DNA of 64,000 nt from Streptomyces sp. V2I9 (lineage in GTDB: Bacteria; Actinomycetota; Actinomycetes; Streptomycetales; Streptomycetaceae), in the NCBI RefSeq assembly GCF_030817475.1, contig NZ_JAUSZJ010000002.1, positions 3,388,001 to 3,452,000 of the forward strand, in the 5' to 3' direction. Each line of letters opens with the position of its first letter. Within the stretch, counting starts at the first letter, position 1. The notes under the pieces were generated by a model that saw only the letters and a list, made by a program, of their open reading frames with translations, had not been told where the DNA came from and searched no databases. Below, in pieces: positions 1 to 64,000 of the stretch. The position numbers and the translations under genes were made by a program.

Positions 1-1280
1 CTGCCCTCGGCCCCTACCAGAGCGCCGTCGTCCGGATCGGTTTCGCCGCCACCTACCTCTTCTTCCTGCTGCGCGAACTGCCGAACCGCCATGAGCTGTA
101 CGGCCCCGACAGCCCGTGGCACTGGGATCTGGCCCGCCGGCTCACGGCCGGCAACGAGGCGTTCTCGGTCCTCATGTGGACCGACAGCACGGTCTGGTTC
201 GAGGCCGTGTACGCCCTCACGCTGCTGTCCGCCGCCGCGCTGATGCTCGGGTGGCGGACCCGGACGATGTCCGTCCTCTTCATGATCGGCGTGCTCTCGG
301 TGCAGAACCGGAGCATCTTCATGGGCGACGGCGGCGACAACGTCGTCCACCTCATGGCGATCTACCTGGTGCTGACCCGCTGCGGTCAGGTCTGGTCGCT
401 GGACGCCCGGCGCGCGGTGCGCGACGCTCGGCGGGTCGCGGCGGGCCTGCCGCCCGCGCGGGACATCGTGGGCCCGGTGCTCTGGGCGGTCCTCGGTCCG
501 GTCCTCGTGACGGCCACGCTGATGGGCGGGCTCGGTGGCACCTGGTGGCTCCCGGCCCTGCTGTGGGTCCTCTGGCTCTCCGCCGCCGCCTGGTGGGCCG
601 CGAACCGCTATCAGCCGCACGGCGAGCCCCGCGCCCTCCTCGACGTACTGGCCAACCTCGCGCACAACGCCACGCTCGCCGTGATCATGGCCGAGGTCTG
701 CCTGATCTACGCGACGGCCGGCTGGTACAAGATCCAGGGCTCGCGCTGGCAGGACGGCACCGCGCTGTACTACCCGCTCAACCTCGACTACTTCACCCCG
801 TGGCCCGCCCTGTCGGACCTTCTGGGCTCCAGCGGGCTGATGGTGATGGTGCTGACGTACGGCACGGTCATCGTCCAGGTCGCCTTTCCGTTCACGCTGT
901 TCAACCGGCGCGTCAAGAACGTCCTGCTGGTCGTGATGATCTGCGAGCACGCGGGAATCGCCCTGCTGCTCGGACTGCCGTTCTTCTCCATGGCGATGAT
1001 CGCGGCCGACGCGGTGTTCCTGCCGACGGCCTTCCTCGTCTGGATGGGCGTCCGGGTCACGAACGGCCGACGGCGGCTGCTCTCCGGCCTGCCCGGCCGG
1101 TCGCGTACGCCGGGGAAGGCCGAGGTGTCCGGAACACCCGGCGCTGAGGACGGCCCCGCGGAACCTGCGGCACCCGGAACGGTGCGGGACGGCCACGGAG
1201 GCGGCCGGGACGGTCACGGGGACGGTACGGAGGAGCCCCGGCACCGGGGCGGCGGCGGGGGCCATACGCTCGTCGGGTGA
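1..1280 (+). CDS. HTTM-domain integral membrane protein, 5' end outside window
   Basis: The reading frame is already open at the left edge, so only about 425 C-terminal residues are visible. Several hydrophobic segments can be seen, including FAATYLFFLLREL near the edge and a late segment ending in GIALLLGLPFF. Their arrangement, with conserved Trp/Tyr-rich loops such as AGWYKIQGSRWQDGTALYYP, matches the HTTM (vitamin K-dependent gamma-carboxylase-like) family. The substrate is unknown. The last 60 or so residues are a Gly/His/Pro-rich tail without membrane segments. The stop codon overlaps the GTG of the following RNA methylase gene by 4 nt, which suggests translational coupling. Family assignment is from pattern recognition only. 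Confidence 0.75.
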   Translation, partial: ALGPYQSAVVRIGFAATYLFFLLRELPNRHELYGPDSPWHWDLARRLTAGNEAFSVLMWTDSTVWFEAVYALTLLSAAALMLGWRTRTMSVLFMIGVLSVQNRSIFMGDGGDNVVHLMAIYLVLTRCGQVWSLDARRAVRDARRVAAGLPPARDIVGPVLWAVLGPVLVTATLMGGLGGTWWLPALLWVLWLSAAAWWAANRYQPHGEPRALLDVLANLAHNATLAVIMAEVCLIYATAGWYKIQGSRWQDGTALYYPLNLDYFTPWPALSDLLGSSGLMVMVLTYGTVIVQVAFPFTLFNRRVKNVLLVVMICEHAGIALLLGLPFFSMAMIAADAVFLPTAFLVWMGVRVTNGRRRLLSGLPGRSRTPGKAEVSGTPGAEDGPAEPAAPGTVRDGHGGGRDGHGDGTEEPRHRGGGGGHTLVG

Positions 1281-2017
1281 GCAGTGAGACCGGCAGAACC
1301 CAGCAGCCCCCGGCGGAGCAGGCCCCCGATCGGGCGGAGAACGCCCCGGCGGGGCCCGTTCAGGACGAACCCCTCCAGTACGACGACGGGTACGGCCAGA
1401 CCATCGGTGTCGGGCCGCACCCCCTGCCCTGGCCCGACGACGAGCGGTACGACCCCGAGCTGCTGGCCGAGGGCGACCGGCGCAACGTCGGTGACGCGTA
1501 CCGCTACTGGACCAGGGAGGCGATCGTCGCCGACCTCGACCTGCGGCGGCACGACTTCCACGTGGCCGTCGAGAACTGGGGCCACGACTTCAACATCGGC
1601 TCCGTGGTGCGGACCGCCAACGCCTTCCTGGCCAAGGAGATCCACATCGTGGGCCGGCGGCGCTGGAACCGGCGCGGCGCCATGGTCACCGACCGCTACC
1701 AGCATGTGCGCCACCACCCCGGCACCGCGGACCTGACCGCGTGGGCGGCCGCCGAGGGGCTGCCGATCATCGGGATCGACAACCTCCCCGGCGCCGTACC
1801 GCTGGAGCGCACCGAACTGCCGCGCCGCTGCGTCCTGCTGTTCGGGCAGGAGGGGCCGGGTCTCACCGAGGAGGCGCGCGAGCACGTCTCCATGGTGTGC
1901 TCGATCGCGCAGTTCGGCTCGACCCGGTCCATCAACGCCGGGGCCGCCGCGGCGATCGCGATGCACGCGTGGATTCAGCGCTACGCCGATGTCCCCGACC
2001 CCCGCGACATCCGCTGA
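1277..2017 (+). CDS. TrmH/SpoU-family RNA 2'-O-methyltransferase
   Basis: The 246-residue product carries the SPOUT methylase signatures in order: NIGSVVRTANAF (motif 1), LFGQEGPGL (motif 2) and a C-terminal block ending in RSINAGAAAAIAMHAW (motif 3). These build the knotted S-adenosylmethionine site used to methylate ribose 2'-OH groups of tRNA or rRNA. About 75 N-terminal residues before the domain are polar and proline-rich. The GTG start overlaps the preceding stop by 4 nt. Motif 3 is altered from the usual SLNVxxA form (RSINAGAAA), which is common in this actinobacterial subgroup. The target nucleotide cannot be deduced from sequence. Confidence 0.88.
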   Translation: MSSETGRTQQPPAEQAPDRAENAPAGPVQDEPLQYDDGYGQTIGVGPHPLPWPDDERYDPELLAEGDRRNVGDAYRYWTREAIVADLDLRRHDFHVAVENWGHDFNIGSVVRTANAFLAKEIHIVGRRRWNRRGAMVTDRYQHVRHHPGTADLTAWAAAEGLPIIGIDNLPGAVPLERTELPRRCVLLFGQEGPGLTEEAREHVSMVCSIAQFGSTRSINAGAAAAIAMHAWIQRYADVPDPRDIR

Positions 2018-2036
2018 CGTGCCGCCCGTTTCCTGA

Positions 2037-3737
2037 CTACGCCTGGCGGCGCACCTCCACCACCCGGAAGCGGTTGGCGACGAAGGCCGCGTCGCACAGG
2101 GCCGCGTTGGCGGCGGGGTTGCCCCCGGAGCCGTGGAAGTCGGAGAAGGCCGCGGTCTGGTTGACGTAGACCCCACCGGTCAGGTTCAGCGAGAGCTGGG
2201 CCGACTCATCCAGGCAGACGTCCTCGATCGCGCGCTCCACCTCGGGGGACGTGGTGTACGCGCCGACCGTCATCGCCCCCTTCTCGCGGATCGTGCGCCG
2301 GAGGAGGTCCAGGGCGGCGGACGTCGACTCGACGGCGACCGCGAAGGACACCGGGCCGAAGCACTCGGAGAGGTAGGCGGCGTCCTCGTCCGTCTTGGTG
2401 CCGTCGAGCTTCACGATCACCGGCGTACGGACGACGGCGTCGGGGAACTCGGCGTTGGCGACCGTACGCGAGGCCAGGGCGACCTCGCCCAGTTCGCCGG
2501 CCGCCTCCACCCGCGCCCGTACGTCCGGGTTGACCAGCGCGCCGAGCAGGGCGGAGGCGCGGGAGTCGTCGCCGAGCAGTCCGGTGACGGCGGCCGCGAT
2601 GTCGGCGACCACGTCGTCGTAGGACTTGGCGCCGTCGTCGGTGGCGATGCCGTCCCTCGGGATCAGCAGGTTCTGCGGGGTGGTGCACATCTGGCCGCTG
2701 TACAGCGACAGGGAGAACGCGATGTTGGCGAGCATGCCCCGGTAGTCGTCGGTGGAGTCGACGACGATCGTGTTGACGCCGGCCTTCTCCGTGTAGACCT
2801 GGGCCTGGCGCGCGTTCTCCTCCAGCCAGTCGCCGAAGGCGGTCGAGCCGGTGTAGTCGATGATCCGGACCTCGGGGCGGAGCGCCAGGGACTTGGCGAT
2901 GCCCTCGCCGGGGCGCTCGGCGGCCAGGGCGACCAGATTCGGGTCGAAGCCCGCCTCGACCAGCACCTCGCGGGCGATGGACACCGTGACGGCCAGCGGC
3001 AGCACGGCGCGCGGGTGCGGCTTGACCAGCACCGGATTGCCCGTGGCGAGGGAGGCGAACAGGCCCGGATAGCCGTTCCAGGTGGGGAAGGTGTTGCAAC
3101 CGATGACCAGCGCGACGCCCCGGCCGGAGGCGATGAACGACTTGTGCAGCTTGAGCGGGTCGCGCTTGCCCTGGGGCTTCGACCAGTCGGCGGTCTCCGG
3201 GGTGCGGACCTGCTCCCGGTAGGCGTACGCCACGGCCTCCAGCCCCCGGTCCTGCGCGTGCGGGCCGCCCGCCTGGAGGGCCATCATGAAGGCCTGGCCG
3301 CTCGTGTGCATCACCGCGTGGGCCAGTTCGTGGGTGCGGGCGCTGATCCGCGACAGGATCTCCAGGCAGACCAGGGCCCGGATCTCCGGTCCCGCCGCCC
3401 GCCACGCGCCCATGCCGGCCTTCATCGCCGGAAGCAGGACGTCCGGATCGACGTGCGGATACTCGACGCCCAGCTCCGGCCCGTACGGCGAGACCTCGCC
3501 GCCGACCCAGCCGTCGGTGCCCGGCTGGCCCAGATCGAACCGGGAGCCCAGCAGCGCGTCGAAGGCGGCCTTGCCCTCGGCGGCTCCGAGGCTGCCCGGA
3601 ACGCCGCCCTCCCCGTACGCCTTCGGGTGCTCGGGGTGCGGTGACCAGTACGCGCGGGTACTGATCACGTCGAGGGCCTGGTCGAGCGTGGGCCGGTGGG
3701 TCTCGGACAGCTGCTGGGGGGTGAGCGCGGCGGCCAT
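2037..3737 (-). CDS. paaN: PaaN-type aldehyde dehydrogenase of phenylacetate catabolism
   Basis: The 566-residue protein belongs to the aldehyde dehydrogenase superfamily, with the PaaN family N-terminus (LTPQQLSETHRPTLDQAL) and a catalytic-cysteine block SGQMCTTPQN. In aerobic phenylacetyl-CoA degradation this family oxidises the semialdehyde formed after ring opening. Unlike E. coli PaaZ there is no C-terminal MaoC hydratase domain, so only the dehydrogenase half is present. I chose the ATG at 3737 because AGGAG lies 10 nt before it; an upstream in-frame ATG at 3755 overlaps that ribosome site. The gene is divergent from a TetR regulator, and an inverted repeat at 3792-3805 lies between them. 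No other paa genes are nearby. Confidence 0.88.
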   Translation of the reverse strand: MAAALTPQQLSETHRPTLDQALDVISTRAYWSPHPEHPKAYGEGGVPGSLGAAEGKAAFDALLGSRFDLGQPGTDGWVGGEVSPYGPELGVEYPHVDPDVLLPAMKAGMGAWRAAGPEIRALVCLEILSRISARTHELAHAVMHTSGQAFMMALQAGGPHAQDRGLEAVAYAYREQVRTPETADWSKPQGKRDPLKLHKSFIASGRGVALVIGCNTFPTWNGYPGLFASLATGNPVLVKPHPRAVLPLAVTVSIAREVLVEAGFDPNLVALAAERPGEGIAKSLALRPEVRIIDYTGSTAFGDWLEENARQAQVYTEKAGVNTIVVDSTDDYRGMLANIAFSLSLYSGQMCTTPQNLLIPRDGIATDDGAKSYDDVVADIAAAVTGLLGDDSRASALLGALVNPDVRARVEAAGELGEVALASRTVANAEFPDAVVRTPVIVKLDGTKTDEDAAYLSECFGPVSFAVAVESTSAALDLLRRTIREKGAMTVGAYTTSPEVERAIEDVCLDESAQLSLNLTGGVYVNQTAAFSDFHGSGGNPAANAALCDAAFVANRFRVVEVRRQA

Positions 3738-3791
3738 GGCGGACCAACTCCTCATCGAGCCGGGCAGGGACGTACGGATGGAGTTAGAGTA

Positions 3792-3805
3792 ACCGAACGA
3801 TCGGT
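3792..3805. promoter_or_regulatory. TetR-type inverted repeat between paaN and tetR
   Basis: ACCGAACGATCGGT has perfect 5-bp arms (ACCGA/TCGGT) around ACGA. It sits in the 123-bp divergent promoter region and differs by one base from the site at 5342-5355 ahead of the bkd operon. It is the likely operator of the adjacent TetR protein; binding is inferred. Confidence 0.7.
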
Positions 3806-3829
3806 CGGGACAAGGGGCCCCAGAGAACC

Positions 3830-3838
3830 TGTGGACAA
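3830..3838 (-). promoter_or_regulatory. DnaA-box-like 9-mer
   Basis: TGTGGACAA is the exact complement of TTGTCCACA, the preferred Streptomyces DnaA box. It lies between the TetR operator and the tetR start. It could also be a chance match or a site for another factor. Confidence 0.45.
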
Positions 3839-3860
3839 CTCATGGGGGAGGATCGCGGAC

Positions 3861-4457
3861 ATGACCACGGCCAAGCGGGACACGTACACACCGGAGACCC
3901 TGCTCACCGTCGCCGTCCGTGTCTTCAACGAGCGCGGCTACGACGGCACGTCCATGGAGCATCTCTCGCGGGCGGCGGGCATCTCGAAGTCCTCCATCTA
4001 CCACCATGTGGCGGGCAAGGAGGAGCTGTTGCGCCGGGCCGTGAGCCGGGCGCTCGACGGCCTCTTCGCCATCCTCGACGAGCCGGGGGCGCAGCGCGGG
4101 CGCGCGATCGAGCGGGTCGAGTACGTCACGCGCAGGACGGTCGACGTACTGATGGCCGAGGTCCCCTACGTCACTCTGCTGCTGCGCGTGCGCGGCAACA
4201 CGAAGACGGAGCGCTGGGCGCTGGAGCGCCGCCGCGAGTTCGACCAGCGGGTGGCGGAGCTGCTCCAGGCGGCGGTCGCTGAGGGCGACCTCCGGGCGGA
4301 CGTGGACATACGGCTCGCCACCCGGCTGCTGTTCGGCATGGTGAACTCGCTGGTCGAGTGGTACCGGCCGCAGCCGGGCGGTTTTCCGGGAGAGGATCAG
4401 CTCGCGGACACGATCGTGCGCCTCGCCTTCGAGGGGATGCGCGCGAACGGGCGCTGA
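3861..4457 (+). CDS. TetR/AcrR-family transcriptional regulator, likely PaaR-like
   Basis: The 198-residue protein has a typical TetR N-terminal helix-turn-helix (residues about 13-58, GYDGTSMEHLSRAAGISKSSIYHHV) and a variable ligand-binding C-terminal half. The ATG at 3861 follows the strong ribosome site GGGGGAGG; longer in-frame extensions lack one and would cover the operator. It is divergent from paaN, which suggests it represses paaN and itself and is released by an aromatic or acyl-CoA ligand. The same inverted repeat recurs before the bkdA gene at 5493, so its regulon may include branched-chain keto-acid oxidation. The ligand is not predictable from sequence. Confidence 0.85.
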   Translation: MTTAKRDTYTPETLLTVAVRVFNERGYDGTSMEHLSRAAGISKSSIYHHVAGKEELLRRAVSRALDGLFAILDEPGAQRGRAIERVEYVTRRTVDVLMAEVPYVTLLLRVRGNTKTERWALERRREFDQRVAELLQAAVAEGDLRADVDIRLATRLLFGMVNSLVEWYRPQPGGFPGEDQLADTIVRLAFEGMRANGR

Positions 4458-4556
4458 GCGGGCGGCCGGGCGGGCTCGGCCAGGTGACCGGGCGGGTCCG
4501 GTCCGGGGGCGGATCGGTCGGGGCCGGCCCATGGTCGGCGGGGGCTCCGCCGCGGG

Positions 4557-5240
4557 TCAGGCCAGCTCGGCCGGGCGGTCCGGGAGCGGTCCGAGGTCCG
4601 TCTCCTCGAACACCAGCAGCGTGCGCGTCGAGAGCACTTCGGGGATCGACTGGATCCGGGTGAGGACCAGCTCGCGCAGCGCCCGGTTGTCCGGCGTGTG
4701 CACCAGGAGCAGTACGTCGAAGTCGCCGCTGACCAGGGCGATGTGCGTGGCGCCGGGCAGGGCCTGGAGCTGTTCGCGCACGGTGCGCCAGGAGTTCTGC
4801 ACGATCTTGAGCGTGATGTACGCGGACGCCCCCTGGCCGGCCCGCTCGTGGTCGACCCGCGCGCCGAAGCCGCGGATCACGCCGTCCTCGACGAGCCGGT
4901 TGATCCGGGCGTAGGCGTTGGCGCGCGATACGTGGACCCGTTCGGCCACCGACCGTATCGAGGCGCGGCCGTCCGTCCGGAGGATGCGCAGGATGTCGCG
5001 GTCGATGGCGTCCAGTGGCCGCGCGGGCGGAATCGGCGCTTCCGTCACGGACCCGGCGGGTGCGGTCGGCGGCCGGGCGGCCGTGGTGGGCGCTCCCGCG
5101 GCCGTGCCGGACGGTCCCGCGGGGGTGGCCTGCGGTGACGCGGGGGTGGCCGGGGGTGCCGCGGGTGCGGCCGGGGGCACGGCTCCGGGTGCGATCCGGC
5201 CCGGCTCCGCGGCCTTGTCGGCCATTTGTTCAGCTGCCAT
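4557..5240 (-). CDS. bkdR: Lrp/AsnC-family regulator divergent from bkd operon (BkdR-like)
   Basis: Residues 76-227 form a standard Lrp/AsnC protein: a winged helix-turn-helix beginning LDAIDRDILRILRTDGRASI, then a RAM/AsnC effector domain. The first 75 residues are an unusual Pro/Ala/Thr-rich extension. The ATG at 5240 follows GGGAGG 9 nt upstream; an internal ATG at 5225 is a less likely alternative. In S. coelicolor an Lrp-type BkdR regulates branched-chain keto-acid dehydrogenase genes, and the divergent arrangement here fits that role. The symbol is inferred from family and position. The gene converges with tetR without a clear hairpin between them. Confidence 0.8.
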   Translation of the reverse strand: MAAEQMADKAAEPGRIAPGAVPPAAPAAPPATPASPQATPAGPSGTAAGAPTTAARPPTAPAGSVTEAPIPPARPLDAIDRDILRILRTDGRASIRSVAERVHVSRANAYARINRLVEDGVIRGFGARVDHERAGQGASAYITLKIVQNSWRTVREQLQALPGATHIALVSGDFDVLLLVHTPDNRALRELVLTRIQSIPEVLSTRTLLVFEETDLGPLPDRPAELA

Positions 5241-5258
5241 CGGCCCGCGCCTCCCTGT

Positions 5259-5307
5259 TGTGGACGACCTGTTCCTATCCCAGGCTGTGGAGAACCGTTT
5301 GTCCACA
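5259..5307. promoter_or_regulatory. Cluster of three DnaA-box-like 9-mers
   Basis: TGTGGACGA (5259-5267, minus), TGTGGAGAA (5286-5294, minus) and the perfect TTGTCCACA (5299-5307, plus) all fit the Streptomyces consensus YYVTCCACA. They lie in 49 bp just upstream of the Lrp-family gene. The last two form an inverted repeat, so a different dimeric regulator is an alternative reading. Confidence 0.5.
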
Positions 5308-5341
5308 GGCTGGCGGTGCCTGTAGCCAAAATGCCCGCGCG

Positions 5342-5355
5342 ACCGAACAATCGGT
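5342..5355. promoter_or_regulatory. TetR-type inverted repeat upstream of bkd operon
   Basis: ACCGAACAATCGGT matches the paaN/tetR operator at 13 of 14 positions and keeps both 5-bp arms intact. It lies about 140 nt before the bkdA start and about 100 nt before the divergent Lrp-family gene. Confidence 0.65.
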
Positions 5356-5492
5356 TGGTGAGGCACACCACATCCGTGCCCCGTCCGACCCTCGACGTCT
5401 TGTTCCGCTCCTTCGACGTCTCGCTCCCGATCGACACCCATCGACGCCCTGATCGACACCCTCGATCCCCTCGATGCCAGGAGGTGCTTCAC

Positions 5493-6653
5493 ATGACGGT
5501 CCAAGAGCTGCCCGGCGCGGCCGCCTACCGGCCCACGCCGCCCCCGGCCTGGAAGCCGATCACCGACCCCGCGCCGCTGCTCCCGGACCCGGAGCCCTAC
5601 CGGGTGCTCGGTACGGACGCGGTCGCCGACGCCGATCCCGAGCTGCTGCTCCGGCTCCACGCCGAGCTGGTGCGCGGGCGTCGCTACAACGCACAGGCCA
5701 CCGCGCTGACGAAGCAGGGCCGACTGGCGGTCTACCCGTCGAGCACCGGCCAGGAGGCGTGCGAGATCGCCGCCGCCCTGGTTCTGGAGGAGCGCGACTG
5801 GCTCTTCCCGAGCTACCGGGACACGCTGGCGGCCGTCGCCCGCGGTCTGGACCCGGTCGAGGCGCTGACCCTGTTGCGCGGCGACCGGCACACCGGCTAC
5901 GACCCGCGTGAGCACCGCATCGCCCCGCTGTGCACCCCGCTCGCCACCCAGCTCCCGCACGCCGTGGGACTGGCCCACGCGGCCCGGCTCAAGGGCGACG
6001 ACGTGGTGGCCCTCGCCATGGTCGGCGACGGCGGCACCAGCGAGGGCGATTTCCACGAGGCGCTGAATTTCGCGGCGGTCTGGAAGGCCCCGGTCGTCTT
6101 CCTCGTCCAGAACAACGGATTCGCGATCTCCGTACCGCTGGCCAAGCAGACCGCCGCCCCTTCCCTGGCCCACAAGGCCGTCGGGTACGGGATGCCGGGC
6201 CGCCTCGTCGACGGCAACGACGCCGCCGCCGTGCACCAGGTGCTGAGCGAGGCCGTGGCACGGGCCCGGGGGGGCGAGGGCCCGACGCTGGTCGAGGCGG
6301 TCACCTACCGCATGGACGCCCACACCAACGCCGACGACGCCACCCGCTACCGGGTCGACAGCGAGGTCGAGGCGTGGCGGGCGCACGATCCGGTGCGGCT
6401 GCTGGAGCGGGAGCTGCTGGAGCGCGGGTTGCTGGACGAGGCGGGCGTCGAGCGGGTGAAGGAGTCCGCCGAGCGCATGGCCGCCGCCCTGCGTGACGGG
6501 ATGAACGCCGATCCGGAGCTGGCGCCGATGGACCTGTTCACCCATGTCTACGCCGAGCAGACCAGCCAGCTCCAGGCCCAGGCCGCGGCGCTGCGGGCCG
6601 AGCTGGACGCCGAGCAGGACCACGACGAGCACGGCACGGAGGCGGGACGATGA
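5493..6653 (+). CDS. bkdA: Branched-chain alpha-keto acid dehydrogenase E1 alpha subunit
   Basis: The 386-residue protein is a thiamine-diphosphate E1 alpha subunit. The cofactor motif begins GDGGTSEGDFHEALN and ends at QNN. With E1 beta and E2 it decarboxylates keto acids from valine, leucine and isoleucine, giving branched acyl-CoA starters for fatty acids and polyketides. The ATG at 5493 is preceded by AGGAGG at 5479-5484. It overlaps the E1 beta gene by 4 nt (ATGA). The upstream region holds a TetR-type operator and DnaA-like boxes. Pyruvate dehydrogenase of the heterodimeric type is the main alternative assignment. Confidence 0.9.
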   Translation: MTVQELPGAAAYRPTPPPAWKPITDPAPLLPDPEPYRVLGTDAVADADPELLLRLHAELVRGRRYNAQATALTKQGRLAVYPSSTGQEACEIAAALVLEERDWLFPSYRDTLAAVARGLDPVEALTLLRGDRHTGYDPREHRIAPLCTPLATQLPHAVGLAHAARLKGDDVVALAMVGDGGTSEGDFHEALNFAAVWKAPVVFLVQNNGFAISVPLAKQTAAPSLAHKAVGYGMPGRLVDGNDAAAVHQVLSEAVARARGGEGPTLVEAVTYRMDAHTNADDATRYRVDSEVEAWRAHDPVRLLERELLERGLLDEAGVERVKESAERMAAALRDGMNADPELAPMDLFTHVYAEQTSQLQAQAAALRAELDAEQDHDEHGTEAGR

Positions 6654-7681
6654 CCACCGCGGCAGCGACGGCCGGCGGTCGTACGACGAAGGCGAAACCG
6701 GCCACGATGGCGCAGGCCCTCGGGCGCGCGCTGCGCGATTCCATGGCCGAGGACCCCTCCGTCCACGTGCTCGGGGAGGACGTGGGCACGCTCGGCGGGG
6801 TCTTCCGGATCACGGACGGGCTGGCGAAGGAGTTCGGCGACGACCGCTGCACCGACACCCCGCTGGCCGAGGCCGGCATCCTCGGCGCGGCCGTGGGCAT
6901 GGCGATGTACGGGCTGCGGCCCGTGGTGGAGATGCAGTTCGACGCGTTCGCCTACCCGGCGTTCGAGCAGCTGATGAGCCATGTCGCCAAGATGCGCAAC
7001 CGCACCGGCGGGGCCATGCCCCTGCCGATCACCGTGCGGGTGCCGTACGGCGGCGGGATCGGCGGGGTCGAGCACCACAGCGACTCCTCCGAGGCGTACT
7101 ACATGGCCACCCCCGGCCTGCACGTCGTCACACCGGCCACGGTCGAGGACGCGTACGGGTTGCTGCGGGAGTCGATCGCCTCGGACGACCCGGTGGTCTT
7201 CCTGGAGCCGAAGCGGCTCTACTGGTCCAAGGCCGACTGGTCGCCCGAGGCGCCCGCGGCGGTCGAGCCGATCGGCAGGGCCGTGGTGCGGCGGTCCGGG
7301 CGCAGCGCCACTCTGATCACGTACGGGCCTTCCCTGCCGGTCTGCATGGAGGCCGCCGAGGCGGCGGTCGCCGAAGGCTGGGACCTGGAGGTGGTGGACC
7401 TGCGCTCGCTGGTGCCGTTCGACGACGAGACGGTGGCCGCGTCGGTGCGGCGCACCGGGCGCGCGGTCGTGGTCCACGAGTCCCCGGGGTTCGGCGGTCC
7501 GGGCGGCGAGATCGCGGCCCGGATCACCGAGCGGTGCTTCCACCACCTGGAGGCGCCGGTGCTGCGGGTGGCCGGGTTCGACATCCCGTATCCGCCGCCC
7601 ATGCTGGAGCGGCACCATCTGCCGGGAGTGGACCGAGTGCTCGACGCGGTGGCGCGGTTGCAGTGGGAGGCGGACAGCTGA
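6650..7681 (+). CDS. bkdB: Branched-chain alpha-keto acid dehydrogenase E1 beta subunit
   Basis: The 343-residue protein matches E1 beta throughout: EDVGTLGGVFRITDGL near the N-terminus, VPYGGGIGGVEHHSDSSEAY in the middle, and a transketolase C-terminal domain with GFDIPYPPPMLERHHLPG at the end. About 18 extra Ala/Thr-rich residues precede the conserved start compared with the second copy at 28507. It overlaps E1 alpha by 4 nt and E2 by 1 nt, so the three subunits are translationally coupled. It pairs with E1 alpha to form the alpha2-beta2 decarboxylase. Confidence 0.92.
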   Translation: MTTAAATAGGRTTKAKPATMAQALGRALRDSMAEDPSVHVLGEDVGTLGGVFRITDGLAKEFGDDRCTDTPLAEAGILGAAVGMAMYGLRPVVEMQFDAFAYPAFEQLMSHVAKMRNRTGGAMPLPITVRVPYGGGIGGVEHHSDSSEAYYMATPGLHVVTPATVEDAYGLLRESIASDDPVVFLEPKRLYWSKADWSPEAPAAVEPIGRAVVRRSGRSATLITYGPSLPVCMEAAEAAVAEGWDLEVVDLRSLVPFDDETVAASVRRTGRAVVVHESPGFGGPGGEIAARITERCFHHLEAPVLRVAGFDIPYPPPMLERHHLPGVDRVLDAVARLQWEADS

Positions 7682-9156
7682 TGGCCCAGGTGCTCGAGTT
7701 CAAGCTGCCGGACCTCGGTGAGGGGCTGACCGAGGCGGAGATCGTCCGCTGGCTGGTGGAGGTGGGCGACGTCGTCGCCATCGACCAGCCCGTCGTGGAG
7801 GTCGAGACGGCCAAGGCCATGGTGGAGGTGCCCTGCCCGTACGGGGGTGTCGTGACCGCGCGGTACGGCGAGGAAGGTGCGGAACTCCCCGTCGGCGCAC
7901 CGCTGCTGACGGTCGCGGTGGGGGCGACGCAGCCCTCCGCTTCCGTCGGGTCCTCCGCCGCTCCGGCCGCATCCCGGAGCGCGTCCCGGCGGGGTGGGGC
8001 TGCTGCGGACGGCCCCGCTGCGGAGGCGGGTGCCGGTTCCGATTCCGGTTCCGGGAACGTGCTCGTGGGGTACGGGACCGGGGCCCCGGCTGCCCGGCGT
8101 CGGCGTATCCGGCCGGAGCGGACCGCCGCTGCCGCACCCAACTCCGTACCCGCTGCCCCCGTACCGGGTGCCGGTCGCGCTTCCGCGTCCGTCGTCGTCG
8201 GTGAGATGGACGGTGTGCCGGGTCCCGTGGCCGTGGTCTCGCCCCTCGTACGGCGACTGGCCCGGCAGCACGAGATCGATCTGCGGCAGCTGACGGGGAC
8301 GGGGCCCGACGGGCTGATCCTGCGGGCCGACGTCGATGCCGCGATCCGGATGGCCGGGGCGGCGGTGGAGACGGAGAGCCGTGCGGCTGCGGCTCCTGCC
8401 GCCCCTGCCGCTCCGGTGGCGCCGGGGCGGGCCACGGTGGGGGCGGGCGAGCCGGCCGCCGAGCGGATTCCGTTGCGCGGGGTGCGCGGGGCGGTCGCGG
8501 ACAAGCTGTCGCGCAGCCGTACCGAGATTCCGGACGCCACCTGCTGGGTCGATGCCGACGCCACCGAGCTGATGGCGGTCAGGGCCGCGATGAACGCCGC
8601 CACGGGCCCGTCCGCCGGGCCGAAGGTGTCGGTCCTGGCCCTGCTGGCGAGGATCTGCACGGCTGCGCTGGCCCGGTTCCCGGAGCTCAACTCCACCGTG
8701 GACACGGAGGCGCGGGAGATCGTCCGGCTTCCCGGAGTGCACCTCGGGTTCGCGGCCCAGACGGAGCGGGGACTCGTCGTTCCGGTCGTCCGCGACGCGC
8801 ACACCCGCAACGCCGAATCGATCGGGGCGGAGATCGTCCGGCTGACCGAGCTGGCGCGGACCGGGAAGCTCAGCCCGGCGCAGCTCACCGGGGGCACGTT
8901 CACGCTGAACAACTACGGGGTGTTCGGGGTCGACGGGTCGACGCCGATCATCAACCACCCGGAAGCGGCGATGCTCGGCGTCGGCCGGATCATGCCCAAG
9001 CCCTGGGTTCACCGGGGAGAGCTGGCCGTACGTCAGGTCGTCCAACTGTCCCTCACATTCGACCACCGGGTGTGCGACGGCGGTACGGCCGGCGGCTTCC
9101 TCCGGTACGTGGCGGACTGCGTCGAGCAGCCGGCGGTACTTCTGCGCTCGCTGTAG
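7681..9156 (+). CDS. bkdC: Dihydrolipoamide acyltransferase E2 of bkd complex
   Basis: The 491-residue protein has the full E2 layout. An N-terminal lipoyl domain carries the modified lysine in VETAKAMVEV (Lys45). A long Ala/Ser/Arg-rich linker follows, then a peripheral subunit-binding domain (SPLVRRLARQHEIDLRQLTG) and a C-terminal acyltransferase domain with the catalytic DHRVCDGG. It transfers the branched acyl group from E1 to CoA. The stop of E1 beta shares one base with its ATG. No E3 (lipoamide dehydrogenase) gene follows, so E3 must be encoded elsewhere. Confidence 0.92.
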   Translation: MAQVLEFKLPDLGEGLTEAEIVRWLVEVGDVVAIDQPVVEVETAKAMVEVPCPYGGVVTARYGEEGAELPVGAPLLTVAVGATQPSASVGSSAAPAASRSASRRGGAAADGPAAEAGAGSDSGSGNVLVGYGTGAPAARRRRIRPERTAAAAPNSVPAAPVPGAGRASASVVVGEMDGVPGPVAVVSPLVRRLARQHEIDLRQLTGTGPDGLILRADVDAAIRMAGAAVETESRAAAAPAAPAAPVAPGRATVGAGEPAAERIPLRGVRGAVADKLSRSRTEIPDATCWVDADATELMAVRAAMNAATGPSAGPKVSVLALLARICTAALARFPELNSTVDTEAREIVRLPGVHLGFAAQTERGLVVPVVRDAHTRNAESIGAEIVRLTELARTGKLSPAQLTGGTFTLNNYGVFGVDGSTPIINHPEAAMLGVGRIMPKPWVHRGELAVRQVVQLSLTFDHRVCDGGTAGGFLRYVADCVEQPAVLLRSL

Positions 9157-9405
9157 TCGACGAGCCTGCCGACGGCGGGTGGTCGGTGGCTGGTCGCCGG
9201 CCGCCGGACCCGCCGGTGGCCGGCCGTCAGCCGATGGGCCGGAGGCGGGTGGGCTGGGGGTGGGCTGCGGCTGCTCGTCGGGCGGTCGGTGCGCTGTCGC
9301 GTGTCGCCGGTCGCGTGTACGGGGCTTGCCGCGCCCCCTGCCGGGACTCGGCCTTTCGCCACCCCGGCGGGGGTGCCGCTCCGGTGCGCCGCCCATACTC
9401 GACGT
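9157..9405. other. Intergenic stretch between bkdC and mobA-like gene
   Basis: This 249-nt G+C-rich spacer shows no convincing gene, hairpin or operator. The only notable element is CATACT at 9394-9399, a probable -10 box 6 nt before the next ATG. Confidence 0.6.
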
Positions 9406-10356
9406 ATGACGGCCTACGACGTGATCGTTCTTGCCGGCGGGGCCGCGAAGCGGCTCGGCGGCGCCGACAAGCCAGGGCTTCGGGTGGGTGGCCTGACGCT
9501 CCTCGACCGGGTGCTCGCCGCCTGCGCCGACGCGGCGCTCACCGTCGTGGTGGGCGGTCGTCGCGCCACCGCCCGGCCGGTGACCTGGACGCGTGAAGTG
9601 CCGGAGGGCGGCGGCCCGTTGGCGGCGCTCGGCGCGGGGCTGCGGCAGACGACGGCGGAGCGCGTTCTCGTCCTCTCGGCCGACCTGCCGTTCCTCGGCC
9701 GGGGGACGGTCGACGCGCTGCTCGCCGCAGCTGGGGAGGCGGGCAGCGAAGGGGCCCTGTGCACCGACCCCGAGGGGCGAGACCAGCCGCTCGTGGCCGC
9801 CTATCGCGCCGAGCCGCTCCGCCGGGAGCTGGGCCTGATCGCCACGGAGCACGGGAGTCTCGCCGGGCTGCCGCTGCGGCTCCTGACGGCGGAGCTGGAC
9901 CTCGCCCGCGTCGAGGCCGGACCCGACGCCGCGTTCGACTGCGACACTTGGGACGACATCGCCGCCGCCAGAGCCCGGATCAGAGAGCATGGGGCCGTGC
10001 TGGACGAATGGATCACCTCGGTCAAGAACGAACTGGGCATCGAACTCGACGTCGACACCGGCGTCCTGCTCGACCTCGCCCGTGACGCCGCCCACGGGGT
10101 CGCCCGGCCCGCAGCCCCGCTCACGACCTTCCTGGTCGGGTACGCGGCGGCCAGGGCGAGCGCCGACGCCGGGCCCCACGAGGCCGCCGCAGCGGTCGCG
10201 GAGGCTGCTCGCAAGGCCACCGGTCTCGCCCTGTGCTGGGAGGCGGAGGCGGCGGACCAGGAGGCGGGCGCGGAAGGCACCGGGGACGGGCGGGCCGACG
10301 GTGCCGCAGGTGATGCGAGGCCCGGTACGGGCCGCGAGGGGGCCGGGACGCCATGA
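9406..10356 (+). CDS. mobA: MobA-like molybdenum cofactor nucleotidyltransferase fused to DUF6457-type domain
   Basis: Residues 1-195 form a MobA-type nucleotidyltransferase with the signature LAGGAAKRLGGADKP, which binds GTP and molybdopterin. Residues from about 200 (LDEWITSVKNELGIELDVD) form a small helical domain recognised as DUF6457, followed by a Gly/Ala/Glu tail. The enzyme should attach GMP to the molybdenum cofactor, and the overlapping moeA gene supports this. There is no Shine-Dalgarno site; CATACT lies 6 nt before the ATG, so the mRNA is probably leaderless. Nucleotide specificity is not certain. Confidence 0.82.
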   Translation: MTAYDVIVLAGGAAKRLGGADKPGLRVGGLTLLDRVLAACADAALTVVVGGRRATARPVTWTREVPEGGGPLAALGAGLRQTTAERVLVLSADLPFLGRGTVDALLAAAGEAGSEGALCTDPEGRDQPLVAAYRAEPLRRELGLIATEHGSLAGLPLRLLTAELDLARVEAGPDAAFDCDTWDDIAAARARIREHGAVLDEWITSVKNELGIELDVDTGVLLDLARDAAHGVARPAAPLTTFLVGYAAARASADAGPHEAAAAVAEAARKATGLALCWEAEAADQEAGAEGTGDGRADGAAGDARPGTGREGAGTP

Positions 10357-12107
10357 CCGGGCCCGACCGCCCCGCATCCGGTCCGGCCGATGACGATCTC
10401 CTCGCGTCCGGTCCCGCTCCGGTGGGGCTGCCCGTGAGCGGTCGCGGTCGCGCCCGCGCCGAGGAGGAGCTGGCCATCGAGCAGGCGCTCGCCCTGGTGG
10501 GCGGCTCGCCGCTCGGCCCGGTCCGGCCGCAGCCGGCCCCACGCGACGGCACGAACGGCGCCACGGGCAGCGCCCCCGGCCATGGCGAACCGGACGGCAG
10601 CGCCCCGGCCGCCGACACCCCGCGCACCGGCGACACCCCGACCGGCCGCACCCCGAAGACCAGCGCGGTGAGCGGTCGTCATCCGGGGACGGGGGACTCC
10701 CCGCGGACCCCGGCGGAGAGGGGGGCGGACAGCCGCGTACGGTCCGCCTCCACGTCCCGGACCGCGAACCCGTCCCCGCTCCTGTCGTGGAGCCGGGCGC
10801 GGGCGGTCGCGGCCCGCGCCGGCCGGGTCGGCCCCCTCGGGGCGGTCCGGCTGCCGCTCGACCGTGCGCTGGGGCACGTGCTGGCCGAGCCGCTCGGCGC
10901 GCTCACCGACCTGCCGTCGTTCGACACCTCGGCCATGGACGGCTGGGCGGTCGCCGGCCCCGGACCCTGGGCGTTCGAGGCCGGGGCCGGAATCCTCGCC
11001 GGACGCGGTCCCGCCACGGCGCTGCCCGACGGCGTCGCCGTACGGATCGCCACCGGTGCCCGCGTTCCGCCCGACACGACGGCCGTCATCCGCAACGAGC
11101 ACGCGTACGCCGACGAGGCCAAGGGGCTGCTGCACGCCGAGCGGTCCGTGGCGACCGGGCAGGACATCAGGCCCCGAGGCCAGGAGTGTCACTCGGGCGA
11201 ACAACTCGTCCCGGCCGGGACGGTGGTGACCCCGGCCGTGCTGGGACTCGCCGCCGCCGCCGGGTACGACGCGCTGCCCGCCGTGCCCCGCCCGTGCGTC
11301 GACGTCCTCGTGCTCGGCGACGAACTGCTCGCCGCCGGCCTGCCGCACGACGGGCTGATCCGGGATGCCCTCGGGCCCATGCTCGGTCCCTGGCTGCGGG
11401 CCCTCGGTGCGGAGGTCGCCGGGCCCCGCCGCCTCGGCGACGACGCCGGGGCGCTGCGCGACGCCCTCATCGCCTCCGACGCCGACCTGATCATCACCAC
11501 GGGCGGTACCGCCGCCGGCCCGGTCGATCACGTGCACCCGGTTCTCGACGGTCTCGGCGCCGAACTGCTGGTGGACGGCGTCGCGGTCCGCCCCGGCCAC
11601 CCCATGCTGCTGGCGCGGCTGCCGGCCCGCGGACAGACCGAGCGGCGCGCGGAAGAGCAGCCGCCGAAGCATGTCGAGGGGGCTGCGAAGCAGTCCGCGG
11701 GGGTGACGAAGCAGCGTGAGGGGACACCGGACGGTCCGTATCTGGTCGGGTTGCCCGGAAATCCGCTCGCGGCCGTATCGGGGCTGGTGACGCTCGTGGA
11801 GCCGTTGCTCGCGGGTCTGGCGGGCCGCCCCGCCCAGGACGCGTACCGGGCCCTCGTCCACGCCGAGGTGCACGGGCATCCGCACGACACCCGTCTCGTC
11901 CCCGTCGTCCATCGCGCGGGCCGGGCGGGCGGGCGGGACCATGTCGCGCCGCTGCGTTACAACGGCCCCGCGATGCTGCGGGGCATCGCCGCGGCGGACG
12001 GGCTGGCCGTCGTGGAGCCGGGCGGGGTACGGTCCGGCACCGAGGTGGAGATTCTGGATCTCCCATGGGCCCCGGCGACGCCGTGGACGGAAGGGTGTTT
12101 CACGTGA
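10353..12107 (+). CDS. moeA: Molybdopterin molybdenumtransferase MoeA with long N-terminal extension
   Basis: MoeA inserts molybdate into adenylated molybdopterin. Recognisable blocks are FDTSAMDGWAV, VIRNEHA, TGGTAAGPVDHVHPVLDG and the C-terminal LPGNPLAAVSGL. At 584 residues it is well above the usual 400-430. The excess is a disordered 145-residue Pro/Thr/Gly-rich N-terminus and a charged insert of about 30 residues before DGPYLVGLPGNP. The ATG overlaps the mobA stop by 4 nt. The 3' end contains a perfect parS site that runs through the stop codon into the next gene's start. A later start is possible but none has a better ribosome site. Confidence 0.88.
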   Translation: MTGPDRPASGPADDDLLASGPAPVGLPVSGRGRARAEEELAIEQALALVGGSPLGPVRPQPAPRDGTNGATGSAPGHGEPDGSAPAADTPRTGDTPTGRTPKTSAVSGRHPGTGDSPRTPAERGADSRVRSASTSRTANPSPLLSWSRARAVAARAGRVGPLGAVRLPLDRALGHVLAEPLGALTDLPSFDTSAMDGWAVAGPGPWAFEAGAGILAGRGPATALPDGVAVRIATGARVPPDTTAVIRNEHAYADEAKGLLHAERSVATGQDIRPRGQECHSGEQLVPAGTVVTPAVLGLAAAAGYDALPAVPRPCVDVLVLGDELLAAGLPHDGLIRDALGPMLGPWLRALGAEVAGPRRLGDDAGALRDALIASDADLIITTGGTAAGPVDHVHPVLDGLGAELLVDGVAVRPGHPMLLARLPARGQTERRAEEQPPKHVEGAAKQSAGVTKQREGTPDGPYLVGLPGNPLAAVSGLVTLVEPLLAGLAGRPAQDAYRALVHAEVHGHPHDTRLVPVVHRAGRAGGRDHVAPLRYNGPAMLRGIAAADGLAVVEPGGVRSGTEVEILDLPWAPATPWTEGCFT

Positions 12108-12110
12108 AAC
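12097..12110. other. parS centromere-like site (ParB binding)
   Basis: GTTTCACGTGAAAC is the exact Streptomyces parS palindrome bound by ParB. This copy lies inside coding DNA, covering the moeA stop and the GTG start of the potassium-channel gene. Confidence 0.9.
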
Positions 12111-13201
12111 TTCCCGGCCACGATGCGATGGCCAGGCGAGCGGACGAACTGGTCGTGCCGACACGGGTGATGCTCCCCCGCCGGGTGGCCCTCGGTCCGG
12201 CCCGCCAGGTCGCCAAACGCCTGCTGATGGCCTTGATCGTGCTGGCCGCGACCGTGCTGATCGTCTGGCTCGACCGCGACGGTTACAACGACAACGCCGA
12301 CGGCAAGGTCAACCTGCTCGACGCCATCTACTACGCGACGGTCACCCTCTCCACCACCGGGTACGGGGACATCACCCCGTACAGCGACGGGGCCAGGCTG
12401 ATCAACGTGGTGCTCGTGACACCGCTGCGCGTGCTGTTCCTGATCATCCTGGTCGGCACCACCCTCGAAGTCCTCACGGAACGGACCCGCGAGGACTTCC
12501 GGCTGAAGCGTTGGAGATCCAACTTGCGTGACCACACCGTCGTCGTCGGCTTCGGCACGAAGGGCCGCTCGGCGATCATGACCCTCTGCTCCACCGGCCT
12601 GCGGAAGGACCAGATCGTCATCGTCGATCCGGCCTCCAAGGTGATCGAGGCCGCCAACGCCGAAGGCTTCACGGGCGTACTGGGCGACGCCACCCGGAGT
12701 GATGTCCTGCTGCGGGCCGAGCTCCAGAAAGCCCGTCAGGTCATCATCGCCACCCAGCGCGACGACACGGCCGTTCTCGTGGCCCTGACCGCCCGGCAGT
12801 TGAACCGGGGGGCGAAGATCGTGGCGGCGGTGCGCGAGGAGGAGAACGCTCCGCTCCTACGGCAGTCCGGGGCCGACGCCGTCATCACCAGCGCCAGCGC
12901 GGCCGGGCGGCTGCTCGGCCTCTCCGTCCTCAGCCCCAGCGCGGGCACGGTGATGGAGGACCTGATCCAGCAGGGCAGTGGCCTCGATCTGGTGGAACGG
13001 CCGGTCATAAAGGCCGAGGTGGGCAAGAACGTACGGGAGACGGAGGACCTCGTCGTCAGCGTTCTGCGCGGCCACAGGCTGCTCGGTTACGACGACCCGG
13101 CGGCCAGTCCGCTGCAACTGACGGACCGGGTCATCACCATCGTGCGGAAGAGCCCCAGCTCCACCTCCGTGTCCCACAACCCGATGCCGCCGCGTCCCTG
13201 A
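12104..13201 (+). CDS. Single-pore potassium channel with RCK/TrkA domains
   Basis: The 365-residue protein has one transmembrane helix (LLMALIVLAATVLIVWL), a pore with the potassium selectivity filter TTGYGD, and a second helix near LRVLFLIILVGTTLEVL. A cytoplasmic RCK/TrkA-N Rossmann domain (HTVVVGFGTKGRSAI) and a TrkA-C-like end follow. This is the MthK-type two-helix design, gated by ligand binding to the RCK ring. I chose the GTG at 12104: GGAAGGG lies 8 nt upstream and it overlaps the moeA stop by 4 nt. The ATG at 12128 has no ribosome site. It is the last gene of the moeA string. Confidence 0.87.
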   Translation: MKLPGHDAMARRADELVVPTRVMLPRRVALGPARQVAKRLLMALIVLAATVLIVWLDRDGYNDNADGKVNLLDAIYYATVTLSTTGYGDITPYSDGARLINVVLVTPLRVLFLIILVGTTLEVLTERTREDFRLKRWRSNLRDHTVVVGFGTKGRSAIMTLCSTGLRKDQIVIVDPASKVIEAANAEGFTGVLGDATRSDVLLRAELQKARQVIIATQRDDTAVLVALTARQLNRGAKIVAAVREEENAPLLRQSGADAVITSASAAGRLLGLSVLSPSAGTVMEDLIQQGSGLDLVERPVIKAEVGKNVRETEDLVVSVLRGHRLLGYDDPAASPLQLTDRVITIVRKSPSSTSVSHNPMPPRP

Positions 13202-13265
13202 GCGCGCCGCGCCCCGGAACGAACACCGGGCCGCCGCACACCCGTGGGGCCTCGCGCGCGTACCT

Positions 13266-13313
13266 GTACCGGGCTCTCCGCGTGCCTTCAGCCGTACGCG
13301 GAGAGCCCGGTAC
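13266..13313. terminator. Hairpin terminator after potassium-channel gene
   Basis: Perfect 18-bp arms (13266-13283 and 13296-13313; core GGGCTCTCCGCGT) enclose a 12-nt loop. It lacks a T-run, as is usual in Streptomyces. Confidence 0.8.
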
Positions 13314-13386
13314 ACGCGCCCGCGCCACGCGCAGGAGTATGTGCGGTGCTCCAGCGCGCACGGCGTGCCGGAGTAGCCTCGCGGCC

Positions 13387-14379
13387 ATGCATGCGATCAC
13401 GATTCCCGAACCCGGTGGCCCCGAGGCGCTCCTGTGGGCCGAGGTGCCCGATCCCGTACCCGGCGAAGGCGAAGTCCTCGTCGAGGTCGTCTCCAGCGCC
13501 GTGAACCGTGCGGACGTACTCCAGCGGCAGGGCTTCTACAACCCGCCGCCCGGCGCTTCCCCCTACCCCGGTCTGGAGTGCGCGGGCCGCATCCTCGCGC
13601 TCGGTCCGGGGGTGACCGGCTGGGCGGTCGGCGACGAGGTGTGCGCGCTGCTGGCCGGCGGCGGCTACGCGGAGAAGGTCGCTGTGCCGGCGGGCCAGCT
13701 CCTGCCCGTTCCGAAGGGCGTCGGCCTGGTCGAGGCGGCGGCGCTCCCCGAGGTCGCCTGCACCGTGTGGTCGAACGTCTTCATGATCTCCCACCTGCGC
13801 CCCGGCGAGACCTTCCTGGTCCACGGCGGCTCCAGCGGCATCGGCACGATGGCCATCCAGCTGGCGAAGGCGGTCGGGGCCCGCGTCGCGGTCACGGCGG
13901 GCAGTCCGGAGAAGCTCGCCCGGTGCGCCGAGCTGGGGGCGGACATCCTCATCAACTACCGCGAGCAGGACTTCGTCGAGGAGCTGCGGGAGAACACCGC
14001 CGGGGCCGGGGCCGACGTGATCCTGGACCTCATCGGCGCCAAGTACCTGGACCGGAACGTGCGGGCGCTCGCCGTGAACGGCCGGCTCGCGATCATCGGG
14101 CTCCAGGGCGGCGCCAAGGGCGAACTGAACCTCGGCGCCCTGCTGACCAAGCGGGCCGCCGTCACCGCGACCTCCCTGCGGGGCCGCCCGCTCCCGGAGA
14201 AGGCCGCCATCGTCGCCGCCGTACGCGAACACGTGTGGCCGCTGATCGAGGACGGCGTGGTCCGGCCCGTGGTGGACCGGACGCTGCCGATGGCCGACGC
14301 GGCCGAGGCGCACCGGGTACTGGAGTCCAGCGGGCACATCGGCAAGGTGCTGCTGACCGCACCGGCGGCAGACGCCTGA
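13387..14379 (+). CDS. NAD(P)H quinone oxidoreductase, zinc-free alcohol dehydrogenase superfamily (PIG3 type)
   Basis: The 330-residue medium-chain reductase has the GroES-like N-domain (SSAVNRADVLQRQGFYNPPP, typical of the PIG3/TP53I3 subgroup) and a nucleotide-binding block FLVHGGSSGIGTMAIQLAK. The zinc-binding cysteines of true alcohol dehydrogenases are absent. It probably reduces quinones with NADPH. There is no Shine-Dalgarno site; TAGCCT lies 7 nt before the ATG, which suggests a leaderless mRNA. The gene stands alone, flanked by strong hairpins on both sides. Confidence 0.88.
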   Translation: MHAITIPEPGGPEALLWAEVPDPVPGEGEVLVEVVSSAVNRADVLQRQGFYNPPPGASPYPGLECAGRILALGPGVTGWAVGDEVCALLAGGGYAEKVAVPAGQLLPVPKGVGLVEAAALPEVACTVWSNVFMISHLRPGETFLVHGGSSGIGTMAIQLAKAVGARVAVTAGSPEKLARCAELGADILINYREQDFVEELRENTAGAGADVILDLIGAKYLDRNVRALAVNGRLAIIGLQGGAKGELNLGALLTKRAAVTATSLRGRPLPEKAAIVAAVREHVWPLIEDGVVRPVVDRTLPMADAAEAHRVLESSGHIGKVLLTAPAADA

Positions 14380-14401
14380 CCTCCGGGAGCCGTACGACGA
14401 G

Positions 14402-14430
14402 GGGCCCGGCACACCGTGTGTGCCGGGCCC
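14402..14430. terminator. Bidirectional hairpin between quinone oxidoreductase and bpa
   Basis: GGGCCCGGCACA and TGTGCCGGGCCC form a 12-bp stem with a 5-nt loop between two convergent genes, so it can serve both. Confidence 0.8.
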
Positions 14431-14461
14431 TGATGCGTGTCGGAGAAGGCTGAGGGGCGGG

Positions 14462-15010
14462 TTACAGATACGGGCCCGAGCGGATCGGACCGTGCGGGTC
14501 CGCGCCGCCCCCCTCGTCGTCGTGCGCCGATCCGGGCGGCAGCGCGCGGCGCATCTGCTCCAACTGGGCGCGGGCCGCCATCTGCTGGGCGAACAGCGCC
14601 GTCTGGATGCCGTGGAAAAGACCCTCCAGCCACCCCACGAGCTGCGCCTGGGCGATCCTCAGCTCGGCCTCGGAGGGCACCGAGTCCTCCGTGAACGGCA
14701 GGGAGAGCCGCTCCAGCTCCTCGACCAGCTCCGGGGCCAGTCCGTCCTCCAGCTCCTTCACGGAACCGGCGTGGATCTCCTTGAGCCTGACCCGGCTCGC
14801 CTCGTCGAGAGGAGCCGCCCTGACCTCCTCCAGCAGTTGCTTGATCATGCTGCCGATGCGCATGACCTTCGCGGGCTGTTCCACCATTTCCGTCACCGGG
14901 ACCTCGCGCGACTCGTCGTCACTGGCACCGCCGCCGACAGCCATTCCGTCCTGGCCCACGACAAGGACCTGCGGGTGCTCCTGCGACCGGTCATTCCTCG
15001 GCATTTCCAT
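14462..15010 (-). CDS. bpa: Bacterial proteasome activator (Bpa/PafE, DUF2587)
   Basis: The 182-residue protein matches the ATP-independent proteasome activator. It has a charged N-terminus, a helical core (VTEMVEQPAKVMRIGSMIKQ through GWLEGLFHGIQTALFAQQM), and a C-terminus ending in GPYL. In M. tuberculosis the comparable GQYL tail docks into 20S proteasome pockets to open the gate. The Bpa ring binds unfolded proteins such as HspR and feeds them to the proteasome. The ATG at 15010 is chosen because earlier starts run into the upstream hairpin. GACAAT lies 6 nt before it, consistent with a leaderless message. Proteasome genes themselves are not in this window. Confidence 0.9.
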   Translation of the reverse strand: MEMPRNDRSQEHPQVLVVGQDGMAVGGGASDDESREVPVTEMVEQPAKVMRIGSMIKQLLEEVRAAPLDEASRVRLKEIHAGSVKELEDGLAPELVEELERLSLPFTEDSVPSEAELRIAQAQLVGWLEGLFHGIQTALFAQQMAARAQLEQMRRALPPGSAHDDEGGGADPHGPIRSGPYL

Positions 15011-15047
15011 GCCGCCATTGTCTCGCACACCTGCCGTACACAAGGGT

Positions 15048-15089
15048 GGTGCCCCCGAGAACGGATGATCCACCGTCCTCGGGGGCACC
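15048..15089 (-). terminator. Hairpin terminator after ABC permease gene
   Basis: GGTGCCCCCGAG and CTCGGGGGCACC form a 12-bp stem, extended inside by ACGG/CCGT. It is about 75 nt past the permease stop. Confidence 0.75.
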
Positions 15090-15162
15090 GGAACTCCTCA
15101 GCGAGCCCCCGGAAGGGACCGTCCCGACCCGCGTGGCGGAGGGGACCGCCCCTCCCCGCGCG

Positions 15163-18012
15163 TCATCCCGCGCGCCGCGCCAGCGTCTGGCGGGAGCTGG
15201 TGAGCGCGGCCGCCAGCAGCCCGGCGAGCACCGGGACGACCAGGGCCAGCAGCCCGAGGGTCTCCCACGGCATCACGATCGGCGTGTAGGCCGACTGCAT
15301 CGGGTCCGCCCGCATCTCCGCCAGCGCCGCGCGCAGGTCGGTCAGGCGCAGGGCGATCGCGGGCACGAGCCCCGCCGCTGTCCCCAGCAGGACCCCGGTC
15401 GCGGCGACGACCAGACACTGGAAGCCGGACAGCGACCGGCGCAGGCCCGGCGGCGCGCCGACCGCGCTGAGCGTGGTGAGGTCGGCCTCCGCGTCGGCCT
15501 TGGACAGCCCGGTCGTGATGGCCGCCGCGCCGAGGGTCACCACCCCGGCGAAGAGGGCGAGGATCAGCAGGATCGTGTCGTCCTCGGTCCGGAGCTCCTC
15601 GTCCGAGGCCATCAGGTACGCCTTGTTCCCGGCCTGGTCGAGCGCCGCGTACGCCGCCTGGCGCTCGGCGTCCGTGGCCTCCCGGCCGAGCGTGTAGAAG
15701 CTCCCGTAGTCCTCGACGTGCAGCCCCAGCCGCTCGGCGGTCTTCCGCGGCATGACCATCCGGATGCCGGGAGTCGCCGCGTACCGGTCGGGGGCGACGT
15801 ACACCTTCAGCCGGTCCGTGGTGGTGCGGGCCTTGCCGGGGTGCCGGGCCCGGTTCTTCTCGTCCCGGGCGCTGTAGGTGTGGGTGGCCTTGAGGGTGAC
15901 CTCGCCGTTCTTGGCGTACGCCGAGTTCAGCAGGACGGGCATGCCCGCCTCCAGGGCCTTCGCTGCCGCCGGGTCGTCGAGCTTCACGTACGTGCGGAGA
16001 ACGTCCACGCCCCCGATGACGATCTTGTGATCGTCGGTGCCGAACGCGACCATCGTGTAGTTCTCGTCCATGCAGGCCGGGGAGTTCATCACGCGCTTGT
16101 GCTCGTCGGCCGAGAGCCGCAGGGCGAGTTCCTCGGCTCCCTTGCCCTTCAGCGGGCAGCTGTGGCCCTTTCCCGTGGGCTTGACGAGCTGAAGCTCGCC
16201 GCAGCCGTTCTCCTCCTGGTGATGGACCGAGCAGTCGCTGCCGGCCCAGACCCGGCCGAAATCGGCGGCCCCGCCGCTGACCGGGTAGTTCTGCTCGACG
16301 GCCGCGCGGGAGCGGGGCAGGTCGGCGCCGATGTCGGACGCCGACAGAGCGAGGGTGCCCGGGGTCATGTTCGGCACGTAGTCGTACGCCTGCTCGGCGG
16401 CGCTGCTGCTGGTGTACGTGGCGATGGCGACGCTGCCCGCGACGGCCGCCATCACGGCGGCGACGGCGGGAGCGGTGCGCCCACGGTTGCGGGCCGCGTC
16501 GCGCAGGGCGATCCGGGGGGTCAGCGGAAGCCTCCGGCCGAGCCGTCCGAGGAGGCCGACGATCACCGGGATGCAGCCGAGCACACCGAGTTCGGCCAGG
16601 ACGGAGCCACCGGCGACGAAGGCGGTGTCGCCCGCCACCCCGCCGTACACCGCGACGGTGACGCCGGCCGTGAGCGCGATGGCGCCGATGACGGGCAGCA
16701 CGCGGGAGCCGCGCCGGGTGCCGCGCCGACCGGTGAGCGATTCCAGGACCGACTGGCGGCCCGCGACGATCGCCGGGGCGAGCGCGGCGAGGACGCCGGT
16801 GACCAGGCCGAGCACGGCGATGCCGAGGATCTCCCAGGGCCGTACGGTCAGTTCGCCGAAACGGCTGCCCGTGTAGTCCTCGATCACCGGGTGGAACAGC
16901 GCGGTCAGGCCGAATCCGGCGACCACTCCGGCGACCGCGCCGACCCCGCCGAGCACCGCGCCGCCGGCGAGCACCATGGACCGGACCTGGCCCCGGCTGC
17001 CGCCGCACGAGCCGACGAGGCCCAGTTGGCGGCGCGAGCGCCGGGCGCCCACGGCGAACGCCGGGCCGGCCAGCAGCACGATCTCCAGGACGGCCATGGC
17101 GGCCACCGTCAGGACCGCCGCGGTCGTCTCCACCTCGGTGGAGTACCCGCTGCTCATCGCGGACATGGGGACCTCGGAGTCCGGCGGCGGGTCCAGGGCG
17201 ACCTGGCGGGACGTGACCACCACACCCCTCTCGTTGGCCGCGAGGATGTCCTGCCAGGTCACACCCGCTCCCGCGGGCCCCTTCACCAGCCACAGCGGGT
17301 CGCTCGGCTGGGGTGGCAGGACGGCCTTGTCGCGGTCGGCGGTCCTCTGCCACGGGGCGATGACCGAGCCGGGGAGCGCGTAGAGGGATTCGGCCCGCAG
17401 ATCGGCGGGGAGTTCGACCGTGCCGGTGAGGGTGTAGGTCTGCTCGGGACCGCGCACGGTGACGGTGTCGCCGAGGGACAGTCCGGCCGCTTCGGCGAAG
17501 GCCGTGGTCGCGGCGATCTCGTCACGCTTGCGCGGGAAGGCCCCGTCGGTCAGCTCGATCCGGCCGCGCACCAGCGGGTCGGAGACGGACAGTTCGCTGA
17601 TCTCGGTGTCGGCGATGCCGTGCCGGGTGGTCACCGACGCGGGCACGCTGCGCTCGGTCAGGTAGCGGGAGCCCTCGGGGAGGGCGGCCTTCACGTCGAC
17701 CGGCTTCGCCTGCACCTCGGGGGACGGGTCGGGTGTGCCCGGAGGGGTGCCCCAGTTGACGCCGTCGGGCATCTGCTGGAGTTTCACCGGGCCCATGCCC
17801 GTGGACCTGAACCGGGCGTCGGCCGATCCCAGCTCCGCCGTCAGCTCCTCGGCCCGGGTCGGCAGGGCGCTGCGGTAGGTGAGGTCGGCGGCGGTGACGC
17901 CGAGGACCGGGAGGGCGATCATCGCGACGACCAGGGCGCTGCGGCCCTTGGCTCGTACGGCGTCGCGTCGGGCTGTGCGGAAGGCGGCGCGCCAGCCGGA
18001 GAGGACGCTCAC
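15163..18012 (-). CDS. FtsX/MacB-type ABC transporter permease
   Basis: The 949-residue permease begins with a short cytoplasmic part and a first helix (ALVVAMIALPVLGVTAADL). A large extracytoplasmic domain precedes a first group of FtsX helices. A second extracytoplasmic domain with several Cys residues precedes a final set of three helices ending in TLGLLALVVPVLAGLLAAAL. This duplicated FtsX layout is typical of exporters that move lipids, peptides or antibiotics. The GTG start at 18012 overlaps the ATPase stop by 4 nt, so the two are coupled. The PadR gene upstream suggests drug- or envelope-stress induction. The substrate is unknown. Confidence 0.85.
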   Translation of the reverse strand: MSVLSGWRAAFRTARRDAVRAKGRSALVVAMIALPVLGVTAADLTYRSALPTRAEELTAELGSADARFRSTGMGPVKLQQMPDGVNWGTPPGTPDPSPEVQAKPVDVKAALPEGSRYLTERSVPASVTTRHGIADTEISELSVSDPLVRGRIELTDGAFPRKRDEIAATTAFAEAAGLSLGDTVTVRGPEQTYTLTGTVELPADLRAESLYALPGSVIAPWQRTADRDKAVLPPQPSDPLWLVKGPAGAGVTWQDILAANERGVVVTSRQVALDPPPDSEVPMSAMSSGYSTEVETTAAVLTVAAMAVLEIVLLAGPAFAVGARRSRRQLGLVGSCGGSRGQVRSMVLAGGAVLGGVGAVAGVVAGFGLTALFHPVIEDYTGSRFGELTVRPWEILGIAVLGLVTGVLAALAPAIVAGRQSVLESLTGRRGTRRGSRVLPVIGAIALTAGVTVAVYGGVAGDTAFVAGGSVLAELGVLGCIPVIVGLLGRLGRRLPLTPRIALRDAARNRGRTAPAVAAVMAAVAGSVAIATYTSSSAAEQAYDYVPNMTPGTLALSASDIGADLPRSRAAVEQNYPVSGGAADFGRVWAGSDCSVHHQEENGCGELQLVKPTGKGHSCPLKGKGAEELALRLSADEHKRVMNSPACMDENYTMVAFGTDDHKIVIGGVDVLRTYVKLDDPAAAKALEAGMPVLLNSAYAKNGEVTLKATHTYSARDEKNRARHPGKARTTTDRLKVYVAPDRYAATPGIRMVMPRKTAERLGLHVEDYGSFYTLGREATDAERQAAYAALDQAGNKAYLMASDEELRTEDDTILLILALFAGVVTLGAAAITTGLSKADAEADLTTLSAVGAPPGLRRSLSGFQCLVVAATGVLLGTAAGLVPAIALRLTDLRAALAEMRADPMQSAYTPIVMPWETLGLLALVVPVLAGLLAAALTSSRQTLARRAG

Positions 18013-18788
18013 CTGGCGGCCTCGGTGGTGGTGGGGAGCAGCGAGTCCGCTCCGGTGGTCAGTGTCTGGTCGACGATCGAGCCGTCGCGGAGGAACACGA
18101 CCCGGTCGGCCCAGGCCGCGTACCGGGGTTCGTGGGTCACCATGACGGCGGCCGCTCCCTGGTCGCAGCGGGTGCGCAGGAGGGCGAGGACGGTCTCGCC
18201 GGTCTCGGAGTCGAGCGCTCCGGTGGGCTCGTCGGCGAGCACGAGGCGGCGGTCCCCGACGAGGGCGCGGGCGATGGCGACGCGCTGCTGCTGGCCGCCG
18301 GACATCTCGTCGGGGAAGCGGTCGGCGATCTCCTCCAGCCTCATCTCGGCGAGCGCGGCGAGCGCCTCCTTGCGGGCCTTGCGCACCGGGACGCCGTCGA
18401 GTTCGCGGGGCAGTGCGATGTTCTCGGCGGCGGTCAGGGCCGGGATGAGGTTGTAGTCCTGGAAGACGTAGCCGACGCTGCGGCGGCGCAGGGCGGCCAT
18501 CCCCTTGGGTCCGAGGGCGGCGATGTCCTGCCCCTCGATGACCACCTGGCCGCTGGTGGCGGTGTCGAGGCCGCCGGCCAGGGTCAGCAGGGTGGACTTG
18601 CCGGAGCCGGAGGGTCCCATGACGGCGACCAGTTCGCCCGCGTGCACGGAGAGCTGGATGCCGCGCAGGGCGTGCACCTCGGCGACGCCGGAGCCATGGG
18701 TACGGGTCAGCGCCCGCAGTTCGAGTACGGGGCTGCCGCCGGGCGTCCCGGAGGACGGCGGGGGCGGCGGTGTGGCGGACGAAGACAT
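18009..18788 (-). CDS. ABC transporter ATP-binding protein (LolD/MacB class)
   Basis: The 259-residue ATPase shows Walker A GPSGSGKST, the signature MSGGQQQRVAIARAL, Walker B RLVLADEPTGALDSETG and the H-loop VTHEPR. These belong to the LolD/MacB group that partners FtsX-type permeases. About 20 Pro/Ser-rich residues precede the domain. It is translationally coupled to the permease gene and lies 211 nt downstream of the PadR gene on the same strand. A run of short repeats fills the space between them. Confidence 0.92.
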   Translation of the reverse strand: MSSSATPPPPPSSGTPGGSPVLELRALTRTHGSGVAEVHALRGIQLSVHAGELVAVMGPSGSGKSTLLTLAGGLDTATSGQVVIEGQDIAALGPKGMAALRRRSVGYVFQDYNLIPALTAAENIALPRELDGVPVRKARKEALAALAEMRLEEIADRFPDEMSGGQQQRVAIARALVGDRRLVLADEPTGALDSETGETVLALLRTRCDQGAAAVMVTHEPRYAAWADRVVFLRDGSIVDQTLTTGADSLLPTTTEAAR

Positions 18789-18872
18789 GGTGGGAGGTCC
18801 CCCCTGGGAACGGCGTGGTCGGGTGTGGGCGGCGCCGGGGTCCGTGGTGCCGCACGGGCCGCTCGTACGGCA

Positions 18873-18965
18873 CCGGGCCGGTCGCTACGGCACCGGCGGA
18901 CGGCACGGGCACACGGCGTCGGTGTACGGCACGGGGCACACGGCACCGGCATCGGTGTACGGCAG
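18873..18965. repeat. Degenerate direct repeats in padR-ABC spacer
   Basis: The core ACGGCA occurs about six times in 93 bp, mostly within TACGGCAC or GACGGCAC, and TCGGTGTACGGCA occurs twice. The run lies in the non-coding spacer before the ABC ATPase gene. Function is unknown. Confidence 0.6.
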
Positions 18966-18999
18966 GGGTGCCGGGCCGTACGGGACGGAGGCGTCGGGG

Positions 19000-19611
19000 T
19001 CAGCGCCGGGAACGGGTCCGGCCGGACAGGGCGCGGGTGGCGGCGGGGCCGGGCTCGGGTGTGGGCTCGGTGGCGGCGGCCTCGGCGAGGCGGACGAGGC
19101 GGGACTCGCAGTGGTCGAGCCAGCGGGCCTCGGCCTCCGCCTGGAAGATCAGCTGTTCCACGACGAGCAGCCAGGCGACCTCGTCACGGTTGGCCGGGAC
19201 GTCGGCCAGGGCGCGGGCCTTGAGCCGGGTGTAGTCCTGCATGGCCTTGAGCGTGTGATGGCGCTGGGACTGGATGACCTCACGGATGTCGACCTCCGGC
19301 GCCCCCACGGCCATGGCCAGCTTGATGGCCAGCTCGTCACGGGGCGGACTGGTGCGGTCCACGGGGGTCTCGAACCAGGTGCGCAGTTCGGTCCGGCCCG
19401 CGTCGGTGATCACGTAGAGGTCGTGGCCGGCGTCGTCCGCGCCGTCCTGGACGACCATGCCGTCGCGCTCCAGGCGGCTGAGCGTCGTATAGACCTGGCC
19501 GACGTTCAGGGGCCAGGTGGAGCCGGTGCGCGACTCGAACTCGGTGCGGAGCCGGGACCCGTAACGAGGGCCCCGTTCCAGCAGGGCCAGAAGGCCGTGG
19601 CGAATGGACAT
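19000..19611 (-). CDS. PadR-family transcriptional regulator
   Basis: The 203-residue protein has the PadR winged helix at the N-terminus (SIRHGLLALLERGPRYGSRL and NVGQVYTTLSRLERDGMV). A helical C-terminal Vir-like dimerisation domain follows, then a short Pro/Arg tail. PadR proteins often repress drug-efflux genes and lose DNA affinity when they bind the drug. The ABC exporter genes lie just downstream on the same strand and are the likely target. Tandem ATAC/GTAT palindromes overlap its start, so it probably regulates itself. Confidence 0.9.
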   Translation of the reverse strand: MSIRHGLLALLERGPRYGSRLRTEFESRTGSTWPLNVGQVYTTLSRLERDGMVVQDGADDAGHDLYVITDAGRTELRTWFETPVDRTSPPRDELAIKLAMAVGAPEVDIREVIQSQRHHTLKAMQDYTRLKARALADVPANRDEVAWLLVVEQLIFQAEAEARWLDHCESRLVRLAEAAATEPTPEPGPAATRALSGRTRSRR

Positions 19612-19633
19612 ACTGAGTATGTATACCGAGTAT
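19610..19633. promoter_or_regulatory. Tandem PadR-type operators over padR start
   Basis: ATACTGAGTAT (19610-19620) and ATACCGAGTAT (19623-19633) are two copies of the palindrome ATAC-N3-GTAT set 13 bp apart. They overlap the padR start codon and its probable -10 region. Confidence 0.7.
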
Positions 19634-19711
19634 GCTCATCCTGGCAAATGTCGCCGGGATCGGTGACGCGGCTGTGACGAGCCGGGCAGCCGGGCCTTCC
19701 GCTCGCGGGGG

Positions 19712-20431
19712 TCAGTTCGCCCGGCGCAGACGGAACGCGAGGAAGCCGATCCCCATCCCGACCAGAGCGATGCCCGTGCCGAGCGAGACCTGCTGCACCC
19801 GCCGCAGGGACGCGGCGTCCAGCGCGCGGGCGGCGGCGCGCTGCGCCGGGTCGGTGAAGGCGTCGGGCGGCGGGGTGGAGACGGGCAGATCGACGGGGTC
19901 GACACGGCTCTCGCCGGACTGCTCCTCCCCGACCGGTGGCTCGGCCGCCGCAGGTTCCCACGGCGGGAGCGACCGTCCGGGACGCGCCTTGCCGGCCCCG
20001 GCCTCGCGCCCGGCCAGCGGGGCGGTCGATCCGGAGACCTCGGGGGAGGCGGAAGGGGATGGGGACGTTCCGGGCGCGTCGACACCGGGCGCGCCGTGCC
20101 CGCTCGCCGTGGAGGACGGCACGGGCCGCTCCCCCGGTGATCCGGCGAACGGGACGCCGGAGGGCAGGGGCAGATCGGGCAGGGGCAGGCCGGAGGGGTG
20201 TGCCGCGGGGGAGCCGGAGCTCGTGCGGGCGGGTCGTGACGCGCCCGATGCGGGCGGTGCGGCGGACGCGGCGGGACGCGACGCCTCGGGGGCCGACGCG
20301 GTGAGGGGCGGGCCGTCCGGCGGCGGCGAACCGTGGGCGGAGCCGCCCAGCGGCCCCAGCGCCGCTCCGGCCGCCGCCAGCAGATAGACCGCACACCTCG
20401 ACGACCATGAGGCCGGCTGTCCTGGAGCCAT
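19712..20431 (-). CDS. Secreted Pro/Ser-rich protein with C-terminal membrane anchor
   Basis: I do not recognise a named family. The 239-residue product starts with a signal-like segment (CAVYLLAAAGAALGPLGGSAHG). It continues as a low-complexity Pro/Ser/Ala/Gly stretch of about 140 residues, then a short helix-prone section (PAQRAAARALDAASLRRVQQ), and ends in one transmembrane helix with a basic tail (GIALVGMGIGFLAFRLRRAN). This layout suggests a surface protein spanning the cell wall and held in the membrane at its C-terminus. There is no LPXTG sortase motif. It lies upstream of padR on the same strand but has its own spacing. Confidence 0.75.
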   Translation of the reverse strand: MAPGQPASWSSRCAVYLLAAAGAALGPLGGSAHGSPPPDGPPLTASAPEASRPAASAAPPASGASRPARTSSGSPAAHPSGLPLPDLPLPSGVPFAGSPGERPVPSSTASGHGAPGVDAPGTSPSPSASPEVSGSTAPLAGREAGAGKARPGRSLPPWEPAAAEPPVGEEQSGESRVDPVDLPVSTPPPDAFTDPAQRAAARALDAASLRRVQQVSLGTGIALVGMGIGFLAFRLRRAN

Positions 20432-20561
20432 GGGATCAGCGTCACACGGGCCACTTCATCCGGCATCCCGGATGTGCGATCCGGACATACCCGGCTGGTC
20501 AGCGGTCGCTCATGGGTGACGAGACGGACTCCGGGGCCCCGAAACGATCAGCTTCGGACAC

Positions 20562-20585
20562 GGGCGGTCGGCTTCCCGACCGTCG
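20562..20585 (-). terminator. Possible hairpin after PASTA kinase gene
   Basis: GGTCGG and CCGACC (extended by C-G and wobble pairs) enclose CTTC. A second, longer-range pair, CCCGAAACG (20538-20546) and CGTTTCGGG (20595-20603), surrounds it. It lies about 70 nt past the kinase stop. Confidence 0.5.
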
Positions 20586-20657
20586 GCCCACGAGCGTTTC
20601 GGGAGCTCCGCGCCGACGCCTCGGAGCGGTGTCCCCGCCGTCGGTTCAGGAGGGGTT

Positions 20658-22289
20658 TCAGGAGGGCTTACCGGTGGAGACCTTCAGCTCGAAGTGGGCG
20701 CCGCGCTCGGGGACCGCCGCACCGGAGGACGGGAACTGTCCGACGACCTGGCCGTCCGCGTACGTGTTGCCCGGCTCCGCGATCTCCTTGATCGTCCAGC
20801 CCGCGGCGGCCGCACATGCCTTCGCCGAGAGGATGTCCTTGTAGATGAAGTTGGGCGCGCGGACCTTCTGCGGGTCGTTGGAGTCCTCGGAGGCGTTCGA
20901 GCAGTCCGTGTCGTCCATCGTCCGGTTGCGCTCCGGCGGGCGGTAGCCCTCCACCTGCTCCGTGGTGCCCGGGTCGCCGTCCTTGCCCGCCTCGTCGTCC
21001 TTGCCCCCCTGGAGGGCGATCGCGGTGATCAGGCCGCCGATCGCCAGCAGCGCCACGACGATCGAACCGACGACGACCGGCATGTTCCGCTTCGGCCCGC
21101 CGCGGCCGGTGGTGCCCACGGACGTCGAGTGCTGCGGGCTGACCGCGTACGGCGGCGGCGTCGGGTGGGAGAGCGGGCCCGCGGTCCGGTACCCCTGGCC
21201 CGCCTGCGGATAGCCGTAGCTGGGCGTGGGCGCGGGGGTCGGCTGCCCGTACGGTCCGGGCTGCTGCGGGTGCGGCTGGTACGGCGTCTGGACGCCGTGG
21301 GGGGCCGGGACGCTCTGGTCGACGGGCGGGAACACCGCCGAGCCGACGCCGGAGCCGCTGTTGGCGGGACCGCCGCCGGCCACGATCACCGGGGCGCCGG
21401 TCTGGCCGCCGGAGGCGTTCAGCACACGGGCGATCTCGTCGCGCATCGCGGCGGCGCTGGGGAAGCGCTCGTTCGGGTTCTTCTTGAGCGCGCGGGCGAC
21501 GAGGGCGTCCATCGCCGGGGTCACCGACCGGTTGATGCTGGAGGGCGCGACCGGCTCCTCCTGCACGTGCGCGTACGCGATGGCCAGCGGCGAGTCCGCG
21601 TCGAACGGGATGCGGCCGGTGAGCAGCTGGAAGAGCATGATGCCGACCGAATACAGGTCGGACCGGGCGTCGACCCCCCGGCCGAGCGCCTGCTCGGGGG
21701 AGAGGTACTGGGGGGTGCCGACGACCATGCCGGTCTGCGTCATCGAGGTGACGCCGGACTGCATGGCGCGGGCGATGCCGAAGTCCATGACCTTGACCAC
21801 ACCGCGCTTGGTCATCATCACGTTGCCGGGCTTGATGTCGCGGTGGACCAGGCCCATCTCGTGGCTGGTCTCCAGCGCGGCGAGCACGTCCGCCGTCACC
21901 TTGAGCGCCTTGTCGGCGGGCATCGCGCCGTGGTCGCGGATGTCCGCGGCCAGCACCGAGCCGAGCGGCTGCCCCTCGACGTACTCCATGACGATGTACG
22001 GCATCAGCGCACCGCCGAGCTCGTCCTCGCCGGTGTCGAAGACGGAGACGATGTTGGTGTGCTGGAGCTTGGCGACGGCCTGTGCCTCACGCCGGAACCG
22101 CTCGCGGAAGGACTGCTCGCGGCCCAGTTCGGTGTGCAGGGTCTTGATCGCGACCTGGCGGTCCAGCGCGGAGTCGTAGGCCAGGTATACGGACGCCATC
22201 CCGCCTTCGCCGAGCAGGTCCCGCAGTTGGTAGCGGCCGCCCGCCACGGCTCCGCCCGCGTAGCGGCCCTGTGCGCCGTCCTGGCTCAT
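20658..22289 (-). CDS. PASTA-containing Ser/Thr protein kinase
   Basis: The 543-residue kinase has a Hanks-type domain at about residues 20-285, with GEGGMASVY, the ATP lysine in VAIKTL, the catalytic loop HRDIKPGNV and DFGIAR. A Pro/Gln/Tyr-rich linker leads to one transmembrane helix (PVVVGSIVVALLAIGGLITA). The C-terminal extracellular part holds a single PASTA-like repeat (VRAPNFIYKDILSAKACAAA), a module that senses peptidoglycan or beta-lactams in PknB and PrkC. The ATG at 22289 has AGGGGG 9 nt upstream; the ATG at 22298 abuts that site. It is divergent from a second kinase. Confidence 0.88.
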   Translation of the reverse strand: MSQDGAQGRYAGGAVAGGRYQLRDLLGEGGMASVYLAYDSALDRQVAIKTLHTELGREQSFRERFRREAQAVAKLQHTNIVSVFDTGEDELGGALMPYIVMEYVEGQPLGSVLAADIRDHGAMPADKALKVTADVLAALETSHEMGLVHRDIKPGNVMMTKRGVVKVMDFGIARAMQSGVTSMTQTGMVVGTPQYLSPEQALGRGVDARSDLYSVGIMLFQLLTGRIPFDADSPLAIAYAHVQEEPVAPSSINRSVTPAMDALVARALKKNPNERFPSAAAMRDEIARVLNASGGQTGAPVIVAGGGPANSGSGVGSAVFPPVDQSVPAPHGVQTPYQPHPQQPGPYGQPTPAPTPSYGYPQAGQGYRTAGPLSHPTPPPYAVSPQHSTSVGTTGRGGPKRNMPVVVGSIVVALLAIGGLITAIALQGGKDDEAGKDGDPGTTEQVEGYRPPERNRTMDDTDCSNASEDSNDPQKVRAPNFIYKDILSAKACAAAAGWTIKEIAEPGNTYADGQVVGQFPSSGAAVPERGAHFELKVSTGKPS

Positions 22290-22627
22290 GACTTGCATCC
22301 CCCTCGCCGGCGCGCGGTCGCACGCGGTGTTTCTGTAGGACGTGATTGCGTGCGACGCGGTTCCGTACAACGCGATTACGCGCCAAGTCTGCCGCAGGGG
22401 TCCGACACGTCAAGCCGGGTGCCCGTTCCGTGACCCTACGCACGGGAAGCGTCTCGGAAGCGTTACAGGAAACGCCGACAATTCACCGGGAGGACGCGCC
22501 GGGGCGGGCAGATGATCCTGCCGGAGCGGAACCGGGGTGTCCGCGGAAGCCTGTAGCGTGACGTGGCAATGCAGCAAGGCACCGTGAGAACCCGCGGACG
22601 CGCGGACAGATACGACGGCGAGGACTG
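22290..22627. other. Divergent promoter region of the two kinase genes
   Basis: This 338-nt stretch has no gene. It contains an imperfect direct repeat with a 30-bp period (22327-22354 and 22357-22384, about 19 of 28 bases shared, both with GATTRCG). No further operator is obvious. Confidence 0.6.
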
Positions 22628-24223
22628 ATGGCACCCGATTCCGAAGCAAACGGCGGCGGAGTTTCGGATGGCACCGACTCCTGGGGCGTCGGCGGCGTCG
22701 TCGGTGACGGACGTTACCGGATGACCCACCGGCTCGGCCGGGGCGGCATGGCGGAGGTCTACGCGGCGGAGGACGTCCGGCTCGGACGGACCGTCGCGGT
22801 GAAACTTCTCCGTTCCGACCTGGCCGAGGACCCGGTCTCCAAGGCGCGGTTCACCCGCGAAGCACAGTCCGTCGCGGGCCTCAACCACCACGCGATCGTC
22901 GCCGTGTACGACTCCGGCGAGGACGTCGTGGGCGGCCAGACCGTCCCCTACATCGTGATGGAGCTGGTCGAGGGGCGCACCATCCGCGACCTGCTCCTGA
23001 CCGCCGAGGCCCCGCCGCCCGAGCAGGCGCTGATCATCGTCTCGGGGGTGCTGGAGGCCCTCGCGTACTCGCACCAGCACGGCATCGTGCACCGCGACAT
23101 CAAGCCCGCCAACGTGATCATCACGGACTCCGGCGCGGTCAAGGTGATGGACTTCGGCATCGCCCGCGCGCTGCACGGCGCGCAGTCGACGATGACCCAG
23201 ACCGGCATGGTCATGGGCACGCCGCAGTACCTCTCCCCCGAGCAGGCGCTCGGCAAGGCCGTCGACCACCGTTCCGACCTCTACGCCACGGGCTGTCTGC
23301 TCTACGAGCTGCTGGCGCTGCGTCCCCCGTTCACCGGCGAGACCCCGCTCTCGGTGGTCTACCAGCACGTCCAGGACATCCCGGTGCCGCCGTCCGAGGT
23401 CTCGGACGTGGTGCCGCCGGAGCTGGACGGCATGGTGATGCGCTCGCTCGCCAAGGACCCGGACGACCGGTTCCAGAGCGCCGAGGAGATGCGCGGCCTC
23501 ATCCAGTACAGCCTGCAGATGCTCCAGGTGCAGGGCGGCCACACGGGCACCTGGAACACCGGGCCGGTCGCGCTGCACGAGGGCGGTCAGACCCCGGCGC
23601 ACGGAATGACCGGCTCCACCCGTGCGATGGGTGCGGGCCACCCGATGCACGGGGACACCTCGCAGGGACCGATCCTTCCTCCGTACAACCCGGACGACGG
23701 GGGGTACGACGGCGGACAGCGGCGGTCCGGCGGGCGCGGCAAGATGTGGCTCTTCGTCCTGCTCGCGCTGATCGCGATCGGGGCGGGGGTCGCTTTCGCC
23801 GTCAACGCCGCGCAGGACAGCGGGGGCAAGAAGGGCCCGGTCACGCCGTCCACCTCGGTCAGCCAGTCCAAGGAGGAGCCCTCGGAGGAGCCGTCCGAGG
23901 AGGAGAGCGACGAGCCGACGGAGCCGGACACCTCCAGCGGCGGCCAGACGCAGCCGAACCCTCCGCCGTACACCCCGGACCCGACCCCGACCCGGCCGAC
24001 GTTCTCCCCGGACCCGACCCAGACCGGCACGGATCCGGGTACGTCGGACGGCAGCGCCAACGAGGGCGGCAGCGGCGAGCCCAGCGGTGAGCCCAGCGAC
24101 CCGGCCACCGATCCCGGCACACCGGGTGGCGCCGGGGACGACGGCGGCGCCGGCGGCGAGGACGACGGCGGTACGGGGACCACCCCCGGCGGCGACGTGT
24201 CGGCCGGCGGCACCACGCCGTAA
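22628..24223 (+). CDS. Membrane Ser/Thr protein kinase without PASTA repeats
   Basis: The 531-residue kinase has a Hanks domain at about residues 29-290: GRGGMAEVY, VAVKLL, HRDIKPANV and DFGIAR. A Gly-rich linker and a single helix (MWLFVLLALIAIGAGVAFAV) follow. The extracellular tail of about 135 residues is rich in Glu, Ser, Pro, Thr and Gly and has no recognisable fold, so the sensed signal is unknown. GAGGAC precedes the ATG by a few bases. It shares strong kinase-domain similarity with the divergent gene at 20658, which suggests an ancestral duplication with different sensor ends. Confidence 0.88.
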   Translation: MAPDSEANGGGVSDGTDSWGVGGVVGDGRYRMTHRLGRGGMAEVYAAEDVRLGRTVAVKLLRSDLAEDPVSKARFTREAQSVAGLNHHAIVAVYDSGEDVVGGQTVPYIVMELVEGRTIRDLLLTAEAPPPEQALIIVSGVLEALAYSHQHGIVHRDIKPANVIITDSGAVKVMDFGIARALHGAQSTMTQTGMVMGTPQYLSPEQALGKAVDHRSDLYATGCLLYELLALRPPFTGETPLSVVYQHVQDIPVPPSEVSDVVPPELDGMVMRSLAKDPDDRFQSAEEMRGLIQYSLQMLQVQGGHTGTWNTGPVALHEGGQTPAHGMTGSTRAMGAGHPMHGDTSQGPILPPYNPDDGGYDGGQRRSGGRGKMWLFVLLALIAIGAGVAFAVNAAQDSGGKKGPVTPSTSVSQSKEEPSEEPSEEESDEPTEPDTSSGGQTQPNPPPYTPDPTPTRPTFSPDPTQTGTDPGTSDGSANEGGSGEPSGEPSDPATDPGTPGGAGDDGGAGGEDDGGTGTTPGGDVSAGGTTP

Positions 24224-24260
24224 CAACTCCGACGGCACCCCAGTTCTGCCGCACCGCGCT

Positions 24261-24297
24261 GAGCCCGGCGTGCGCCACCACGGCGCACGCCGGGCTC
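24261..24297 (+). terminator. Hairpin terminator after second kinase
   Basis: GAGCCCGGCGTGCGCC and GGCGCACGCCGGGCTC form a perfect 16-bp stem with loop ACCAC. It lies between convergent genes and may act in both directions. Confidence 0.85.
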
Positions 24298-24326
24298 ACG
24301 CGTGAGCGCCCCCTCGTGCGCTGCGC

Positions 24327-25406
24327 TCACTCCGTGAAGGCCGCGCACACCGCCTCGTACTCCCGCGTCCACCACACCGCCAGGGCCGACACCGCGGGGA
24401 ACTGCGGGTCGGCCCTGCGGTCGTCGAGGCGGTAGCGCCAGCGGAGTATCCAGAAGTCGTTGAGCCGCTCCCACCACACCCGGTGCACCGCGGCCGCCAG
24501 CTCGGCGGCCCCCGCCCCGGCGGTCCGCCGGTACGCGCGGGCGTACGCCCGGACCTTCGCGAGGTCCAGCTCCCCGACGGGCCGGACGAAGAAGATCGCC
24601 GCCGCCCGGACCGCCTCCTCGGCGCGCGGCTGTACGTCCAGCCGGTCCCAGTCCACGATGGCGACCGGGTCGGCGCCCCGGTAGAGCAGGTTCAGCGGGT
24701 GGAAGTCCCCGTGCACCCAGCCGGTGGCGGGCCGGTCCGGGGTGGGCGGGCGGCGGTGGGCGTGCTGTTCGAGCAGGGCGCGCCGTTCCACGAGCCGGTG
24801 CACGGCGAGTTCGTCGAAGGCGTCGCGCGGGGTGTCCCGTCCGTCCTGCCCGCGTGCGGCGTCCAGCAGGTCGTCGATCAGCGCGAAGGTGTCGGCGGCG
24901 TCCGGGCTGTGGTGGCCCCGCCGGCCGGGCGGGTTCGCCGCATGCGGTCCGTCGCGCGGGGCCATCACCTGTTCCAGCCCGGTGTGCACGGCGCCGAGGA
25001 GCGCCCCGAGGCGGCGCGACTGGGCGAGGGTGAGCTGGGCGCCGACCCGGTGGAGGCCGTCGACCCAGGGGTGCAGGGCGTAGCACCGCTCGCCGATCAC
25101 CGTGACGGTGTCGCCTCGGGCGTCCGTCAGCGGCGGCACGACGGGCACACCGAGCGACTTCAGGCGCTGGGTGGCGCGGTGCTGGCGCACGATCGCGGCG
25201 CGTTCACCGCTCGGATCGTCGAGGTGCTTCTTGTCGAGGTGGTGCTTGAGGAAGTAGGAGCCGCTCGTGGTGGAGACGCGGTATCCGTGGTTCAGCAGGC
25301 CCTTGGTGATCGGCTCGCAGGCGAGCGGCTCGCCCACGTCCGGATAACGGCGCAGCACCTCGCCGACCGGGGGAACAGGCGGGCGAGTGACATATGAGCG
25401 CGGCAC
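24327..25406 (-). CDS. APH-fold phosphotransferase (aminoglycoside/choline/homoserine kinase-like)
   Basis: The 359-residue protein has the kinase-like APH fold: the catalytic block WVHGDFHPLNLLY, then AIVDWDRLD with the metal-binding aspartate. An N-terminal ATP-binding lobe includes GSYFLKHH. Such proteins phosphorylate small hydroxyl compounds, and overall layout resembles homoserine-kinase-type-II or spectinomycin-type members. The real substrate cannot be deduced. The start is the GTG at 25406; it lacks a Shine-Dalgarno site, but TAACAT lies 7 nt before it, so the message is probably leaderless. The gene is monocistronic by context. Confidence 0.8.
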   Translation of the reverse strand: MPRSYVTRPPVPPVGEVLRRYPDVGEPLACEPITKGLLNHGYRVSTTSGSYFLKHHLDKKHLDDPSGERAAIVRQHRATQRLKSLGVPVVPPLTDARGDTVTVIGERCYALHPWVDGLHRVGAQLTLAQSRRLGALLGAVHTGLEQVMAPRDGPHAANPPGRRGHHSPDAADTFALIDDLLDAARGQDGRDTPRDAFDELAVHRLVERRALLEQHAHRRPPTPDRPATGWVHGDFHPLNLLYRGADPVAIVDWDRLDVQPRAEEAVRAAAIFFVRPVGELDLAKVRAYARAYRRTAGAGAAELAAAVHRVWWERLNDFWILRWRYRLDDRRADPQFPAVSALAVWWTREYEAVCAAFTE

Positions 25407-25559
25407 TTACCAGATGTTAGATCACTCTGCGTGTTCGCTTCGCGGAGTTGCGGTCACCCCTGGCGATGCGCTAGGGAAGCCGCGCTGCCGCGGGCCCCGC
25501 CGTCCGCAGACGCGCTGCCGTGTTCGACGCCTCGGAAGGGCGGTCGGCGACTCGACGGT

Positions 25560-26063
25560 TCAGAAGGTCAGCCGGTGTTCCGTGGCGAAGTGCGGATCGA
25601 CCCGGAGGTAGGCCGGTGTGTAGGGCTCACCGTTCACGGAGACGGGCGCGGCTCCGAACAGTTCCTCCTGCTCGGGGCAGGGGTGCACGATCTCGGCGGG
25701 CCCGGTGAACTGTACCGACCACAGGTCGCCGCCGTCGCCGGAGACGCTGCCGCTGTAGTTGTCCGCCCCGTAGGCGACCACGCTCCCGTCGCACGCCTCG
25801 TGGTGGCCGAAGCCGCCGTGCATCCGCAGCAGGATGTGTCCGTCGCTCACGATGTGCCGGGCGACCGACAGGAACGGCAGCGCCCGCATGCTGGTGGCGA
25901 GGCGGCCGTACGGGACCCGTCGCAGCAGCTCGATCGGCTCGACCTTCTCGGCCCGCCCGGTCCGTGCCGCCGGGGCGGTCCGCTCCGCCCGCGCGGCCCG
26001 CTCGGTCGTGCCGGTCACGGCGCGCCGGATCGCCTCGGTCGCGGGGAGTTCGTCGAAGGACAT
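25560..26063 (-). CDS. Pyridoxamine 5'-phosphate oxidase-like flavin/split-barrel protein
   Basis: The 167-residue product resembles the PNPOx-like split-barrel family, with VPYGRLATSMRALPFLSVARHI in the strand that lines the flavin site and GSVVAYGADNYSG further on. Such proteins bind FMN or F420 and often belong to hypoxia or dormancy regulons in actinobacteria. The ATG at 26063 has GGAGG close by (2 nt), so the in-frame GTG at 26072 is an alternative. A DosR-type box sits 60 nt upstream of the ATG. True pyridoxine oxidase activity is unlikely given its divergence. Confidence 0.75.
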   Translation of the reverse strand: MSFDELPATEAIRRAVTGTTERAARAERTAPAARTGRAEKVEPIELLRRVPYGRLATSMRALPFLSVARHIVSDGHILLRMHGGFGHHEACDGSVVAYGADNYSGSVSGDGGDLWSVQFTGPAEIVHPCPEQEELFGAAPVSVNGEPYTPAYLRVDPHFATEHRLTF

Positions 26064-26122
26064 GGCCTCCACTGTTCCCCGGACGTAGGGGCCGCGTAAG
26101 AGTCGCCTGCCCCACGTGACGC

Positions 26123-26136
26123 GGGACCAAAGTCCC
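26123..26136. promoter_or_regulatory. DosR/DevR-type box upstream of PNPOx-like gene
   Basis: GGGACCAAAGTCCC has perfect GGGAC/GTCCC arms and differs by one base from the mycobacterial DosR core GGGACTWWAGTCCC. The flanking bases (C before, G after) also fit the S positions of that consensus. Confidence 0.65.
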
Positions 26137-26183
26137 GGGCGGCCGTCTCCGGCCGCAGGCCCACGGCCGGAGACGGCCGCCCG
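26136..26183 (-). terminator. Hairpin terminator after response-regulator gene
   Basis: Perfect 20-bp arms (26136-26155 and 26164-26183, core GGCCGTCTCCGGCC) enclose an 8-nt loop. It ends the response-regulator transcript before the PNPOx-like gene and abuts the DosR-type box. Confidence 0.8.
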
Positions 26184-26237
26184 GCGCACGGTGTTGAGGG
26201 CCTACGGCCGGGGCCGAGGGCGTACGGTCGGCGCGGA

Positions 26238-26285
26238 CCGAGGGGTACGGCAGGGTGGGCTCCGAGGGGTACGGCAGGGTGGGCT
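26238..26285. repeat. Perfect 24-bp tandem duplication
   Basis: Two identical 24-bp units (26238-26261, 26262-26285), each containing GGGGTACGGCAGGGTGGG, sit between the response-regulator stop and its terminator. No function is evident. Confidence 0.85.
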
Positions 26286-26334
26286 GAGGGCCCACTGGCC
26301 GGGCCGAGGCCCTACCTGCGGGGCGGTCCGGGAC

Positions 26335-26994
26335 TCAGCGGCGTTCGGCCTGGAGGCGGGCGACGTACGCGGCGGCCTGCGAGCGGCGCTCCATGCCCAG
26401 CTTCGACAGCAGGCTGGAGACGTAGTTCTTGATGGTCTTCTCGGCCAGGTGCAGCCGCTCGCCGATGACCCGGTTGGTGAGCCCCTCGCCGATCAGGTCC
26501 AGGATCTTGCGTTCCTGCTCGGTCAGTCCGGCCAGCTTGTCGTCCTTCTTGCCGCTGCCGCCGTCCCGCAGCCGTTCCAGTACGCGGGCGGTCGCCACCG
26601 GGTCCAGCAGGGATTTCCCGGCCGCCACGTCCCGTACCGCATTCAGCAGTTCATCGCCCCGGATCGCCTTCAGGACATATCCCGACGCGCCCGCCATGAT
26701 CGCGTCGAAAAGCGCCTCGTCATCGGCGTACGAGGTGAGCATCAGACAGGCGATGTTCTCGTCCCGGGAACGGACCTCCCGGCACACCTCCACCCCGCTG
26801 CCGTCCGGCAGCCGTACGTCGAGCACCGCAACGTCGGGGCGCGTCGCAGGAATCCGCACCAGGGCGTCCGCCGCCGTACCGGCCTCCCCGACCACCTCGA
26901 TGTCCGGTTCGGAGGCGAGCAGCTCATGGACGCCACGCCGGACGACCTCGTGATCGTCGAGCAGAAATACCGTGATTTTTCCTTCTTCGCGCAC
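26335..26994 (-). CDS. NarL/LuxR-family response regulator of the DosR/DevR type
   Basis: The 219-residue protein has a receiver domain with the acidic pair DD at residues 13-14, phospho-acceptor Asp59 in [12 protein letters not shown] and the lysine in [10 protein letters not shown] LuxR-type helix-turn-helix follows ([20 protein letters not shown] and [18 protein letters not shown]). The wording of both domains, including [11 protein letters not shown] and [19 protein letters not shown], is close to mycobacterial DevR/DosR. No sensor kinase is adjacent, so it is an orphan here. The start is the GTG at 26994, which places the receiver domain at the usual distance. A DosR-type box lies past its 3' end, before the PNPOx-like gene. 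Confidence 0.85.
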
Positions 26995-27343
26995 GATCGC
27001 AGTCTCACATACTCGCCTCCGCTCCGCTCTTCCCTGGCGCTGATCCGCGGGATAACGTGCCGTTGTTCCGGCGGCCTGCAAGGCTGTTTCCAGTGCCCTG
27101 ACCAGCAGAGCTTCGAGATTTTTTCGATTTACTTGGAAATCCAAGCAAAATCGCAGGTCAGATAGGGTTTCGCAGTTGTGCGAAGCACTGGGTAACGTGC
27201 CTATGACAGGGCGCTCGCCGGGGCACCTGTCACGCCTGATCCCGGCCGGCCGGCACCCACCCCGTGCGCGTCAGCCGGATTCAGGCGAGCCGCACTGGTT
27301 TCCCGGCAGACCCCGGGGGCCGGACCGACGGAGGAGCACGCAC
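26995..27343. other. Divergent promoter region, response regulator and second bkd operon
   Basis: This 349-nt region has no gene. It contains the most A+T-rich patch seen in the window (about 27110-27175), with the inverted repeat at 27132-27145, and ends with the ribosome site GGAGGAG at 27330-27336. Confidence 0.65.
27132..27145. promoter_or_regulatory. A+T-rich inverted repeat, candidate Lrp-type operator
   Basis: CTTGGAAATCCAAG has perfect CTTGG/CCAAG arms around AAAT and is flanked by GATTT and AAATC. The A/T-rich centre resembles sites bound by Lrp-family proteins, so the BkdR-like protein is one candidate ligand. The response regulator is another. Confidence 0.45.
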
Positions 27344-28504
27344 GTGACCGTGGAGAGTACTGCCGCCGCGCGCAAACCGCGACGCGCCAGTAAGCGCACC
27401 AGCGCCGCGAAGAAGCCGGAGAGTGCCGAGCCCCAGCTCGTACAGCTGCTCACGCCCGAGGGCGAACGCGTCGAGCACCCGGACTACAGCATCGACCTGA
27501 GCGCCGACGAACTGCGCGGCCTGTACCGGGACATGGTGCTCACCCGCCGCTTCGACGCCGAGGCGACCGCCCTCCAGCGCCAGGGCGAGCTGGGCCTGTG
27601 GGCCTCGCTGCTCGGCCAGGAGGCCGCGCAGATCGGCAGCGGCCGGGCCCTGCGTGACGACGACTACGTCTTCCCGACCTACCGTGAGCACGGGGTCGCC
27701 TGGTGCCGGGGCGTCGACCCGACCAACCTGCTCGGCATGTTCCGCGGCGTGAACCACGGCGGCTGGGACCCGAACAGCAACAACTTCCACCTGTACACGA
27801 TCGTCATCGGCGCGCAGACGCTGCACGCCGCCGGCTACGCCATGGGCGTCGCCAAGGACGGTGCGGACTCCGCCGTGATCGCGTACTTCGGTGACGGGGC
27901 CTCCAGCCAGGGTGACGTCGCCGAGTCGTTCACCTTCTCCGCGGTCTACAACGCCCCGGTCGTCTTCTTCTGCCAGAACAACCAGTGGGCGATCTCCGAG
28001 CCCACCGAGCGCCAGACACGGGTGCCGCTCTACCAGCGAGCCCAGGGCTTCGGCTTCCCCGGCGTCCGTGTCGACGGCAACGACGTGCTGGCCTGCCTGG
28101 CCGTCACGCGTTCCGCGCTGGAGCGGGCCCGCCGGGGCGAGGGCCCGACCCTCGTCGAGGCGTTCACCTACCGCATGGGCGCGCACACCACCTCCGACGA
28201 CCCGACGAAGTACCGGGCCGACGAGGAGCGGGCCGCCTGGGAGGCCAAGGACCCGATCCTGCGGCTGCGGGCGTACCTGGAGAAGGAGAAGTTCGCGGAC
28301 GACGCCTTCTTCACCGCGCTCGACGAGGAGAGCGAGACCCTCGGCAAGCGGGTGCGTGAGACGGTGCGCGCGATGCCCGACCCGGACCCGATGGCCCTGT
28401 TCGAGCACGGCTACGCCGACGGCAACTCCCTCGTGGACGAGGAGCGCGCCCAGTTCGCCGCCTACCAGGCATCGTTCGCCGACTCTGCCGAGGAGGGCAA
28501 GTAG
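27344..28504 (+). CDS. bkdA: Second branched-chain keto acid dehydrogenase E1 alpha subunit
   Basis: The 386-residue thiamine-diphosphate E1 alpha has the cofactor block GDGASSQGDVAESFTFSAVY ending in QNNQ. The first 40 residues are basic (KPRRASKRTSAAKKPE) and absent from the copy at 5493. The GTG start follows GGAGGAG by 7 nt. It is the first gene of a compact E1alpha-E1beta-E2 operon. The two E1 alpha proteins are clearly diverged, so they likely differ in keto-acid preference or timing. Confidence 0.9.
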   Translation: MTVESTAAARKPRRASKRTSAAKKPESAEPQLVQLLTPEGERVEHPDYSIDLSADELRGLYRDMVLTRRFDAEATALQRQGELGLWASLLGQEAAQIGSGRALRDDDYVFPTYREHGVAWCRGVDPTNLLGMFRGVNHGGWDPNSNNFHLYTIVIGAQTLHAAGYAMGVAKDGADSAVIAYFGDGASSQGDVAESFTFSAVYNAPVVFFCQNNQWAISEPTERQTRVPLYQRAQGFGFPGVRVDGNDVLACLAVTRSALERARRGEGPTLVEAFTYRMGAHTTSDDPTKYRADEERAAWEAKDPILRLRAYLEKEKFADDAFFTALDEESETLGKRVRETVRAMPDPDPMALFEHGYADGNSLVDEERAQFAAYQASFADSAEEGK

Positions 28505-28506
28505 CC

Positions 28507-29487
28507 ATGGCCGTGGAAAAGATGTCCATCGCGAAAGCGCTCAACGAGTCGCTCCGCCTCGCCCTCGACAACGACCCCAAGGTCCTCATCATGGGCGAGG
28601 ACGTCGGCAAGCTCGGCGGCGTCTTCCGGATCACCGACGGGCTCCAGAAGGACTTCGGCGAGGAGCGGGTCATCGACACCCCGCTCGCGGAGTCCGGCAT
28701 CGTCGGTACGGCGATCGGCCTGGCCCTGCGCGGCTACCGTCCCGTCGTCGAGATCCAGTTCGACGGTTTCGTCTTCCCCGCGTACGACCAGATCGTCACG
28801 CAGCTCGCCAAGATGCACGCCCGCTCGCTCGGCAAGGTCAAGCTGCCGGTCGTCGTGCGCATCCCGTACGGCGGCGGCATCGGCGCGGTCGAGCACCACA
28901 GCGAGTCCCCCGAGGCGCTGTTCGCGCACGTGGCGGGCCTGAAGGTGGTCTCGCCGTCCAACGCGAGCGACGCCTACTGGATGATGCAGCAGGCCGTCCA
29001 GAGCGACGACCCGGTCATCTTCTTCGAGCCCAAGCGCCGTTACTGGGACAAGGGCGAGGTCGACACCGACTCCATCCCCGGCCCGCTGCACAAGGCCGTG
29101 ACGGTCCGCGAGGGCAGCGACCTCACGCTCGTCGCGTACGGGCCGATGGTGAAGGTCTGCCTGGAAGCGGCCGCGGCCGCCCGCGAGGAGGGCAAGTCGA
29201 TCGAGGTCCTGGACCTGCGCTCGATGTCCCCGATCGACTTCGACGCCATCCAGGCGTCGGCCGAGAAGACCGGCCGGGTCGTGGTCGTCCACGAGGCGCC
29301 CGTCTTCTACGGCTCCGGCGCGGAGATCGCCGCCCGGATCACCGAGCGCTGCTTCTACCACCTCGAAGCCCCCGTGCTGCGGGTCGGCGGCTACCACGTC
29401 CCCTACCCGCCGGCCCGGCTGGAGGACGAGTACCTGCCCGGTCTGGACCGGGTGCTCGACGCCGTCGACCGCTCGCTGGCGTTCTGA
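28507..29487 (+). CDS. bkdB: Second branched-chain keto acid dehydrogenase E1 beta subunit
   Basis: The 326-residue protein has the conserved E1 beta blocks EDVGKLGGVFRITDGLQKDF, VRIPYGGGIGAVEHHSESPE and GYHVPYPPARLEDEYLPGLD. It starts 2 nt after the E1 alpha stop, so the genes are almost certainly co-transcribed and coupled. It lacks the short N-terminal extension of the first copy. It combines with E1 alpha to form the decarboxylase that loads the lipoyl arm of E2. Confidence 0.93.
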   Translation: MAVEKMSIAKALNESLRLALDNDPKVLIMGEDVGKLGGVFRITDGLQKDFGEERVIDTPLAESGIVGTAIGLALRGYRPVVEIQFDGFVFPAYDQIVTQLAKMHARSLGKVKLPVVVRIPYGGGIGAVEHHSESPEALFAHVAGLKVVSPSNASDAYWMMQQAVQSDDPVIFFEPKRRYWDKGEVDTDSIPGPLHKAVTVREGSDLTLVAYGPMVKVCLEAAAAAREEGKSIEVLDLRSMSPIDFDAIQASAEKTGRVVVVHEAPVFYGSGAEIAARITERCFYHLEAPVLRVGGYHVPYPPARLEDEYLPGLDRVLDAVDRSLAF

Positions 29488-29498
29488 GGAGAGGGTTC

Positions 29499-30977
29499 GT
29501 GACGACGATGACCGATACGTCTGCTCGCTTCCGTGAGTTCAAGATGCCCGACGTGGGCGAAGGACTGACCGAGGCCGAGATCCTCAAGTGGTACGTGCAG
29601 CCCGGCGACACCGTCACCGACGGCCAGGTCGTGTGCGAGGTCGAGACCGCGAAGGCGGCCGTCGAGCTGCCGATCCCGTTCGACGGGGTGGTGCACGAGC
29701 TGCGCTTCGCCGAGGGCACGACCGTCGATGTCGGCCAGGTGATCATCGCGATCGACGTGGCTCCGGGCAGCGGCGACGCCCCGGCCCCGGCCGCCGAGCC
29801 GGCCCGGGAGCCGGTGGAGGCCCCGGAGGCCGATGCCGAGCCGAAGGGCCGTACACCGGTCCTGGTGGGGTACGGCGTCGCCGAGTCCTCCACCAAGCGC
29901 CGCCCGCGCAAGGGGGCGGCCGCCGCTCCGGAGGCCGCCGCCGTCGCGGCGGCGGTCCAGGCCGAGCTGAACGGGCACGGGGCGCCCGCCGCTCCCGCTC
30001 CCGCCGCTCCCGCTCCCGCCGCTCCCGCTCCCGCCGCTCCCGCGCAGGCCGGTGCGGCGGCCGGCGGCCGTCCGCTCGCCAAGCCGCCGGTACGCAAGCT
30101 GGCGAAGGACCTGGGCATCGACCTGGCGTCGGTGGTGCCGACCGGCAAGGACGGGATCATCACCCGCGAGGACGTCCACGCGGCGGCGGCCCCGGCCCCG
30201 TCCCGTGCCGCCCCAGCCCCGGTGGCCGCCGAGGCTCCGGCAGCCGCCGCGCCCGCCGCCGACGTACGGGACTCCGCCCGTGAGACCCGCGTCCCGGTCA
30301 AGGGCGTCCGCAAGGCCATCGCGCAGGCGATGGTCGGCAGCGCGTTCACCGCGCCGCACGTCACCGAGTTCGTGACGGTGGACGTGACGCGCACGATGAA
30401 GCTCGTGGCCGAGCTCAAGGAGGACAAGGACATGGCGGGGGTGCGGGTCAATCCGCTCCTCGTCATCGCCAAGGCCCTCCTGGTCGCCATCAAGCGGAAC
30501 CCCGAGGTCAACGCCGCCTGGGACGAGGTCAACCAGGAGATCGTGCGGAAGCACTACGTGAACCTGGGCATCGCGGCGGCCACCCCGCGCGGTCTGATCG
30601 TGCCGAACATCAAGGACGCGCACGACAAGACGCTGCCGCAGCTCGCGGAGGCCCTGGGCGAGCTGGTCGCCACGGCGCGGGAGGGCAGGACGTCCCCGGC
30701 CGCGATGGCGGGCGGCACGGTGACCATCACCAACGTCGGCGTCTTCGGCGTCGACACCGGTACGCCGATCCTCAATCCGGGCGAGTCCGCGATCCTGGCG
30801 GTCGGCGCGATCAAGCTCCAGCCGTGGGTCCACAAGGGCAAGGTGAAGCCCCGTCAGGTCACCACGCTGGCCCTGTCGTTCGACCACCGCCTGGTCGACG
30901 GCGAACTGGGCTCCAAGGTGCTGGCCGACGTGGCCGCGATCCTGGAGCAGCCGAAGAGGCTCATCACCTGGGCCTGA
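29499..30977 (+). CDS. bkdC: Second dihydrolipoamide acyltransferase E2 with Ala-Pro linker
   Basis: The 492-residue E2 has a lipoyl domain with Lys52 in CEVETAKAAVELP, an Ala/Pro linker, an E3/E1-binding domain (KPPVRKLAKDLGIDLASVVP) and a catalytic domain ending in SFDHRLVDGELG. The linker contains tandem APAAP units encoded by a 15-nt DNA repeat. I chose the GTG at 29499 because AGGAG lies 7 nt upstream; the ATG at 29508 is the alternative. As with the first cluster, no E3 gene follows. A strong hairpin ends the operon. Confidence 0.92.
   Translation: MTTMTDTSARFREFKMPDVGEGLTEAEILKWYVQPGDTVTDGQVVCEVETAKAAVELPIPFDGVVHELRFAEGTTVDVGQVIIAIDVAPGSGDAPAPAAEPAREPVEAPEADAEPKGRTPVLVGYGVAESSTKRRPRKGAAAAPEAAAVAAAVQAELNGHGAPAAPAPAAPAPAAPAPAAPAQAGAAAGGRPLAKPPVRKLAKDLGIDLASVVPTGKDGIITREDVHAAAAPAPSRAAPAPVAAEAPAAAAPAADVRDSARETRVPVKGVRKAIAQAMVGSAFTAPHVTEFVTVDVTRTMKLVAELKEDKDMAGVRVNPLLVIAKALLVAIKRNPEVNAAWDEVNQEIVRKHYVNLGIAAATPRGLIVPNIKDAHDKTLPQLAEALGELVATAREGRTSPAAMAGGTVTITNVGVFGVDTGTPILNPGESAILAVGAIKLQPWVHKGKVKPRQVTTLALSFDHRLVDGELGSKVLADVAAILEQPKRLITWA
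29991..30043 (+). repeat. 15-nt tandem repeat encoding the E2 linker
   Basis: The unit GCTCCCGCTCCCGCC is repeated perfectly three times plus a partial fourth. It encodes Ala-Pro-Ala-Pro-Ala steps of the flexible linker and may vary in number among strains by slippage. Confidence 0.9.
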
Positions 30978-30991
30978 CGGGCGAACGGACA

Positions 30992-31025
30992 AAGGGTGCG
31001 GCCACCGGTTGGTGGCCGCACCCTT
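30992..31025. terminator. Bidirectional hairpin between bkdC and D,D-peptidase gene
   Basis: AAGGGTGCGGCCACC and GGTGGCCGCACCCTT form a perfect 15-bp stem with loop GGTT between convergent genes. Confidence 0.9.
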
Positions 31026-31071
31026 CTGTTGTGTCCGCTGCGGTGTCCGGCCGGTCAGGCCCGGTACCGGA

Positions 31072-32046
31072 TCAGTCGCGCTGGGCGCCCTGGGGGAGCG
31101 TGCGCAGCTGCATGGTCGACGCGGTGGTGGAGCCGAAGCCGTAGTCCAGCAGCTTGGCCGCGTCGTTGTAGCGGTCGGTGCCGTTCAGGATGACGCCGAC
31201 GTACGTCTTGTCACCGCGGGTGGCGGCGAAGATGAGGCAGGGGCCTGCCGCGGTGCCGGTGCCGGTCTTGATACCGACGGCGCCGCTGTAGGAGCCGAGC
31301 AGCTTGTTGGTGTTGTACCAGGTGTACGTGCGCAGCGCGCCGGTGCTGGTCGTCACGGGCGTCACGTACTTGGTGGTGCTCATGATGCCGCGCAGTGTCG
31401 AGCCCCGCATCGCATAGCTGGCGAGCTGCGCGAGATCGCGCGGGGTCGAGTAGTTGTTCCCGGTCGACGAAATGCCGTCGAACGAGTCGAACATGGTGTT
31501 GGTCATCCCGAGCGACGCGGCCTTCTTGTTCATCTGGCCGATGAACTGCTTGGTCCGGGCGGCCCGGGTGGTGCCCACGCCGTAGGCGTCGGCGAGTGCG
31601 TACGCCGCGTCACAGCCGGACGGAAGCATCAGCGCGTGGAGCAGCTGACGGACCGTGGCCTTGTCGCCGGTCCTCAGGTCCGCCGTGCTGGCGCCCTTGG
31701 CCGTGACGTAGTCGCGGTAGGTCTGCGAGATGGTCACCTTGCGGGACAGATCGACGCCGGGGGTGTTGAGGACCACGGCGGCGGTCATGACCTTGGTGGT
31801 GCTGGCCATCTGCCGCTTGGTGTCGGCGGCCTTGCCGTACTTCTTGGCGCCGGTCGCCTTGTCCTGCAGGAACGCGCCCTTGGCGCTGAGCGTCGGCAGC
31901 GGGACGGCGGCCTGGGCAGGTGACATGAGGGGGGTGACCCCCAGCATCACGCCACCGGATACGACAGCTGCGACGACAGAGTTGCGCAGGCGCTTGCGGC
32001 CGGCCTTGTGACCAGCCTTTGGGCGGGCCTTGTGGCTCGATATCAA
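31072..32046 (-). CDS. K15-type D,D-peptidase / penicillin-binding protein, copy 1
   Basis: The 324-residue exported serine peptidase has the three active-site motifs STTK (Ser82), SGC (Ser143-Cys145) and KTGT (Lys260). The second motif has Cys in place of the usual Asn, as in the Streptomyces K15 D,D-transpeptidase. It trims or cross-links peptidoglycan outside the membrane. A basic N-terminus and hydrophobic segment ending in SPAQA form a signal peptide. The start is a TTG with GGAG a few bases before it; no nearby ATG or GTG fits. It lies head-to-tail with a paralogue at 32396. Confidence 0.88.
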   Translation of the reverse strand: MISSHKARPKAGHKAGRKRLRNSVVAAVVSGGVMLGVTPLMSPAQAAVPLPTLSAKGAFLQDKATGAKKYGKAADTKRQMASTTKVMTAAVVLNTPGVDLSRKVTISQTYRDYVTAKGASTADLRTGDKATVRQLLHALMLPSGCDAAYALADAYGVGTTRAARTKQFIGQMNKKAASLGMTNTMFDSFDGISSTGNNYSTPRDLAQLASYAMRGSTLRGIMSTTKYVTPVTTSTGALRTYTWYNTNKLLGSYSGAVGIKTGTGTAAGPCLIFAATRGDKTYVGVILNGTDRYNDAAKLLDYGFGSTTASTMQLRTLPQGAQRD

Positions 32047-32395
32047 TGAACGCTCCGAGTTCGCGAATGCATTGAGGGGCCGGAACAGGAAGAGGCCCCG
32101 ATACGAGACTCATGAGCGGCCCGCAAGGATGTACGCGGACATGGCAAAGAATGTGGCGGCGAACCCGTCGTGCGTGGGTCCGCGCGACGGCCGCGCGGGC
32201 CTACCGGCCTTTCGCCTGCCCGGACCGGGTCCTGGACGTACCGATCACGAGCGTTGGCCGACACCGACCGGGCTTGATCAGGGCGAAGACCCCCGGTGTG
32301 GTGGAGGTGTCGGGTCTTCACCACACCGGAGGTCTTCATGCCCCGCGGTCACGCCTGGCCGGCCGTTCACGGCAGGCGGCTGCGGGGCGGCACGC
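32047..32395. other. Spacer between the two D,D-peptidase genes
   Basis: This 349-nt region has no gene. It contains the hairpin terminator of the upstream paralogue at 32285-32337 and the ribosome site of the downstream one. A GGGGCC/GGCCCC pair near 32070-32100 could form a small leader hairpin. Confidence 0.6.
32285..32337 (-). terminator. Hairpin terminator after D,D-peptidase copy 2
   Basis: CCGGTGTGGTG and CACCACACCGG, extended outward by GAAGACC/GGTCTTC across one mismatch, give an 18-bp stem. The 15-nt loop is larger than usual. Confidence 0.75.
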
Positions 32396-33295
32396 CTAGC
32401 GCTTGAAGCCGTAGTCCATCAGCTTCTTCGCGTCGGCGGTGCGGTTCGCCTCGGAGGACGACGTGAGCACGGTGCCGATGACGGTCTTGCCCTTGCGGGT
32501 CGCGGCGAAGACCAGGCAGTACTTGGCGGTCGGGCCGGAGCCGGTCTTGACGCCGATGGCGCCGCTGTAGCTGCCGAGCAGCTTGTTGGTGTTGCTCCAC
32601 GCCATGTAGCGGTAGCCACCGCTCTTCGTGGTCACCTTCTGCTTCGTCGATGTGGTCTTGACGATCGACCGGAACGTGGAGTTCTTCATCGCCTTGCTGG
32701 CGATCTTCGTCAGGTCACGGGGGGTCGAGTAGTTGTTGCCTCCCCCGATGCCGTCGAACGAGTCGAAGCGGGTGTTCTTCAGCTTGAGGCTCTTGGCCGT
32801 GGAGTTCATCTTGCCGATGAACGACTTCACACGGGCCGCACGGGTCGTGCCGGAGCCGAACTTGTCGGCCAGGGCGTACGCGGCGTCGCAGCCGGAGGGG
32901 AGCATCAGGCCGTAGAGGAGCTGGCCCACGGTGACTTTGTCGCCGACGATGAGCCGGGCGGACGAGGCGTTCTTCGAGACGATGTAGTCGCTGTACGCCT
33001 TCTGGATCGTGACCTTCGACTTCAGGTTCACGTTCTTCTGCGACAGCACCACCAGCGCCGTCATGATCTTGGTGGTGGAGCCGGTGGCGCGGCGGGTGTC
33101 CGCGGACTTGGTGAAGAGGGTCTTCCCGGTGCCGTCGTTCATCACGAAGCCGCCCTTGGCGACGATCTTCGGAACCGGCGGCGTGGCGGCGTGCGCCGAG
33201 GAGGCGAAGGCGCTGCCCGCGAGCACCGCACCGGCGGTGAGTGTCACGGTGGCCGTGACGGTGACGCGATTGATGCGCTTGATGCCGATTTTCAA
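32396..33295 (-). CDS. K15-type D,D-peptidase / penicillin-binding protein, copy 2
   Basis: The 299-residue paralogue has STTK (Ser73), SGC (Ser133-Cys135) and KTGS (Lys249), with the same Asn-to-Cys change. A signal peptide ends near SSAHA. It is richer in Lys, Ser and Thr than copy 1 (TTSTKQKVTTKSGGYRYM), which suggests a different wall contact surface. I chose the TTG at 33295, 8 nt after GGAG. An in-frame ATG at 33331 has no ribosome site. The use of TTG by both paralogues supports this choice. Its own terminator separates it from copy 1, so expression may be independent. Confidence 0.86.
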   Translation of the reverse strand: MKIGIKRINRVTVTATVTLTAGAVLAGSAFASSAHAATPPVPKIVAKGGFVMNDGTGKTLFTKSADTRRATGSTTKIMTALVVLSQKNVNLKSKVTIQKAYSDYIVSKNASSARLIVGDKVTVGQLLYGLMLPSGCDAAYALADKFGSGTTRAARVKSFIGKMNSTAKSLKLKNTRFDSFDGIGGGNNYSTPRDLTKIASKAMKNSTFRSIVKTTSTKQKVTTKSGGYRYMAWSNTNKLLGSYSGAIGVKTGSGPTAKYCLVFAATRKGKTVIGTVLTSSSEANRTADAKKLMDYGFKR

Positions 33296-33516
33296 CTGAA
33301 TGCTCCAAATGCCCCTGATATGCGGCCACATAAGGGTGCCGCTCGCCCGTGAGACTCCTGGAGCGGCGCAATGGATGTGGTGCCGCAGGGGTGAATGTGC
33401 ACAGGCTTGACCCGGGGCGCGAGCGCGCGGGCCGGACCCTCTCGCTTCTCCCGCCTCCGTTCGGCGTTGCGGGCAGGCCCGCTGCCTGGCGGTGGGGTCC
33501 GGACGGGCAGGCGCAG

Positions 33517-33531
33517 GTCCGGAATCCGGAC
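33517..33531. promoter_or_regulatory. Perfect 15-bp palindrome upstream of gntR
   Basis: GTCCGGAATCCGGAC is symmetric about its central A and lies about 40 nt before the GntR start. A related GTCCGGAC sits at 33497-33504. It is a candidate autoregulatory operator. Confidence 0.5.
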
Positions 33532-33571
33532 GGCGCTCCTCATGCGTGCATGTTGTATCTATGCTGTGCGC

Positions 33572-34255
33572 ATGTCTGCCGCACCCGCCGCCCCCGTGAA
33601 GCCGCCGACCGCTCCCCTCAGGCGACCACCCGCCGCCGAGCGGGTCTACACGCACATCAAGGAAGCCGTGCTGGACCGGCGGTACGAGGGCGGGACGCTG
33701 CTCACCGAAGGGGACCTGGCGGACGCGGTCGGGGTCTCCCGGACGCCCGTGCGCGAGGCGCTGCTGAGGCTGGAGGTGGAGGGGCTGATCAAGCTCTACC
33801 CGAAGAAGGGCGCACTCGTCCTCGCGGTCTCCGCGCAGGAGATCAAGGACGTGGTCGAGACGCGGCTGCTGGTCGAGGAGTTCGCCGCGCGGAAGGCGGT
33901 GCCCGCCTCCCCGCGGTTGATCGCCCGGCTGGAACAGCTCCTGGAGGAGCAGCGGCAGTTGGCGGCGGCCGGTGACCTGGCGGCGGTGGCCGTGAAGGAC
34001 CGCTGCTTCCACGCCGAGATCGTGAAGCATGCCGGCAACGAGATCCTCTCCCGCCTCTACGACCAGCTGCGCGACCGGCAGCTGCGGATGGGGGTCGCCG
34101 TGATGGAGGCCCACCCCGGCAGGATCGAGGCCAACGTCACTGAGCACGGCGAGCTGCTGGACGCGATCCGGGCCGGGGACGCCGACGGCGCGGCCCTGGT
34201 CGTGCGCCGCCATGTCGGCCGGGTGCGGGAGCTGGTGCGGGGTGAGGACCGGTGA
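33572..34255 (+). CDS. GntR-family (FadR/VanR-type) transcriptional regulator
   Basis: The 227-residue protein has a GntR winged helix (ERVYTHIKEAVLDRRYEGGT and EGDLADAVGVSRTPVREALL) followed by an all-helical FCD ligand domain with metal-binding His residues (DRCFHAEIVKHAGN). FCD proteins usually bind small organic acids. The MFS gene overlaps its stop by 4 nt, so this protein likely controls uptake or export of its own ligand. There is no ribosome site; TATGCT lies 6 nt before the ATG, consistent with a leaderless message. A perfect palindrome upstream may be its operator. Confidence 0.9.
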   Translation: MSAAPAAPVKPPTAPLRRPPAAERVYTHIKEAVLDRRYEGGTLLTEGDLADAVGVSRTPVREALLRLEVEGLIKLYPKKGALVLAVSAQEIKDVVETRLLVEEFAARKAVPASPRLIARLEQLLEEQRQLAAAGDLAAVAVKDRCFHAEIVKHAGNEILSRLYDQLRDRQLRMGVAVMEAHPGRIEANVTEHGELLDAIRAGDADGAALVVRRHVGRVRELVRGEDR

Positions 34256-35562
34256 GTTCGGCCGCCGCGCCCACCCTGCCGCTGCCAGGTGACCCGCCCG
34301 GCGGGCGGCGTGCCGCCTGGATCTGGGGCATCGGGGTCGCCGTCTACTTCGTCGCGATCATCTTCCGTACGAGCCTGGGCGTCGCCGGGCTCGACGCCGC
34401 CGACCGGTTCGACGTCAACGCGTCGGCGCTCTCCACCTTCTCCATCCTCCAACTCCTCGTCTACGCGGGCATGCAGATACCCGTGGGGCTGATGGTGGAC
34501 CGGCTCGGCGCCAAGAAGGTGCTCACCCTCGGGGTCGTGCTCTTCACCGTCGGGCAGCTCGGCTTCGCGCTCTCCCCCTCGTACGGGACGGCTCTGGCGG
34601 CGCGCGCCCTGCTCGGCTGCGGCGACGCGATGACGTTCATCAGCGTGCTGCGGCTCGGCAGCCGCTGGTTCCCGGCCCGGCGCGGTCCGCTGATCGGCCA
34701 GGTCGCCGCCCTGTTCGGGATGGCGGGCAACCTCGTCTCGACGCTGTTCATCGCGCGGGCGCTGCACAGCTACGGCTGGACCACGACGTTCGCCGGCAGT
34801 TCGCTGGCGGGCGTGGTGGTGCTGGTGCTGCTCCTGCTGTTCCTCAAGGACCACCCCGAGGGCCACGAACCGCCGCCCGCCGAGCACGCCGGGGCCGCCT
34901 ACGTCCGCCGCCAGATCGCCGCCGCGTGGCGGGAGCCCGGTACGCGCCTGGGGATGTGGGTGCACTTCACCACCCAGTTCCCGGCGATGGTGTTCCTGCT
35001 GCTGTGGGGGATGCCGTTCCTGGTCGAGGCGCAGGGGCTGGGCCGGGGCACGGCGGGGACGCTGCTCACCCTGGTGGTGCTCTCGAACATGGTGGTCGGG
35101 CTGGTCTACGGGCAGATCATCGCCCGCCACCACGAGGCGCGGACCCCGATCGCGCTGGGCACGGTGGCCGCGACGGCCCTGCTCTGGGCCTCCGCGATCT
35201 TCTACCCGGCCGACCACACGCCGATGTGGCTGCTGGTCGTCCTGTGCGTCGTGCTCGGTGCCTGCGGGCCGGCCTCGATGGTCGGCTTCGACTTCGCCCG
35301 CCCGGCCAACCCTCCTGAGCGTCAGGGCACCGCGTCGGGGATCGTCAACATGGGCGGGTTCATCGCCTCGATGACCACCCTGTTCGCCGTCGGGGTCCTG
35401 CTGGACGCCACGGGGGACAACTACCGGGTCGCGTTCGCCTCGGTCTTCGTCCTGGAGGCGCTCGGCGTCGCCCAGATCCTGCGGCTTCGCCGGCGGGTGG
35501 CGTCCAGGGAGCGCGAGCACCACGTGGTCAGCCGCGTCGAGGCCGTGCACGTGCCGGTGTAG
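34252..35562 (+). CDS. Major facilitator superfamily transporter
   Basis: The 436-residue protein has about 12 hydrophobic helices and the MFS motif-A-like loop MVDRLGAKKVLTLGVV between helices 2 and 3. The GTG start overlaps the gntR stop (GTGA), so the two form one unit. The transported compound is unknown, but a regulator with an organic-acid-binding domain suggests a carboxylate. A Glu/Pro-rich loop of about 20 residues (DHPEGHEPPPAEHAG) separates the two six-helix halves. Confidence 0.88.
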   Translation: MSSAAAPTLPLPGDPPGGRRAAWIWGIGVAVYFVAIIFRTSLGVAGLDAADRFDVNASALSTFSILQLLVYAGMQIPVGLMVDRLGAKKVLTLGVVLFTVGQLGFALSPSYGTALAARALLGCGDAMTFISVLRLGSRWFPARRGPLIGQVAALFGMAGNLVSTLFIARALHSYGWTTTFAGSSLAGVVVLVLLLLFLKDHPEGHEPPPAEHAGAAYVRRQIAAAWREPGTRLGMWVHFTTQFPAMVFLLLWGMPFLVEAQGLGRGTAGTLLTLVVLSNMVVGLVYGQIIARHHEARTPIALGTVAATALLWASAIFYPADHTPMWLLVVLCVVLGACGPASMVGFDFARPANPPERQGTASGIVNMGGFIASMTTLFAVGVLLDATGDNYRVAFASVFVLEALGVAQILRLRRRVASREREHHVVSRVEAVHVPV

Positions 35563-35713
35563 GGCCACCGGGAAGCCGCGCGGCACCCGGAACCCCGCGG
35601 GCCGCGCCGGGGAGGACGTCCGGAGCGCGCTCCGCGGTGCGCCCGCCACCCGAGGAGGGGACGGGACGGGCGCGGGCGGGCCGGGACGGGGGCCGCCGGG
35701 ATGCGGGCGCGGG

Positions 35714-36538
35714 TTACGGCGTGACGGCGAAGTGGTCCAGGATCGCGGTGGCCAGCTCCTGGTCGCCCTCGGCCTTGATCCGGTCGGCGACGGCCCCGTG
35801 CCGGACCCGGCCGCAGGCGAGGCGGACGTACGTCTCCCAGTCCAGCGAGAGCGTCACGGCGGGGCCCAGCGAGGGCGCGCCGTCGATCGAGCCGCGGCCC
35901 TCCGCGTCGACCCGTACCGTCCGCAGGAACTCCACCGGGCCGTGCACATCGAGGACGACCGCGGAGTTGGCGGGCGCGCCCGCCGCCTTGGCGACCACCT
36001 TCGGCAGTCCGGCGAGCAGCAGGTCGCGGGTGATCAGGGCACCGGGAGAGTCCAGGTTGCCCGGCTGCCCCAGCGTGGTGCGCAGGTCCTGCTCGTGCAC
36101 CCAGACGTCGAAGGCCCGCAGGTTCAGCGCCGTTTCGAGGGTCTGCTCGGCGCCCAGGGGCGCCCGGACCTTGGTCTCGGGGCTGCGCGACTCGTTGCGG
36201 ATCTGGCGGGCGCGGCGGATGAGGACGTACTCCAGCTCGGCGAGGATCTCCGGGGAGGTGTGGTGCCGCCGGACGTCGACCTGCATCTCCATGTAGCGGG
36301 CGAAGTCGCTCCGCACGTGGTAGAGGTCGCGCGGCAGGGTGTGGATCGGCCGGGGGTCACCGAGCATCTCGCACTCCATGCCGATGACGTGCGACACGAT
36401 GTCGCGCACCGACCATCCCGGGCAGGGTGTGCGGCGGTTCCACTCGCCTTCGGGAAGGGGCTTCACCAGCTCGGCTATCGCCTCGATGGAGTGGGTCGCG
36501 GCGTCGGTGTAGGTCTGGAGGCTGGGATGGACGGTCAC
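35714..36538 (-). CDS. Maleylpyruvate isomerase-family, mycothiol-dependent enzyme
   Basis: The 274-residue protein has the DinB-like N-terminal domain of the MDMPI family (WNRRTPCPGWSVRDIVSHVIGME, with a metal-binding His) and a second His cluster near FDVWVHEQDLR. A sterol-carrier-like C-terminal domain follows. Members use mycothiol, the actinobacterial thiol, as a cofactor for isomerisation or detoxification. The GTG at 36538 has GAGGGG 5 nt upstream; a longer in-frame start lacks one. The specific reaction is not known. It is divergent from the nitrilase gene. Confidence 0.82.
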   Translation of the reverse strand: MTVHPSLQTYTDAATHSIEAIAELVKPLPEGEWNRRTPCPGWSVRDIVSHVIGMECEMLGDPRPIHTLPRDLYHVRSDFARYMEMQVDVRRHHTSPEILAELEYVLIRRARQIRNESRSPETKVRAPLGAEQTLETALNLRAFDVWVHEQDLRTTLGQPGNLDSPGALITRDLLLAGLPKVVAKAAGAPANSAVVLDVHGPVEFLRTVRVDAEGRGSIDGAPSLGPAVTLSLDWETYVRLACGRVRHGAVADRIKAEGDQELATAILDHFAVTP

Positions 36539-36750
36539 GGGACCCCTCGTGCGGTTCTGCGGTGCGTGGGCTGGAGAGCAGGGAGTGCGGGCGGGCACTG
36601 ACGGCGCTGTCGGCGGGCTGCGGGCGAGGTTCGGTGGCGGAGTCGGGACGTTCGGTGGCTAAGTTACGCTGCGAGCAGGCACCCCGGCAGTGCTTTCGTG
36701 TGACGATCGTAGGCCCGTGTTGACGGCTCGAATGCCAGGACGGTGGTAGT

Positions 36751-37566
36751 GTGCGCGCCTCCCTCATCCAGATCGCGGTGGACCCGGACGAATCCGTCGA
36801 GTCCCGCAGAGCGCGAGCGGCCTCATCGGTGGTCGCCCAGAGCGGCTCTGACCTGGTAATTCTCCCTGAACTCTGGCCGGTCGGGGCATTCGCCTACACC
36901 GCCTTCGAGGCGGAGGCCGAGCCGCTGGAGGGCCCCACGCACCAGGTGATGGCGAAGGCGGCGGCCGAGGCCGGGGTCTGGCTGCACGCCGGCTCCTTCG
37001 TCGAACGGGCGGACGACGGCACCCTGTTCAACACCAGTCTGGTCTTCTCACCCGAAGGTGAGCGCGCCGCCTGCTACCGCAAGATCCACCGCTTCGGCTT
37101 CGACCAGGGTGAGGCGGTGATGATGGGCGCGGGCGAGGAATTGGTGACCGTCCGGCTGCCGGACACCACCCTGGGCCTCGCCACCTGTTACGACCTCCGC
37201 TTCCCCGAGCAGTTCCGTGGACTCGTGGACGCGGGGGCCGAGACGCTGATCGTCGCGGCGGGGTGGCCCGAGCGCCGCCGCTCCCACTGGACGCTCCTGG
37301 CGCAGGCGCGCGCCGTGGAGAACCAGGCGTACGTCCTCGCGGTGGGGACGGCGGGCACCCACGCCGACGTCCAGCAGGCCGGGCACAGCATCGTCGTCGA
37401 TCCGTGGGGCGAGGTGCTGGCCGAGGCGGGCGCGGACGAGGAGATCCTGACGGTCGAGCTGGACCCGGAGAAGGTGCGGACGACCCGCGAGCAGTTCCCG
37501 GTGCTCAAGGGCCGCCGGCTGGGGCTCGCCTCGCCGCTCCCGGCCCCGTCCGCTGATCGGTCCTGA
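36751..37566 (+). CDS. Nitrilase-superfamily carbon-nitrogen hydrolase
   Basis: The 271-residue hydrolase shows the complete catalytic triad: Glu40 (LPELW), Lys111 (YRKIHRFGF) and Cys146 (TCYDLRFPE). The sequence resembles omega-amidase and deaminated-glutathione amidase members, which clean up side products of transamination. The GTG start at 36751 is used; no strong ribosome site is visible. The two-helix membrane protein at 37636 follows 69 nt later and may share the transcript. The exact amide substrate is not predictable. Confidence 0.87.
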   Translation: MRASLIQIAVDPDESVESRRARAASSVVAQSGSDLVILPELWPVGAFAYTAFEAEAEPLEGPTHQVMAKAAAEAGVWLHAGSFVERADDGTLFNTSLVFSPEGERAACYRKIHRFGFDQGEAVMMGAGEELVTVRLPDTTLGLATCYDLRFPEQFRGLVDAGAETLIVAAGWPERRRSHWTLLAQARAVENQAYVLAVGTAGTHADVQQAGHSIVVDPWGEVLAEAGADEEILTVELDPEKVRTTREQFPVLKGRRLGLASPLPAPSADRS

Positions 37567-37635
37567 GCCCCGGCGGTCCGGTGCTCCGGCTGCACGCGAA
37601 GCCGGTGCGCCGGTCGCCCGCCTACAGTGAGCGCC

Positions 37636-38022
37636 ATGGCTGAACAGGACGGCTCCGCATCGACGTTGCTGCGTGGCACGGCGGTCTTCGCCGCCTCCGT
37701 CACGGTGGTGCTCCACCTCCTCGGCCTGCTCCTCACCGGCCTCGCGGTCAGCGAGGCCGGGTCCGGCGCGGACTCCACCCCTCTGCACCAGTGCCGCTAC
37801 GCCCCCGAACGGCCCGAGGGCGCGACGGTGGCGACGCACGAGGTGCGGTACCTCCCGGTGGGCGTCCTGTGCCACACCACCGACGGCCGGGAGTTCGCCG
37901 GCGGCGTCGTCCCTTCCTGGCTCAACCCGGCCCTCGCGGTCTCCTTCGCGGCCGCCGTCGTCCTCGTGGCGGCGGCCTTCGTCCAGGCGGACCGGCGGGC
38001 AGCCGCGCGGCAGGCGGGATGA
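37636..38022 (+). CDS. Small membrane protein with two helices and a Cys-containing loop
   Basis: I do not recognise a named family. The 128-residue product has helices near residues 16-40 (FAASVTVVLHLLGLLLTGLAV) and 95-116 (ALAVSFAAAVVLVAAAFV). Between them is a polar loop of about 55 residues containing two cysteines (HQCRY and VLCHTT) that could form a disulfide outside the cell. TACAGT lies 7 nt before the ATG, which suggests a leaderless message from its own promoter. It lies downstream of the nitrilase gene and just before a parS site. Confidence 0.7.
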   Translation: MAEQDGSASTLLRGTAVFAASVTVVLHLLGLLLTGLAVSEAGSGADSTPLHQCRYAPERPEGATVATHEVRYLPVGVLCHTTDGREFAGGVVPSWLNPALAVSFAAAVVLVAAAFVQADRRAAARQAG

Positions 38023-38055
38023 GCCTCGCCCGGACCACGGGGCGCACGGCTCGAT

Positions 38056-38069
38056 GTTTCACGTGAAAC
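38056..38069. other. parS centromere-like site (ParB binding)
   Basis: This is an exact GTTTCACGTGAAAC palindrome in the short spacer between two convergent genes. Confidence 0.92.
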
Positions 38070-38096
38070 GCGAACCGCGGGTGCGGGGGCGGGCGC

Positions 38097-38588
38097 TCAG
38101 CCCCCGTTCTCCTTGTCGGCCAGCACGATCACGCACATCGCGACGGCGATGAGGAGAGCGCTGTCCGCGTCGTCCCGGACGATGTCGATGCCGTACGTGT
38201 CCCGGAGGGTCAGCAGGCGGCGCGAGATCCGGGCCAGCAGCTCACCGTCGTACTCGACGGCGAACTCGCGGTCCAGGATCTTGCCGCTGACGTCCAGCTC
38301 CGTACCGTCCACCAGCGTCACCCGGTAGTGGTTGCGGAGCAGTGACAGCCGCTTGCGTCTGACCGTGGCAAGCTCCTCGCCGCCCCGCTCGATGAGCATC
38401 GTGTCGCGCAGGCTGATCAGCTTCTGCCGCAGCTCGACCAGGATCCGGCCGTCCGCGTCCTTCAGCTCGAAGGTGTCGCGCAGCCGCATCGCCTTCCCGT
38501 CGACCAGGAAGACCTTGCGGCCCGTGTCGTCCTCGATCCAGTAGTCGTCGCCGATGGCGAACATCCGCTCCCGCACGAGAAGTCTCAT
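38097..38588 (-). CDS. LURP-one-related (Tubby-like/scramblase fold) protein
   Basis: The 163-residue protein matches the LURP-one-related family: MRLLVRERMFAIGDDYWIED is followed by repeating beta strands such as LRDTFELKDADGRILVELRQ. A hydrophobic end segment (ALLIAVAMCVIVLADK) is also present. The family adopts a 12-strand barrel around a central helix, related to phospholipid scramblases. Bacterial function is not established. The ATG is divergent from the thioredoxin-NHL gene at 38653, with only 64 nt between them, so their promoters must overlap. Confidence 0.8.
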   Translation of the reverse strand: MRLLVRERMFAIGDDYWIEDDTGRKVFLVDGKAMRLRDTFELKDADGRILVELRQKLISLRDTMLIERGGEELATVRRKRLSLLRNHYRVTLVDGTELDVSGKILDREFAVEYDGELLARISRRLLTLRDTYGIDIVRDDADSALLIAVAMCVIVLADKENGG

Positions 38589-38652
38589 GGAGCACAGGTT
38601 CCCCCGGCACCCGGCGGAATGCGCGCAGGCGTTCAGGGTGTTGACTGGTGGC

Positions 38653-40470
38653 ATGGCAACACGTGCACGCGTCCGCGCCCCCGAACTCATCGGCAAGGGC
38701 GGCTGGCTCAATACAGGCGACCAGCAGTACACCCTCGCTGACCTGCGAGGACGTATCGTCATCCTCGACTTCTGGACGTTCTGCTGTGTGAACTGTCTGC
38801 ACGTCCTGGACGAGCTGCGCGAGCTGGAGGAGAAGCACCGCGACACCGTGGTGATCATCGGCGTCCACTCGCCGAAGTTCGTCCACGAGGCCGAGCACCA
38901 GGCCGTCGTGGACGCCGTCGAGCGCTACGAGGTCCACCACCCCGTCCTCGACGATCCCGAGCTGGCCACCTGGAAGCAGTACGCGGTACGGGCCTGGCCG
39001 ACGCTCGTCGTGATCGACCCCGAGGGCTATGTCGTCGCCCAGCACGCGGGCGAGGGCCATGCGCACGCCATCGAGAAGCTCGTCGAGGAGCTGGAGGCGG
39101 AACACGGGGCCAAGGGCACGCTGCGCCGGGGCGACGGCCCCTACGTCGCGCCCGAGCCCGTCGCCACACATCTGCGTTTCCCCGGCAAGGTGCTGCTGCT
39201 GCCGGACGGCGGCTTCCTGGTCTCCGACACCACCCGGCACCGTCTCGTCGAACTGGACGCGGACGGCGAGACCGTGCGCCGCCACTTCGGCACGGGTGAC
39301 CGCGGTCTGCGCGACGGCGGCCCGGACGAGGCCCGCTTCAGCGAACCGCAGGGGCTTGCCGCGCTCCCGGACGGCCGGATCGCTGTCGCGGACACCGTCA
39401 ACCACGCGATCCGTGCCCTGGACCTCACGACCGGGGTGATCAGCACGCTCGCCGGGACCGGCCGCCAGTGGTGGCAGGGGACCCCGACCAGTGGGCCGGC
39501 CCGTGAGGTGGACCTCTCCTCGCCGTGGGACGTCGCCTGGTTCGGCGACCGGCTGTGGATCGCCATGGCGGGCGTGCACCAGCTGTGGACGTACGACCCG
39601 GAGGCGGGAACCGCGGGCGTCGCCGCCGGGACCACCAACGAGGGCCTGGTCGACGGCCCGGCCGCCGAGGCGTGGTTCGCCCAGCCGTCCGGTCTCGCCG
39701 TCTCCGCGGACGGGGAACGGCTCTGGGTGGCCGACTCGGAGAACTCCGCGCTGCGCTGGGTCGATCGGGACGGGCACGTCCACACCGCTGTCGGCGCGGG
39801 CCTCTTCGACTTCGGCCACCGCGACGGGGCGGCCTCCCAGGCGCTTCTCCAGCACCCGCTCGGCGTGACCGCGCTGCCCGACGGGTCCGTCGCGATCAGC
39901 GACACGTACAACCACGCCCTGCGGCGGTACGACCCGGCGTCCGGCGAGGTCACCACGCTGGCCACCGATGTCCGTGAGCCCAGCGACGCGGTGCTGGTCG
40001 ACGGCGATCTCGTCGTCGTCGAGTCGGTCCGCCACCGGCTGACCCGGCTCCGGCTGCCCGAGGAGGCGGTACGGGTCGCGGACCGGGCGCACCGCACCCG
40101 GCGCGCCGCCACGGAGATCGCTCCGGGCGCCCTCCGTCTCGACGTGGTCTTCCAGGCGCCCGCGGGCCAGAAGCTGGACACCCGTTACGGGCCCTCGACC
40201 CGGCTGCTGGTCTCCGCGACCCCGCCGGAGCTGCTGGCGGAGGGCTCCGGCACGGGGACCGACCTCGGGCGCGACCTGGTGCTCGCGGACGGAGTCACCG
40301 AGGGCGTGCTGCACGTCTCCGCGATGGCCGCGTCCTGCGACGACGACCCGGCCAACGAGTACCCGGCCTGCCATGTGCACCAGCAGGACTGGGGGGTGCC
40401 GGTTCGCGTCACCGCGGACGGCGAATCCCGGCTGGCGCTGGTGCTGGCCGGGATGGACGAGCCCGCCTGA
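38653..40470 (+). CDS. Thioredoxin-like/NHL-repeat fusion protein
   Basis: The 605-residue protein starts with a TlpA-like thioredoxin domain whose active site is CVNC within FWTFCCVNCLHVLDEL. It is followed by several NHL propeller repeats (for example FPGKVLLLPDGGFLVSDTTR and LPDGSVAISDTYNHALRRYD) and a C-terminal beta domain. It resembles eukaryotic NHLRC2. There is no signal peptide, so it is probably cytoplasmic. The role in bacteria is unclear; redox control by a protein-binding propeller is a reasonable guess. It is convergent with a lipoprotein gene across a hairpin. Confidence 0.87.
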   Translation: MATRARVRAPELIGKGGWLNTGDQQYTLADLRGRIVILDFWTFCCVNCLHVLDELRELEEKHRDTVVIIGVHSPKFVHEAEHQAVVDAVERYEVHHPVLDDPELATWKQYAVRAWPTLVVIDPEGYVVAQHAGEGHAHAIEKLVEELEAEHGAKGTLRRGDGPYVAPEPVATHLRFPGKVLLLPDGGFLVSDTTRHRLVELDADGETVRRHFGTGDRGLRDGGPDEARFSEPQGLAALPDGRIAVADTVNHAIRALDLTTGVISTLAGTGRQWWQGTPTSGPAREVDLSSPWDVAWFGDRLWIAMAGVHQLWTYDPEAGTAGVAAGTTNEGLVDGPAAEAWFAQPSGLAVSADGERLWVADSENSALRWVDRDGHVHTAVGAGLFDFGHRDGAASQALLQHPLGVTALPDGSVAISDTYNHALRRYDPASGEVTTLATDVREPSDAVLVDGDLVVVESVRHRLTRLRLPEEAVRVADRAHRTRRAATEIAPGALRLDVVFQAPAGQKLDTRYGPSTRLLVSATPPELLAEGSGTGTDLGRDLVLADGVTEGVLHVSAMAASCDDDPANEYPACHVHQQDWGVPVRVTADGESRLALVLAGMDEPA

Positions 40471-40501
40471 GACCGGCACGGTAGGTAGCCGCCGGGCGCC
40501 G

Positions 40502-40526
40502 GGCCGGACGCTCCTGGCGTCCGGCC
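40502..40526. terminator. Bidirectional hairpin between NHL protein and lipoprotein genes
   Basis: GGCCGGACGC and GCGTCCGGCC form a 10-bp stem with loop TCCTG between convergent genes. Confidence 0.8.
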
Positions 40527-40558
40527 TCCGGCGGATCTCCGCTCGATCTTCCGGTGGC

Positions 40559-41281
40559 TCAGAACTCGTCGGCACCGTTGCGCAGCTGGGGGGTCCAGTA
40601 GCCGGTGGCCCACTTCTGCGGGTTGACGGACAGGCCCTCGGCGGCCGGGGACTTCACGACCGCCATGCCGCCGCCGTTGGCCTTCAGCGTGACGGTGAAC
40701 TCCTTCACCGTCTCGGTGTTCTCCTTGCGGCCGCCCTCGGACATCCGCACCGCGGCGTAGGCGGACTGGCCGGGCTCCAGGATCACCGGGGCCGCCGGCT
40801 TGCTCTTGGCGACGGGCGGGACGATGCCCCGCGCGTTGTCCAGGAAGTGGATGTGCGGGTACTCCTTCATCTCGCAGCTCGCGCCGGAGGTGTTCTTCGC
40901 GGACAGCGTGAGGTGGGTGTAGGGCGGGCCGTCCTGGCGCTCGGCGGTGATCGTCAGACCCTTGGCGGTGCAGAGGGGGGTGTTGCCCGTGGTGCCGCTC
41001 CCGCGCTGCTTGGCCTGGCCCGTGCCGCCGCTCTGCTTGACGGTGCCCTGGCCCTCGCCGCCCTGCTCCGCAGCGTCCTGGTCACCGCTCTGCTCCGCGC
41101 CGTCCTGCTGGGTGTCGGTGCTCTTCGCGACGGGGGCCGTGGAGGCCGAGGCGGCGGAGCTGTCCGTCGTACCGGCGGACTTGGCGCCACCGTCGTCGCC
41201 GTTGCACGCGGTGAGCGAGAGGGCGAGGGCGGCGGTGGCCGCGGAGACGAGTACGGCGGTGCGGTTGCGGTAGGTGCGCAT
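40559..41281 (-). CDS. DUF4232-domain lipoprotein
   Basis: The 240-residue product has a lipoprotein signal (AALALSLTACNGDD, lipobox Cys at about 26), then a low-complexity Ser/Gln/Gly/Glu spacer. From about residue 100 there is a DUF4232-like beta domain (CTAKGLTITAERQDG through YWTPQLRNG) with two cysteines. It should be anchored to the outer face of the membrane. Its biochemical role is not known. CGGGGAT lies 7 nt before the ATG. It follows the SARP gene on the same strand, and four 11-bp-spaced heptamer-like elements sit about 90-130 nt upstream. Confidence 0.82.
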   Translation of the reverse strand: MRTYRNRTAVLVSAATAALALSLTACNGDDGGAKSAGTTDSSAASASTAPVAKSTDTQQDGAEQSGDQDAAEQGGEGQGTVKQSGGTGQAKQRGSGTTGNTPLCTAKGLTITAERQDGPPYTHLTLSAKNTSGASCEMKEYPHIHFLDNARGIVPPVAKSKPAAPVILEPGQSAYAAVRMSEGGRKENTETVKEFTVTLKANGGGMAVVKSPAAEGLSVNPQKWATGYWTPQLRNGADEF

Positions 41282-41371
41282 GACGATATCCCCGACACGA
41301 GGGGCCGCCTCCGCGTTTTCAGCGGTGAAGCGGCCGGTGAGCTGCTGACAGGAATGAGTCTGTGCGGCCCC

Positions 41372-41411
41372 GCTCACGTTCTGGTGGCGTCCCGCTGACG
41401 TTCGGCTGACG
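41372..41411 (-). promoter_or_regulatory. Four heptamer-like elements at 11-bp spacing, SARP-type operator candidate
   Basis: On the plus strand GCTCACG, GGTGGCG, GCTGACG and GCTGACG begin at 41372, 41383, 41394 and 41405, exactly 11 bp apart. SARP proteins bind direct heptamers with this spacing. The site lies between the SARP gene and the lipoprotein gene. Confidence 0.55.
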
Positions 41412-41478
41412 CCTCGCACTTCCTCGCGTCGGCCGGGCCGCACCCTTCCCCACCTGCGGTGGCGCCGGCCGGCACGGC

Positions 41479-44409
41479 TCAGGGTGCGGTGGCGAGCCGG
41501 AGCGCGGACCGTTCGTGGCGCACGCGGTAGGAGGGCTCCGCGGAGACGCGCAGCAGGACCTCCAGTGCCCGTACCGCGCCCTCGTCGTAACCGGCCTGCT
41601 CCGCCTCCCGCGCGGCCCGGTCCAGCAGCCGGATGCCGTCGTCCTCCTCGCCGAGCGCCAGACGCGCCTCGCCGCAGATCGCCAGCAGCAGGGACCGGCG
41701 GGCCGCCTCCTCGTGTTCGGGGCCCAGTTCGAGCGCGGCCCGCGCATCGGCCAGCGCCTCCTCCGGGCGGCGCGCGGTGAGCCGCATCCGCGCCAGGTGC
41801 TGGAGAGCGAGCATCTCGGTGTGCCGGTCCTCCTCACGGCGGGCCAGTTCCACGGCGCGGGCGCAGTTCTCCGACGCGGCAGGCAGGTCGCCCAGCTCGG
41901 CCTGGACGACGGCCAGGTTGACCAGCGCGGTCGCCTCGCCCAGCGGGTCGCCGGCCTCACGGGCGAGCTGCGGTGAGCGCTCCAGCAGGGCGGCGGCCTC
42001 GGCGGTCCGGCCCTCCTCCGTCAGCACCCAGCCCAGCAGCGTGAGCACCCTCGATTCGGCGTACGCGTCCTTCCCGGCGCGGGCCGACTCCAGGGCCAGC
42101 TCCAGCAGGGGCGCCCAGTTGTCCCGTACCCGCCACACCACCTGCGGCCACTGGAGCAGGATGATCCGCCAGGCCCGGTCCTCCAGGCCCGCGTCCCGCG
42201 CTGCCTGGGCGGCCAGCGCCAGGTTCTCGCGCTCGCCCGCCAGCCAGCGCATCGCCTCGTCCCGGTCGGCGAAGTCCCGTACGGCGGTGGGCGGGCGGAA
42301 TCCGTCCGGGAGGACGAAGCAGGGCTCGCCGCCGGGCTCCGCCGTGTCGGCGGCGGCCAGCGCGGTGGCGATGCAGTGGTCGAGCACCCCGGTGAGGGCC
42401 TCGCGCGCGGAGGCCGGGTCGAGACCACGGGCGTAGAGCCGCACCAGGTCGTGCAGGACCCACCGGCCCGGCGCGGTCTCGGCGACGAGGTGGGCGGCGG
42501 CCAGCCGCTCCAGCGCGGCCGACGCGGCCACCGGGTCCGTCCCCGCCAGCGCGGCCGCCGCGTACGGGTCGAAGTGACCGCCGGGGTGGTGGCCGAGCCG
42601 CGCGAACTGATGGACGGCGTCCGGCGGCAGGTGCTGGACGGTGAGCCGGAGCGCGGCCGCGACGCCGGTGTCGTCCACGTCGAGGCAGGCCAGGCGGCCG
42701 CGTTCGTCGGCCAGTTCGTCGGCGAGGGCGGCCAGCGTCCAGCGCGGCCGCCCCGCCAGTCGGGCGGCGGTGACGCGCAGCGCGAGCGGCAGCCCGCCGC
42801 AGAGTTCGGCGAGGCGGCGGGCCGCCACCGGTTCGGCGAGCACCCGCTCCTCCCCCAGCACCCCGGCGAGCAGCGCCGTGCCGTCGTCGGCCTCCAGCGT
42901 GTCGAGCGGGACGGGCCGGGCGGCGTCCGAGGCGATCAGCCCTTCCAGCCGGTGCCGACTGGTGACCAGGGTGACGCAGTCCGTGCCGCCCGGCAGCAGC
43001 GCCCGGACGGTGGCGGAGTCGCGGGCGTTGTCGAGGACGACCAGCAGCCTGCGCCGGCCGGTCAGCGAGCGGAAGAGCGCGGCGGCGGCCGGGGCGGACT
43101 CCGGGACCCGGCGCGGCGGGACGCCGAGCGCGAGCAGGAACTCCCGCAGGACGTCGACGAGCACGGGCTCACCGGCCTCGCTGAATCCGCGCAGGTCGGC
43201 GAAGAGGCGGCCGTCCGGGAAGAGCGCGTCGTTGCGGTGCGCCCACTGGAGCGCCAGCGCGGTCTTGCCGACCCCAGCCGGCCCGGTGACCAGGCAGACG
43301 GGCGACTCACCGGCCGCCGCCCGGCTGAGCGCGCCCAGCTCGGTGGTACGCCCGTGGAAACCGCGGGGCGCGCGGGGGAGCAGGTCGACGGGGAGCGGGT
43401 CGGCGGGGTGCACCGCGGGCGGTGCGGCGGGCCGCGAGCGCTGTGCGGCGGAGGAGGCCCCCGTCGTGCCACCGCCACCGGCGGTCGTCCCCGCCCCGGT
43501 GGCGGGCGGGCCTCCTGCGGGTCCCCCAACGGTTCCGGGGGCCTCAGCGGTTCCAGGGGCCCCACCGGTTCCGGGTGCCGCGGCGGCTCCGGGGGATCCG
43601 GCGGAGGGGGCCGCCGACCCGGACGCGGCGGTGGTGCGGCGGGCGGCCGGGGCGGCGGACGAGGGCGCCGGGTCGCCGCGCAGGATCAGCGCGTACGCGT
43701 CGGCGAGCTTGGGCCCCGGGTCGATGCCCAGCTCGTCGGCGAGGAGCCGCCTCGTCCGGTGGAAACGGTCCAGGGCCTCCGACTGGCGTCCCGCCCGGTA
43801 CAGCGCCAGCATCAGTTCGGCGGCCAGCGACTCGCGCAACGGGTGCGCCGCGGTCTCCGCCGCCAGCAGGGCGGCCGCCCGGTGGTGCTCGCCGAGCGTC
43901 CCGTACGTACGGGCCAGCAGCTCGACCGTCGCCAGCCGCGATTCCTCCAGGGAGTGCGCGGCCGCCCGGAGCGGCGGACCGGCGAACGCACCGCTGAGGG
44001 CCGGGCCCTGCCAGAGCGACAGGGCCTCCTTCAGCATCAGCACGGTGTCCGCCGGGCTGCGCTGCTCCCGCGCCAGCATCAGCAGTTCCTCGAACCGCTG
44101 CGCGTCCACCAGCGTCTCGGGGACCCGCAGCACGTACGCGTCCCCCAGGGTGGCCAGCTCGACCCCGTACGCCTCCGCGTCGGCGTCCACCAGCAGGGCG
44201 CGCAACCGCGACACATGGCCCTGGATGACACTTCGGGCCTGGAGCGGCGGGGTGTCGTCCCACAGGGAGTCGGTCAGCCGGCCGATGGAGACCGGAGTGT
44301 TGGCGGACAGCAGCAGTGCGGCGAGCAGGCTGCGCCGCTTGGCGGGACCCAGGGGCAGCGGTCCGGTGTGCGTCTCGACGGCGACCGTACCGAGCAGCCG
44401 GAACTCCAC
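41479..44409 (-). CDS. SARP/AfsR-type regulator with BTAD, NB-ARC and TPR domains
   Basis: The 976-residue protein begins with an OmpR-type DNA-binding domain (FRLLGTVAVETHTGPLPLGP) and a bacterial transcription activation domain to about residue 250 (LADELGIDPGPKLADAYALI). A Gly/Ala/Pro linker follows, then an NB-ARC ATPase with P-loop GPAGVGKTALALQW near residue 380. The rest is an alpha-helical TPR region. This is the AfsR layout of pathway-level antibiotic regulators. No biosynthetic cluster is adjacent, so it may act at a distance. The start is the GTG at 44409, 7 nt after AGGAG. Confidence 0.9.
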   Translation of the reverse strand: MEFRLLGTVAVETHTGPLPLGPAKRRSLLAALLLSANTPVSIGRLTDSLWDDTPPLQARSVIQGHVSRLRALLVDADAEAYGVELATLGDAYVLRVPETLVDAQRFEELLMLAREQRSPADTVLMLKEALSLWQGPALSGAFAGPPLRAAAHSLEESRLATVELLARTYGTLGEHHRAAALLAAETAAHPLRESLAAELMLALYRAGRQSEALDRFHRTRRLLADELGIDPGPKLADAYALILRGDPAPSSAAPAARRTTAASGSAAPSAGSPGAAAAPGTGGAPGTAEAPGTVGGPAGGPPATGAGTTAGGGGTTGASSAAQRSRPAAPPAVHPADPLPVDLLPRAPRGFHGRTTELGALSRAAAGESPVCLVTGPAGVGKTALALQWAHRNDALFPDGRLFADLRGFSEAGEPVLVDVLREFLLALGVPPRRVPESAPAAAALFRSLTGRRRLLVVLDNARDSATVRALLPGGTDCVTLVTSRHRLEGLIASDAARPVPLDTLEADDGTALLAGVLGEERVLAEPVAARRLAELCGGLPLALRVTAARLAGRPRWTLAALADELADERGRLACLDVDDTGVAAALRLTVQHLPPDAVHQFARLGHHPGGHFDPYAAAALAGTDPVAASAALERLAAAHLVAETAPGRWVLHDLVRLYARGLDPASAREALTGVLDHCIATALAAADTAEPGGEPCFVLPDGFRPPTAVRDFADRDEAMRWLAGERENLALAAQAARDAGLEDRAWRIILLQWPQVVWRVRDNWAPLLELALESARAGKDAYAESRVLTLLGWVLTEEGRTAEAAALLERSPQLAREAGDPLGEATALVNLAVVQAELGDLPAASENCARAVELARREEDRHTEMLALQHLARMRLTARRPEEALADARAALELGPEHEEAARRSLLLAICGEARLALGEEDDGIRLLDRAAREAEQAGYDEGAVRALEVLLRVSAEPSYRVRHERSALRLATAP
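43531..43595 (-). repeat. 18-nt repeats encoding the SARP linker
   Basis: Copies beginning GGTTCCGGGG, GGTTCCAGGG, GGTTCCGGGT and GGCTCCGGGG start at 43531, 43549, 43567 and 43585. They encode Pro-Gly-Thr steps of the linker between the BTAD and NB-ARC domains. Confidence 0.75.
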
Positions 44410-44557
44410 GAACGGCTCCTCTTCCGGGCGGGCGCACCCACGGTGGGGGCGCGGGATCCGTCCCAGAATATCGGGGTCTCCGCAGGACCGGTGCCGGGCC
44501 GCCGGGCCCGGCGGCGACGCTCGGCCGGCTGTCCGGTCCGCTCGTCGCCGCAGGTCG

Positions 44558-44779
44558 TCAGTGGTACCGCTGTTCGTCGTCCGAGACGACTGTGGTGGTG
44601 GGCGGCACGACCATCCGGCGGCGCCGCGCGATACTCATGTACACGAAGACCCCGATGAGGCCGACGAGCATCATGATCCAGCCGACCAGGTCGACGTTGA
44701 CCGAGTCGATCTGCCAGTCGGTGGCGAACGCCAGGATGGCGCCGGCACCGATCAGGAGAATGCATCCTCCGAGTCCCAT
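44558..44779 (-). CDS. Small two-helix membrane protein (DUF6458-like)
   Basis: The 73-residue product has two helices, MGLGGCILLIGAGAILAFAT and DLVGWIMMLVGLIGVFVYMS, joined by the short polar segment DWQIDSVNV. A basic cytoplasmic tail (ARRRRMVVPP) follows. This matches the DUF6458 family, widespread in actinobacteria and of unknown role. GAGGAGG lies about 8 nt before the ATG, so translation should be strong. It sits between the M18 aminopeptidase and SARP genes on the same strand. Confidence 0.82.
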   Translation of the reverse strand: MGLGGCILLIGAGAILAFATDWQIDSVNVDLVGWIMMLVGLIGVFVYMSIARRRRMVVPPTTTVVSDDEQRYH

Positions 44780-44809
44780 GACTTCCGCCTCCTCGACCGC
44801 CCGGTGAGT

Positions 44810-44843
44810 CCGGGCCGGTGTACGGACCGCGTACCCGGCCCGG
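44810..44843 (-). terminator. Hairpin terminator after M18 aminopeptidase gene
   Basis: CCGGGCCGG and CCGGCCCGG form a 9-bp stem, extended inward by GTAC/GTAC past a bulged T. Confidence 0.7.
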
Positions 44844-44914
44844 CAACAACCATGTGCGCGCGGTCGGTTGGGTGTCCTCACCCGGACGGCTGGAGGCGGT
44901 GCGACGCCGACCGG

Positions 44915-46213
44915 TCAGCCGGCGAGGAACGCGGCCAGCGCGTTCGCCAGCAGGTACGGGTCGTCCGCGCCGCACAGCTCACGGGCGCTGTGCATCGAGA
45001 GGATCGCCACGCCGATGTCCACGGTCTGGATACCGTGCCGGGCGGCGGTGATCGGGCCGATCGTGGTGCCGCAGGGCATCGCGTTGTTGGACACGAAGCT
45101 CTGCCACGGCACGCCCGCCTTCTCGCAGGCGGCGGCGAACACCGCGCGGCCGCTGCCGTCGGTCGCGTACCGCATGTTGACGTTGACCTTGAGGATCGGG
45201 CCGCCGTTGGCGACCGGGTGGTGCGTCGGGTCGTGCCGTTCCGCGTAGTTCGGGTGCACGGCGTGGCCGGTGTCGGAGGAGAGGCAGACCGTGCCGGCGA
45301 AAGCGCGGGCGCGGTCCTCGTACGTGCCGCCGCGCGCGAACACCGAGCGCTCCAGCACCGAGCCCAGCAGCGGGCCGTCGGCCCCGGTGTCGGACTGCGA
45401 GCCGTTCTCCTCGTGGTCGAAGGCGGCGAGCACCGGGATGTACGGGATGTCGGCGTCGTCCTGCCCGGCGACGGCGGCCAGGGCGGCGGTCGCGGCGTGC
45501 ACCGAGAGCAGGTTGTCCATCCGGGGCCCGGCCAGCAACTCCCGGTCCCGGCCCAGGTAGGAGGGCGGCTCGATGGCGTGCGGCATGAGGTCCCAGCCGG
45601 TGACGTCCTCCGCGTCGACGCCCGCCTCCTCGGCGACGAACCGGATCAGGTCGCCCTCCTCGACGTCGCCGAGCCCCCAGATCGGCTGCATGTGCTTCTG
45701 CCGGTCGAGCTTGAGGCCGTCGGTGTTGGCGGACCGGTCCAGGTGCACGGCCAGCTGCGGCACCCGCAGCAGCGCCCGGTCGATGTTGACCAGCCGGTGG
45801 GTGCCGTCGCGCAGCGAGATCCGTCCGGCCAGGCCCAGGTCCCGGTCGAGCCAGGTGTTGAGCAGGGTGCCGCCGTAGACCTCCACGGCGATCTGGCGCC
45901 AGCCGTGCGCCCCGGTGTCGGGCAGCGGCTTCACCCGCAGGTTCGGGGAGTCGGTGTGCGCCCCGGCGATCCGGAACGGGGTGTGCGCCCGGGCGCCCTC
46001 CGGCACGTACCAGGCGACGATGGCCCCGCCGCGCAGCACGTACTTCCCTCCGGGCGACGCATCCCAGGCGGCGGTCTCCTCGACCTGCCGGAACCCTGCC
46101 TCCTCCAGCCGGGCGGCGGCGTTCGCCACGGCGTGGTACGGGGACGGGCTGGCCGCCAGGTAGGACATCAGGTCATCGGTGTGCGCACGGTCGAACCGGA
46201 GAGGGGAACTCAT
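44915..46213 (-). CDS. M18-family aminopeptidase
   Basis: The 432-residue metallopeptidase contains the zinc-ligand blocks of the M18 family: AGAHTDSPNLRVKP, AAFDHEENGSQSDTGADG and a late SMHSARELCGADD. M18 enzymes are large cytosolic tetrahedral dodecamers that remove N-terminal Asp/Glu or other residues from peptides. It may act on peptides released by the proteasome, though no proteasome gene is adjacent. I prefer the ATG at 46213 because TACAGT lies 7 nt before it, indicating a leaderless message. The GTG at 46222 is an alternative. Confidence 0.9.
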   Translation of the reverse strand: MSSPLRFDRAHTDDLMSYLAASPSPYHAVANAAARLEEAGFRQVEETAAWDASPGGKYVLRGGAIVAWYVPEGARAHTPFRIAGAHTDSPNLRVKPLPDTGAHGWRQIAVEVYGGTLLNTWLDRDLGLAGRISLRDGTHRLVNIDRALLRVPQLAVHLDRSANTDGLKLDRQKHMQPIWGLGDVEEGDLIRFVAEEAGVDAEDVTGWDLMPHAIEPPSYLGRDRELLAGPRMDNLLSVHAATAALAAVAGQDDADIPYIPVLAAFDHEENGSQSDTGADGPLLGSVLERSVFARGGTYEDRARAFAGTVCLSSDTGHAVHPNYAERHDPTHHPVANGGPILKVNVNMRYATDGSGRAVFAAACEKAGVPWQSFVSNNAMPCGTTIGPITAARHGIQTVDIGVAILSMHSARELCGADDPYLLANALAAFLAG

Positions 46214-46333
46214 GTTCTTCACTGTAACGAGGACACGGGGTCCGGTATCCGGTGACCACGGGATCGGCGGCCCGGCGGACGCCCGGCAGGACCAGACTCC
46301 CGTCGATCAGCTCTGCGTACCCAGCCGCTACGA

Positions 46334-46371
46334 CGGCGCCGCCACCCGAAAGGATTCGGGTGGCGGCGCCG
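46334..46371 (-). terminator. Hairpin terminator after acyl-CoA dehydrogenase gene
   Basis: Perfect 17-bp arms (46334-46350 and 46355-46371, core GCCGCCACCCGAA) enclose AGGA, just past the stop codon. Confidence 0.88.
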
Positions 46372-46399
46372 GGGTGACGTACCGCGTGGTCGGGCGGTC

Positions 46400-48226
46400 C
46401 TAGAACGCGGCCTCGTCCAGCTCCATCAGGGAGTTGTCGACGGTCTCGGCGAGCGCGCGCTCGGTCGAGACGCCCGGCAGGACGTTCGCGGCGAAGAACT
46501 TCGCCGCGGCGATCTTGCCCTGGTAGAAGGCGGTGTCCTTGGCGGAGGCGGTCGGCAGCTTCTCCGCGGCGACGGCCGCGCCCTTGAGCAGCAGGTAGCC
46601 GACGACGACGTCGCCGGACGCCATCAGCAGGCGGGTGGTGTTGAGGCCCACCTTGTAGATGCTCTTGACGTCCTCGCCGGTCGCGGTGAGGTCGGTGATC
46701 ATCGTGCCGACGATCGCCTCCAGGTCCACGGCGGCCTTGGCGAGCGAGTCCAGCGCCGGGGCCAGCTCCTCGTTGCCCTGGGCCTCGGCGAGGAACTTCT
46801 TGATCTCCTCGGAGAGCGTGTTGAGCGAGGCGCCCTGGTCGCGGACGATCTTGCGGAAGAAGAAGTCCTGGCCCTGGATCGCCGTGGTGCCCTCGTAGAG
46901 GGTGTCGATCTTGGCGTCCCGGATGTACTGCTCGACCGGGTACTCCTGGAGGTAGCCGGAGCCGCCGAAGGTCTGGAGCGACTGCGCGAGCTGCTCGTAG
47001 GACTTCTCGGAGCCGTAGCCCTTCACGATCGGCAGCAGCAGGTCGTTGAGGCCGTTCAGCGCCTTGGCGTCCTCGCCTGCGGCCTCCTTCTCCTGGATCG
47101 CGTCCTGGACGGCGGCCGTGTACAGCACGAGGGAGCGCATGCCCTCGGCGTACGCCTTCTGCGTCATGAGCGAGCGGCGCACGTCGGGGTGGTGCGTGAT
47201 GGTGACCTTGGGCGCGGTCTTGTCCATGAAGTTCGCCAGGTCCGGACCCTGGACGCGCTCCTTGGCGTACTCCAGCGCGTTCAGGTAGCCGGTGGAGAGG
47301 GTGGCGATGGCCTTCGTGCCGACCATCATGCGGGCGAACTCGATGATGCGGAACATCTGGCGGATACCGTCGTGCTTGTCGCCGATCAGCCAGCCCTTGG
47401 CAGGGTGCTGGTCGCCGAACGTCATCTCGCAGGTGTTGGACGCCTTGAGGCCCATCTTGTGCTCGACGTTCGTGGCGTACACGCCGTTGCGCTCGCCCAG
47501 CTCGCTGGTGGTCCAGTCGAAGTGGAACTTCGGGACCATGAAGAGGGAGAGGCCCTTGGTGCCCGGTCCGGCGCCCTCGGGGCGGGCCAGCACGTAGTGG
47601 ATGATGTTCTCGGACATGTCGTGCTCGCCCGAGGTGATGAAGCGCTTCACGCCCTCGATGTGCCAGGAGCCGTCCTCCTGCTGCACGGCCTTCGTCCGGC
47701 CGGCGCCGACGTCCGAGCCGGCGTCCGGCTCGGTCAGCACCATCGTCGAGCCCCACTGCTTCTCGACGGCGATCTCCGCGATCTTCTTCTGCTGCTCGTT
47801 GCCCTCCTCGAAGAGGATGCCGGCGAAGGCCGGGCCGGAGGAGTACATCCACACGGCCGGGTTCGAGCCGAGGAGCAGCTCCGCGTAACCCCAGATCAGG
47901 GAGCGGGGCGAGGTCGTGCCGCCGATCTCCTCCGGCAGGCCCAGCCGCCAGTACTCGGAGTCCATGAACGCCTGGTACGACTTCCGGAAGCTCGCCGGGA
48001 CCGGGGCGGTCTTGGTCTCCGGGTCGAAGACCGGCGGGTTGCGGTCGGCGTCGGCGTAGGAGTCGGCGAGCTCGTTCTCGGCGAGGCGCGCGATCTCTTC
48101 CAGGATGCTCTTCGCGGTGTCGACGTCCATCTCACCGAACGGACCGGTGCCGTACACCTTGTCGCGCCCGAGGACCTCGAAGAGGTTGAACTCGATGTCG
48201 CGGAGATTCGACTTGTAGTGCCCCAT
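46400..48226 (-). CDS. Acyl-CoA dehydrogenase, long form with C-terminal extension
   Basis: The 608-residue FAD enzyme has the acyl-CoA dehydrogenase signature [20 protein letters not shown], a middle beta domain and a helical C-terminal domain ([15 protein letters not shown]). About 200 residues beyond the typical 380-residue size place it with the FadE5-like group, which has an N-terminal helix bundle ([18 protein letters not shown]) and a C-terminal extension. It catalyses the first step of fatty-acid beta-oxidation, so it may take over branched acyl-CoAs made by the bkd complexes. GGAG precedes the ATG. It is monocistronic with a strong terminator. Confidence 0.9.
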
Positions 48227-48391
48227 GGGAAGGCTCCGTAATCAATAGCAGTGGCGCGCAGCGCCCTGGGGAGATGCGGGTCGGGCGACAGGCAGACAGG
48301 GATCGATCAGCTGACCTCTCCGATGATGCTACCCGTCAGTAATAAGGCGCAACCCCTCAAGCCGTAGATGTGTCCGATTACTCTTTGCGGC

Positions 48392-48850
48392 ATGTACGGC
48401 TACGACCAGAACCCTGGTGCTCAGCAGCAGATGGGTCAGATGGGCCAGATGGGCGGCGGCTACGGGGAGCAGCCGCTGTATCCCGAACCGTCGCCGCCCT
48501 CCCTGGCCGACGCGGTACGGGCCTTCACCACCGGCTCCCTCTCCGCCGAGGACTTCCAGCAGATCTTCGCGACCTCCAAGGTCTACTGCCCGCGCGGCGA
48601 CAACCCCGGCTTCCTGGCGCTGCACAACACCCAGCAGCCGGTGATCCCGATGTTCACCACGCTCAAGGAGCTGCGGCGGTACGCGGGCAAGGAGTCCAAG
48701 TACTTCGTGATCACCGGGGCCGAGGTGATCGACCTGCTGCCGACGGGGTACGGCTTCGTCCTCGACATGGAGGGCGACCACCGGATGGTCTTCGACGCCA
48801 AGGCCGTCGAGCAGATGGTCGACTTCGCGATGCGCCGGATGTACGGGTGA
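48392..48850 (+). CDS. SseB-domain protein with Gln/Gly/Met-rich N-terminus
   Basis: The 152-residue product has a low-complexity N-terminus (QQQMGQMGQMGGGYGEQ) followed by an SseB-type domain (FLALHNTQQPVIPMFTTLKE, then DMEGDHRMVFDAKAVEQMVD). The domain has no agreed biochemical function; in streptomycetes it occurs in many small cytoplasmic proteins. It is divergent from the acyl-CoA dehydrogenase gene. No clear ribosome site precedes the ATG, so the message may be leaderless. The start could be slightly different. Confidence 0.78.
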   Translation: MYGYDQNPGAQQQMGQMGQMGGGYGEQPLYPEPSPPSLADAVRAFTTGSLSAEDFQQIFATSKVYCPRGDNPGFLALHNTQQPVIPMFTTLKELRRYAGKESKYFVITGAEVIDLLPTGYGFVLDMEGDHRMVFDAKAVEQMVDFAMRRMYG

Positions 48851-49041
48851 TCGAAGCGTCCCGGTAGGCCGCCCGCCTGCCGTTCCCGTGTACGTGCGAG
48901 GGTCCGCGCCGGAAGGGGGGCGGGCCCTTTCCGCTGTGCGGGGGCGGGTGTGCCGCCCCGTGCGACCGCCCGGCCGTCAGGGGCCGGGTCGCTGTGTGCG
49001 GCGGTCCGGGAATGCGTGGCGCCTTGCGAGATGTTCATCAT

Positions 49042-49054
49042 TCAACTAAATTGA
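49042..49054. promoter_or_regulatory. A+T-rich inverted repeat before pirin gene
   Basis: TCAACTAAATTGA has TCAA/TTGA arms with one mismatch in the middle pairs. It lies about 30 nt before the start codon, in an otherwise G+C-rich spacer. It is a candidate site for a MarR- or LysR-like regulator. Confidence 0.4.
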
Positions 49055-49084
49055 TCGCAGAACACTCGCCCGGAGGTGGCTTCC

Positions 49085-50041
49085 ATGCCCGCAGTGACCG
49101 TCGACAACCCGCTGACCCTGCCCAAGGTGGCCGCTCCGGGTGACGCCGAGGCCCGGCCCGTACTCACCGTCACGACCGCGCCGAGTGGATTCGAGGGCGA
49201 GGGTTTCCCCGTCCGCCGCGCCTTCGCGGGGATCACCTACCGGCACCTCGACCCGTTCATCATGATGGACCAGATGGGTGAGGTGGAGTACGCGGCGGGC
49301 GAGCCGAAGGGCACGCCCTGGCACCCGCACCGCGGCTTCGAGACCGTGACGTACCTGATCGACGGGAGCTTCATCCACCAGGACTCCAACGGTGGCGGCG
49401 GCACCATCGAGAACGGCGACACCCAGTGGATGACCGCCGGGTCGGGCCTGCTGCACATCGAGGCCCCGCCGGAGTCGCTCGTCCTGTCCGGCGGGCTCTT
49501 CCACGGCCTCCAGCTCTGGGTGAACCTGCCCAAGGCCGACAAGATGATGAACCCGCGCTACCAGGACATCCGCGGCGGCGAGGTCCAGCTCCTGGCCTCG
49601 CCCGACGGCGGTGCGCTGCTGCGGGTCATCGCGGGTGAGCTGGACGGCCACCAGGGCCCCGGCATCACCCACACCCCGATCACGATGATCCACGCCACCG
49701 TCCGCCCCGGCGCGGAGGTGACCCTGCCCTGGCGCGAGGACTTCAACGGCCTCGCGTACGTCCTGGCCGGGCGCGGCTCGGTCGGCGCGGAGCGCCGCCC
49801 GATCGCGTTGGGGCAGACCGCCGTGTTCGGGGCCGGTGGTTCGCTGACCGTCCGCGCCGACGAGCGGCAGGACGGCCACACCCCGGACCTGGAGGTCGTG
49901 CTTCTCGGCGGACGCCCGATCCGGGAGCCGATGGCGCACTACGGTCCGTTCGTGATGAACAGTCAGGCCGAGCTGAAGCAGGCGTTCGAGGACTTCCAGG
50001 CCGGGCGCCTCGGCACGGTACCCGCGGTCCACGGCATGTGA
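49085..50041 (+). CDS. Pirin-family cupin protein
   Basis: The 318-residue protein is a two-domain cupin with pirin's metal ligands: WHPHRGFETVTYLI supplies two histidines, and GLLHIEAP supplies a third histidine and a glutamate. Bacterial pirins bind iron, can degrade quercetin-like flavonols, and in some species modulate pyruvate dehydrogenase or acyl-CoA dehydrogenase activity. The acyl-CoA dehydrogenase gene nearby makes such a link conceivable. The ATG at 49085 has GGAGG 8 nt upstream, which excludes the GTG at 49076 that overlaps it. A long palindrome ends the gene. Confidence 0.92.
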   Translation: MPAVTVDNPLTLPKVAAPGDAEARPVLTVTTAPSGFEGEGFPVRRAFAGITYRHLDPFIMMDQMGEVEYAAGEPKGTPWHPHRGFETVTYLIDGSFIHQDSNGGGGTIENGDTQWMTAGSGLLHIEAPPESLVLSGGLFHGLQLWVNLPKADKMMNPRYQDIRGGEVQLLASPDGGALLRVIAGELDGHQGPGITHTPITMIHATVRPGAEVTLPWREDFNGLAYVLAGRGSVGAERRPIALGQTAVFGAGGSLTVRADERQDGHTPDLEVVLLGGRPIREPMAHYGPFVMNSQAELKQAFEDFQAGRLGTVPAVHGM

Positions 50042-50057
50042 CGTCCGGTCACCCGTG

Positions 50058-50091
50058 CGGTGTGCGTCGGCGGGCCCGCCGACGCACACCG
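50058..50091 (+). terminator. Loop-less 34-bp palindrome after pirin gene
   Basis: Perfect 17-bp arms (50058-50074 and 50075-50091, left arm GGTGTGCGTCGGCGGG plus one outer C) abut without a spacer. In RNA it forms a very stable hairpin with a minimal loop. Confidence 0.8.
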
Positions 50092-50106
50092 TGATCGGCT
50101 GGGAGG

Positions 50107-51228
50107 GTGCCCGCACTCAAGCCCCTCCTCCCCGAGAGCGCCCGCCGTGCTGCCGCCTGGTGCGGTGTCGTCCTGCTCGTCGTGGGCGTGGCCGCCGTCG
50201 TGATCTGGCTGGTCGTCGTCCTGAAGACGGCGGTCACCCCGGTCCTGCTGGCGCTGCTCGGCACCGCCCTGCTCGGGCCCGTCCACCAATGGCTGATCGC
50301 CCGCCGGCTGAACCGGTCGCTGGCCGCGGGGCTGACCTGCGCGGCCCTCGTCGCGGTGGTCGGCGGCGCCGGGTACATCGTGGTCACCACGCTCATCGAC
50401 TCCGGCGACCAGATCGTCGCCTCGCTGAAGGACGCCGGGCAGTGGGTCGTCGACCATCTGGACATCGGCGGGACCACCGACGTCGATGATCTGGCCGACA
50501 GCGCGAAGCGCCTGGTGGAGAAGTTCGGGGCGAGCGCGGCGGGCGGCCTGCTCAGCGGTATCAGCCTGGTCGGTTCGCTGGTGGCGACGAGCGTGCTGGC
50601 CCTGCTGCTGACCTTCTTCTTCCTGCGCGACTCGGACCGTGCGGTGCACCTGGCCCACACGGTGGCCCCGCGCGGCACCGGGGACCTGGTCGAGGCCATG
50701 GGGCGCCGGGCGTTCGAGGCCATCCAGGGGTTCATGCGCGGCACCACGTTCATCGCCCTGATCGACGCGGTGTGCATCACGGTGGGCCTGCTGATCCTGG
50801 ATGTCCCCGGTGCGCTCGGTCTGGGCTCGCTGGTGTTCGTCGGTGCGTACATCCCGTACCTCGGGGCGTTCATCTCCGGTGCGGTGGCCGTCCTGGTGGC
50901 TCTGGCCGACCGGGGGTTCGTGACCGCCCTGTGGGCCCTGGGGGTGGTGCTCGCGGTCCAGGTGCTGGAGGGGCATGTGCTGCAGCCGGTGATCCAGAGC
51001 CGTACGGTCCAGATGCACCCCGCCATGGTCATGATCGCGCTGACGGCGGGGGCGAGCGTGGCGGGGCTGCTCGGCATGCTGCTGGCGGTACCCCTGTGCG
51101 CGGCGGCCTCCGGCATCCTGGGTGAACTGCGCAAGGGAGCCCTTTCCGGCCCGTCCGGCGGCACCCCCGGCCCGTCCGGGAGTACCCCCGGCCCGTCCGG
51201 CAGCCACTCCGGCCCGTCCGTCGGGTGA
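50107..51228 (+). CDS. AI-2E-family (TqsA/PerM-type) transporter
   Basis: The 373-residue membrane protein has the AI-2E/UPF0118 layout: two N-terminal helices (WCGVVLLVVGVAAVVIWLVV and a second), a soluble amphipathic stretch (IDSGDQIVASLKDAGQWVVD), then five or so helices with LGSLVFVGAYIPYLGAFI and VLEGHVLQPVIQSRTVQMHP. Members export autoinducers or exchange Na+/Li+ for H+; which applies here is unknown. The C-terminal 27 residues are Ser/Gly/Pro repeats. The GTG at 50107 sits too near GGGAGG (1 nt), so a slightly later start is possible. Confidence 0.8.
   Translation: MPALKPLLPESARRAAAWCGVVLLVVGVAAVVIWLVVVLKTAVTPVLLALLGTALLGPVHQWLIARRLNRSLAAGLTCAALVAVVGGAGYIVVTTLIDSGDQIVASLKDAGQWVVDHLDIGGTTDVDDLADSAKRLVEKFGASAAGGLLSGISLVGSLVATSVLALLLTFFFLRDSDRAVHLAHTVAPRGTGDLVEAMGRRAFEAIQGFMRGTTFIALIDAVCITVGLLILDVPGALGLGSLVFVGAYIPYLGAFISGAVAVLVALADRGFVTALWALGVVLAVQVLEGHVLQPVIQSRTVQMHPAMVMIALTAGASVAGLLGMLLAVPLCAAASGILGELRKGALSGPSGGTPGPSGSTPGPSGSHSGPSVG
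51146..51221 (+). repeat. 21-nt repeats encoding the permease tail
   Basis: CCGGCCCGTCCGG begins at 51146, 51167 and 51188, with a near-copy at 51209, exactly 21 bp apart. It encodes GPSG steps of the C-terminal tail. Confidence 0.88.
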
Positions 51229-51285
51229 GGACGGACGTGTCACGGGAGAGGTCCGGGCCACCGAGGGCGCGGAGCCCCCGAGCCC

Positions 51286-53415
51286 TCAGGCGGTCGCGGC
51301 GTTCGCCAACTCCCCCGGCTCGTCCGACTCGTACAGCTCGAACCAGATCGACTTCCCCTCGCCCCGCGGATCGACCCCCCACGCGTCCGCGAGCATCTCC
51401 ATCAGCATGAGTCCCCGCCCACTGGACGCCATCTCGCCGGGCCGCCGTTTGTGCGGCAGTTCGTCACTGGCGTCGGCGACCTCGACGCGCAGCCGCCGTT
51501 CCCCCTGTTCGCCGGAGATCTCCGCCACCATCAGAGCGTCCCCGTCCGTGTGGACGAGCACGTTGGTGGCCATCTCGGAGACCATCAGGACCGCCGAGTC
51601 GACCTGCTCGGGATCGCTCCAGTCGTGCAGCAGCTCGCGCACGAGCTGCCGTCCGACCGAGATCCGCTCGGGCTCGGCCTGCGCGATGGTCAGGACGCTC
51701 CGGCGGGGCGGCGCCTTCCGGGCGGGGGCGCTCTCCCGCCGCAGGACCAGCACGGCGATGTCGTCCTCCCGCCGGTCCGCGAGCGGTCCCGTCGTGTAGT
51801 GCGAGGTCGGCCCGTGCACGGCCTGGACCAGCGCGTCGGCCATCTCCTCCAGGTCCTCGACGGGGTCCTCCAGGACCGGGCGCAGACGGGTCCAGCCGGT
51901 GGCCATGTCATGTCCGCCGGTCTCGATGAGGCCGTCCGTGCACAACATGATCGTTTCGCCGGGTTCCAGGACGACACGGGTGGTGGGGTAGTCGGAGTCG
52001 GACTCGATCCCGAGCGGCAGCCCGCCGGCCGTCTGCCGGATCACCGCGGTTCCGTCGGCGCTGATCACCACCGGGTCGGGGTGGCCCGCGCGGGCGATGT
52101 CCAGGGTCCCGTCCTCCGGGTCCACCTCCGCGTACAGGCAGGTCGCGAAGCGGGGCGCCATGGCCCCCGGATCGCCCTCGACGCTCTCGTGCGCGTCGGT
52201 GAGCCCGGACAGGAAGCGGGAGGCGCGGGCGAGCACGGCGTCCGGGCGGTGCCCCTCGGACGCGTACGCGCGCAACGCGATGCGGAGCTGGCCCATCAGC
52301 CCGGCGGCCCGTACGTCATGGCCCTGGACGTCGCCGATGACCAGGGCGATGCGGCCGTTGGGCAGCGGGATCATGTCGTACCAGTCGCCGCCCACCTGGA
52401 GTCCGCCGCCGGTGGGCACGTACCGCGCGGCCACCGTCATACCGGGGATCTCCGGGCCCAGGGTCGGCATCATCGAGCGCTGGAGGCCGAGGGACAGCTC
52501 GCGCTCCGTCTCCGCCACCCCTGCGCGGGCCAGGGCCTGGGCGAGCATCCGGGCGACCGTCGAGAGCACCGCGCGCTCGTCCGGCGAGAACCCCACCGGA
52601 TGCCGGAACCCGGCCATCCAGGCGCCCATCGTGCGGCCGGAGGCGACCAGTGGCAGAAAGGCCCAGGACTGCCGTCCGAAGCGCCGGGCGAGCGGCCAGG
52701 TGGCCGGATAGCGGCGGCGGTACTCCTCGGGGGACGGGAGGTAGATGGCGCGGCCCGTGCGGACGACCTCGGCGGCCGGGTAGTCGGTGTCCAGCGACAT
52801 GTCGGTGAAGGCTTCCTCGTCGCCCGCGTTGTGCCCGTGGTGCCCGATGATCGTCAGCCGCTCCCCGGCGGAGCCGAAGACCGCGAGGCCGTCGGGGGAG
52901 AAGCCGGGCATGGACAGCGACCCGGCGACCCGCAGCACCTCCTCGGTGGACCGGGCCTCGGCCAGCGCCCGCCCGGCGTCCAGCAGGAACGCCTCGCGGG
53001 ACCGGCGCCAGTCCCCGGTGACCGGCATGCGGGCGGCGGCGGTGGAGCCGGGCTGGGGTTCGGCGATCTCCTGGAGCGTGCCGATGAGGACGTAGCCCCC
53101 GGTGTCATGGCCCGGCGGGATCACCGGCTTGGAGCGGCTGCGCACGGTACGGAGGACCTGCCCGCGCTCGTTCACGATCCGCAGCCGCGCCTCGGCGAGG
53201 GTCCCCTCGGTGACCGCGAGGTTGACCACCGCGTAGATCTCGTTCCAGTCGACCGGGTGGAAGCAGGAGCGCACCTCCGACTCCCGGTAGCTGCCGGGCT
53301 CGGGCGGCAGCCCGACCAGCCGGGCCGCCTCCGCGTCGAGCATGACCGTGCCGGCGGCGTTGTCCCAGCGCCACAGGCCCGTCGCGATCGCGGCCAGGAC
53401 TTCCTCGGTGCGCAT
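51286..53415 (-). CDS. SpoIIE-like protein phosphatase with PAS, GAF and anti-sigma kinase domains
   Basis: The 709-residue protein combines a PAS-like domain (residues 1-120), a GAF domain (about 140-300), a PP2C/SpoIIE phosphatase with metal-binding VGGDWYDMIPL and GDVQGHDVRA, and a C-terminal HATPase_c serine-kinase domain (SEMATNVLVHTDGD and GRGLMLMEML). This layout links an anti-sigma-factor kinase with the phosphatase for its antagonist. Streptomyces uses many such proteins in sigma-B-like stress networks. No sigma factor or antagonist gene is adjacent. TAAAGT lies 6 nt before the ATG, suggesting a leaderless message. Confidence 0.88.
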   Translation of the reverse strand: MRTEEVLAAIATGLWRWDNAAGTVMLDAEAARLVGLPPEPGSYRESEVRSCFHPVDWNEIYAVVNLAVTEGTLAEARLRIVNERGQVLRTVRSRSKPVIPPGHDTGGYVLIGTLQEIAEPQPGSTAAARMPVTGDWRRSREAFLLDAGRALAEARSTEEVLRVAGSLSMPGFSPDGLAVFGSAGERLTIIGHHGHNAGDEEAFTDMSLDTDYPAAEVVRTGRAIYLPSPEEYRRRYPATWPLARRFGRQSWAFLPLVASGRTMGAWMAGFRHPVGFSPDERAVLSTVARMLAQALARAGVAETERELSLGLQRSMMPTLGPEIPGMTVAARYVPTGGGLQVGGDWYDMIPLPNGRIALVIGDVQGHDVRAAGLMGQLRIALRAYASEGHRPDAVLARASRFLSGLTDAHESVEGDPGAMAPRFATCLYAEVDPEDGTLDIARAGHPDPVVISADGTAVIRQTAGGLPLGIESDSDYPTTRVVLEPGETIMLCTDGLIETGGHDMATGWTRLRPVLEDPVEDLEEMADALVQAVHGPTSHYTTGPLADRREDDIAVLVLRRESAPARKAPPRRSVLTIAQAEPERISVGRQLVRELLHDWSDPEQVDSAVLMVSEMATNVLVHTDGDALMVAEISGEQGERRLRVEVADASDELPHKRRPGEMASSGRGLMLMEMLADAWGVDPRGEGKSIWFELYESDEPGELANAATA

Positions 53416-53602
53416 TGCCCCACTTTAGGAACGTCTGCGGGGTGGACGCCACCGAGGAGCATCCACCTGCCGCGGAGGCCCGGCGGGGCGGCAGCGGGTG
53501 GGACCCGGCTGCGGAGCGTAAGGGAAATGAAGCGCCCCGGTCCCGGACGGTAGCCTGGTGAGGCTCGATCCACCCCCAACCGCGAAGACTGGATGAACGA
53601 CG

Positions 53603-55414
53603 ATGCATCGGTACAGGTCCCACACCTGCGGCGAGCTCCGCGCCTCTGACGTCGGCACCGACGTCCGGCTGAGCGGCTGGCTGCACAATCGCCGAGACCT
53701 GGGCGGCATCCTCTTCATCGATCTGCGCGACCACTACGGTCTGGTGCAGCTCGTGGCCCGGCCCGGCACGCCCGCCAACGAGGCGCTGGCGAAGCTCACC
53801 AAGGAGACCGTCGTCCGCGTCGACGGCAAGGTCTCCGCCCGCGGTGCCGACAACGTCAACCCGGAGCTGCCGACCGGCGAGATCGAGATCGAGGTCACCG
53901 AGGTCGAGGTGCTCGGCGAGGCGGCGCCCCTGCCGTTCACGATCAACACCGAGGACGGCGTCAACGAGGAGCGGCGCCTGGAGTACCGCTTCCTCGATCT
54001 GCGCCGCGAGCGCATGCACCGCAACATCATGCTGCGCTCGGCCGTGATCGCCGCCATCCGATCCAAGATGGTGGCCCTCGGTTTCAACGAGATGGCGACC
54101 CCGATCCTCACCGCGACCTCGCCCGAGGGCGCCCGTGACTTCGTCGTCCCGTCCCGGCTGAACCCCGGCAAGTTCTACGCGCTGCCGCAGGCCCCGCAGC
54201 AGTTCAAGCAGCTGCTGATGATCTCGGGCTTCGACCGCTACTTCCAGATCGCGCCCTGCTTCCGCGACGAGGACGCCCGCGCGGACCGCTCGCCGGGCGA
54301 GTTCTACCAGCTCGACGTCGAGATGTCCTTCGTCGAGCAGGAGGACGTCTTCCAGCCGATCGAGAAGCTGATGACCGAGCTCTTCACCGAGTTCGGCAAC
54401 GGCCGCGAGGTCACCTCGCCGTTCCCGCGCATCCCCTTCCGCGAGTCGATGCTGAAGTACGGCAACGACAAGCCGGACCTGCGCGCCAAGCTGGAGCTCG
54501 TCGACATCTCGGACGTCTTCGCCGACTCCGGGTTCAAGGCGTTCGCCGGCAAGCACGTCCGCGCGCTGCCCGTCCCGGACACCGCGGGCCAGTCCCGCAA
54601 GTTCTTCGACGGCCTCGGCGAGTACGCCGTCGAGCACGGCGCCAAGGGCCTGGCCTGGGTGCGTGTGGGTGAGGACGGCACGCTGGCCGGTCCGATCGCC
54701 AAGTTCCTCACCGAGGCCGACGTCAAGACGCTCACCGAGCGCCTCTCGCTGGTGCCGGGCCACGCGGTCTTCTTCGGCGCGGGCGAGTTCGACGAGGTCT
54801 CCAAGATCATGTCGGCGGTGCGGGTCGAGGCGGCCAAGCGGGCCGGCCACTTCGAGGAGGGCGTCTTCCGGTTCTGCTGGATCGTCGACTTCCCGATGTA
54901 CGAGAAGGACGAGGAGACCGGCAAGATCGACTTCTCGCACAACCCCTTCTCGATGCCCCAGGGCGGCCTCGCCGACCTGGAGGAGAAGGACCCGCTCGAC
55001 ATCCTCGCCTGGCAGTACGACATCGTCTGCAACGGCATCGAGCTGTCCTCGGGCGCCATCCGCAACCACGAGCCCGAGCTGATGCTCAAGGCTTTCGAGA
55101 TCGCCGGATACGACCGCGAGACGGTCGAGCACGAGTTCGCGGGCATGCTCCGCGCATTCCGCCTCGGCGCTCCTCCGCACGGTGGCATCGCTCCGGGCGT
55201 CGACCGCATCGTGATGCTGCTCGCCGACGAGCCGAACATCCGCGAGACGATCGCCTTCCCGCTCAACGGCAACGCCCAGGACCTGATGATGGGCGCCCCG
55301 ACCGAACTGGACGAGACCCGTCTGCGCGAGCTGAACATCCAGCTCCGCAAGCCGGTCGCCGCCAAGGGCGCCTCGGAGAAGCCCGCAGCGGAGAAGACCG
55401 GATCGGAGAAGTAG
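53603..55414 (+). CDS. aspS: Aspartate--tRNA ligase
   Basis: The 603-residue class II synthetase has the N-terminal OB fold for anticodon binding ([20 protein letters not shown]), motif 2 ([20 protein letters not shown]), the bacterial GAD insertion around residues 300-420, and motif 3 ([20 protein letters not shown]). It charges tRNA-Asp. The C-terminal 20 residues are a Lys/Glu/Ala-rich tail. The ATG at 53603 begins exactly at the expected [12 protein letters not shown] terminator that shares bases with a parS site follows. It is essential for translation. Confidence 0.96.
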
Positions 55415-55465
55415 CCCGCGCGGACCCGGCGGCCCCTACGGCTCCGCGCGGCCCGCGCCGCGGAT

Positions 55466-55479
55466 GTTTCACGTGAAAC
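55466..55479. other. parS centromere-like site (ParB binding)
   Basis: This is an exact GTTTCACGTGAAAC palindrome 51 nt past the aspS stop. Its last four bases belong to the 5' arm of the terminator hairpin. Confidence 0.92.
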
Positions 55480-55509
55480 AGCCCCCGATCACCCGATCGG
55501 GGGCTGTTT
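55476..55509 (+). terminator. Hairpin terminator after aspS, overlapping parS
   Basis: AAACAGCCCCCGATC and GATCGGGGGCTGTTT form a perfect 15-bp stem with loop ACCC, followed by TTTCGTT-like sequence. Confidence 0.88.
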
Positions 55510-55679
55510 CGTTGCGCGGCCGTGAGCGCTCCGATGACGGCCGGGCGACGTGGTACAGCCGGATGGCCCCGGTTCGGATTCGGCCGGGACGGGCCCGGCA
55601 AAGACTGGCAGCGAGACACCTCCACCGCACCGCGTGCCGCCCCGCCGCGCCGTCCGCCGTCACCGAGGAGCCATCCGCC

Positions 55680-56483
55680 GTGTCCGTCCCGCGCCGCCCG
55701 CCAGCCCTGCTCGCCGCACCGCTCCTCGTTCTGGCCCTGCTGCTCACCGGCTGCTCCTCGGGCCCCACCCCCGCCAAGGCCCCCGTGGGCGCGCCGGGAC
55801 AGGGGGCGGCGGGCCCGGAGTCCGACGCCTCGTCCGTACGCAGGGCCCCGTCCGGCCCGGAGACCGTTCCGGCCCCCGCGCCGACCCCCGCCACGATCCC
55901 CGGCCTGGGACCGCAGACCCTGGCCGAGATCCCCGCCGAGGCCCGGCAGGCGTTCGTCGTGACCGGCGAGGAGGCCGACGCCAACCAGTCCAGCGCGGTC
56001 CTCTACAGCCGCGAAGGCCCGGGGAAGGGCTGGGAGCCCGTCGCCGGGCCCTGGGACGCGCACAACGGCATGGAGGGCTGGACCGACCACCACGTGGCGG
56101 GCGACCTGCGGTCCCCCACGGGCGTGTACACCCTCACCGACGCGGGCGGGCGCCTCCCCGACCCGGGCGCTCTGCTCCCGTACGACGAGCACCCCCGGTT
56201 CGCAGTGGACGGAGAGGGCTTCTTCGGCGAGCCGCTGGAGGGTTCCTTCGACTACGTCGTCGCCATCAACTACAACCGCACGGAGGGCGTCAGCCCGCTC
56301 GACCGCACCCGCCCCCTCGGCCTCGGACGCGGCGGCGGCATCTGGATCCACGTCGACCACGGCGGCCCCACCCAGGGCTGTGTCTCCATCCCGGAGAACC
56401 GGATGCGGGAGCTCCTGCGCACCCTGGACCCGGCCCTGCACCCGGTGATCGTGATGGGTGACGCGGAGACGCTGGGGCGGTGA
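55680..56483 (+). CDS. L,D-transpeptidase-family (YkuD-fold) lipoprotein
   Basis: The 267-residue product has a lipoprotein signal (LLVLALLLTGCSSG) and a Pro/Ala-rich spacer. The C-terminal catalytic domain has a short form of the YkuD motif, HVDHGGPTQGCVSI, with the nucleophilic cysteine. Such enzymes make 3-3 cross-links in peptidoglycan or attach proteins to it. The middle block GDLRSPTGVYTLTDAGG is typical of this subgroup, which may act as a carboxypeptidase or inactive homologue. The GTG at 55680 has GAGGAG about 9 nt upstream. It converges with metG across a hairpin. Confidence 0.84.
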   Translation: MSVPRRPPALLAAPLLVLALLLTGCSSGPTPAKAPVGAPGQGAAGPESDASSVRRAPSGPETVPAPAPTPATIPGLGPQTLAEIPAEARQAFVVTGEEADANQSSAVLYSREGPGKGWEPVAGPWDAHNGMEGWTDHHVAGDLRSPTGVYTLTDAGGRLPDPGALLPYDEHPRFAVDGEGFFGEPLEGSFDYVVAINYNRTEGVSPLDRTRPLGLGRGGGIWIHVDHGGPTQGCVSIPENRMRELLRTLDPALHPVIVMGDAETLGR

Positions 56484-56501
56484 GGCCGGTGGCCGGACGC
56501 G

Positions 56502-56537
56502 AGGAGCCCGGAACCACGACGGTGGTCCCGGGCTCCT
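56502..56537. terminator. Bidirectional hairpin between L,D-transpeptidase and metG
   Basis: AGGAGCCCGG-A-ACCAC and GTGGT-C-CCGGGCTCCT form a 15-bp stem with one internal mismatch and a short loop. Confidence 0.75.
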
Positions 56538-56553
56538 GCGCGTACGGCGGCGG

Positions 56554-58167
56554 TTACGCCGGCTTCTCCTCCAGGCGGGGGAACAGCACCGCGCCCTTCG
56601 TCACCGTCGAGCCCGCCGGCAGGGCGCCCCACGTGCCCGCGTCCTGGACCCTCTGGTCGGCCAGGGCACCCAGGGGCTCCTCGGCGCCCAGGGACTCCCA
56701 GAGCCTCTGCGAGGTCTCCGGCATGACCGGGTTGAGCAGGACCGCGACCCCGCGCAGCGACTCGGCGGCCGTGTAGAGGATGGCCGCCAGGCGGGCCTGG
56801 CCCTCCGGCGTGGTGTCCTTGGCCACCTTCCACGGCTCCTGCTCCGTGATGTAGCCGTTGACCTGCTTCACGAACTCGAAGACCGCCAGGATGCCCGCCT
56901 GGAAGTCCAGCTCATCGCCGATCTTCCGGTCGGCGGTGGCGACCGCCTTCGCCAGTCCCTCCCGCACGGCCAGTTCGGCGTCACCGGCTGCCGTGTCCGC
57001 CGGCAGCGCGCCGCCGAAGTACTTGCCGACCATCGCGGCCACGCGCGAGGCGAGGTTGCCGTAGTCGTTGGCCAGCTCGGAGGTGTAGCGGGCGGAGAAG
57101 TCCTCCCAGGAGAACGACCCGTCGCTGCCGTACGCGATGGCCCGCAGGAAGTACCAGCGGTACGCGTCCACCCCGAAGTGCGCGGTCAGGTCCTGCGGCT
57201 TGATGCCGGTCAGGTTCGACTTCGACATCTTCTCGCCGCCGACCATCAGCCAGCCGTTGGCGACGACCTTGCCGGGGAGCGGGAGGCCCTGCGCCATCAG
57301 CATGGCGGGCCAGATCACCGAGTGGAAGCGGAGGATGTCCTTGCCGATCAGGTGCACGTTCGCCGGGAACGTCCCGTCGAACTTCTCCTGGTCGGCGCCG
57401 TAGCCGACGGCCGTGGCGTAGTTGAGGAGCGCGTCGACCCACACGTAGATCACGTGCTGGTCGTCCCACGGGACAGGGACCCCCCAGTCGAAGGTGGAGC
57501 GCGAGATCGACAGGTCCTGGAGGCCCTGCTCGACGAAGTTCACGACCTCGTTGCGCGCCGACTCCGGCTGGATGAAGTCCGGGTTCGCCGCGTAGAACTC
57601 CAGCAGCTTCGGGCCGTACGCGCTGAGCTTGAAGAAGTAGTTCTCCTCCTTGAGGAGCTCCACCGGCTTCTTGTGGATCGGGCACAGCTTCTGCCCGGCG
57701 AAGTCGCCCTCGCCGTCGATCAGGTCGCCGGGGAGCTTGTACTCCTCGCAGCCCACGCAGTACGGGCCTTCGTACCCGCCCTTGTAGATCTCGCCCTTGT
57801 CGTACAGGTCCTGCACGAACTCCTGCACCCGGTCGGTGTGCCGCTTCTCCGTCGTCCGGATGAAGTCGTCGTTGGCGATGTTCAGGTGCTCCCAGAGAGG
57901 CTTCCACGCCTCATCGACGAGCTTGTCCGCCCATGCCTGCGGGGTGACGTCGTTGGCCTCGGCCGTGCGCATGATCTTCTGACCGTGCTCGTCCGTGCCG
58001 GTGAGGTACCACACCTTCTCACCACGCTGGCGGTGCCAGCGCGTGAGCACGTCGCCTGCGACGGTCGTGTAGGCGTGGCCCAGGTGAGGAGCGTCGTTGA
58101 CGTAGTAGATGGGGGTCGAGACGTAGAACGCCTTCGCCCCCTGCTTCTCGGATCCAGTGGCCGCCAT
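56554..58167 (-). CDS. metG: Methionine--tRNA ligase
   Basis: The 537-residue class I synthetase has the HIGH-type motif HLGHAYTTVAGD, a connective-peptide knuckle with CVGC and a later CPIH, and the KMSKS-type GGEKMSKSNLTG. It charges initiator and elongator tRNA-Met. There is no C-terminal tRNA-binding domain of the E. coli dimeric form, so it should be a monomer. I chose the ATG at 58167 because the conserved sequence starts a few residues later and TAGGAT lies 7 nt before it, which fits a leaderless message. Confidence 0.95.
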   Translation of the reverse strand: MAATGSEKQGAKAFYVSTPIYYVNDAPHLGHAYTTVAGDVLTRWHRQRGEKVWYLTGTDEHGQKIMRTAEANDVTPQAWADKLVDEAWKPLWEHLNIANDDFIRTTEKRHTDRVQEFVQDLYDKGEIYKGGYEGPYCVGCEEYKLPGDLIDGEGDFAGQKLCPIHKKPVELLKEENYFFKLSAYGPKLLEFYAANPDFIQPESARNEVVNFVEQGLQDLSISRSTFDWGVPVPWDDQHVIYVWVDALLNYATAVGYGADQEKFDGTFPANVHLIGKDILRFHSVIWPAMLMAQGLPLPGKVVANGWLMVGGEKMSKSNLTGIKPQDLTAHFGVDAYRWYFLRAIAYGSDGSFSWEDFSARYTSELANDYGNLASRVAAMVGKYFGGALPADTAAGDAELAVREGLAKAVATADRKIGDELDFQAGILAVFEFVKQVNGYITEQEPWKVAKDTTPEGQARLAAILYTAAESLRGVAVLLNPVMPETSQRLWESLGAEEPLGALADQRVQDAGTWGALPAGSTVTKGAVLFPRLEEKPA

Positions 58168-58545
58168 GCCGGAAATCCTACGGCCCCGAGGAGGGGCGTC
58201 CTCACATCGGCGGGCGGGGCCCACGCGGCGGGGCCCCACCACGGACGGGGAGGCGCCCCCGCCCGTGGTGGAGAGCTCTGCGAAACATCCGTCGCCGTCA
58301 TGGGTTCCCGTAGGAAAGTCCCACCCCGGGAGGGGGCGCACAAGCATGCACGAGGCAGGGGCGTCACCCTGCGGGTCCTGGTCGCCCGAGGATCTCGTCC
58401 GCACCCGGCAGACCCGGCCGGACACCCGCCGGCGCAGCGAACCACTCGTCGAGGGGGCTGCTCGTGTCGGCCCGCGGCGGAACGGTCACGGCGAAGCCGG
58501 GCCCTGGGGCGGCGATCCCGCCGTGACCGTACGACTGCCGGTCGG
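58168..58545. other. Intergenic region between metG and VWA gene
   Basis: This 378-nt G+C-rich region has no convincing gene. It contains the metG promoter at its left end and the hairpin at 58236-58271. Confidence 0.6.
58236..58271 (-). terminator. Possible hairpin downstream of VWA gene
   Basis: CCACCACGG-A-CGGGG and CCCCG-C-CCGTGGTGG form a 14-bp stem with one mismatch. It lies about 275 nt past the VWA stop, which is far for a terminator. Confidence 0.55.
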
Positions 58546-60048
58546 TCAGCCCTCGGCGCCGGCTTCGCGCGCGGCGGTCCAGGCGGGCAGGCCGGCCAGG
58601 ATCTCCCGGTAGAGCTCGGCGTCCGCGATCTCGCGGGGTGCGGGTCCGGCGTGGAAGTAGCCGGTGTTCGGTGCGTCGAGCTTCCGCAGGAAGTCGAAGC
58701 CCTTCGCCTCCGGGTCGCCGAAGGCGACGAACTGGAAGAACAGCGGCAGCCGCTCCGCGTCCGCGAGGGCCTGCCGGGCGGCCTGCTTGGCGTCCGGCGG
58801 GCCGTCCGTCTGGAAGATCACGAGGGCCGGGCCGGTGGCGCCGGACTTCTCGTAGTGGGCGACGACCTCCGCGACGGCGTGCTCGTAGTGCGTCCGGCCC
58901 AGGCGGCCGAGGCCCGCGTTCAGTTCATCGACGCGCCCCTCGTGGCCGGAGAGTTCGAGCGTCCCGGTGCCGTCGAGTTCGGTGGAGAAGAAGACGACCG
59001 GCACGGTGGCGTCCGCGTCCAGGTGCGCGGCGAGCGCGAGCACCCGGTCGCCCAGGTGCTGGGCGCTGCCGTCCTTGTAGAACGGGCGCATCGAGCCGGA
59101 GCGATCCAGCACGAGGTAGACGCGGGCGCGGAGCCCGGTCAGCTCGTGCGCCTTGAGCGCTGCCTGCGCGGCCTTGTACGGGCCGGCGAGCTGCGGAGCG
59201 CGCGACGTGACCTTCGCGAGCGTGGTGGCGGGCTTGCCGGAGGCGGGCGCGGGCGTCGGGGCGGGTGCCGCTTCGGCCGTAGAGGGCTCGGGGGCGGCCT
59301 CGGCCGTGGCTTCGACGGGCTCGGGGGCGGATTCCGCATCGGCTTCGGCGGGCTCGGCCTCGGTGGCCTTCGGAGCGGCCGGGGCCTCTGCGGCTGCCGG
59401 TTCGGGGGCGGTCTTCGTCTCCGGGGCCTTCGCGGGCGCCTCTTCCTCCGCCGGAGCGGCCTCGGCTTCTGCCGGAAGGGCCTTCGCCTCCGCTGCGAGC
59501 TCCGGAACGGCCTCCGCCTCCGCTGCGAGCTTCGGAGTGGGCTCCGGCTCGGGTGCGGCTTCCGGGGCGTCGTCGAGGTCGAGGTCGATCGTGATCGGCG
59601 CCGGTACCGCCGTCTCGGGCTCCTCGGCCTCGGCAGGTGCCTCGGCGGCGGCCACCGGCACCTCGGGCTCGGCGGCGGCCACCCGAGCCTCGGGCTTCTC
59701 CGCCTTCGGGGTGTCGTCCGGGGCCGATCCCTGTGCGGGGACGATCGGCGACGCCGGTGCGGCGGCCGGCTTGTCGAACGCCTCTGCCACCAGGTCGGCG
59801 GCGGGCGAGCTGTCACGCTCCGTGGTGCCGTCGGGGGAGGAGGCCGTCGGTGCGGCCTCCGTGGACGAGGGCGAGGCCGGGGCCGGGATCGACGCCTTCG
59901 GCTCCGCCGCGGGCTCGGCCGCCGAAGTGGTCTCCGGCTCCGACTCCTTGGGCTGAGTGCGCTCGGCCTGGGGCGGGACGGTGGCCGTGGTCGGCTCGTC
60001 CTGCTCCGTGCGGCCGAACACCTTACGCAGCAAGCTCCGAATGCCCAT
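58546..60048 (-). CDS. VWA-domain protein with long acidic Ala/Glu/Pro linker
   Basis: The 500-residue protein has three parts. The N-terminus is short and basic ([13 protein letters not shown]). Residues about 15-285 are low-complexity Ala/Glu/Pro. The C-terminal 210 residues form a von Willebrand A domain with the metal site DRSGSMRPF and a TDG block ([10 protein letters not shown]). The domain resembles the VWA of TerF/TerY tellurium-resistance proteins. There is no signal peptide, so it is cytoplasmic. The ATG at 60048 begins the conserved GIRSLLRK; an in-frame ATG at 60063 is an alternative. The partner of the VWA domain is unknown. Confidence 0.82.
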
Positions 60049-60255
60049 GGGCGAGGCCTTTCGCATGAGTTGGGTGCGGTGAATGTCCGACCTGGGTGAA
60101 TTCATCCCTGGCCAGGACGGATACGTAAGGTTAGCGGCCGGATCAGGCCGTACGCCGGTGCGGCCCACCCCTGCGTCAACCGAGCCGCAACCGTTCCCGT
60201 ACCGAGTCCGCGGGGCTTCCCCTCGGAGTGGTCAAGGAAACAGCGGTGGCCCGGA

Positions 60256-60277
60256 CTTCACCCTCCGTTCACCAGGA
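60256..60277 (+). promoter_or_regulatory. PHO-box-like direct repeat upstream of phoX
   Basis: CTTCACCCTCC and GTTCACCAGGA are two adjacent 11-bp units sharing TTCACC. This matches the PhoP-binding PHO box of Streptomyces (consensus GTTCACC units at 11-bp spacing), about 64 nt before the gene. Confidence 0.65.
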
Positions 60278-60340
60278 GTCCCACGGACCGCGTGAAGGCG
60301 CACATACCGTCTCGCACGACACCAGACGGAGGGAATCCAC

Positions 60341-62410
60341 GTGCGCAACCTGCTGCCGTTCATCAGCTCGCATCCCGGTGGGCGTTCCGCGCTGACCTGC
60401 CGCTTCCGCTGCGGGGACGCCTGTTTCAAGGAGACGCCCAACACCAGCGACAACGAGTACGCCGGCGACATCATCGCCGGTGCCGTGTCGCGCCGCTCCA
60501 TGATGCGCGCCGCCGCCGTGGTCACCGTCGCCACCGCCGCAGGGACCGCCGCGTTGTCCGGCCCGAGCGCCCCGCAGGCCCACGCCCTCGCGGCGGCCGG
60601 GCACGGGAACAAGCCGGGCCGTCCCCACGGACCGTCCTCGTCCGGGGCCCGCGGCCTGCGATTCTCGCCGGTCGCGCCCAACAAGGACGACAAGGTCACC
60701 ATCCCCGACGGGTACGCCCAGAACGTGGTGATCCGCTGGGGCGAGCCGATCCTGCGCGGCGCGCCCGCCTTCGACCCGGACAAGCAGACCGCGAAGGCGC
60801 AGGCGGGCCAGTTCGGCTACAACAACGACTTCCTCTCCCTGCTCCCGCTGCGCGGCGAGCACGGCCGACAGGTCATGGTCGCCAACCATGAGTACACGGA
60901 CGAGATACTCATGTTCCGTGGGTACGATCCGGCCAACCCGACCCGCGAGCAGGTGGAGATCGCCTGGGCCGCGCACGGACTCTCCGTGGTCGTCGTCCAG
61001 GAGGAGCACCGCACCGGCAAGCTGGGCCCGGTCAACCGGCACCCGCTGAACCGCCGCCTCACCGCGACGAGCGAGTTCCGGATGACGGGCCCCGCCGCAG
61101 GCGGAAGCCTGCTCCGCACGTCCGCCGACCCCACCGGTCGCAAGGTGTACGGAACCCTCAACAACTGCGCGGGCGGCACCACTCCGTGGGGCACCACGCT
61201 GCACGGTGAGGAGAACTTCAACCAGTACTTCGCCAACGGCTCCACCGCCATGCACAAGCGGTACGGGATCGGCGCGGGCGCAACGGAGCGCAAGTGGGAG
61301 CGTTTCGACCGGCGCTTCGACCTGGCGCAGGAACCGAACGAGGCCAACCGCTTCGGCTGGGTCGTCGAGCTCGACCCCTACGACCCGGACTCCACCCCGC
61401 GCAAGCGGACCGCGCTGGGCCGGTTCAAGCACGAGGCGGCGCAGCCCCGGCTCACCTCGGACGGCCGCCCCGTCGTCTACATGGGCGACGACGAGAAGTT
61501 CGACTACCTCTACAAGTTCGTCTCCAGCAAGCAGATGAAGAAGGGGAACTCGCGGGCCGCCCGTGAGCACAACCTGACGCTGCTGGACGAAGGCACGCTG
61601 TACGTCGCCAAGTTGACGGGCGACTCGCCTGTCACTGAGATCGACGGCACCGGAAAGCTGCCCAACGACGGGGAGTTCGACGGCAGCGGTGTGTGGATCC
61701 CGCTGGCCACCGGCACCACGTCGCACGTGCCCGGCATGACCGCCGAGGAGGTGTACGTCTACACGCGGGTCGCCGGTGACAAGGTCGGCGCGACCAAGAT
61801 GGACCGCCCCGAGGACGTCGAGCCCTCGCCGCGCACCGGCCGGGTGTACGTGGCGCTCACCAACAACACGGACCGCGGCAAGGCGGGCAAGGCGGGTGCG
61901 GACGAGGCCAACCCGCGCAACAACAACAAGCACGGGCAGGTCCTGGAGCTGGCGGAGAACTGGGACGACCCGGCGAGCGACGGCTTCGCCTGGCGACTCT
62001 TCCTCGTGGCGGGCGACCCGGACGACCCGTCGACGTACTTCGCGGGCTTCCCCAAGGAGAACGTCAGCCCCATCTCCTGCCCGGACAACGTGGCGTTCGA
62101 CGATCACGGCAACCTGTGGATCTCCACGGACGGCAACAAGCTCGACTCGCACGACGGACTGTTCGGCGTGGCGACCCACGGTGAGCGGCGCGGGGAGCTG
62201 AAGCAGTTCCTCACCGTCCCGGCCGGGGCCGAGACCTGCGGCCCGGTCATCCAGGACCGCCGCGTCCTGGTCGCCGTCCAGCATCCGGGAGAGACGGACG
62301 GGGCGTCCGTGGAGAACCCGGCGAGCGTCTGGCCCGACGGACCGGGCAAGATCGTCCGCCCCGCCGTCGTCGCCGTCTGGCGCAAGGACGGACGCGACAT
62401 CGGCGTGTGA
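60341..62410 (+). CDS. phoX: PhoX-family alkaline phosphatase, Tat-exported
   Basis: The 689-residue protein matches the DUF839/PhoX family, with DFLSLLPLRGEHGRQVMVAN near the N-terminus, NNCAGGTTPWGTTLHGEENF in the centre and CPDNVAFDDHGNLWISTDGN near the C-terminus. PhoX enzymes use iron and calcium to release phosphate from organic esters outside the cell. The SRRSMM motif with a following hydrophobic stretch at residues 50-75 is a twin-arginine signal, though it begins unusually late. The GTG start follows CGGAGGGA. A PHO-box-like repeat upstream indicates induction on phosphate starvation. Confidence 0.88.
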   Translation: MRNLLPFISSHPGGRSALTCRFRCGDACFKETPNTSDNEYAGDIIAGAVSRRSMMRAAAVVTVATAAGTAALSGPSAPQAHALAAAGHGNKPGRPHGPSSSGARGLRFSPVAPNKDDKVTIPDGYAQNVVIRWGEPILRGAPAFDPDKQTAKAQAGQFGYNNDFLSLLPLRGEHGRQVMVANHEYTDEILMFRGYDPANPTREQVEIAWAAHGLSVVVVQEEHRTGKLGPVNRHPLNRRLTATSEFRMTGPAAGGSLLRTSADPTGRKVYGTLNNCAGGTTPWGTTLHGEENFNQYFANGSTAMHKRYGIGAGATERKWERFDRRFDLAQEPNEANRFGWVVELDPYDPDSTPRKRTALGRFKHEAAQPRLTSDGRPVVYMGDDEKFDYLYKFVSSKQMKKGNSRAAREHNLTLLDEGTLYVAKLTGDSPVTEIDGTGKLPNDGEFDGSGVWIPLATGTTSHVPGMTAEEVYVYTRVAGDKVGATKMDRPEDVEPSPRTGRVYVALTNNTDRGKAGKAGADEANPRNNNKHGQVLELAENWDDPASDGFAWRLFLVAGDPDDPSTYFAGFPKENVSPISCPDNVAFDDHGNLWISTDGNKLDSHDGLFGVATHGERRGELKQFLTVPAGAETCGPVIQDRRVLVAVQHPGETDGASVENPASVWPDGPGKIVRPAVVAVWRKDGRDIGV

Positions 62411-62414
62411 GAAC

Positions 62415-62449
62415 CGGCGGGCGGGAGGATGATCGCCTCCCGCCCGCCG
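62415..62449 (+). terminator. Hairpin terminator after phoX
   Basis: CGGCGGGCGGGAGG and CCTCCCGCCCGCCG form a perfect 14-bp stem with loop ATGATCG. Confidence 0.88.
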
Positions 62450-62474
62450 CCCTCCGCGCATTACAGTCGGATCC

Positions 62475-62876
62475 ATGGTTTCCGGTGACGTGCCCCAGGC
62501 GGAGGGAAGCGTCCGGATCGACGTGTGGATCTGGTCGGTCCGGCTGACGAAGACCCGCGCCCAGGCGGCCGCCGCCTGCCGGGCGGGGCATGTGAAGGTC
62601 GGCGGCGAGCGTGCCAAGCCCGCGCAGGCCGTACGCGTCGGTGACGAGGTGCGGCTCCGGCACGCGGGCCGGGACCGGGTGGTCGTCGTCTCGAAGATCG
62701 TGAAGAAGCGGGTCGGACCACCGGTGGCCGTGGAGTGCTTCGTCGACAACAGCCCGCCCCCGCCGCCCCGCGAGATCGCGATCCAGGTACCCGTACGGGA
62801 CCGGGGAGCGGGCCGGCCGACCAAGCGCGACCGCCGGGAGATGGAACGCCTTCAGGGGCGCTCGTCGGCGGACTGA
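62475..62876 (+). CDS. S4-domain RNA-binding protein (Hsp15-like)
   Basis: The 133-residue protein has an N-terminal S4 RNA-binding fold (IDVWIWSVRLTKTRAQAAAA then GHVKVGGERAKPAQAVRVGD) and a basic C-terminal tail (GAGRPTKRDRREMERL). This is the Hsp15 layout; Hsp15 binds 50S subunits carrying stalled nascent chains. TACAGT lies 7 nt before the ATG without a ribosome site, so it is probably leaderless. It is monocistronic, with the phoX terminator upstream and a long parS-containing palindrome downstream. Confidence 0.9.
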   Translation: MVSGDVPQAEGSVRIDVWIWSVRLTKTRAQAAAACRAGHVKVGGERAKPAQAVRVGDEVRLRHAGRDRVVVVSKIVKKRVGPPVAVECFVDNSPPPPPREIAIQVPVRDRGAGRPTKRDRREMERLQGRSSAD

Positions 62877-62962
62877 TCCGCCGACGCCGGAGTCGAGCCG
62901 GGCAGGGCCCAGCCGGGTCGGGCAGGGGCAGCCACCGTCCGAGCCGGTCAGCGGGACATCGG

Positions 62963-63020
62963 CCGGCGGAGACCCCGTCCGGGTGTTTCACGTGAAACAC
63001 CCGGACAGCGTCTCCGCCGG
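62963..63020. terminator. 58-bp palindrome with parS at its centre
   Basis: Each arm is 29 bp, with a single 3-bp mismatch block (62974-62976 against 63007-63009). The innermost 30 bp (62977-63006) are perfect and centred on parS. It lies between convergent genes, so in RNA it can act as a bidirectional terminator. Confidence 0.8.
62985..62998. other. parS centromere-like site (ParB binding)
   Basis: This is an exact GTTTCACGTGAAAC palindrome forming the centre of the long hairpin at 62963-63020. Confidence 0.92.
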
Positions 63021-63164
63021 GCTTCCTCACCCGGTCGGGTCCGGGAGCCCTCGACCTCGTCCGCCGGGCGGGCGTTCGCCGCCGAGGGGGCCTCGCCGTA
63101 CTCGCTGAGCGCCCGTCGCCCGCACGGCAGATCCCCCGCGCGTGCCACCTCGGCGCACATCGGC

Positions 63165-64000
63165 TCAGGACCTCTTCCGCAGGAGCATCCGGGCCGACAC
63201 CGCCCCCACGAGCAGCACCGCCCCGACCACCAGCACCACCCACACCGTGGTCCGCAGCGAGGCCGTCAGGGCATCGACCACCGCGGCCGCCGCGTCCCGG
63301 TCGCTGCCGGGCACCTCGTCCAGCGCACGGCTGCGGCCGACCGCGACCAGCACCCGGAGCACGATCGCCCCGGCCACGAACCCGGCGCCCACGACCGCCG
63401 TGGCCCACAGGCCGCCCCGCAGCCCACGCCGCACGGTCGCGGTGCCCACCACCAGGACGAGGAACACCAGCGTGGCGACGGCCGGCCAGATGCTGCAGTA
63501 GCGGAGCCAGCGGAACGAACTCCTGAAGGCGTCGGCCTGGTCCGGGCCGAGCACGGTGATCTCCGTCCGCTCCACCGGGATCTGGTCCGCGAACGGCACC
63601 CCGTCGCGTACGAGGTCCTTCTTGACCTGGTCGATCACCGGGGCCAGATCGATCGTCACGGGCTCACCGCTGTCCCCGTCCAGTGCTGCTGCCACCGCCT
63701 CGTGGGCGGTGCGGTTGGCGGTGTCCCAGGCGTTCCGGAAGGCATCGGTGGTGGTGAACGACGACACGGTCCGGTGCAGGAAGTCCCGTGCCGTGTCCTG
63801 GAGCGGGCCGAGGTCGATCTGTCGCAGGGCCTCCTCGGTGACCAGGTCCGCGACGGTGGACCGCACCGCCGGGTCGGAGGAGAGCGGAGAGACAGCGGCG
63901 ACGTACCGGTCGGTGTCGTCGATCTCCAGGTCCACCCAGGCGGAGAGCGCGCTCAGCGGAACCAGGAGCGCCAGCAGGACGAGCAGGACCGCCGAGAGGG
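63165..64000 (-). CDS. Predicted multi-helix membrane protein, 5' end outside window
   Basis: The frame is still open at the right edge, where a hydrophobic segment (LLVLLALLVPLSALSAW) lies before residue VDLEIDDTD, so the true start is outside. About 278 residues are visible. A large extracellular part of about 150 residues (for example SDPAVRSTVADLVTEEALRQ) is followed by three helices (IWPAVATLVFLVLVVG, AVVGAGFVAGAIVL and VWVVLVVGAVLLVGAV) and a basic end. I recognise no enzyme motif. The layout resembles actinobacterial integral membrane proteins of unknown role. Confidence 0.72.
   Translation of the reverse strand, partial: LSAVLLVLLALLVPLSALSAWVDLEIDDTDRYVAAVSPLSSDPAVRSTVADLVTEEALRQIDLGPLQDTARDFLHRTVSSFTTTDAFRNAWDTANRTAHEAVAAALDGDSGEPVTIDLAPVIDQVKKDLVRDGVPFADQIPVERTEITVLGPDQADAFRSSFRWLRYCSIWPAVATLVFLVLVVGTATVRRGLRGGLWATAVVGAGFVAGAIVLRVLVAVGRSRALDEVPGSDRDAAAAVVDALTASLRTTVWVVLVVGAVLLVGAVSARMLLRKRS

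Follow-up and report, generated by a model that had tools for sequence, protein, structure and literature searches.

SARP regulators have been studied chiefly as activators of antibiotic production. Their operators consist of direct repeats at 11- or 22-bp steps, and the large SARPs carry an N-terminal OmpR-type DNA-binding domain and a BTA domain, followed by NB-ARC and TPR. According to PMC10936776, some 8 bp separate the 3' repeat of a SARP operator from the -10 element, and Thr88 and Arg92 of AfsR make base contacts. In the AfsR-afsS system of S. coelicolor, one of the closest described relatives of the locus analysed here, a large SARP with NB-ARC and TPR has its target, AfsS, in tandem next door, preceded by 11-bp direct repeats of two CGTT(T/C)ATC units; the consensus of this afs box is CGTT(T/C)ATCGNN in PMC10972967, where AfsR is also said to occur in most Streptomyces. 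The PimR operator of pimM in S. natalensis contains more than two heptamers at 11-bp steps, with one monomer per unit (PMC5930380), PimR being a SARP-LAL regulator of an antibiotic cluster. The PHO box of Streptomyces PhoP is also built of 11-bp direct repeat units with seven conserved bases, the heptamer being GTTCACC (PMC4415409), and it is read by a response regulator instead of a SARP.

Our locus lies in the window, by which we mean the whole 64-kb stretch of Streptomyces DNA that was analysed. The first-pass annotation had reported four heptamers in exact 11-bp register between a SARP gene and a DUF4232 lipoprotein gene, and this is what we found, with starts at plus-strand positions 41372, 41383, 41394 and 41405. 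Some details had to be corrected: conservation extends over an 8-mer unit, RCGTCAGC, followed by 3 bp, and the functional strand is the minus strand, which is the coding strand of both flanking genes. Read in that direction, the array is GCGTCAGC-CGA-ACGTCAGC-GGG-ACGCCACC-AGA-ACGTGAGC, then 9 bp, then CAGACT. The features of the locus are, in minus-strand order:

41479..44409, minus strand: large SARP of 976 aa with BTAD, NB-ARC and TPR, the predicted activator
41405..41412, minus strand: putative operator unit 1 (distal), GCGTCAGC, conserved in the alignment of related promoters
41394..41401, minus strand: putative operator unit 2, ACGTCAGC, conserved in the same alignment
41383..41390, minus strand: putative operator unit 3, ACGCCACC, conserved in the same alignment
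41372..41379, minus strand: putative operator unit 4 (promoter-proximal), ACGTGAGC, conserved in the same alignment
41357..41362, minus strand: -10-like hexamer CAGACT, 9 bp after unit 4, the putative -10 element
41344..41350, minus strand: TGTCAGC block, just 3' of the -10 and close to the predicted transcription start
40559..41281, minus strand: coding sequence of the DUF4232 lipoprotein of 240 aa (Pfam DUF4232, E 8.8e-21), the predicted target

The SARP gene stops at 41479 and the lipoprotein start codon, ATG, stands at 41281; as both genes run along the minus strand, the order is regulator, operator, target, like that of afsR-afsS. A further correction is that, with the two genes in tandem, the array falls in the promoter region of the lipoprotein gene, downstream of the SARP gene. 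On comparative sequence evidence, the array is real and conserved, a putative SARP-type operator of a known kind; very probably it is the operator-promoter at which the large SARP would activate the DUF4232 lipoprotein gene, in an afsR-afsS-like arrangement belonging to a small regulon of mainly surface proteins.

The regulator has the domain order of a large SARP: BTAD, NB-ARC and TPR_12 scored above the Pfam cut-off and Trans_reg_C just below it. Its nearest solved relatives are the AfsR structures 8hvr, 8k60 and 8jke, followed by EmbR. The genome holds 13 SARP-domain genes, among them L088, which we take to be AfsR from its sequence and the afsS-like small gene downstream, and which is separate from the window SARP. 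The recognition-helix motif QGHVS was present in 64/64 rows of SARP orthologues, which count duplicate loci and reach as low as 62% identity. Arg follows the motif in 61 of these rows; the motif occurred in 0/12 of the other SARP genes of the same genome. In an alignment counted by hand, Thr88 and Arg92 of AfsR correspond to Gly64 and Arg68 of the window SARP. The lipoprotein has, by eye, the lipobox LTAC, and its start codon is backed by orthologues. An AlphaFold2 model gave a confident beta-rich C-terminal domain, with pLDDT mostly >80 from residue 101; comparison of the model with the PDB yielded weak matches (best Z 6.2, Foldseek E 0.042), so we assign no function from it. In the literature searched, including PMC10936776, PMC5930380, PMC4415409, PMC10972967, PMC8780764 and PMC8914203, we recognised no description of this SARP or its targets, and DUF4232 is not named anywhere in it.

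Apart from this pair of genes, the same genome also has AfsR and afsS. The afsS promoter in L088 reads CGTTCATC-ATT-CGTTTATC, 9 bp, CATGGT and fits the published CGTT(T/C)ATCGNN. The array does not fit this unit; the comparison indicates that the putative operator shares the geometry of the afs box with a different sequence. Its four units are spaced at 11 bp, and the proximal one ends 9 bp from the inferred -10, in keeping with SARP operators generally and by the same count as at afsS, where the -10 is likewise weak. In contrast to the two CGTT(T/C)ATC units before afsS, there are four RCGTCAGC units before a DUF4232 lipoprotein gene. Across 25 aligned related promoters the four units stay in register, and A2 and T6 of CAGACT are invariant in 25/25. 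The GTCAGC of the TGTCAGC block is invariant in 20/20 aligned near-clade promoters, a count made after 8 rows, mostly duplicates, had been removed by hand, among them L059/L118, one promoter that lacks the block. The block lies 28 bp from unit 4 and hence out of the 11-bp register; transcription would start at about 41350.

A plain three-unit pattern proved unspecific in a search of the genome (4 places vs 3 for a reversed control), and we therefore used a site profile in its stead, trained on 25 related promoters with the window excluded. The window array scored 51 bits under this profile, with E 8.6e-15 in a search of the window (runner-up E 0.044) and E 9.7e-13 in a search of the whole genome. 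In the 7.16 Mb there were two strong sites, the lipoprotein array and one of 38.4 bits before a GDSL-lipase gene:

G000:C2:2944832-2944885, minus strand: second strong profile site (L219), before a GDSL-lipase/FG-GAP protein; one 10-bp step by eye

The GDSL-lipase/FG-GAP protein has at least 960 residues and, by eye, a signal-like N-terminus. The third-best site of the genome (18.6 bits, E 0.013), 345 bp before an ORF that is presumably MerR/HspR-like, was rejected as a target.

We then asked how far the array is conserved. A lipoprotein search across 295 genomes of the genus gave 53 matches in 51 genomes (E<=1e-25), and all 53 loci were read. Three or four in-register units were found at 43 of them, 12 of which had no SARP-like gene upstream within the fetched stretch. 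The first-pass annotation had held that the lipoprotein may be a direct SARP target, and that loss of the array from orthologues keeping both genes would speak against this; all 31 tandem SARP-lipoprotein pairs retain it (31/31). Ten loci had no array, seven of them beside a divergent NB-ARC regulator and three (G230, G065 and G131) without such a neighbour; in G230 and G065 the SARP lies apart from the related lipoprotein gene that is without the array. Array scores were at least 5.4 at the 43 loci vs at most -9.7 at the ten, a wide gap, the maximum of 400 shuffles being 0.6; the matrix was built from 24 arrays, taken from among the 53 loci and the named loci, so that near relatives score high by construction. 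A SARP group at greater distance, with 50-63% identity in the part that matched, stood outside it. Among the 13 named loci the array is kept in 11. At L042 and L043 the SARP is present and the local lipoprotein and array are both missing; elsewhere these two genomes have another DUF4232-like lipoprotein (family assigned by eye) with an array.

The array also follows the SARP from genome to genome. The 12 loci that have the array and no SARP in tandem come from 12 genomes, each with a SARP match. Eleven of these genomes were searched, and each contained one orthologous SARP domain, 68-88% identical, which in G282 adjoins the lipoprotein in convergent orientation and in the other 10 lies elsewhere; in the twelfth, G081, the SARP is in tandem with another copy of the lipoprotein. 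Among 150 Streptomyces genomes, with cut-offs of E<=1e-4 for sites and E<=1e-50 for SARP matches, 35 had both site and SARP, 4 the site only, 7 the SARP only and 104 neither (p 9e-23, with shared ancestry left in). The site survey used stricter filters, by which weak sites were lost, and the two surveys were taken to cover the same 150 genomes from the same n and the same handles where listed (91 and 88 being unlisted). Since the training genomes match by construction, we also give the count without these 15, which was 20, 4, 7 and 104 in the same order (p 2e-14, shared ancestry again left in); with SARP matches restricted to at least 60% identity it became 18, 6, 4 and 107. The sites of the 4 site-only genomes are weak (26.6-30.8 bits), and several SARP matches of the 7 SARP-only genomes are just 44-60% identical and perhaps not orthologues. 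Taken together, array conservation, co-occurrence with orthologues of the SARP and promoter geometry give good support to the lipoprotein gene as a predicted direct target. Counting against it are the 11 discordant genomes, the array-free lipoprotein genes of G230 and G065, the poor specificity of the three-unit pattern, and some profile sites before unexplained genes.

The loci with divergent neighbours amount to a natural domain swap:

L115, L116, L119-L123: relatives of the DUF4232 lipoprotein, encoded divergently from XRE-type NB-ARC regulators; array absent

All seven neighbours carry an XRE-type HTH_31 DNA-binding domain and NB-ARC (below the cut-off in one), mostly with TPR, and have no SARP domain; the array is absent in 7/7. 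The neighbour in G016 nevertheless retains an NB-ARC/TPR half with 62% identity to the corresponding half of the window SARP. On this evidence the putative reader of the array is the SARP domain and not the sensor half. No SARP match at E<=1e-50 was found in G016, G003 or G131.

Could the array be a chance similarity in a G+C-rich intergenic stretch? The mutual similarity of its units (33/42) is the highest in the window at period 11, the next separate place reaching 30. Periods 10, 13 and 14 however gave maxima of 36, 36 and 33 in the window, and periods that are multiples of 3 gave 34-42, so that self-similarity by itself is no proof of an array. Within the window the register stands out only mildly, and it is the comparative evidence that decides: conservation across 43 loci, together with just two strong profile sites in 7.16 Mb, refutes chance, to which we give a negligible probability. 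The position of the array downstream of the SARP stop codon would also suit a transcribed RNA element or a terminator of the SARP gene. This is highly improbable, since the array is present before lipoprotein genes that have no upstream SARP, an Rfam scan gave no match near the gathering score, and scans for sigma-70 promoters and terminators gave nothing useful and no terminator-like site.

Two further explanations accept a protein-binding site and assign it to another regulator. Because PHO boxes have the 11-bp period in common with the array and AfsR and PhoP are known to compete, the first-pass annotation had considered cross-regulation by PhoP possible. Using the S. coelicolor heptamer GTTCACC and 600 shuffles per p value, we found a weak fit of the two best units (8/14, p 0.40), below that of the two-unit afsS control (11/14, p 0.008); all four units gave 15/28 (p 0.037) and the other strand 16/28 (p 0.03), again a weak match. 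The units differ from the heptamer at G1, T2 and C6, positions 4-5, inside its TCA core, are the most variable among the pooled units, and the array tracks the presence of one SARP. Cross-regulation by PhoP is conceivable but draws no solid support from these comparisons, and we consider a PHO box, or a site shared by PhoP and the SARP, a very unlikely identity for the array. AfsR, or another of the 13 SARP-domain proteins of the genome, might instead be the main regulator, given that the 11-bp step, the position relative to the -10 and the core are shared with afsS. Against this, the afs box CGTT(T/C)ATC departs from the array unit in its positions 1-3, afsS comes out of the profile search as a non-site, and the window SARP has Gly (by hand count) in place of the base-contacting Thr88. 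Moreover, genomes without the SARP have no site above 30.8 bits, the presence of AfsR in them being taken from the literature. A main role for AfsR or another SARP is accordingly quite unlikely, and the window SARP is the preferred regulator.

How might the window SARP work at this promoter? Its SARP domain would bind the 11-bp units as side-by-side monomers, and the proximal pair could stand in for the -35 contact, as happens with AfsR in its complex. The SARP would in this way help RNA polymerase to use the poor -10 CAGACT, which is the mechanism of AfsR at afsS. The two distal units may add cooperativity, and the NB-ARC/TPR half may gate activity in response to a signal.

Acting in trans, the same SARP probably has a small number of further targets, most of them surface or secreted proteins; in this genome the candidate is the GDSL-lipase/FG-GAP protein. 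Over 150 genomes the profile found 56 sites, of which 37 precede an orthologue of the lipoprotein or another DUF4232 gene (22 of the 41 non-training sites). Lipoprotein matches follow 25 of the 56 (two at one G096 promoter), and 15 of these 25 trained the profile. Among the other 31, 12 stand before a Pfam DUF4232 gene, 1 before a lipoprotein-like gene without Pfam match, 4 before GDSL-lipase proteins (one also PI-PLC-X), 2 before chondroitinase-B-like proteins, 1 before PIG-L, 1 each before a SARP, LuxR, MDMPI_N, CorA and formyl-transferase/ECH gene, and 6 have no convincing downstream gene; position and third-position G+C guided the choice of the first downstream ORF, which may be mistaken in some cases.

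As read from these comparisons, three features mark the operator as a variant: its natural units number four, its box is not that of AfsR, and its predicted targets are mainly surface or secreted proteins rather than antibiotic genes. One scenario, which we offer tentatively, is that an AfsR-like SARP lineage of Streptomyces left antibiotic control and now governs, by means of a four-unit operator, a small regulon of the envelope (DUF4232 lipoproteins, GDSL-lipase, chondroitinase-like proteins). The sensor half, NB-ARC/TPR, and the lipoprotein might then have stayed together as a durable module, in which the DNA-binding half was swapped between SARP and XRE and the promoter changed along with it; the lipoprotein may in turn act back on the sensor. 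An AfsR-like SARP that is widespread and has a sharply defined, near-unique operator and a predicted lipoprotein target would be a clean system in which to examine how SARPs bind more than two units, and it suits the study of box specificity vs AfsR and of NB-ARC/TPR sensing; the paired SARP and XRE versions provide a natural domain-swap experiment.

Individual sites in other genomes gave two minor observations. In two genomes, sites L190 (G031) and L216 (G122) stand before chondroitinase-B-like beta-helix proteins. In G065, whose lipoprotein gene is without the array, a site of 51.8 bits (L217) stands before a formyl-transferase/enoyl-CoA-hydratase ORF.
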